A stretch of DNA of 24,804 nt from a virus: IMG/VR virus record IMGVR_UViG_3300047200_000017, positions 1 through 24,804 of that record; one strand, written 5' to 3'. This document shows, in pieces, positions 1 through 24,804 of the stretch. Position 1 is the first letter of the stretch; every line of letters begins with the position of its first letter. The translations under genes and the position numbers were made by a program. The notes beneath the pieces were generated by a model that saw only the letters and a program-made list of their open reading frames with translations, ran no database searches and was not told the origin of the DNA.

Positions 1-2
1 AC

Positions 3-266
3 AATGTCAGCGAGGTATTTGCTGGTCAGTTCCGTGAGATGTTTGGTCGCACTAAGTATGCCTATGCCCATACAGGTCATTTGCACCACATAGACGTTAA
101 AGAAAACAACCTAATGATAGTGGAGCAACACCGTACATTAGCACCTGCTGATGCCTATTCTGCTCGTGGTGGATGGCTAACTGGTCGTGATGCTAAAGTC
201 ATAACATATGACAAGCGTTACGGTGAAGTATCTAGGCTTACGATTAATTCAGATATGCTTAAATAA
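3..266 (+). CDS. Metallophosphoesterase-like phage protein, C-terminal part (5' end outside window)
   Basis: The reading frame is open from the window edge to the TAA at 264-266, so only about the last 87 codons are present. An internal Met lies at 39, but the frame continues upstream with plausible protein (Asn-Val-Ser-Glu-Val-Phe-Ala). The key motif is HTGHLHH (codons near 75-95). This is the C-terminal metal-binding GHxH block of calcineurin-like phosphoesterases, and it is followed by a segment reading EQHRTLAPADAYSARGGW. A family of phage proteins with this GHxHH plus (S/Q)xRTLAxxDAYxA pattern is common in podoviruses near replication genes. Its substrate (phosphodiester in DNA or a small nucleotide) is unknown. 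It is the only non-HNH gene on the + strand and probably marks the end of the early module. Family assignment is fairly sure, function is not. Confidence 0.7.
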   Translation, partial: NVSEVFAGQFREMFGRTKYAYAHTGHLHHIDVKENNLMIVEQHRTLAPADAYSARGGWLTGRDAKVITYDKRYGEVSRLTINSDMLK

Positions 267-267
267 A

Positions 268-843
268 ATGACTGTGACAGATACAAGCCATGATAGAAAG
301 TTTGCCATAAGTAATGGCTTAGTAACCTATCTTGGCAAAGTATGTGTACATGGTCATGCTGGAGTTAAATATACCAAAAGTGGTAAGTGTATTGTATGTG
401 CTGCATTGCAATCAAAGTCTGATAGCAAAAAAGAATATGATAAAAACAGGTATATAGATAATATAGATGCTATTAAAGAAAACAGGCTACATTCATATTA
501 TTTAAACAAAGAAAAAGAAAATGCTTACGCTAAACTTTATGCTGACAATAATAAAGACAAGATAAGGCTTATTAAAAGTAACTATAAATTTAAAAGAAGA
601 GCAGTAGAAAAGACTGGTGACTCAACTAAAGATGTTGAATTGTGGTTGAACAAACAACAAAAGATTTGTTACTGGTGTATGGTAGATTGCAATGATAGTT
701 ATCACATTGACCATTATGACCCATTATCAAAAGGTGGAACACATACTATTGATAACTTAGTTATTGCTTGTCCAACTTGTAATCTAACAAAGAATGCAAA
801 AGACCCATACAAATTTGCTTTAACAAAAGGTAAATTGTTCTAA
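268..843 (+). CDS. HNH homing endonuclease (free-standing, zinc-ribbon type)
   Basis: The protein is 191 residues from the ATG at 268. An in-frame ATG at 208 lies inside the preceding gene, so I prefer 268, one base after that gene's TAA. There is no good Shine-Dalgarno sequence before either start. The C-terminal half holds a classic HNH nuclease with its zinc site: Cys134-x2-Cys137, the catalytic His146-x-Asp148-His149, Asn163, then Cys168-x2-Cys171-Asn172 and Lys175. The N-terminus has a second Cys/His cluster (Cys26, His28, His30, Cys41, Cys44) of the CxHGH...GxCxxC type often fused to phage HNH enzymes. The middle is a very Lys/Tyr/Asn-rich linker. Such genes make site-specific breaks and spread by homing, and do not usually serve virion assembly. 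The gene is visibly more AT-rich than the phosphoesterase before it, consistent with acquisition from elsewhere. Confidence 0.9.
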   Translation: MTVTDTSHDRKFAISNGLVTYLGKVCVHGHAGVKYTKSGKCIVCAALQSKSDSKKEYDKNRYIDNIDAIKENRLHSYYLNKEKENAYAKLYADNNKDKIRLIKSNYKFKRRAVEKTGDSTKDVELWLNKQQKICYWCMVDCNDSYHIDHYDPLSKGGTHTIDNLVIACPTCNLTKNAKDPYKFALTKGKLF

Positions 844-891
844 GCAAAGAATATGGCGAGATAGAGCGACATACATGCGACATCGGAATGA
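844..891. other. Convergent intergenic gap between early and late modules
   Basis: These 48 bases separate the stop of the rightward HNH gene from the stop of the leftward late operon. This is where a bidirectional terminator would be expected, but I find no convincing GC-rich stem followed by a T run on either strand. A short direct repeat GCGACAT occurs twice within it. Confidence 0.5.
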
Positions 892-2310
892 TTACTTAGT
901 TTTCTTTGTTTCTTTCTTTGGTTTTTCTTGCATATTATTATATGTATTCAATCCAAGTAAACTTCCTACTGCTAATGGAGCAACACCAGCTAGTATGTCT
1001 GCTTCATTGCGTCTAAATGGGTCAAAGGCTGCAAATCGTGAACGAATATTACTTGTTTCCCAAGGCATTATAAACTTTTCACCACTACCAATGTCTACAG
1101 TAACACCTTTATACCCAGTAGCTTCTTGAGCAGCTTTATTAAATGCTTCTGGATTGCCTTTATAAAAATCATTATTTAGCATATTTAACTGACTTAATAC
1201 ACTTCCATCACCAACATCTTTGTATGCGTTTATAGCTTGCATTAATACTTTTTCTTTTCCTTCATAATTAATATCACCAAAATTTGATAAAGCATATTTG
1301 TCTGGAGATTTATTAATAATGCTTTTTATTTGCGCTGTACTTAATGCTTGAATTTTATCTGCATCTAAAAAATTAGTTGGATTAACCATTAAAGGCATTA
1401 TATTGCCACCTGTATTTTCACCTGTAATCATATCTAATGGTTTTACATATCCGCCTGCATTATATGGTGAAGTTGCTGTATAAAGTGACGCACTACCATA
1501 TTGGTCTGCACCCTTACCGCTATGAGCATAACTTGGCACTCTAATATCATCATTGCCACCGTGATATACAGATACATTACCCATTGCTTTAGCTCTATCA
1601 ATATATGTATTAGTAACTGGCAATCCAAGACCGCCTTCACTAATTGGCAATGCTGCTCTTTGTTGTGCTAAATCCTGTGCTTTTTCAAAGTCTGTTTTTG
1701 CTGGTAAAAATTTACTATCTTGTTTCCAATACTTTTCTGCATCTTTGCCATATCTATTATTATAAAATGCAGCAATATCGTTATCTGTATATCCGTATGC
1801 CTTGCCAAAATCATAAGGAGTCTTAGCATTTAATACAGGACTTACATCTTCAGCAGATTTATGAAACAAAGTAACCATATCTTTACCTTGTTGTGTAACT
1901 GTTGAGTCAAACCCTTGTGCTTTTAATTTATCTGCAAGGTCGTAAGTCTTTGGGTCATCCCAGTTTAATCGTACTTCAGCAAATTTAGATTTACCAGTTA
2001 TCAAATCATTTAATTCTTGTTCTTTGTTTTTTGCTTGTCGCATCTTTCCAGTTTTTGCTAACTGCTCAAATGTATCAGTATTTTTAACTATAGCGCCCAT
2101 GCTGGGAATAAATGGCAACAAGCCAAGAGCATTTAATGCAGCAGTACCATAATTACCTTTTGATACGTCTTGTGCAGCTAGTAACCCAGATGCGACATCA
2201 CCTACAGGATTTGGCACGGTAGACACAACATCAAGTAGGCTTGGGTCTTTCGGCTCTTGCAAGCGAAACTTTTGTTTATCCGTTAAATTTTTATCCCACC
2301 AATTTGCCAT
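892..2310 (-). CDS. Putative ADP-ribosyltransferase of the H-Y-E (ART-PolyVal-like) type, last gene of the late operon
   Basis: The protein has 472 residues. The ATG at 2310 has AGAGGA just upstream, placed in the last codons of the endolysin gene. Residues 245-315 look like an ADP-ribosyltransferase fold: VYHGG (His250), then SLYTATSPYNAGGY (Tyr277), then GGNIMPLMVNPTNFLD. Residues 400-440 give the third block: YKGVTVDIGSGEKFIMPW (Glu411) and then IRSRFAAFDP. This order matches the His/Tyr/Glu core and the closing 'IRSxxAxFDP' tail known in phage-encoded toxin or polyvalent ART domains. The N-terminal ~75 residues hold a hydrophobic stretch (about 55-72), and residues 105-200 are a separate region I do not recognise. 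The C-terminus is a hydrophobic stretch (439-454) with a Lys-rich end. Placement after the ejection and lysis genes suggests a virion-carried or late-acting effector that modifies host proteins or RNA. This role is inference. The fold call rests on motifs alone. Confidence 0.6.
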   Translation of the reverse strand: MANWWDKNLTDKQKFRLQEPKDPSLLDVVSTVPNPVGDVASGLLAAQDVSKGNYGTAALNALGLLPFIPSMGAIVKNTDTFEQLAKTGKMRQAKNKEQELNDLITGKSKFAEVRLNWDDPKTYDLADKLKAQGFDSTVTQQGKDMVTLFHKSAEDVSPVLNAKTPYDFGKAYGYTDNDIAAFYNNRYGKDAEKYWKQDSKFLPAKTDFEKAQDLAQQRAALPISEGGLGLPVTNTYIDRAKAMGNVSVYHGGNDDIRVPSYAHSGKGADQYGSASLYTATSPYNAGGYVKPLDMITGENTGGNIMPLMVNPTNFLDADKIQALSTAQIKSIINKSPDKYALSNFGDINYEGKEKVLMQAINAYKDVGDGSVLSQLNMLNNDFYKGNPEAFNKAAQEATGYKGVTVDIGSGEKFIMPWETSNIRSRFAAFDPFRRNEADILAGVAPLAVGSLLGLNTYNNMQEKPKKETKKTK

Positions 2311-2313
2311 AAC

Positions 2314-2757
2314 TTATCCTCTAAATAATGCTGCTTCGTCTTTACGTCTTAAATCTAAGCCTTTTAATACTTTACCACCAGCCTTGTTATACTTAAGTAA
2401 AACTTTTTTAGCGCCTTCATAATCGCCACGATTAATCTTTTGACGAAGTGAGCTTCGCTGAAGTGTACCAAGACCAAGATTAAAGCTAAAACTAACAAGA
2501 GCGTCAAACATACCCTGTGTAAGTTTTGCAGATATATAGCGTTCAATCCCACGCTCAAATCTGTAGACATCCGCAGCCAGTAGTGCATTAACTTCCTCTA
2601 TTGTAAACTTACGATTCCAACTATCTGGCAGCACACTACCGTTGCCAATAAGATGACCGCATCCCACAGTCCATAGTCCAGCAGGACAGCGATACGGTTT
2701 AAGTTTAATACCTTCATAGTGCTTTATTAGCTCCAAGCCTTGTTGCGATGTCTTCAT
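2314..2757 (-). CDS. Endolysin, T4-type lysozyme (glycoside hydrolase family 24)
   Basis: This is a 147-residue muramidase that cleaves the MurNAc-GlcNAc bond of peptidoglycan at the end of infection. The catalytic signature is intact: Glu15 in HYEG, eight residues, Cys24, five residues, Thr30 in TVGCGH. This is the Glu-8-Asp/Cys-5-Thr spacing of the family. The rest fits the family, including ALVSFSFNLG, LRQKINRGDYEGA and the C-terminal GLDLRRKDEAALF. There is no signal peptide or N-terminal membrane anchor, so release across the inner membrane must depend on the holin upstream. The start overlaps the stop of the membrane/coiled-coil gene by four bases (ATGA), and the ART-like gene follows after three bases. 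The length is normal for the family. Confidence 0.95.
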   Translation of the reverse strand: MKTSQQGLELIKHYEGIKLKPYRCPAGLWTVGCGHLIGNGSVLPDSWNRKFTIEEVNALLAADVYRFERGIERYISAKLTQGMFDALVSFSFNLGLGTLQRSSLRQKINRGDYEGAKKVLLKYNKAGGKVLKGLDLRRKDEAALFRG

Positions 2758-3020
2758 TTTCTGTCTTTATCATGTTCTTCTAAAATACGAATCCTGACAT
2801 TTAACTCGCCTATTTTAGTATTAAGCTCTTCTTTAAGTTTATTACGAGCTTCAGCAGATAATGGGCTATCAGTTGGAACACCTTGTGAAGTAATCAAAGC
2901 TGGCATTTTAGAACGAATATCTACTAATTCATTTTGCATAGTATTAACACTTGAAATCATCCAGCCAACTGCTGCAACCATTGCTGGAAATATCATTGGA
3001 ATGAGTTTATTTGGCTCCAT
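2754..3020 (-). CDS. Small membrane-anchored coiled-coil protein, possible inner-membrane spanin
   Basis: The frame could begin at 3080, but that would run 52 bases into the holin gene. The ATG at 3020 has AGGAG five bases upstream and starts two bases after the holin region's TAG, so I take it as the start and get 88 residues. There is one N-terminal transmembrane segment (about residues 7-23), then a soluble part whose last third (about 56-82) is charged and heptad-like. This N-in, single-membrane, coiled-coil layout between holin and endolysin resembles Rz-type i-spanins, although the coil is short. No lipoprotein (Rz1) partner is visible in any frame. It could alternatively be a holin regulator. 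The gene ends with ATGA overlap onto the endolysin. Confidence 0.55.
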   Translation of the reverse strand: MEPNKLIPMIFPAMVAAVGWMISSVNTMQNELVDIRSKMPALITSQGVPTDSPLSAEARNKLKEELNTKIGELNVRIRILEEHDKDRK

Positions 3021-3028
3021 TATTACTC

Positions 3029-3511
3029 CTATTTTGCAAAGGCACGAGTACCAAAGTGAAAAGCTACAATTGATGCCCATACTGTTTGCATATCATCAGA
3101 CCATAATGTACGCATAGCATCTTGGTAGCTTATGTTAGTGTGAATGGCATAGTAAAAGCCAAATAACTCAACCACAACCAACAAGCCAAACAGACCAAAA
3201 GTAATGGCAGGGCGAACCATAGCACGTAGGTTGATAACCCATGTTGATGCGCCTTTGCCAATCTCAATGTCGTGTTCATAGAGTGCAGTTCTTTCTGCGC
3301 CAGCAACTTGCGTTTGTATCTGGTCATATTTGATTTCCTCAATGTCCTTTTGTAATACAAATCCAGCTTTCTGTAGCTCTAGCTGTTGCGTCATCTGCAA
3401 TTGAGCCATAGCTAGTTCGTGCTTGTTGTCAGACTTGTTTTGAAAGAAGTCTAATATCTTAGGCACACCGCCAGTTAAAAAAGATACGAGTGTAGTCAGT
3501 AAAGTAAACAT
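3029..3511 (-). CDS. Holin-like membrane protein (3TM / GTA_holin type)
   Basis: The protein has 160 residues and starts at the ATG immediately after the stop of the preceding 63-codon gene. There is a short hydrophobic N-terminus (1-13), a long charged Gln/Glu-rich helix (about 27-75), two strong membrane segments (about 101-123 and 142-156), and the end motif FHFGTRAFAK. The combination WVINLRAMVRPAITFGLFGL plus a C-terminal F-x-F-G-x-R-A-F is typical of the three-transmembrane holin family found in gene-transfer agents and many podoviruses. Holins open the inner membrane so a cytoplasmic lysozyme can reach the cell wall, which fits the signal-less endolysin two genes downstream. Family recognition is good, but holin function in this family is largely inferred from position. 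Confidence 0.75.
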   Translation of the reverse strand: MFTLLTTLVSFLTGGVPKILDFFQNKSDNKHELAMAQLQMTQQLELQKAGFVLQKDIEEIKYDQIQTQVAGAERTALYEHDIEIGKGASTWVINLRAMVRPAITFGLFGLLVVVELFGFYYAIHTNISYQDAMRTLWSDDMQTVWASIVAFHFGTRAFAK

Positions 3512-3703
3512 TTATCCATCCAATTCTGGTCGTTCGTTAATTTGCATTGCTAATCCTGCTTCGTCTTCAAAGATACATACCTCAGACAAGTCATCTAGGA
3601 ATATTACTAGCTCACCATCAAAGATGCCTACCTCTTCTATGGTCTTACCAACCATATGTTCAAAGTAGTCTTGCGCTCCACCAAATAGGTTATGTATGGT
3701 CAT
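3512..3703 (-). CDS. Conserved small phage protein, function unknown
   Basis: This 63-residue acidic protein is rich in Glu/Asp, with segments VGKTIEEVGIFDGELVIFLDD and EVCIFEDEAGLAM. The alternation suggests a small beta-rich fold. It overlaps the end of the zinc-ribbon gene by 14 bases and abuts the holin start (TAA directly followed by ATG), so it is coupled to both. CGGGA lies upstream as a possible ribosome site. I do not recognise a domain. Proteins of this size and pattern often sit next to lysis genes in podoviruses. No catalytic motif or membrane segment is visible. Confidence 0.65.
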   Translation of the reverse strand: MTIHNLFGGAQDYFEHMVGKTIEEVGIFDGELVIFLDDLSEVCIFEDEAGLAMQINERPELDG

Positions 3704-3851
3704 AATTAATCCCGATTAAATCGCCAGAGTCTAGCAGTTCGTGTGTTAGCTCGTCTTCCGCTAAACAATTGTCACAGGTTGTTTCATCGCCCTGCTCATT
3801 AATAATAAATGCTTGCCGACACTTCTCGCACAATGCAATGCGATTAATCAT
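3690..3851 (-). CDS. Small zinc-ribbon protein
   Basis: The open frame reaches back to 3944, but its first 31 codons overlap the 58-codon membrane gene. The internal ATG at 3851 gives 53 residues starting MINRIALCEKC, which I prefer. It lies eight bases after that gene's TGA. Two CxxC knuckles (Cys8/Cys11 and Cys26/Cys29) separated by 14 residues form a clean zinc-ribbon pattern. The C-terminal half is acidic. The role is unknown; such ribbons bind nucleic acid or act as small assembly factors. The ribosome site before 3851 is weak, which fits translation coupled to the upstream gene. Confidence 0.6.
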   Translation of the reverse strand: MINRIALCEKCRQAFIINEQGDETTCDNCLAEDELTHELLDSGDLIGINYDHT

Positions 3852-3859
3852 AACTTGTT

Positions 3860-4036
3860 TCACTTTATTACCCAGCCATGTGCAGCAGCGTAGGCATACA
3901 GAAACATACCTAGAGCCACCGATGTGATACCACGTAATGTCCACTTACCAACCGTAGCAAATTGCTTGTCTAGCCACTCGGAAATAGCCTCTTTGAATGC
4001 TGCTTTGTGTAATTCTTTTTGTTCTTCTGGAGTCAT
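3860..4036 (-). CDS. Small single-span membrane protein (58 residues)
   Basis: This ORF begins at the ATG at 4036, one base after the TAG of the large ejection-type gene, with AAGGA eight bases upstream. It ends with TGA at 3860-3862. The N-terminal half is a charged amphipathic helix (MTPEEQKELHKAAFKEAI, then WLDKQFATVGKWTL) and residues about 34-51 form one membrane segment ending AAAHGW. Small proteins with this KEAxxEWLDKQFxxxGKWT pattern plus one membrane span are frequent just upstream of phage lysis genes. The function is unknown. A holin-like or antiholin role is possible but unproven. Confidence 0.7.
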   Translation of the reverse strand: MTPEEQKELHKAAFKEAISEWLDKQFATVGKWTLRGITSVALGMFLYAYAAAHGWVIK

Positions 4037-4037
4037 G

Positions 4038-5591
4038 CTAATTTCCTTGTTCTTCTGGTTGTTGATTAAGTAATCCTAAATAAGGCAATTGATTGTATGG
4101 AATTCTTGGTATTGTTGGCATATAGTTTGATGCTTTACCGGCAGCATAAGAAGCCTCACCCATTAATCTTGGTGACATGAACGGTAATGTAGCTAAATAT
4201 GCTGGATTTGTATAAGCAGCCAAGCCACCAAAAGTACCACCAATTTGACCGGCAAGACCTCTAGGCATTTTTGCGCTTAATGCTTGTCCAGATACAGATG
4301 GCATAATGTTAGCACCGCCAACGTCTTCTAATTGCTTGACCATATCTAATCTGCCACCGTAATTGGTTTGCACATTATTTCTAGTTAAAGACTGTAATTT
4401 ACGCAATGCCGTATCTTTTGATGCTTTATTACCTAAAGATAATGCACTCTCAATATCTTTAATTGTTGAAGACATTGATTCATAATCTTTCATTGCTGTT
4501 TCATAATCTGGAGCTTGTTTAATAATAGCTTCTTTAACAGCTTTGCTTGCTTGAGATATAACACGTTGTGCTTGGTTTTGTTTTGGACTATCTGGGTAGA
4601 TTGCATCAATACGTTGTTTTAATGCATCAAGACCTACTGTAGTATGCAATGTAGGTGATTTTTTCCAAGAGGAAATAACACTTTTTACTTCATTTACTTT
4701 ATTAATTTCGTCTTTACCAATTTTCCATTTACCACCTTGTTTTAATGAATCCTCAAGAGTTTTAAATGATTGTTCAATAGGATCAAAATCTAACTTAGTA
4801 GTATCAGCAGCCCAGCCTTGTCTATTAGCGACATACTCAGCAGATTTATTGGCTTTCATTTGCTCTAAAGCATTCTTGGCATCTTTTAAAACTAATTCTA
4901 CCGGCACTTCACCACGTAAGTTTTCTTTAAATACATCAGCCCTAGTACCGCCTTCTTTACCTGCCTTATATGCTTGACTTAAAGCCTCTGCACCAGTACC
5001 AGTTGTCATACCTAAAATACTTGATGTGACACCAGATTTTGCTGGTTGTTGAGTAGATAATTTTGGCACTACTTTGCCAGCAATAGGCATACCAACTAAA
5101 CCTTGCAATCCACTTTCTTTAATTACATCACCAATATTGCCGGCATACTCTTGCCCAGTTTTAGTTCTTGGAGAATAAGTAAATTGTTCTGCACCTTGAA
5201 TAAATTTTTGCTCTAAAGGATTATAAGGTACATTTGGATTTAATCGCTTAAACTCAGCTTCACGTTGAGCAGATACTTTAGCAGATGGAGTAGTTAGCAT
5301 ATTCATCATTCCACCTAAAGTGCCTGTAGTAGCGCCACTTATAGCAGACAATGCAGCCTCACCAGCACCAATAGCTTTTTCGCCTAGCGTGGTTGGTTGT
5401 GATACCATAGGTAAAATATCTGGCATTCCAGTATCGGTTGGTATACCTTGTGCAGATATACCTTGACTTGATGGAGAAGCAAGTATATTTAATCCTTCTA
5501 TTGATATTTTATCTAACTTATCAGAAGACAAGTAATACAAATCTTTTGATGAAAGTTTTTTTAATTGCTCATCTGATATATTATTTTCCAT
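4038..5591 (-). CDS. Large internal-virion / DNA-ejection-type protein
   Basis: The frame extends to an ATG at 5663, but that start has no ribosome site and would overlap the upstream gene by 83 bases. The ATG at 5591 has AAGGA six bases upstream and an 11-base overlap, giving 517 residues. The N-terminus repeats short units (LKKLSSKDLYYLSSDKLDKI). There are Gly/Ala-rich, weakly hydrophobic stretches near the start and at the end (GLAGQIGGTFGGLAAYTNPA). The middle (about residues 220-430) is helical and charged, with SQASKAVKEAIIKQAPDYETAM. I cannot name a domain. Its size, helical content, hydrophobic patches and position between tail and lysis genes match T7 gp14-16 or P22 gp7/16/20-type proteins that are ejected with the DNA. 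No transglycosylase motif is visible. Confidence 0.6.
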   Translation of the reverse strand: MENNISDEQLKKLSSKDLYYLSSDKLDKISIEGLNILASPSSQGISAQGIPTDTGMPDILPMVSQPTTLGEKAIGAGEAALSAISGATTGTLGGMMNMLTTPSAKVSAQREAEFKRLNPNVPYNPLEQKFIQGAEQFTYSPRTKTGQEYAGNIGDVIKESGLQGLVGMPIAGKVVPKLSTQQPAKSGVTSSILGMTTGTGAEALSQAYKAGKEGGTRADVFKENLRGEVPVELVLKDAKNALEQMKANKSAEYVANRQGWAADTTKLDFDPIEQSFKTLEDSLKQGGKWKIGKDEINKVNEVKSVISSWKKSPTLHTTVGLDALKQRIDAIYPDSPKQNQAQRVISQASKAVKEAIIKQAPDYETAMKDYESMSSTIKDIESALSLGNKASKDTALRKLQSLTRNNVQTNYGGRLDMVKQLEDVGGANIMPSVSGQALSAKMPRGLAGQIGGTFGGLAAYTNPAYLATLPFMSPRLMGEASYAAGKASNYMPTIPRIPYNQLPYLGLLNQQPEEQGN

Positions 5592-6864
5592 CTTTTTTCC
5601 TTCTAGCAATTTCAGCTTGCGCTCTTGATTGAATAGAATCTTGAGATGTAGGAGAACCAACAATAAGTTTTGGGTCTAATCCACCAGTTTTAGCAATATC
5701 TATATATTGATTTTCAATAGCATTTTTGCTTTGTAAAGCTGCTTCAAATAGTTTTGCAGAAGCATTAGCAAAATCTTCACGTTGAGTAGCATTTAATTTT
5801 TTACCACTAATTACATAATTAGCATAATTTTGCACTCTATCAAATAACCCAGTTGCATTCATTGCCATTATTAATTCAGACTCACGAACAACAGAATTTG
5901 GGTCAAGTAACTTCATAAACTTGGTAGCAGCAGCTAAATCATTTGCTGGAGATGGATTAGATAAAGAACCTTTAATTTGATTATATGCAGTATTAACTTC
6001 ATTAAATGCTTTAACAGTAGGGTCTGCTCTAAATTCTTTTCTTAATTCAGTTGCATTAGTAAATGTTGGTTGTGAGCTAGGAACACCAGCCCCAGCAACT
6101 CTAACTTTACCTTGTTCTATATAAGTATTAACATTTCCAACTTGTTGTGGATTTAATTGATTTAATGGTTTTCCATACAATGCAAAAGCTACTCTGTTTG
6201 GCTCTTCAGTCATTGATGGCGCTTCTTTAGGAGCAGCAAATGATGTTGATGTAACTAATTCACCAGTATCTTTATAAATTAATTGACCATTAGGAGCAAT
6301 AGTTGTTTCTCTAGGTTTTGCTTCTTTTATTGAGTATTCTAAATACTTGTCAAATGGCAATGCACCAGATTGTAATGCTTCATTCATCATTACTTTTGGG
6401 TCAAAGTATTGTTGCTTAGTTACTGTTGGTACTGGCATTTGTGTTTGGAAACTAGGCGCTTCTGTACCTTGTGCAACAGGCACTTGCATAGTATCTTGCG
6501 TAACAACATCACGAGTTGCATTAGGCTGACCAATACGAGTCCTAAACAAATCTTGTGCTGCTTGTTGTTTTTGTTGACGTTGCATCTCAGCAATTTTTTG
6601 TTGAGTTTGCCAGTCAGTCAAAGCAGTATCGTATACACCTTGTGCGCCTTGCATACCAGCCTGTAATGATTGACCAATGATACGACCAAGCCCTAAGTTT
6701 TGATTCTTAGGCGCTGCTAGGTAACCTAAAACAGCATTGGCGATACCAGTAGTAGCTGCACGACCTCTTAACTTGTCTACAGCGTCTTCACCAAGAAGGC
6801 TTCCCATGTACTCTGGAGCTGTTGCACCAAAGCCACTTAAATAATCTAATAATCCGTTTGCCAT
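5581..6864 (-). CDS. Internal-virion / DNA-ejection-type protein
   Basis: The protein has 427 residues. The ATG at 6864 has AGGA six bases upstream, overlapping the end of the Gly/Ala-rich gene. The N-terminal 80 residues are hydrophobic and Gly/Ala-rich (ANAVLGYLAAP, LGRIIGQSLQAGMQGAQ). They are followed by a Gln-rich helix (about 85-105: WQTQQKIAEMQRQQKQQAAQ), a Pro/Thr/Gln-rich linker, and a well-formed helical C-terminal domain (about 270-395) containing ELRKEFRADPTVKAFNEV and FMKLLDPNSVVRESEL. That C-terminal pattern is shared by proteins found next to tail genes in many podoviruses. The Gln-rich composition and membrane-prone start fit a protein ejected into the cell envelope. This is inference from composition and position; there is no enzymatic motif. 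Confidence 0.6.
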   Translation of the reverse strand: MANGLLDYLSGFGATAPEYMGSLLGEDAVDKLRGRAATTGIANAVLGYLAAPKNQNLGLGRIIGQSLQAGMQGAQGVYDTALTDWQTQQKIAEMQRQQKQQAAQDLFRTRIGQPNATRDVVTQDTMQVPVAQGTEAPSFQTQMPVPTVTKQQYFDPKVMMNEALQSGALPFDKYLEYSIKEAKPRETTIAPNGQLIYKDTGELVTSTSFAAPKEAPSMTEEPNRVAFALYGKPLNQLNPQQVGNVNTYIEQGKVRVAGAGVPSSQPTFTNATELRKEFRADPTVKAFNEVNTAYNQIKGSLSNPSPANDLAAATKFMKLLDPNSVVRESELIMAMNATGLFDRVQNYANYVISGKKLNATQREDFANASAKLFEAALQSKNAIENQYIDIAKTGGLDPKLIVGSPTSQDSIQSRAQAEIARRKKDGK

Positions 6865-6867
6865 ATA

Positions 6868-7539
6868 TTATCCTATCAAACTAAAGTTTGTTTCTCTGCG
6901 TTTAGGCAATGTGTAGCCATATTTTCGCAATTCATCGTATATATCGCCTGTAGGGGCTTGACCAACTTTTACTGTACCACTTGGCGCTGATTGTAATGGT
7001 GTTGGTTGATAGTTCATAGCCATTTTTGCTGCACCATTTAAATTATCAACCATGCCGTATTTGTCAGCAAATTTAGCAAAGTTATTTCCCATACTTCCAA
7101 CATTACCTTTTGCCAATTCAGTACCTACGCTGCTTGGTAAATTAATACCGCCACCTGCAAGTGATAATGGAGTCTGTGATAAATTTTCAATAGCAGGATT
7201 AAAACTGTAATCAAGTAATGACGTTGGTGCTGAGTTTGCTAAGTTAATACCAATACCAGTATTGCCTATTGCTGTTGTTGGAGCTAAAGATAATGCGGTA
7301 TCACTAACCAATGATGGAGCTAATGTAATGCCAGCTTCACCTAATCCAGCACCACTAGCAGCACCTACAGCACCAGTAGCGCCTTGCTGAAGTAAGCTGC
7401 CAATTCCACCAGTAGCACCACTCATTGCACCGCCTAAAGCAGCACCTTTAAGAATGCTACCAAGACCTTTACCTTGAAGTAACTTTGTGCCACCACCTAC
7501 GGCAGCACCTATCATCATCGGAACGGCTAATTGACCCAT
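6868..7539 (-). CDS. Gly/Ala-rich hydrophobic virion protein, putative ejection component
   Basis: The protein has 223 residues. AAGGGAG lies upstream, within the last codons of the preceding gene, and the start ATG follows its TAG by one base. The first ~75 residues are almost entirely Gly, Ala, Leu, Met and Ser (MMIGAAVGGGTKLL, AALGGAMSGATGGIG), like glycine-zipper membrane-inserting segments. The middle is Ser/Asn/Leu-rich and low-complexity. The C-terminus is a short conserved-looking tail (GDIYDELRKYGYTLPKR). Glycine-zipper proteins at this place in podovirus late operons are thought to help form the channel through the envelope during DNA entry. I see no specific family signature. Confidence 0.55.
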   Translation of the reverse strand: MGQLAVPMMIGAAVGGGTKLLQGKGLGSILKGAALGGAMSGATGGIGSLLQQGATGAVGAASGAGLGEAGITLAPSLVSDTALSLAPTTAIGNTGIGINLANSAPTSLLDYSFNPAIENLSQTPLSLAGGGINLPSSVGTELAKGNVGSMGNNFAKFADKYGMVDNLNGAAKMAMNYQPTPLQSAPSGTVKVGQAPTGDIYDELRKYGYTLPKRRETNFSLIG

Positions 7540-7540
7540 A

Positions 7541-8665
7541 CTAAGCTCCCTTTACCTTGCCAACAACGTAGCAGATAGGTTCTATGATTGCACGGTAGAT
7601 ACGACCTAGTGGGTCACGTTTCTTACCACGCATTTCTTTCCATAAGTCAGCAGTACGATGACGAGCAATATGCTCTGCAACACGTTTTACAGCGCTTCTA
7701 AGCGCATTTGGTGTACCGTTGAAGGCATAGGCTACGACAGGTAAGAATAATGTGTGATAGCCCTTCTCAATCGTCTTAGCATTCTTCATGTTGGCAGAAT
7801 GTTGTAACCATACAGCTTGTCGGAATGAACCAAAGCCATAAGCCTCGTTCATTGCGGTACATACTATTTTACCACCACTTGATGTGCTTGTAGTGGTAGA
7901 ACCTTGAGGTGTACCAGACAAGTATTGAGCGTACTGGTTAAGTTTAGCAGTAGGCAAGTTCTCGTTGTAGTTAAAGCGATTAATGTCTGCCTGTAATGCT
8001 GTGTTAGCATAGTCTTCTTGAGCTTGACCAGTTTTAAGCAATTGATTGATGTCTGTGTAGTCAGCGTTAGCCAATGCAGGTGCGCCAGCAGCAGCAGCCT
8101 CTTGTCTCGCACGTTCTGTGTTGTAATTGCCGTAAGCAAGTTCACCGTATTTATTTGCTAGTGTATTTGACAATGTATTAGCAGCACGGTTTTGAATGTC
8201 AGCACTTACACCAGAGCCATAACGACCAGCCATTGATGCGCCACCTTGAGCTTGCTTAATTGCATCCATATAGGCTTGTGTTGCACCCTGTGATGCACCG
8301 GCAAGAGCTTGGTTAAAATATGGATTGCTATTTAGGTACTGACCGCTAATTACGTCTTGTTGTTGTTGCTGTGCTGCCGGCAGTAATGGATTACCTGCTA
8401 CTGCACGATTACCTGCTGCCTGTAAAGCAGACAATGTATTTGCAGATGGGGCTACATAAGTTTGACCAGCATAATATTGTGGACTAGCGCCTTGGTATAG
8501 TTTTTTTGCTTCGCCTAACCCATAACTTACATAAGGCTTGAGTATTGGGTCAATGCCAGTAGTTGAAGTTTGAGAGCCACCACCGCTACCGCCCTCTAAG
8601 GTCATGCGTTTGCCTACTGGTTTGAATGCTAACTCTGGCAACATATCTAAGTGATTGTATTTCAT
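7541..8665 (-). CDS. Virion protein with conserved C-terminal domain, putative ejection or tail-hub component
   Basis: The protein has 374 residues. The ATG at 8665 has AGGAG six bases upstream. The N-terminal two-thirds is Ala/Gln/Asn/Tyr-rich and helical (AAQQQQQDVISGQYL around 97-111, then repeated YxxAxxxA patterns to about 240). After a Ser/Thr linker (about 253-263) comes a compact C-terminal domain (265-374) with GKIVCTAMNEAYGFGSFRQA, HTLFLPVVAYAF, HIARHRTADLW and DPLGRIYRAIIEP. This domain is strongly conserved in many podoviruses and is often annotated only as hypothetical or injection protein. It has two Cys and several His residues, but I cannot assign catalysis. It is the first of four consecutive putative ejection proteins. 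Confidence 0.65.
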   Translation of the reverse strand: MKYNHLDMLPELAFKPVGKRMTLEGGSGGGSQTSTTGIDPILKPYVSYGLGEAKKLYQGASPQYYAGQTYVAPSANTLSALQAAGNRAVAGNPLLPAAQQQQQDVISGQYLNSNPYFNQALAGASQGATQAYMDAIKQAQGGASMAGRYGSGVSADIQNRAANTLSNTLANKYGELAYGNYNTERARQEAAAAGAPALANADYTDINQLLKTGQAQEDYANTALQADINRFNYNENLPTAKLNQYAQYLSGTPQGSTTTSTSSGGKIVCTAMNEAYGFGSFRQAVWLQHSANMKNAKTIEKGYHTLFLPVVAYAFNGTPNALRSAVKRVAEHIARHRTADLWKEMRGKKRDPLGRIYRAIIEPICYVVGKVKGA

Positions 8666-8674
8666 GTAATACTC

Positions 8675-9064
8675 CTAAATGCTTAATTCCCAATTTCTTG
8701 GTCTAAATCCTAATTGTTTTGCTCTCGTTTCCCATCCACTACGCATAGAAGAAAACGTCACTTTTTTGCAGTTGCCTTGTTTAGCAATGCTCTTGGCAAA
8801 CTCAAGTCCAAAGGATAAATCATCAGGGTTGCTTGAATCTAACCATGCTGCCCAAATGTGCATCTCTACACCGTTAGGCTGTAATACTATAAAACCTTTC
8901 TTTTCTGGCAATATCCACAACATAGAGCGTTGCTCGTAGCAGTCGCAATATATGTCCTCTGCAAGCCATTCTGAATGACCCTTGGCACGAACCTTCTCAA
9001 GACCTTGGCGAACCCACCACCAGCAATGTCTTAGTTCGTTAGGTTGTACGTATGAAAATTCCAT
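8675..9064 (-). CDS. GNAT-like / T7 gp13-like small protein
   Basis: The protein has 129 residues. Its ATG shares one base with the stop of the 102-residue gene (TAATG). The sequence pattern resembles degenerate GNAT acetyltransferase-fold proteins carried in T7-like late operons (gp13 position): an N-terminal helix HCWWWVRQGLEKVRAK, aromatic strands (SMLWILPEKKGFIVLQP, MHIWAAWLD), then a helix and the C-terminal GWETRAKQLGFRPRNWEL, which matches the end of GNAT domains. The usual acetyl-CoA loop (Q/RxxGxG/A) is not evident, so it is probably structural or an assembly factor rather than an active acetyltransferase. It sits directly before the ejection proteins, as gp13 precedes gp14-16 in T7. 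Confidence 0.55.
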   Translation of the reverse strand: MEFSYVQPNELRHCWWWVRQGLEKVRAKGHSEWLAEDIYCDCYEQRSMLWILPEKKGFIVLQPNGVEMHIWAAWLDSSNPDDLSFGLEFAKSIAKQGNCKKVTFSSMRSGWETRAKQLGFRPRNWELSI

Positions 9065-9372
9065 TATGCAATTACCACATAACCGTAAGTTTTATCTGTC
9101 AATACATTTGCTGCATGAGTCAATGTTGCACTACCTTTAGTTCTTGCGCTGACATATAGACCGCCAAATGCTGATGCTGCATTAGCAGTTGTAGGCATAA
9201 ACAATATTAAAGAGTCATAGCCAATACGTTCATCAGTAAGTGTTGTAGTTGTAGAGCCAGCAACAGCTAAAGTAACTGTACCAGTATTGTTACTTTTACC
9301 CTCAACAAGGTTGTTCACTACCTCGGATATTTCACGAGGTGTGCTACCTGATGGGTTAAGTTTACGATACAT
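9064..9372 (-). CDS. Small conserved virion protein
   Basis: The protein has 102 residues and is coupled on both sides by one-base TAATG overlaps (at 9372 upstream and 9064 downstream). Features are a charged N-terminus with STPREISEVVNNLVEGKSNN, then an all-beta Thr/Ala-rich body ending ARTKGSATLTHAANVLTDKTYGYVV. This combination recurs in podoviruses next to tail genes. It probably forms a small beta-sandwich on the virion, perhaps a tail or head decoration. I know of no function, and no enzymatic motif is present. Confidence 0.6.
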   Translation of the reverse strand: MYRKLNPSGSTPREISEVVNNLVEGKSNNTGTVTLAVAGSTTTTLTDERIGYDSLILFMPTTANAASAFGGLYVSARTKGSATLTHAANVLTDKTYGYVVIA

Positions 9373-10802
9373 TATCTAGTACCCTGTGGTGTAACATCAA
9401 TGTCAACTCCAATGGCATTAGACCAACGGTCACCAGTAGGAATTACTGATATGCGATGGTACTTACCACTACTTCTTAATGATACACGATTTTCACTATC
9501 TGCTGCGATATAAGAACCTAATGCTGGTACTGCACTTAAAAGCATTCTAGACGCTATTGCTACGCTCCCAGAGCCATTATCTACTACTGGTCGTGCTAAT
9601 GTAACAACAGATGTAGTTTCGCTTCCTATATCTCCTGTGGTAATTTGTGCAGCAGAATTAGCCCCAGTAAATGTTACTACTTTATCAGACCTTGCCCCAG
9701 CAAATAAGAACTTACCACCAGCCCATAAACCATCATCTAATGATGTAGTCAATGTGTCCATATTACCGTACAAGTCTAAACCTTCTAATGTCATGCCTAC
9801 TGAAGCAGAACTTGCTACATAATCAACGTCTGTTGTTCCATAAGACCATTTTTGTACTTGCCAGTTGTATATAAGCAAAGTATTTTGTGCAAAGTTGTCC
9901 ACAAATTTCCATACAACTATCTTACGAAATGGGTCAATGGTTGATGACATTAAGCTAAGTTTTGATTGATTGACGTTAGCATAAAACCAAGCATCTACCT
10001 TTTGCGTACCAATGGCAGTAATAGTAGAACCATCGCATGAATAAAATCCATCTGCACCTAAAAAGTAAGTCATGTTGCCGTACTGTACGACAGAGTTACC
10101 TTCTACGCAGCCAATGTTACGACTAATGGTATCAAACTGGAAGAATAGTGGTGAGCCAATGTAGGACATACGAACAATAGCTCGGTCTAGTAAGATAAGA
10201 CCAAATTCACCACCAGTCATGCCTGTAATATTTCCACCATCTGCAATTATCTGAAAATCAGATTGTGATGCTCCACCTGGTGTCCAGTTTGCTTCATCAT
10301 TAATATTAGACCATTGAACTTTATTAGCATTACTACCAGCATCTAAGTTAGCAGCCACAACAAAGTCACGTACTACTGTTACATATTTTGCTATTGGTGC
10401 GCTTGCATCTAAATCAGCAAATAATGAACTTGATCCTAGTGTATAGCTTTGTAATTTATTGATATTATTTGCCGCAATTACTGTATCGCCAAATTGAATA
10501 AAGTTCCATTTTACAATGGCAGAATAATTACCTGTTTTAGAAACATTATTCATAGCCAAGGTAGAACCATCTAATTTAAATAATTTAGTAGCACCGCCAG
10601 CAAAAACATTTGTTGTAGAACTAAACTTACCAGCAAATACATTATTAAGTGACTCACTTGCAGCAGCAGAGTAATTTACTGCTAATGGAAATGGGTTATA
10701 TCCTAATGCAGTTGGCACTACATTTTTTGCAATAGATAAGTTTTCAGCAACCCCAGGTAAATCTGGAGTCCATTCTGTAAATGCTATACGTTGAGTAGCC
10801 AT
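9372..10802 (-). CDS. P22 gp10-like packaged-DNA stabilisation / tail hub protein
   Basis: The protein has 476 residues and the ATG directly follows the stop of the fibre gene. The sequence is beta-rich throughout. It starts RIAFTEWTPDLPGVAENLSIAKNVVPTALGY, then has repeated blade-like units (NVFAGGATKLFKLDGSTLAM, VVRDFVVAANL, VQWSNINDEANWTP, GNMTYFLGADGFYSCDGSTI). The VQWSNINDxxxW segment and the 'LGxDGFYxxDG' unit are typical of the phage stabilisation (gp10-like) beta-propeller family. In P22 this protein closes the head-tail channel after packaging. Here it lies after the fibre genes and before the ejection proteins, consistent with tail assembly. The length is close to that of P22 gp10 (about 470). 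Confidence 0.75.
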   Translation of the reverse strand: MATQRIAFTEWTPDLPGVAENLSIAKNVVPTALGYNPFPLAVNYSAAASESLNNVFAGKFSSTTNVFAGGATKLFKLDGSTLAMNNVSKTGNYSAIVKWNFIQFGDTVIAANNINKLQSYTLGSSSLFADLDASAPIAKYVTVVRDFVVAANLDAGSNANKVQWSNINDEANWTPGGASQSDFQIIADGGNITGMTGGEFGLILLDRAIVRMSYIGSPLFFQFDTISRNIGCVEGNSVVQYGNMTYFLGADGFYSCDGSTITAIGTQKVDAWFYANVNQSKLSLMSSTIDPFRKIVVWKFVDNFAQNTLLIYNWQVQKWSYGTTDVDYVASSASVGMTLEGLDLYGNMDTLTTSLDDGLWAGGKFLFAGARSDKVVTFTGANSAAQITTGDIGSETTSVVTLARPVVDNGSGSVAIASRMLLSAVPALGSYIAADSENRVSLRSSGKYHRISVIPTGDRWSNAIGVDIDVTPQGTR

Positions 10803-11576
10803 TTATAATCCCAATGCAATCCAACTAACTGGTGCAGAAATAGTATCACTTCCATTATAAGCTGTTAGTGTAGTTGCTGTTGCAGATAAAAGACCTGAAC
10901 CACCATCTTGCGCTGCTGTACCACCAAATTTTCCACCAACTGCACATAATAATGTTGTAAATGCAATTGGAAATGTTACTGCTACTGAACTATTACCTGA
11001 AATACTGGCAGTTGTTCCCCATTGTAAAATTAAACCACCTGGAAGTTTTTGATATCCATTGGATGTTAAAGATTGATTTGAACCAGTAAAACTTGTTGTA
11101 TAAACACCATTAGTAACTGTGCCTGCATTACCTGATACTGTACCTGTAACATTACCAGTAACATTGCCTGTAACATTGCCTATAAATCCACTTGATGCAG
11201 ATGCAGTAGTAAATACACCAGTTGATGGTGTCGTAGCACCAACAGAACCATTATGTGCGCCAGTAGAGTTTCCTATGACGTTTCCTGTTAAATTTCCAGT
11301 AACATTTCCTGTGACGTTACCAGTAACATTACCAGTAACACCAGCAGTAGCAGTTATTGCACCAGTAGCAGTAGTCGTGCCAGTAACAGATAAGTTACCA
11401 CCTACGGTAAAGCTGTCTGCATCTGTTCCAGTTTGTTGGTCTTTTACTTGAGCCATCAACTCACGAATAGCGTTATTAATACCAGATGGCGCACAACCCT
11501 CAGCAATATCTATGCCACCAATATCGGTGTTATTTGCTGCCGTAGCACTCCACTCACTTATCTTATTCTTAGCCAT
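10803..11576 (-). CDS. Tail fibre with (TGNV)n repeats and a gp53-like C-terminal domain
   Basis: The protein has 257 residues. GGGA of the preceding gene's final codons serves as ribosome site. The N-terminus (ISEWSATAANNTDIGGIDI, then EGCAPSGINNAIRELMAQ) is the common virion-anchoring start of podovirus fibres. The shaft has two four-residue repeat arrays of GNVT type, at about residues 81-103 and 132-147. The C-terminus (about 170-257) contains GYQKLPGGLILQWG, FPIAFT and a closing SWIALGL. These match the gp53-like C-terminal domain of phage tail fibres, which trimerises and contacts the receptor. The role is host-surface binding at the virion tail. Repeat number may differ among relatives. 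Confidence 0.8.
   Translation of the reverse strand: MAKNKISEWSATAANNTDIGGIDIAEGCAPSGINNAIRELMAQVKDQQTGTDADSFTVGGNLSVTGTTTATGAITATAGVTGNVTGNVTGNVTGNLTGNVIGNSTGAHNGSVGATTPSTGVFTTASASSGFIGNVTGNVTGNVTGTVSGNAGTVTNGVYTTSFTGSNQSLTSNGYQKLPGGLILQWGTTASISGNSSVAVTFPIAFTTLLCAVGGKFGGTAAQDGGSGLLSATATTLTAYNGSDTISAPVSWIALGL
11136..11183. repeat. Tandem 12-bp repeats (second GNVT array in fibre gene)
   Basis: In the + strand this reads as successive near-copies of a 12-base unit (CCTGTAACATTG / CCAGTAACATTG), encoding Gly-Asn-Val-Thr on the minus strand at residues ~132-147 of the fibre. Confidence 0.75.
11265..11336. repeat. Tandem 12-bp repeats (first GNVT array in fibre gene)
   Basis: About six 12-base units with synonymous changes encode GNVT, GNLT, GNVI and GNST on the minus strand at residues ~81-104. 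It is separated from the second array by about 80 bases. Confidence 0.75.
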
Positions 11577-11579
11577 AAT

Positions 11580-12353
11580 TTATCCCTTTAAAAGCCATGT
11601 ATTGCTAGTTGCTGGTGTTTCTGTCCATGTATTTGATGTAACTGATGTATCTGTCCAAGTATTACTAGTTACTGGTACTGGTGTCCAAGTATTTTCGCTA
11701 ACAGTTGTGTCTGTCCAAGTATTATCTCCAACAGGAATAGGTGTCCAGTTATCCCCTAATTTTGTACCATTTGCAACTACAGTTACTGTTGCTAATACTT
11801 GACTGTATGCAGAGTAAATTGCATTTGCATAAGCACCTACTAAGGCATAACCATTAATTCCTGCTACTGCGCTATACTCAACACCACCAAGAGCAGTAAC
11901 TACTGCCGTTCCATTTATTGAACCAGTTGATGTTCTAATTCTTAATGCATTACTTGTTACTGTGGCAGTTCCATCAATAGCACCACTTGATGTTCTTATG
12001 CGTATTGAGTCAGATGAGACAGTTGCATTGCCTACTATTATAGCATTTGCGCTATAAGTAACGCTAGAACCGCTAGAAACGCTTGCTAACGCATTAATAC
12101 TTCCAGTTGATGTCCTAGTCCTAATTGCATTAGAACTAACGGTTGTAAGACCATTAATTTGAGCTGCATTTGTTCTTATTGCATAAGCGTTGGCAGTTAC
12201 GTCAGCATTTACTGCAATAACAGCTTGTCTGCTATAAATTGCAACGGCATTTGCTGTAACGGTAGCATTACCATCAATAGCAGCAGAAGCTAATAATACA
12301 TTGCTTACTAATGAGCTAAATGGTAATTGAGAGAATGCTACTATGCCAAACAT
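11580..12353 (-). CDS. Virion repeat protein: 20-residue repeats plus 10-residue Trp repeats
   Basis: The protein has 257 residues. AAGG lies seven bases before the ATG. After a hydrophobic N-terminus (about 1-23), residues 24-183 consist of eight consecutive units of exactly 20 residues with the frame (A/S)xIxGxAxVxSNAxRIRTST, for example 124-143 and 144-163. A degenerate ninth unit may follow. Residues 201-254 then form five units of exactly ten residues, each with a W at the third position, of the pattern NTWTxTxVTS, closed by a final NTW. The 20-residue period with alternating small and hydrophobic residues suggests a beta-solenoid or stacked beta shaft. The Trp repeats may form a tip or a contact surface. 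It sits among fibre genes, so a fibre, appendage or tip role is likely. No named family is recognised with certainty. Confidence 0.75.
   Translation of the reverse strand: MFGIVAFSQLPFSSLVSNVLLASAAIDGNATVTANAVAIYSRQAVIAVNADVTANAYAIRTNAAQINGLTTVSSNAIRTRTSTGSINALASVSSGSSVTYSANAIIVGNATVSSDSIRIRTSSGAIDGTATVTSNALRIRTSTGSINGTAVVTALGGVEYSAVAGINGYALVGAYANAIYSAYSQVLATVTVVANGTKLGDNWTPIPVGDNTWTDTTVSENTWTPVPVTSNTWTDTSVTSNTWTETPATSNTWLLKG
11600..11751. repeat. Tandem 30-bp repeats encoding 10-residue Trp units
   Basis: The plus strand shows the motif GTCCA(T/A)GTATT recurring about every 30 bases, the reverse complement of AATACNTGGAC (Asn-Thr-Trp-Thr). It covers residues ~201-251 of the repeat protein. 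Confidence 0.75.
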
Positions 12354-12355
12354 AA

Positions 12356-12577
12356 CTAAGCCTTAATTGCTTTTAAATCATCTAATGTTTCTAATGTATC
12401 TACTTGTTTAGTAATATCACGTAAGCGTTGTTTTTCTGCAACAATAGCTGTTGTATCTGCGCCACTTTCTAATGCACGTTGAAATGCGATATCTTGTTCT
12501 TGCATTAATGGTATACGTTCTTGACGCAAGCGTTCTTTAGTAATTACTTTAGCTTTGTCTATATTAATAGTAATCAT
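12356..12577 (-). CDS. Small helical fibre-associated protein (tail-fibre-assembly-like)
   Basis: The protein has 73 residues and its start overlaps the previous stop by four bases (ATGA). The sequence begins MITINIDKAKVITKERLRQE, runs through DIAFQRALESG and VAEKQRLRDITKQ, and ends TLETLDDLKAIKA. The arrangement 'DKAxxIxxxRLRxxR...LxxxDxxFxxAxExG...xKQxLRD' is the C-terminal half of a widespread phage protein found beside fibre genes. It is often fused to the kind of domain encoded by the gene just upstream. The family is usually proposed to help fold or assemble fibres. It is helical and charged, with no membrane segment. Confidence 0.65.
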   Translation of the reverse strand: MITINIDKAKVITKERLRQERIPLMQEQDIAFQRALESGADTTAIVAEKQRLRDITKQVDTLETLDDLKAIKA

Positions 12578-12834
12578 ACTTGTTCCTTAGCTTTTTGTTT
12601 TTCATGCCAAGCAATATATCCTATTCCATATCCATCAGGATTAGAAAAATCTGCTTCAAAAGCATCAAAAAAAGTATGATCTGTTGGCACTAATTCGTCT
12701 GGAATAATTAAAAAAGGAACACCAGCAGGTACATCTTTTATTGCTATTTCTAACATAGATAAACTACATTCGTCTGCGCCATATAAAAAGGCTATACTTC
12801 CATCCTCTTGTGGGTAAATTGCTATTGAGTCCAT
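12574..12834 (-). CDS. Small fibre-associated protein, N-terminal partner of the next gene
   Basis: An ATG at 12861 would overlap the fibre gene. The ATG at 12834, five bases after the fibre stop and with AAGG eight bases upstream, gives 86 residues and is preferred. The sequence contains VPAGVPFLIIPDELVPTDHT, then FFDAFEADFSNPDG. The 'VPFxIxxxxxxPxDxTFxxAxExDxSxPDG' pattern is known from small phage proteins next to tail fibres, where it is frequently fused to the helical domain encoded by the following gene. Here the two are separate, joined by ATGA. The likely role is as a fibre assembly factor or chaperone. This is inference from context. Confidence 0.65.
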   Translation of the reverse strand: MDSIAIYPQEDGSIAFLYGADECSLSMLEIAIKDVPAGVPFLIIPDELVPTDHTFFDAFEADFSNPDGYGIGYIAWHEKQKAKEQV

Positions 12835-12839
12835 TTTAT

Positions 12840-14720
12840 TTACCTTATAATAATAACGCAAGTATTGCTACAAGTTGTACCTGCACCACCACTAGGAAAC
12901 CATGTTTGTACGTTTGTAATACTACCTGTACTAAATACTGAACTTGTATTTAATGCAACTATATATTTTGCATCTGCTGTTTGCGATGTAGTTGTACCTA
13001 CTATTGAAAAGTTAGCATCTGGCATGGCTGTTGAAAAGTTAATAGTAGCAGCCGATGTTGATGTTTTAGAAATGCTTGAAATATTCCCACTAGCATTAAC
13101 TGTTGCTGCCCCAATTGCACCATCCATCTGATACTTAGCCCAAGCTCTAGTTGCATAAGAAGGTGCAGACCCTGAAGCTGTTGACAAGGCGGTAGCTGTT
13201 GCAGAATTACCTGTGCAAGAACCTGAACTTCCTGTTGTATTTTGATTAAGCGTTGGAAATGTACAGTTAGTTAGTGTACCACTTGTTGGTGTACCTAAAA
13301 TTGGTGTTACTAGCGTAGGACTTGTATTAAATACTAATAATCCAGTTCCTGTTTCATCTGACATAGCAGATAATAAATTGGCACTTGATGGTGTACCTAA
13401 AAATGTTGCAACACCTGTACCTAGACCTGATACACCAGTAGAAATAGGCAATCCAGTACATGAAGTTAACGTACCGCTTGATGGTGTCCCTAATACTGGA
13501 GTAACTAGAGTTGGACTAGTGGAAAGAACAGTATTTCCTGACCCAGTAGATGTAGTGACTCCTGTACCGCCATTAGCAACGGCTAATGTTCCTGAAATAT
13601 GGGTAGTTAAACCAACTTTACCATAGCTAGGAGCTACACCGACACCGCCTGAAATAAGCGCATTACCTGTAGCAACATCCGCTAATTTAGATAAAGCAGT
13701 AGTAGTTGATGCATAAACTAAGTCACCAACGGCATAGGATGTTTGCCCTGTCCCGCCTTGTGTTGCTGGAATTGTGTAGCCTGTATCAACAACACGATAC
13801 CAAGGCATTCCTGTAGTACCAAGAGTGTCTGTAGACTTAAAGTCATTGTCGTATACTAGACCGCCATTTACAGTACCAGCGTCTACGTTAACGTGCGCCC
13901 CTGCAATTTCTCCAGCAGTATCTGAATCAGTAGCACGAACCCATGTTGTAGTAGTTAACCCTGTGTATATACCATTTTGTGCTGGAGCTGCTTGGTCTTT
14001 AACTAATACACGAGTAGCAGCAGATAACGTTACACCATCAATAGTAGTTTGAGCTGTGTTTATTGTTAGTGCTGCCGTAGTAGCACAGTCAACAGCTTTC
14101 TTAACCCAAGAACCTGGTAAGTTTTCTAATGTAAGTGTTGCCCATGTTGGAGCTGCTGCACCATTTGATACAATCGCTTGCCCTGCTGTACCTGCTGCCG
14201 TATAAGCATGAGCAGTACCAGTTCCGTAACCTACACCACCATTGGTAGCAGTAGCAGTTGAGTTTGTCCCACCATTGGCTATTGGTAGAGTTCCTGTCAC
14301 ACCTGTGGTAAGTGGTAAACCAGTACATGATGTCAAAGTACCACTTGCAGGAGTTCCTAATGTTGGTGTAGTTAAAGCAGGGCTTGTTAAGGTTTTATTA
14401 GTTAAAGTTTGTACACCATCTATAGTAACTGCTTTGTCAGCAGGGTAAGTAACAAATACTGTTTTTACCCCAGCACCAAATGATATGGCAGTACCGGTAG
14501 ATGATGATAAAATTGTGTCCCTAGATAAAGTTCCAGCAGCAACCGTACCAATGCCAACTTCCCAATTTACACCATCTGTAATTGAATAATAAGTTGTATT
14601 GGTATTGCCTATTGCAGAGGAAAACGTCTGATAACCAGATACAGCACCGCTAAGTGTTAGCGTACCAGTACCTGTGGTGGACGTTGTTTCCTGTACCCTA
14701 TCCTTGACTATAAGAGCCAT
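12840..14720 (-). CDS. Large tail fibre / appendage protein
   Basis: The protein has 626 residues, with AGGA upstream in the stop region of the gp80-like gene. The N-terminal ~100 residues (ALIVKDRVQETTSTTGTGTL, SGYQTFSSAIG, SRDTILSSS) form the conserved virion-attachment start seen in many phage fibres. Three copies of a Thr/Gly/Pro unit, (S)PxLxTPxLGTPxSGTLTS, occur at about 113-136, 402-425 and 467-489, interleaved with PIANGGTxxT units. Between them lies an inserted module (about 204-292) with VKKAVDCATTAALT, RVLVKDQAAPAQNGIY and VRATDSDTAGE, a known fold found in fibre shafts. The C-terminus (about 520-626) is a separate domain with two Cys residues. It is likely a trimeric host-recognition appendage. 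Little can be said about the receptor. Confidence 0.8.
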   Translation of the reverse strand: MALIVKDRVQETTSTTGTGTLTLSGAVSGYQTFSSAIGNTNTTYYSITDGVNWEVGIGTVAAGTLSRDTILSSSTGTAISFGAGVKTVFVTYPADKAVTIDGVQTLTNKTLTSPALTTPTLGTPASGTLTSCTGLPLTTGVTGTLPIANGGTNSTATATNGGVGYGTGTAHAYTAAGTAGQAIVSNGAAAPTWATLTLENLPGSWVKKAVDCATTAALTINTAQTTIDGVTLSAATRVLVKDQAAPAQNGIYTGLTTTTWVRATDSDTAGEIAGAHVNVDAGTVNGGLVYDNDFKSTDTLGTTGMPWYRVVDTGYTIPATQGGTGQTSYAVGDLVYASTTTALSKLADVATGNALISGGVGVAPSYGKVGLTTHISGTLAVANGGTGVTTSTGSGNTVLSTSPTLVTPVLGTPSSGTLTSCTGLPISTGVSGLGTGVATFLGTPSSANLLSAMSDETGTGLLVFNTSPTLVTPILGTPTSGTLTNCTFPTLNQNTTGSSGSCTGNSATATALSTASGSAPSYATRAWAKYQMDGAIGAATVNASGNISSISKTSTSAATINFSTAMPDANFSIVGTTTSQTADAKYIVALNTSSVFSTGSITNVQTWFPSGGAGTTCSNTCVIIIR

Positions 14721-14728
14721 GCTTTATC

Positions 14729-15115
14729 CTAAGCTAATGTAACTGAAAGGCTGCCTGAAGCTATCTTAAATATATCACCTGTATCAATTGTTTTAGCTGC
14801 GTCTAGTGGAGTATGGTACAAAAGATTGCCAGCCGTTGATGCGTCATATAGACCAATCCAACCAACTGTACCCCATGATGCCGTAGCTTGTGGGAATGTA
14901 CAGTCTGCGTTAGATAAGCTAACACCGTTAGATGGCGCAGCAAATGTTACTGCAGTACGTGCGTAAGAGCCACCTGATACTTGAGTACCTGTACCAGCAT
15001 CTGTAGGATCTGTAGTAAATAAAGCCACATAAATAGTTGTTGGTGCTGTATAGGCTGTAGCTCGTAGCGTTACATTGATTAGAGCATTCTCTAAGTAATT
15101 GGACATTTCTGACAT
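14729..15115 (-). CDS. gp80-like head-tail / tail-associated protein
   Basis: The protein has 128 residues. AAGGA lies seven bases before the ATG at 15115. The pattern SNYLENALINVTLRATAYTA, then TIYVALFTTDPTDAGTGT, VSGGSYARTAVTF, and WGTVGWIGLYDA is a strongly conserved phage family, annotated variously as gp80-like or 'tail fibre protein'. It is a small beta-sandwich. It follows the adaptor and precedes the large fibre, which fits a connector or collar role linking neck and appendages. Residue count and motifs are complete. Confidence 0.75.
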   Translation of the reverse strand: MSEMSNYLENALINVTLRATAYTAPTTIYVALFTTDPTDAGTGTQVSGGSYARTAVTFAAPSNGVSLSNADCTFPQATASWGTVGWIGLYDASTAGNLLYHTPLDAAKTIDTGDIFKIASGSLSVTLA

Positions 15116-15125
15116 AATAATTCCT

Positions 15126-15746
15126 TTATCGTGTTGCTATTGAGATTGAAATTGGTGACCCAGCATACTCACCTTGGTCATCTGATACAGTTAATGCATT
15201 TACACCACGGTCATACAATGTAGCCCAAGTCTGCAATCTTGCATCATTCATAAGATAAGGTTCTGCCTCACCCAAAGAACCATAAAGTAATAAGTCAGGA
15301 CAATTAGCCATAAATGCATTAGATGAATTAGTGTTGCTTAAAAATGTTGGTGCAGCATAATATAAAAGATTAATTGTATAGTTGCTATCAGGTACTGGAG
15401 CTAGTTGAAACTCTTGCGCTAATACCGTGTATTGTTTTGGTAGACCAGAGTCAGTAGTGCGAGCATTACGAAACAATGCGCTAGGTGATTGATATTCTAA
15501 TGTTGTTGCTGGGTTGGTTGCTATGTGTAGGTCACGCATCTGTAAGAAGTCTGATGGCAGCTCTACCGTAGAATCACCTGCTACTGCCGTAGTCGTTACT
15601 ACCTTTAGCATTTGACGTATGCGTAATTCTCTGCGTAATCGTGTTTCAGCAAGCCTAATGAAATCAGGAATCATTGCCGTTAAGTCACTACGAGCTAGGT
15701 AACTGGCAATCGTAGTCTGTAAGTCAGAGTAATTTGTCAATGCCAT
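15126..15746 (-). CDS. Phage adaptor (head-tail connector) protein
   Basis: The protein has 206 residues. The ATG shares one base with the stop of the previous gene (TAATG). The N-terminus (NYSDLQTTIASYLARSDLTA, then IPDFIRLAETRLRREL) and the central strand-turn VELPSDFLQMRDLHI match the adaptor family of SU10-like and related podoviruses. These proteins sit under the portal ring and bridge it to the tail. Near the end, EAEPYLMNDARLQTWATLYDRGV is the other conserved helical block. Position, two genes after the capsid protein, fits. Confidence 0.8.
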   Translation of the reverse strand: MALTNYSDLQTTIASYLARSDLTAMIPDFIRLAETRLRRELRIRQMLKVVTTTAVAGDSTVELPSDFLQMRDLHIATNPATTLEYQSPSALFRNARTTDSGLPKQYTVLAQEFQLAPVPDSNYTINLLYYAAPTFLSNTNSSNAFMANCPDLLLYGSLGEAEPYLMNDARLQTWATLYDRGVNALTVSDDQGEYAGSPISISIATR

Positions 15747-16063
15747 TATATGCGCCCTGCCCTTGTTCTAAATGCCCTGTTATCAGGGTTGTTTAACCAT
15801 GCGTTAAATCGTTTCTTATCTATTACTGCAAAGCCTCGTGTTATGCCTTGCTTTTCTAATTCTGAGAACACAGTAAGCGGTATGGATGCTACCTTATTGC
15901 TGAATGCATCGTTTCCCCATGTCTTACGTTCGTCTTGTGCAGCGTATTCACGCTTGTTCATTTCTAGTATGTTGGAGATGTCTTGGCTTTTAAGTATGAC
16001 TAGCTCATCACCGTTATCTACAAATGATGTATTGGTAATTCCGTTTGATAGTGTATTGCTCAT
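15746..16063 (-). CDS. Small head-completion-region protein, function unknown
   Basis: The protein has 105 residues. The start has GAGG upstream and follows a 51-base gap after the capsid gene. The C-terminus (FNAWLNNPDNRAFRTRAGRI) is recognisable from proteins that sit between capsid and adaptor genes in many podoviruses. The N-terminal half is polar and helical. It may be a head-completion or portal-associated protein, but no function is established to my knowledge. An opposite-strand ORF of the same length covers it and is a shadow. Confidence 0.65.
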   Translation of the reverse strand: MSNTLSNGITNTSFVDNGDELVILKSQDISNILEMNKREYAAQDERKTWGNDAFSNKVASIPLTVFSELEKQGITRGFAVIDKKRFNAWLNNPDNRAFRTRAGRI

Positions 16064-16114
16064 ATAACCTCATTATGGGGGAGAGTTTCCCCTCCCCACA
16101 TATTTAACTAACTA
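16064..16114 (-). other. Gap after capsid gene with GC-rich hairpin
   Basis: This gap holds an inverted repeat, GGGGAG at 16078-16083 and CTCCCC at 16092-16097 (loop of eight). It lies in a region otherwise AT-rich. No T run follows in the leftward direction, so it is not a standard terminator. It may act as a partial terminator or as an RNA-stabilising hairpin that keeps capsid mRNA high relative to downstream genes. Confidence 0.45.
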
Positions 16115-17059
16115 CTAGGTTAAGTCAGACATGATACCGTGTGCTGCTTCGTTCTTAACTTCTAATGTGTACTCTACCAAAAGTTGAGTTACATCAGCGT
16201 CACCAGTTTTGGCAAGCTCATTAGTTTGGAATGGTCGTAGGTAAGCTACGGCTGCCATTTCAGGGTCTAATAAGAATGCTGTATCATCGTTGTCAGCGTT
16301 AGGAATGAAACGGTTAGGCACGATAGAGATAGTACCAAAGTCAGAAACATAAACGTCTGCTGCACCGATGATGGCTGCTTGAACATTACCTGGAACATCT
16401 TTAAAGCGAGTAGCAATACCAGCAAATGTAGATGCAACTACTTTTTGTGCAGGTGTTACCATCAAGATTGTTGGTGCGCCACCGTTAGTGTAAGTAGATT
16501 GAATAACTGTGTTCAAGATAGTGCTAGTGAAAGCACGGTCAGTACCAGTAGTACGTGCAGTAGTACCAGAAGCACCAGCAGAACCACCTGAACCGTTAGA
16601 AGTGTTTGAAGCTAACCATGTTTGTAAACCACCTAAAGTACGAGCAGTTGAAGCGTCACCAGCAGCAGCAACTTGGTTGCTTAACAAGATAGCTTCCATG
16701 TCACGTTTGATTTCGGCAGAAGCCTTAGCCAATTGATAGGCTTTTTCTGATTTACGACCAGCTTTGTTTACAGTTTCCAAAGTACCAGAAATCTTAACAG
16801 TTTTTTGTGAGATTTGAGTACGGTTACCAATACGAGTAGTTGGTGACATTGTAGCATCAGATGCAGTAGCACCCTCAACAACAGCGTTTGATACGTTTAC
16901 AGAAGCCAAGCTGTCTTTTTGCCATTCGTGATAAACAGCAGTAGCCTTGGTTTTACCAACAGATGTCATAAATGGAGTATCTGTAGGTGAGATGTTGTAA
17001 ATAACATCAGCTAAATCTTCACGATTGCCGATGGACTGATAGGTTTGATATGTTGCCAT
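16115..17059 (-). CDS. Major capsid protein (SU10 / DUF5309 family)
   Basis: The protein has 314 residues. AAGGA lies six bases before the ATG. It has the distinctive blocks of the SU10-type capsid family: an N-terminus with YNISPTDTPFMTSVGKTKAT, then HEWQKDSLA, then VVEGATA, the long helix GTLETVNKAGRKSEKAYQLA continuing into IKRDMEAILLSNQ, GGLQTWLAS, then VYVSDFGTISIVPNRF and LDPEMAAVAYLRPF near the C-terminus. The fold is HK97-like and forms the icosahedral shell. A Gly/Ser-rich loop (about 152-166) may be surface exposed. The gene directly follows the scaffold with a 9-base gap and carries the strongest-looking ribosome site of the cluster. Confidence 0.93.
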   Translation of the reverse strand: MATYQTYQSIGNREDLADVIYNISPTDTPFMTSVGKTKATAVYHEWQKDSLASVNVSNAVVEGATASDATMSPTTRIGNRTQISQKTVKISGTLETVNKAGRKSEKAYQLAKASAEIKRDMEAILLSNQVAAAGDASTARTLGGLQTWLASNTSNGSGGSAGASGTTARTTGTDRAFTSTILNTVIQSTYTNGGAPTILMVTPAQKVVASTFAGIATRFKDVPGNVQAAIIGAADVYVSDFGTISIVPNRFIPNADNDDTAFLLDPEMAAVAYLRPFQTNELAKTGDADVTQLLVEYTLEVKNEAAHGIMSDLT

Positions 17060-17068
17060 GATAATTCC

Positions 17069-18034
17069 TTAAATAAAGTTTTCAAAAGCAGATGCAGCGT
17101 CACGCACCTTGCCTGTTTTTTGTAATTGAGCCATTGCCCTTTTAGCCTGGTCAGTATTTACTGCTGTGTTACTGTTACCAGACTTAATAGTCTTAGGCGG
17201 TTCACTAACCCTCTTGTTTAGTTGAGGCTTAGATTGTTGTAATTTGTCATATTGCATTGCCTTATACAATGCCATAACGTGCCGAGCATCACGTACTGCC
17301 GATAGCTCTTGGTCTGAGAATCCTAAGTTCTTTGCGAACGAGCGCAAGTCTGACCTTAGTTTTTCTCCCTTAACTGGGTCGCTATATTCCGGTAATGACT
17401 CAGATAACACAGAAGCCTGTTGAGATAGGAATTGTTGCAGTCCTTGCTGTTGCTCCGCTTGTTGCATTTCTGCAATGCGTTGTCTTTCAGCTTGTATTGC
17501 GTATAACTTCTCTTTGTTCTGCGACATCTCTGCCACTCGTACAGCGTAACCAATAGGGTCGGACTCTTTTAAGTAGTCCAAGTCTTCCTGTGGTTGTTGA
17601 GCATTCAGTAACTGCTCCATTGCCTGCAACCGTTCTGCATAAGCATCACGCATATACTTGGCTTCTTCAATAGCTTGTTGTTCTGCCTGTAATGCCTTGC
17701 GTTGCTCTGCTACTTGTTGCGTCTTTTTGGTATAGTCAGCACCTTGTTGGGCTAGTGACTTTAGTTCAGTTAAGGTTAGTTCTTTCTCTTCGCCACCGAC
17801 TTTAACATTAAACCGTTGTTCGTCTTGGTCTGAGTCAGACTCCTCTGAGCCATCATCCTCTTGCTCTATTTGTTGCTCTTGTACCTCTTCATTCTCTTGC
17901 TCTGGTTGTTCATCAGCTTGCCCTTCTTCGGGTGCTTCATCTCCGCCCATTAAGCCGTAGAATGCGTTTTGTGCTTCATTGATACTGCCATTGCTTTGTG
18001 TGTCACTCCCGTTAGGGTTGGTGTCGGTAGTCAT
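17069..18034 (-). CDS. Scaffolding protein
   Basis: The frame starts at 18046, but GGAG lies six bases before the next in-frame ATG at 18034, so I take 18034 (321 residues, MTTDTNPNGSD). The N-terminal third is highly acidic (EEGQADEQPEQENEEVQEQQ and following). A short conserved piece follows (VKVGGEEKELTLTELKSLAQ, then ADYTKKTQQ), then a long Gln/Glu/Ala-rich coiled coil to about residue 205. Toward the end is a Lys-rich, Asn-rich tail. This acidic plus coiled-coil layout immediately before the capsid gene is the hallmark of podovirus scaffolds, which direct procapsid assembly and then leave. The 'YTKKTQ' segment recurs in scaffold proteins. Confidence 0.85.
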   Translation of the reverse strand: MTTDTNPNGSDTQSNGSINEAQNAFYGLMGGDEAPEEGQADEQPEQENEEVQEQQIEQEDDGSEESDSDQDEQRFNVKVGGEEKELTLTELKSLAQQGADYTKKTQQVAEQRKALQAEQQAIEEAKYMRDAYAERLQAMEQLLNAQQPQEDLDYLKESDPIGYAVRVAEMSQNKEKLYAIQAERQRIAEMQQAEQQQGLQQFLSQQASVLSESLPEYSDPVKGEKLRSDLRSFAKNLGFSDQELSAVRDARHVMALYKAMQYDKLQQSKPQLNKRVSEPPKTIKSGNSNTAVNTDQAKRAMAQLQKTGKVRDAASAFENFI

Positions 18035-18050
18035 GTAAATCTCCATATGC

Positions 18051-18094
18051 TAGTGCGCCTAGCCACGTTTTATAGATACTATAAAATCTTTGCT
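18051..18094 (-). other. Gap between HNH gene and scaffold, with perfect hairpin and repeat copy
   Basis: It contains a perfect 8-bp inverted repeat at 18068-18086 (TTTTATAG, three-base loop ATA, CTATAAAA). It also holds copies of sequences that lie upstream of the HNH gene: TATAAAATCTT at 18080-18090, AAATCTTTGCT at 18084-18094, and CCTAGCCA at 18058-18065. No T run follows the hairpin in the direction of transcription. Confidence 0.6.
18080..18090. repeat. Direct repeat bracketing the AP2/HNH gene, downstream copy
   Basis: TATAAAATCTT is identical to 18610-18620. The two copies lie 530 bases apart, just outside the HNH coding region. Confidence 0.65.
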
Positions 18095-18583
18095 TTATTG
18101 ATGCCTAACAAAATTTCCGTGATATTTATTTCTTGCCTCTGTTGCAACTAAATCAGCAAATTCAATATCATCAAAATAACCAATTGTTTCTAATTTCTTA
18201 TTAATGCTTAATGATACTTGCCATTTGTTTCTTACTTTATTCCAATAAACATTTTTAATACCAGTAGTATTATCTGTTCTTAGTTTAGAGTTAAAACTAT
18301 TTTGTTCATTTGTTGCTAACCGCAAATTGCTAATTCTATTGTCATTGGTAATTCTATTAGCATGGTCTAACTTACCATTTGGGAATTCCCCATACATATA
18401 AAGCCAAGCTAAGCGATGCGCCCTATAATCTTTTTTATTCAATCTAATTCTAATGTAGTTGTCTTTATCAAAACTTCCAGCAGCACATCCAGCTTTTACT
18501 TTTCCATGTGATACTTTCCAAGTAAAAATACCTATATCTGCATCATAATCTAATCGTTCTTTTAATTCTGCTTGTGTAATCAT
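18095..18583 (-). CDS. Free-standing homing endonuclease, HNH plus AP2 DNA-binding domain
   Basis: The protein has 162 residues. AAGGG lies eight bases before the ATG at 18583. The N-terminal part has the helix-turn element typical of phage HNH_3 nucleases (LKERLDYDADIGIFTWK), then YRAHRLAWLYMYGEFP (His56), KLDHANRITNDNRISNLRLA (catalytic Asp73-His74 plus Asn residues). Residues ~104-158 form an AP2-like DNA-binding domain (TTGIKNVYWNKVRNKWQVSL, IGYFDDIEFADLVATEARNK). All core residues seem intact, so the enzyme is probably active. It lies between the 76-residue gene and the scaffold in the capsid operon, is clearly more AT-rich than its neighbours, and is bracketed by direct repeats. It serves its own spread, not virion building. 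Confidence 0.93.
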   Translation of the reverse strand: MITQAELKERLDYDADIGIFTWKVSHGKVKAGCAAGSFDKDNYIRIRLNKKDYRAHRLAWLYMYGEFPNGKLDHANRITNDNRISNLRLATNEQNSFNSKLRTDNTTGIKNVYWNKVRNKWQVSLSINKKLETIGYFDDIEFADLVATEARNKYHGNFVRHQ

Positions 18584-18675
18584 CTTGAAATCCCTTTCAA
18601 TTATCCACTTATAAAATCTTGGCAGGATGATGGATAGTCATCTTTTCGGTAGCGAACCTAGCCAAGAAATCTTTG
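18584..18675 (-). other. Structured leader region upstream of AP2/HNH gene
   Basis: At 92 bases this is the longest gene-free stretch in the window. It can fold into a closed structure. An outer stem pairs TCTTGGC at 18617-18623 with GCCAAGA at 18661-18667. An inner hairpin pairs GATGA at 18626-18630 with TCATC at 18638-18642, and a short one pairs GGT at 18648-18650 with ACC at 18656-18658. It could be part of a homing target or an RNA element controlling the HNH gene. Confidence 0.4.
18610..18620. repeat. Direct repeat bracketing the AP2/HNH gene, upstream copy
   Basis: TATAAAATCTT is identical to 18080-18090 on the other side of the HNH gene. Nearby 18667-18677 (AAATCTTTGCT) also repeats 18084-18094 exactly. 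Confidence 0.65.
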
Positions 18676-18906
18676 CTAAAGTATTTTCCAGCGTTTTGCA
18701 TTAATCTTGCGGTCATCTGCCATGCCTACTATATGAGCCATGACTTCACGTATAGCAGTTAGCTTTGTGTAAGCATCTTGTCGCTCATCGTAATCATAAA
18801 GCGGTGAATTAGCCCACCGTAACATCTGTAAGTCTTCCATTTCTTTAAATACATCCAAGAACTGTTGGTCTTGGAGCATATTGTTTGCCCATTCTGATTT
18901 GGTCAC
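18676..18906 (-). CDS. Conserved small phage protein downstream of portal (GTG start)
   Basis: The protein has 76 residues. It starts with GTG at 18906, which forms a GTGA overlap with the preceding stop, so the start is well supported. It is helical and charged: QFLDVFKEMEDLQMLRWANS, DERQDAYTKLTAIREVMAH. It is followed by a Lys-rich end. Small helical proteins with this kind of sequence occur after portal genes in podoviruses of this type. The role is unknown and a portal or scaffold helper is possible. There is no membrane segment. Confidence 0.7.
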   Translation of the reverse strand: MTKSEWANNMLQDQQFLDVFKEMEDLQMLRWANSPLYDYDERQDAYTKLTAIREVMAHIVGMADDRKINAKRWKIL

Positions 18907-19289
18907 AGGAATCGCCCTGCACCACTTGATGCTGATTGTGCTGCACCTTGTCCACCAAGTAATCCACTATTTGCCTGTGAAGCGCCTTGTGCACCTTGCA
19001 TTAGTTCTGGGTACAATGCAGCAATATCAATATAGTTATGTGAAGGTACTGTTTTCATTTGTGGCTTGTTTGCGCCATCTACATATATTTTTTGAGCTAC
19101 TGGTTTTTGACCAGTTCTAACCATTTGACCTAATAGTTTTAACCCATTTGTAGGGTCATTAGGATTCATGCCTTCATAACCCATATAATATTGCTGACCG
19201 GTATCGTAGTCATAATAAAGTTGACCAGCTTTATTATTGCTTTGTGTTGGATTTAATCCACCGTTTTCGTAATTAAATGGCATTCCCAT
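18903..19289 (-). CDS. Small Gly/Gln/Asn-rich protein after portal, function unknown
   Basis: The protein has 128 residues. GAGGA in the last codons of the portal gene acts as ribosome site. The N-terminal half has Tyr-rich motifs (AGQLYYDYDTGQQYYMGYEG). The C-terminus is low complexity (Gly/Ala/Ser/Gln). I recognise no domain. The GTGA overlap with the next gene ties both to portal expression. It could be a minor head protein. Confidence 0.65.
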   Translation of the reverse strand: MGMPFNYENGGLNPTQSNNKAGQLYYDYDTGQQYYMGYEGMNPNDPTNGLKLLGQMVRTGQKPVAQKIYVDGANKPQMKTVPSHNYIDIAALYPELMQGAQGASQANSGLLGGQGAAQSASSGAGRFL

Positions 19290-19292
19290 AAT

Positions 19293-21458
19293 CTAGTCCT
19301 CTACACCATATCTAGTAGTTAAATCAACATTATCCACTACATCTTGTGACTCTGCCTTTATACCACCTTTTACCATTTCATTCAAGCTGGTAATTGCTGA
19401 CATAATAGCGTTAAGTTGCTCTGTCTGTAGTTTTCCATCAGATGCCTGTGTCTTAATTTCAAGTTCCATCTGTTTCAGTTGCAGCTCTGCTTCCTTGATA
19501 CGGTAGTCACCTTCCATCTGCATTTGTTTTTGTTGCATCTCTAGTTCTTTACGAGCGTTATCAACTTGCATTTGCTCACGGTCTAATTGCAACTTAGCCT
19601 GATTGGTTTGTGCAGTAAGTTGAGCTTTGTCTGCTTCTACCTTGGCATATAATTGTGCTGCCTCAGATGTTGGGTCAGCAGGTGGTTGGCTTGCTTGTTG
19701 CAATATTTGTTGCTCTGCCTCTGGTGTAATCTCATTAATAAATGAAGTCGTGTCCTTGAAGCCAGCCATCTCAATCATACGACCAAGTGTGCTGCGGTAT
19801 TGTGTTACAGTTACCAATGGATTGTTAGCACCATACTTGCCGATGATTTCTTCCTGTTTAGCCATAATCATTTGCAACATAGCAATCTGTTCTTGGCGGT
19901 TACCGTTACCCAAGCCTACGTTGATTGATACATCGTATAGGTCAGACCATTCACGTGGGTCATAAGATACCCATTTGCCACGCATACGGATTGTCTTAGC
20001 TTGGTTTTGGTATTTGCATAGTAGGTGCAAGATGCCACGGAATAATGATTTAACACCTGTTTCAGCAAACAAACGAGCCATTAGCTCTAGCTTACCTGCT
20101 GACTGTTGCATCATGGCTGCCACGGCTGTTGCTGTAGTGTTTTGAAGCACGTTAGCATCAAGACCTTGCTGCATATCGCTAACACCGGTACGTTTAGCCT
20201 GTACACCATCCAAGTATTCCATCATTGGGAATGATTGACCGGCTGTGTTCTGTACGTTTAGTTGATTTACTGCTTGAGCGTTCTTAACACGGATAACACC
20301 ACCGGCAGTAGACGTTAGTAAGTCATCTAGGTTTACTTGACCTTCTACGGCAGTTACTCGTGCGTTATTAGTTAGGTACAAGTTGTCTAGCATTTGACGC
20401 AAGATAGTTGACTTGGTTAGTTGCAAGTCCATTGTGCGGTCTGCTAGTGACTGACCAAAGAATTTGTGTGGAATTGGAATTGGGCATACAGAGTGAAATG
20501 GTACATAGTCGCACTCTTCGTTAGATAGTATTTGCTCACCACCAATGATAACCCTGCGTAACTCTAGTAAGCCATTAGAGTCTGTGTCTACTTTAATGTA
20601 GCACTCAAATATCTCTACCTCTTCCATAGACATATCAGTAGATTGTGCGTAGTCTGGCATCTCGTCACGACCAAATCGTGCTAGGCGCTCTGGTGAATAC
20701 TCTAATCGGTCACCGGCTGGTATTCTTTCAACTATAGACTTATCGTAACCCATAGCAATCAAGTCACCACGAGCAATCATTCTACGGTGTGCTGTGAATG
20801 GTGAATCCTCAATGGTCTTAGCACGTTTGCTAATTAGAAACTCTTCTGGCGGTACGTTCTCAATTGCGATACGACTTTCATCGTTTATCTTTTCAATCGT
20901 TACGTTATGTGTGTTATATGGCATACCATCCATGCCAATTACTACATCAGTTACTTGTTTGGTGATTTCCCACTCACCAGTCTGCATAATCATAGCAAGC
21001 TCGTCATCAGACAAGCCTTTGTACTTCTCTTTAATGGTGTCTTTCTTCTCTTCCCAGTAGGCTTTAACTACACCGACCTTCTGTAGCAATGCATCTTTAA
21101 ACCAGTTATGCATGATTAGGAAGCCATCGTTGTCTTTATAGAATACCCAGTTTGCCATGTCACTTGCTTGGTCTGCTAGTTGTTCTTCCCCATCCCTGGT
21201 TGGCTCAAAGCGTACAGCGTCTTCGCACGACGTGAATACACGGATTAGTTGAGGTAATGCACCATCTACTGCCTCTGCGACTTCACCGGTAACAACTTGG
21301 CTGCGACCTTCTACCTCAGTACCGTACTTGTCACGGAAGTAGTAGTTCATGGCATCAGCACGAGCTTGAACTGTATCGGACTCTAAGTAGCCAATAGCGT
21401 TATTAATCTCGTCAGCACATAGTGCCTTTAACTCTTCATCATTCATCATACGACCCAT
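19293..21458 (-). CDS. Portal protein (P22-like, large podovirus type)
   Basis: The product is up to 721 residues. Three starts are close together: 21458, the ATG at 21449 that makes a four-base ATGA overlap with the terminase stop, and 21446. The ribosome motif AAGG suits 21449 best. The N-terminus (LKALCADEINNAIGYLESDT, RSQVVTGEVAEAVDGALPQL) is a clear portal signature. The body includes SLADRTMDLQLTKSTILRQM, the ring-forming wing and stem region. The last ~120 residues (about 599-695) form a long Gln-rich coiled coil, typical of the barrel extension in P22-like portals. It forms the dodecameric ring at the capsid vertex through which DNA is pumped and ejected. It sits directly after the terminase large subunit, the standard order. 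Confidence 0.93.
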   Translation of the reverse strand: MGRMMNDEELKALCADEINNAIGYLESDTVQARADAMNYYFRDKYGTEVEGRSQVVTGEVAEAVDGALPQLIRVFTSCEDAVRFEPTRDGEEQLADQASDMANWVFYKDNDGFLIMHNWFKDALLQKVGVVKAYWEEKKDTIKEKYKGLSDDELAMIMQTGEWEITKQVTDVVIGMDGMPYNTHNVTIEKINDESRIAIENVPPEEFLISKRAKTIEDSPFTAHRRMIARGDLIAMGYDKSIVERIPAGDRLEYSPERLARFGRDEMPDYAQSTDMSMEEVEIFECYIKVDTDSNGLLELRRVIIGGEQILSNEECDYVPFHSVCPIPIPHKFFGQSLADRTMDLQLTKSTILRQMLDNLYLTNNARVTAVEGQVNLDDLLTSTAGGVIRVKNAQAVNQLNVQNTAGQSFPMMEYLDGVQAKRTGVSDMQQGLDANVLQNTTATAVAAMMQQSAGKLELMARLFAETGVKSLFRGILHLLCKYQNQAKTIRMRGKWVSYDPREWSDLYDVSINVGLGNGNRQEQIAMLQMIMAKQEEIIGKYGANNPLVTVTQYRSTLGRMIEMAGFKDTTSFINEITPEAEQQILQQASQPPADPTSEAAQLYAKVEADKAQLTAQTNQAKLQLDREQMQVDNARKELEMQQKQMQMEGDYRIKEAELQLKQMELEIKTQASDGKLQTEQLNAIMSAITSLNEMVKGGIKAESQDVVDNVDLTTRYGVED

Positions 21459-22741
21459 GCCTTATTTTGTTGTAATGGTTTAGACCATGTTGTATCTACT
21501 TCTACTAACCCTATTGCCATGTAACGAAAACTATCTGCAAAGTGTGATGACCAGTCGTGAACTGGCTTATCGTAAAACACATTTTGCTTCTCGTTAAACT
21601 CTCGCCTGTAATTGCGTAATGCCACCAGACCGTTCTTTGTGTGTTCCATATCAAACCAGCACCTTGGCAACATACGTCTGACTGCTTGAATGCCATCCGC
21701 TATAGATAGGCTTGGTGCTACTGTTACGTCTAGTCCAGCTTCCATCAACACCTCAAGTCTACTGCGACCTGTGGTCATCTCTCTGACTCTTACATCGTGC
21801 GGAAGTATCTGCTGACCCTTATCATAACCATTATCACGTAACCAACTAACATAGTAATCAAGTCCTACTCCGTGGTTCTCTGTGCAATCTATTAACTGTA
21901 TCTCTTTACCTACTATCTGCGCTACCCATATACAAGTAGAATCAGACACACCCAAATCCCAGCTACAAACAATTTTTGCCAATGCGTCTTTAGGTATCTT
22001 AGTAACACGCTTCTCATTATCGGCTTCATGTAATAGCGACCCATAGTAAGCACCTTCTACTGGCGCATCAAAGCTACACTCAAACTCTTGCTTGTACTTA
22101 TCCTCGCCCATCTCGTTCTTAGCACTAGCCAACTCTTGTGGGTCTAGTATGCCAGTATCACTAGCCTTAAACTCTAAGAACTTCCAGCCTTCTGTGACCA
22201 TTGCACGTTCTTTGAACTCTCTAAAGTGATTGTTCCCCTTCGGAGTACCAATAAACAAGCAGAACCCTTTTCTGTCTGCTAGTGCCGGTCTTACAATCTC
22301 ATTCCAAATCTTTGGGTCTTGGTCACCGACCTCATCTAAGACCACACCATCAAAGTACTGACCACGTAAGCTGTCACCGTTCTCACTACCGTATAAGCTA
22401 ATACGTCTTCCTAGAAAGTCTACACGCAATTCAGCAATGTTGACTGTAGCGCCTAATGGTCTTGTATATTCTATAAGGTAATCAAATGCCACTCGTTTAG
22501 CTTGTGCATAAGTTGGTGCAATATAAGCGTAACGAGGGTTCTTATGTTCGTTGTTTAATGCTGCATTAATAAGATGTAGGATAGCTGATACAGTCTTACC
22601 CATACGTCTATGTGCAACTACTACAGTAAAGCGATTCTTATTTACTGCCCTATGAATATCTAGTTGAGGTTGTCTTGGTCTATAACCTAAATCTGGTGCT
22701 GCTTCCTCTACTTCTTCATACTCCAATACTTCATCAGTCAT
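21446..22741 (-). CDS. terL: Terminase large subunit
   Basis: The protein has 431 residues. The ATG at 22741 overlaps the end of the small terminase gene by eight bases (ATGACTGA), which supports it. Motor motifs: Walker A AHRRMGKT (residues 43-50), Walker B GVVLDE (132-137), coupling motif GTPKG (165-169). Nuclease residues: WDLG (Asp262), PHD (Asp315), and FADSFRY (Asp403). It packages DNA into the procapsid using ATP and cuts the concatemer. All key residues are intact, so it is likely functional. Its sequence would allow placement among packaging strategies by phylogeny, which I cannot do here. Confidence 0.95.
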   Translation of the reverse strand: MTDEVLEYEEVEEAAPDLGYRPRQPQLDIHRAVNKNRFTVVVAHRRMGKTVSAILHLINAALNNEHKNPRYAYIAPTYAQAKRVAFDYLIEYTRPLGATVNIAELRVDFLGRRISLYGSENGDSLRGQYFDGVVLDEVGDQDPKIWNEIVRPALADRKGFCLFIGTPKGNNHFREFKERAMVTEGWKFLEFKASDTGILDPQELASAKNEMGEDKYKQEFECSFDAPVEGAYYGSLLHEADNEKRVTKIPKDALAKIVCSWDLGVSDSTCIWVAQIVGKEIQLIDCTENHGVGLDYYVSWLRDNGYDKGQQILPHDVRVREMTTGRSRLEVLMEAGLDVTVAPSLSIADGIQAVRRMLPRCWFDMEHTKNGLVALRNYRREFNEKQNVFYDKPVHDWSSHFADSFRYMAIGLVEVDTTWSKPLQQNKAWVV

Positions 22742-22991
22742 TAGGTACGCCTGTAATGACTTTCATCACCATAGGAGCATCTGCATCGCCACTCATCTCT
22801 ACTGACTTTAAATCAGGTAAGATTTTGTCTAATAAGGTTTTTCCGATATTAACCTGTATTGCTGTTAGCTCAATTTCACCATCGTATGCTTTCATTAATC
22901 TATTAATGATTGCCGAGGCTTGAATCTTACTTCTTACATCATCTTGATGTCTACGACCCATAGGTCTGCCAGCTAGTTTTTTGTCTTCCAT
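22734..22991 (-). CDS. Terminase small subunit (putative)
   Basis: The protein has 85 residues. AAGGAG lies ten bases before the ATG. The basic N-terminus (GRPMGRRHQDDVRSKIQASA) followed by INRLMKAYDGEIELTAIQVN and LLDKILPDLKSVEMSGD is the pattern of short phage small-terminase proteins, which recognise phage DNA through a helix-turn-helix and recruit the large subunit. The position directly upstream of the large subunit with an eight-base overlap supports this. It is short for the role, but comparable proteins are known in podoviruses. There is no direct evidence of a DNA-binding helix beyond composition. Confidence 0.75.
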   Translation of the reverse strand: MEDKKLAGRPMGRRHQDDVRSKIQASAIINRLMKAYDGEIELTAIQVNIGKTLLDKILPDLKSVEMSGDADAPMVMKVITGVPND

Positions 22992-23033
22992 TTTTTTGTG
23001 ACTCCTTGTAGGTTGGTCACCCAGTTGTTAAAA
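22992..23033 (-). other. Short gap before terminase small subunit
   Basis: This 42-base gap contains the AAGGAG ribosome site and no clear hairpin or promoter. It is one of the few breaks in the late operon. Confidence 0.4.
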
Positions 23034-23540
23034 TTAGTATTGCGGTCTTGCCGTTGCTTTCTGTTTACCGTACTTAGCTGACATCTGACGTATCTTGTCT
23101 TCGTTCATAATAGACTTAACACGCTTGTCTTCTATTGCTTGCTTAATGCCGGCTAAATTCTCTTCGTAATCTTTTACTGCATCTACTTGGCGGTCTTTAT
23201 TGCCAAGCATACCATCTACTAGATATCCACTAAGCTGGTAAGCCTTTGCTCTATTTGCAGCTTGGTCATACGATACTGTAGGAGAAGTTGCGTACTGATA
23301 GCCACCACCGTAATTAATTGCCACATCTAATGGTGTCCTATCATATCGTTGAAATCCTACCTCTGGGTTCTTTTGTACTAACGAATCACTTAACTCGCTA
23401 GGATAGCCACTATGATTCCAATGCTCAATAGGATGTAGTACGGATTGCATCAATGCGCCACCGTAACCAGTAGCCAATGTTTTAGCTTTATCCCATGCTG
23501 ACATATTACTAAATATATTGTTATCTAATAAACCAGCCAT
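23034..23540 (-). CDS. Conserved phage protein upstream of terminase, function unknown
   Basis: The protein has 168 residues and starts one base after the preceding stop. It is helical and polar (WDKAKTLATGYGGALMQSVL, DYEENLAGIKQAIEDKRVKS). A mid-section carries repeated Tyr/Gly (INYGGGYQYATSPTVSYDQA). I recognise no domain. Proteins of similar type sit before the terminase in some podoviruses. Being in the late operon, it may be a minor virion or packaging-accessory protein. Confidence 0.6.
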   Translation of the reverse strand: MAGLLDNNIFSNMSAWDKAKTLATGYGGALMQSVLHPIEHWNHSGYPSELSDSLVQKNPEVGFQRYDRTPLDVAINYGGGYQYATSPTVSYDQAANRAKAYQLSGYLVDGMLGNKDRQVDAVKDYEENLAGIKQAIEDKRVKSIMNEDKIRQMSAKYGKQKATARPQY

Positions 23541-23541
23541 G

Positions 23542-23946
23542 TTACTTCATTCCACTAGCATTGTAAAAAGGCGATTGACCTTGTGACTGCATTAAATCTC
23601 TGTATGCTGCTGCTTTCTTAGCAATAGATGGAGTTATTATCCCTTTTGCTACTGATAGTCTTTCGTACTCGTCTAGCGTAGGAACTACTGATGGATAACT
23701 ACCACGTTCGTCTTCCATTGAATACTCTGTAACGTCACTACCTTTTAAATTGCCTTGACCTGTAAGTAATCCTAGCCAACCAGTAGACTTAGGCATCATC
23801 TCACCACCATAGCCAGTTACATTACCTTGCTTGTCTTTTAATTCGTATGACCTTAGACCATAAGGATTAGGATAGTTTAAAGCATTTAACCCACCTTGTT
23901 GAGATGGGTTGCTAAATAATAATCCTAATATCTGACTATAGTCCAT
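23542..23946 (-). CDS. Conserved podovirus protein with GWLGLLTGQGNLKG motif
   Basis: The protein has 134 residues. The segment STGWLGLLTGQGNLKGSDVT, EYSMEDERGSYPSVVPTL, and the end MQSQGQSPFYN is a recurring pattern in phage proteins of unknown function. The N-terminus is short and hydrophobic (MDYSQILGLLF). There is no good ribosome site, only three bases separate the ATG from the preceding microgene's stop, and coupling is therefore likely. It is likely a virion or packaging-associated protein. Function is unknown. Confidence 0.65.
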   Translation of the reverse strand: MDYSQILGLLFSNPSQQGGLNALNYPNPYGLRSYELKDKQGNVTGYGGEMMPKSTGWLGLLTGQGNLKGSDVTEYSMEDERGSYPSVVPTLDEYERLSVAKGIITPSIAKKAAAYRDLMQSQGQSPFYNASGMK

Positions 23947-23949
23947 AAT

Positions 23950-24030
23950 CTACCAATGATGTATTGCGTTTATAACAAGTGTAATGTTAGCAATTACAGC
24001 CAATAAAATAATAAACCAATGGTCATTCAT
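23950..24030 (-). CDS. Microgene: 26-residue hydrophobic peptide
   Basis: ATG at 24030, stop TAG at 23950-23952. The peptide is MNDHWFIILLAVIANITLVI plus NAIHHW, almost all one membrane segment. Its start overlaps the preceding stop by four bases (ATGA). There is no ribosome site of its own, so translation would depend on coupling. It is a possible small membrane peptide. Conservation would be the test. Confidence 0.45.
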   Translation of the reverse strand: MNDHWFIILLAVIANITLVINAIHHW

Positions 24031-24068
24031 TTCTTAGGTGGCTTTTTGCCTTTAGGTTTACAAGCCAT
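24027..24068 (-). CDS. Microgene: 13-residue Lys-rich peptide
   Basis: ATG at 24068 overlaps the TAA of the preceding gene by one base (TAATG). The product MACKPKGKKPPKK is very basic, and the stop forms ATGA with the next microgene. Similar very short MACKPK(G)KK peptides occur in other phages at this place, as far as I recall. Alternatively it is only a translation relay between neighbours. Confidence 0.4.
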   Translation of the reverse strand: MACKPKGKKPPKK

Positions 24069-24385
24069 TAAACTAACTCAGTTACGCAAAGTGTTGATGA
24101 TGTTACTGTTGCATCTTTAATGTAAGCCATCTTATCACCAGCGTTAACTCTAAAGATTGATGTGCTGTTATTAGCAATCATCATGTTTGTAGTAATTGAA
24201 GCTGTTGGGTTAGCACCAAATGCTACATGACAATGTCCTAAAGAACACGACACACGCACCAAAGTAGTGTTTGAACCAAATGCAGTTGATTGTGCTGTTG
24301 TATTGCCTACAGCAAATACTTGTGATGTGGATGGTGTGTAAGCATCTACGACATTACCACCTTGGTCTCTTGCGACTATACTCAT
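24068..24385 (-). CDS. Small conserved beta-rich phage protein, function unknown
   Basis: The protein has 105 residues and starts two bases after the DUF6496-like gene's stop, with AAGGG upstream. It is Thr/Ala/Ser/Val-rich and probably an all-beta fold: AYTPSTSQVFAVGNTTAQST, LVRVSCSLGHCHVAFGANPT, FRVNAGDKMAYIKDATVTSS, ending LCVTELV. Two nearby Cys residues (SCSLGHC) and one near the end might be structural. A 'HVAFGxNPTA...F.V.aGDK' pattern occurs in small phage proteins near packaging genes. It may be a minor decoration protein. Confidence 0.65.
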   Translation of the reverse strand: MSIVARDQGGNVVDAYTPSTSQVFAVGNTTAQSTAFGSNTTLVRVSCSLGHCHVAFGANPTASITTNMMIANNSTSIFRVNAGDKMAYIKDATVTSSTLCVTELV

Positions 24386-24387
24386 GA

Positions 24388-24546
24388 TTATTTACCCTTC
24401 ATTTTGTTACCTTCGCTGAGTGCGATGGCAATAGCTTGTTTACGTGACTTAACGACTTTACCACCCTTACCAGAGTGTAGGTCTTTATCTTTATACTCAC
24501 CCATTACTTTACCAATCTTTTCTGCAATCTTATCCATGTTACGCAT
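24388..24546 (-). CDS. DUF6496-like small basic protein (52 residues)
   Basis: ATG at 24546, two bases after the preceding stop, and TAA at 24388-24390. The product is Lys-rich: MDKIAEKIGKVMGEYKDKDL, HSGKGGKVVKSRKQAIAIAL, SEG. The core 'KVMxEYKxxxLxSGxGxKVxxRKQAIAIALSE' is the signature of the small phage/bacterial family DUF6496, whose role is unknown. It is below common length cut-offs for gene finding and is therefore easily missed. Its basic composition suggests nucleic-acid binding, which is only inference. Confidence 0.75.
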   Translation of the reverse strand: MRNMDKIAEKIGKVMGEYKDKDLHSGKGGKVVKSRKQAIAIALSEGNKMKGK

Positions 24547-24548
24547 AA

Positions 24549-24791
24549 TTAATCCTCCATTGGATTTTCAAAGTCTTTACGTTCCCATGCGCTGCATAAA
24601 CGTGAAGTGTGGCATATGAAATCTAGCTTATGGCAGTAGCCACGTTGCACTTGACCATCATATAAGTCGTATTTATTAAGTGGAATTGCCTCCATTGCTT
24701 CAAACATCTCTGGAGTGTTGTCGTAGTATTCGCAGTTAGCGCAACGTTGACGCTTTACTTCTGTTGGTGTGATTCGGAACATCTTAGCCAT
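24549..24791 (-). CDS. Small Cys-rich protein (possible zinc or iron-sulfur site), 5' end may lie outside
   Basis: There are 80 codons from the ATG at 24791, but the frame stays open to the window edge (Tyr-Trp-Ala-Lys before it), so the true start may be further out. No ribosome site is visible. Cys residues are arranged as CANC, then GYCHKLDFIC, then SRLC followed by SAW. Five Cys and two His residues could bind zinc or an iron-sulfur cluster. The pattern CxxC...GxC...xxxC...C-x-x-W occurs in small phage proteins near the packaging module, but I cannot name a function. Confidence 0.65.
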   Translation of the reverse strand: MAKMFRITPTEVKRQRCANCEYYDNTPEMFEAMEAIPLNKYDLYDGQVQRGYCHKLDFICHTSRLCSAWERKDFENPMED

Positions 24792-24804
24792 CTTTGCCCA
24801 GTAC

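Follow-up and report, generated by a model that had tools for sequence, protein, structure and literature searches.

A tail-fibre-region protein of 20-residue repeats, inherited together with gp80, as a candidate spine of a GP4 fibre I-type accessory tail fibre

The window, that is, the whole stretch of DNA analyzed here, is a 24.8-kb virus record with genes for terminase, portal, scaffold, capsid and tail proteins and for internal-protein-like products on the minus strand. The gene for the repeat protein P0001 lies within its tail-fibre gene block (Table 1), in agreement with the sequence-only reading, which had placed it among fibre genes. The tail adaptor and a homologue of gp80 from fibre I of podophage GP4 (Zheng et al. 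2023, doi 10.1016/j.jmb.2023.168258) are encoded upstream of the repeat gene, and a Gp53-like fibre and the nozzle downstream. PDB entry 8jou, to which the gp80 homologue was matched, contains ten gp80 chains. In relatives the repeat gene is always found within the stretch from adaptor/gp80 to nozzle, and in ~40 loci it is the sole recognized gene between gp80 and nozzle.

Table 1. Coordinates of P0001, its parts and the neighbouring tail genes in the window.
Feature	Position	Strand	Remarks
P0001 repeat-protein gene	11580..12353	minus	257 aa; >200 related loci
N-terminal module, residues 1-23 (MFGIxAFSQxPFSSL)	12285..12353	minus	
Shaft, nine 20-residue units, residues 24-203	11745..12284	minus	
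Trp tail, residues 204-257 (Trp 213, 223, 233, 243, 253)	11583..11744	minus	
Nozzle / stabilization protein	9372..10802	minus	phrog_3287; PDB 8zkm/8zkk nozzle
Collar-type tail fibre, Gp53-like C-terminal domain	10803..11576	minus	PF21882
Small protein, weak tail-fibre-assembly similarity	12356..12577	minus	phrog_20196; phrog_4912 E=0.0027
Large tail fibre, 626 aa, diverging fast	12840..14720	minus	
GP4 fibre-I gp80 homologue (PF23140)	14729..15115	minus	PF23140 E=1.3e-49; PDB 8jou_a E=1.4e-12
Tail adaptor (SU10_adaptor PF24175)	15126..15746	minus	E=3e-35

Residues 24-183 of P0001 had been described as eight units of 20 residues without insertions or deletions; this was confirmed, and the register extends through a ninth unit (residues 184-203). 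Within residues 1-200, identity at a period of 20 amounts to 0.333, compared with 0.19 for the best of 2000 shuffles with any period tested, and the nine units share on average 6.6 of 20 residues, against 2.06 (maximum 3.08) in shuffled sequences. A chance origin of the repeats is ruled out by these comparisons. The units share 33% protein identity and 45% DNA identity with each other, so that the term exact repeats holds for their strict spacing and not for their sequences, which are alike in pattern only. Six tryptophans spaced exactly ten residues apart are found at positions 203, 213, 223, 233, 243 and 253. Trp203 forms the end of shaft unit nine. The Trp tail keeps the 20-residue register of the shaft, and within the tail period 20 scores 0.595 and period 10 scores 0.532. 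The earlier description of five Trp units, each centred on Asn-Thr-Trp-Thr, is true for four of the six tryptophans, while the first (D-N-W-T-P) and the last (N-T-W-L-L) deviate.

Homologues of P0001 were identified in phage Venkman (gp51), in MW202481 and MW202462, more weakly in phiM5 (gp18), and in more than 200 IMG/VR loci. The four named homologues occupy the same gene position as P0001 and have a Trp tail, but they differ from it in unit number and N-terminal module. Those of MW202481 and MW202462 are annotated as 'serine-rich adhesin', and the record names are uninformative. No relatives were found in the genome-contig collection, which thus gave no sign of prophages at the sensitivity of the scan. 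In total, family ORFs were recovered from 233 loci, corresponding to 175 distinct proteins and 114 representatives. Protein lengths increase in steps of ~20 residues (155, 177, 197, 217, 238, 257, 276, 295 and 320), and among pairs with at least 50% identity a gap of 20 residues is the most common (605 cases), and additional peaks are formed by gaps of 40, 60 and 80; gaps of one residue are second in frequency (474). Gains and losses in whole units of 60 or 30 nt had been predicted. The closest unequal-length pairs (97.5, 96.0, 93.6 and 89.8% DNA identity) differ by exactly 60 nt, as foreseen, whereas a difference of 30 nt occurs in none of the 25 closest unequal-length DNA pairs, a few others of which differ by 3 nt. 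The regular spacing anticipated for homologues is likewise kept by most of them, with a few irregularities of one or two residues; apart from these exceptions, the family has a constant coil length without indels, as beta-solenoid proteins do.

In the last 90 residues of the relatives, Trp spacing equals 10 in 714 of ~760 cases, and the longest chain of tryptophans spaced in this way has two, four or six members in 111 of the 114 representatives. Counted from the first Trp, the phase of the shaft is constant in 106 sequences, with Ala at position 1, Ile at 3, Ala at 7, Val at 9, Ala at 11, Gly/Ala at 13 and Ile/Val at 16. Because Trp numbers are even and the register is common with the shaft, the tail unit comprises 20 residues with two tryptophans, and the tail is thus a variant of the shaft module. 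The proposal of a separate 10-residue Trp unit was therefore rejected: shaft and tail share one phase, the tryptophans are paired in the same 111 of 114 representatives, and relatives vary by 20 residues, i.e. by two tryptophans. When a tree was built from the shafts, parsimony required 20 or more changes in the number of tryptophans; since repeats yield unreliable trees, we accept only that this number changed in several independent events. The N-terminal module swaps between lineages, with AFSQxPFSSL, PPWTLDSLDNL (PPWTLDSLDNL...LSLDS) and YGxxxYG types, and the AFSQxPFSSL type is similar to the Lessievirus N-terminus LNETPING. A natural fusion is seen in L082:983-4564, a 1193-aa fibre whose C-terminal end consists of these 20-residue repeats followed by the Trp tail.

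Conservation was measured as median identity to the window and compared within the same genomes. The capsid protein (90%), adaptor (89%), gp80 (89%) and nozzle (85%) are followed by P0001 (66%), the Gp53-like fibre (52%) and the large fibre (41%). The Gp53-like fibre shows the usual receptor-binding pattern, with 92% identity at the N-terminus and 26% at the C-terminus, and is likely the host-range fibre. It also contains four-residue VTGN repeats, and 12-bp tandem arrays are present at 11126-11340. P0001 shows the opposite pattern: conservation is 80-86% in the final Trp blocks against 66% overall, making the C-terminus one of its best-conserved parts, and one shaft unit reaches 90%. Because of the conserved Trp blocks, a classical receptor-binding fibre with a variable tip was rejected, and it is improbable that host range is determined mainly by P0001.

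The coupling between the repeat gene and gp80 was analyzed in 53 intervals between adaptor and nozzle, which were selected solely by their nozzle gene and scored for gp80 (by HMM) and for an ORF with 20-residue repeats. Both genes were present in 37 intervals and neither in 15, while one had the repeat gene only and none had gp80 only (Fisher 2.6e-12, a nominal p value as the loci are related). MW202710, HTVC106P, Microcystis phage Mae-JY35 and RHph_Y1_10 have neither gp80 nor the repeat gene. Many intervals of ~1.1-1.5 kb contain just the gp80 and repeat pair. The single exception is L433, where a 20-residue-repeat ORF is present and gp80 was undetected in the interval. In a second, independent test, loci were drawn by gp80, and ORFs with a period of 18-22 and z>4 were scored as periodic. 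Of the distinct ORFs directly 3' of gp80, 44 of 98 were periodic (43 with a period of exactly 20), compared with 3 of 234 upstream control ORFs. The remaining 54 were non-periodic; in the loci checked among these, the repeat gene is located a few genes later, as in the window. The periodic ORFs include those of the Lessievirus BcepIL02 (gp56), of phage C72C1, of DSL-LC06 and of mycobacteriophage Faith1 (gp24), and 20-residue repeats thus recur after gp80 in unrelated phages. The gp80 homologue is a constant companion of the repeat gene.

GP4 fibre I reportedly consists of gp80 dimers joined by an elongated rope protein. The gp80 of 8JOU is described as a dimer in a fibril joining an adhesin to the tail collar (PMC13243795), and the 15-fold collar of GP4 was confirmed by the authors of the DEV study (PMC10925440). 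The gp80 of GP4 is homologous to that of the window and located at the same operon position, where the repeat gene is coupled to gp80; the two systems differ in that no PDB chain matches P0001 or its Lessievirus counterparts by sequence, and in that P0001 ends in a Trp tail, which the Lessievirus partners do not have. Searches of the PDB for a rope-like chain with P0001, the family profile and a Lessievirus profile gave no sequence match, and the rope in the 8jou entry may carry no usable sequence. In BcepIL02, gp80 matches 8jou_a with E=2e-48. BcepIL02 gp56 and JC1 gp54, encoded directly after the gp80 homologue, show a 20-residue periodicity (z 7.9) and a short-period C-terminal tail; no significant full-length similarity to P0001 was found, and the tail is charged, with an E/R repeat of ~9 residues, unlike that of P0001. 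Such a C-terminal 9-residue E/R-type repeat replaces the Trp tail in the Lessievirus and mycobacteriophage examples. The two-part layout, for which the sequence-only reading had named no characterized parallel, is therefore shared by these distant gp80-linked proteins, with the same 20-residue shaft followed by a 9-residue-repeat tail. A charged 9-residue-repeat end (ExRxIxVPx) and no Trp tail are seen in the post-gp80 proteins L257:4428-5285, L346:4096-5106, L259:4361-6649 and L368:4408-4920.

A similar arrangement is reported for LSH1, where gp34-gp36 form a module treated as virion proteins and found by mass spectrometry; gp35 matches 8JOU, while the C-terminal stretch of gp34 is badly predicted and was left unexplained by the authors (PMC13243795). 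Alishewanella phage Slicko01 was named as a relative in the same study. We predicted before inspection that the region of its giant protein WGH49683 (L374:6570-11001) equivalent to the gp34 C-terminus would have a 20-residue periodicity, and this was observed with z 5-12. The ORF beside it is weakly gp80-like (E=8.5e-4, under the family cut-off). As in the window, a gp80-like protein is thus found next to one with a 20-residue-repeat stretch, but in LSH1 and Slicko01, a myovirus or siphovirus setting, the repeats are fused to a beta-helix adhesin and no Trp tail is present. The Slicko01 periodicity is a candidate answer to the question posed for LSH1 gp34.

Against Pfam, P0001 gave nothing over cut-off, including lectin and CBM families, and an adenovirus-type fibre shaft (PF00608) was rejected at 11.3 bits against a curated cut-off of 30. 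In PHROGs it weakly matched phrog_31951, of unknown function, and a PDB sequence search was without significant match. One alternative to be weighed takes up the solenoid idea of the sequence-only reading: P0001 would fold by itself, as monomer or trimer, each 20-residue unit making one turn of a beta-solenoid or beta-fibre, and gp80 would be a base adaptor only. The strict period with alternating small and hydrophobic residues is consistent with such a fold, as are marginal matches of the family profile to the adhesin-like PDB entries 4opw and 3ljy (E 0.002-0.006). AlphaFold2 monomer models built from 80 and 21 sequences contain short strands recurring every 20 residues, but their mean pLDDT is 54.9 and 50.8, and the Trp tail is mostly below 50 and disordered. 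AlphaFold2 is known to yield confident but unrealistic beta-solenoids for repeats (PMC11795689), and given also the low pLDDT (51-55) the models decide nothing on the solenoid. Foldseek with these poor models returned no PDB match at E<0.5; many left-handed and other beta-helices were among the insignificant matches, and BFVD returned family members only. Self-folding alone predicts no joint loss or gain with gp80. We consider it possible, though rather unlikely.

The evenly spaced C-terminal tryptophans and the surrounding fibre genes could also suggest a receptor-binding fibre in which the Trp tail forms an aromatic ladder binding surface polysaccharide. This appears improbable when the well-conserved C-terminus of P0001 is compared with the 26% identity in the neighbouring fibre; the distant gp80-linked partners have a charged tail instead, and a lectin or CBM match is lacking in Pfam. 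Proteome data bear on a third alternative, in which P0001 is no part of the virion and serves tail-fibre assembly as a factor or scaffold. The P0001 homologue phiM5 gp18 was not reported in the phiM5 particle proteome, although gp80 was, and the same applies to gp54 and gp80 in the JC1 particle proteome (PMC9144972). Usable tryptic peptides are few for phiM5 gp18 and P0001, while ~10 are expected for JC1 gp54; scarce peptides may thus explain the absence in phiM5, but not in JC1. Low copy number together with few peptides could account for such absences. In addition, LSH1 gp34-36 are treated as virion proteins detected by mass spectrometry (PMC13243795), with a 20-residue stretch in the gp34-like protein of Slicko01, and fusions of the repeat with fibre domains exist (L082, Faith1 gp24). 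A non-virion role is the least probable of these readings, and P0001 is presumably a virion protein.

We consider it somewhat probable that P0001 is the spine, or 'rope', of a GP4 fibre I-type accessory tail fibre built with the gp80-family protein of the window. This reading is based on the gp80 homologue in the window, the co-occurrence of the two genes, the post-gp80 periodicity and the Slicko01 match, as well as on the whole-unit indels, the even, in-register tryptophans and the conserved C-terminus; the poor monomer models, compatible with a chain that needs a partner in order to fold, were also counted in its favour. Dimers of the gp80 family would assemble on P0001 into a chain-like fibre. 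Each 20-residue unit would be one structural module, most likely beta-rich and bound or covered by gp80 subunits, and the number of units would determine how long the fibre is, each unit adding 20 residues (60 nt). The tail with its Trp pairs would prolong the register and form a conserved end, by which the fibre is docked to the tail or capped. The register, whole-unit indels, Trp pairing, gene position and co-inheritance with gp80 are established; the modularity is real, and P0001 is placed functionally by gene coupling. The contact with gp80, the presence in the virion, the setting of length and the function of the Trp tail are inferred. The lack of a similar PDB chain, the proteome absences in phiM5 and JC1, L433 without gp80 and the 54 of 98 non-periodic ORFs count against the spine.

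More tentatively, and with rather less than even confidence, the spine may represent a two-gene fibre system common to podo-, sipho- and myoviruses that has gone unrecognized, in which the chain of 20-residue repeats is a molecular ruler counting gp80 subunits and has exchangeable ends (a paired-Trp tail, a charged tail of 9-residue repeats or an adhesin fused to it). If true, this would account for the region of LSH1 gp34 that is badly predicted. The gp80 fibre structure is known (8jou), while the partner chain has not been recognized from sequence in most phages, where its annotations range from hypothetical to 'serine-rich adhesin' and 'ubiquitin ligase'; gp80 together with an ORF of 20-residue period provides a signature for it. 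The ruler hypothesis can be tested by comparing units with gp80 copies, and if unit number sets length, nature already provides length mutants in the form of the 60-nt indels.

Three further ORFs of the window may be mentioned. ORF 8675-9064, near the nozzle, is acetyltransferase-like; its relatives carry an acetyltransferase annotation and are 97% identical, exceeding the conservation of the capsid protein. ORFs 208-843 (+) and 18095-18583 (-) have, by eye only, the look of HNH endonucleases, and one of the two adjoins structural genes.
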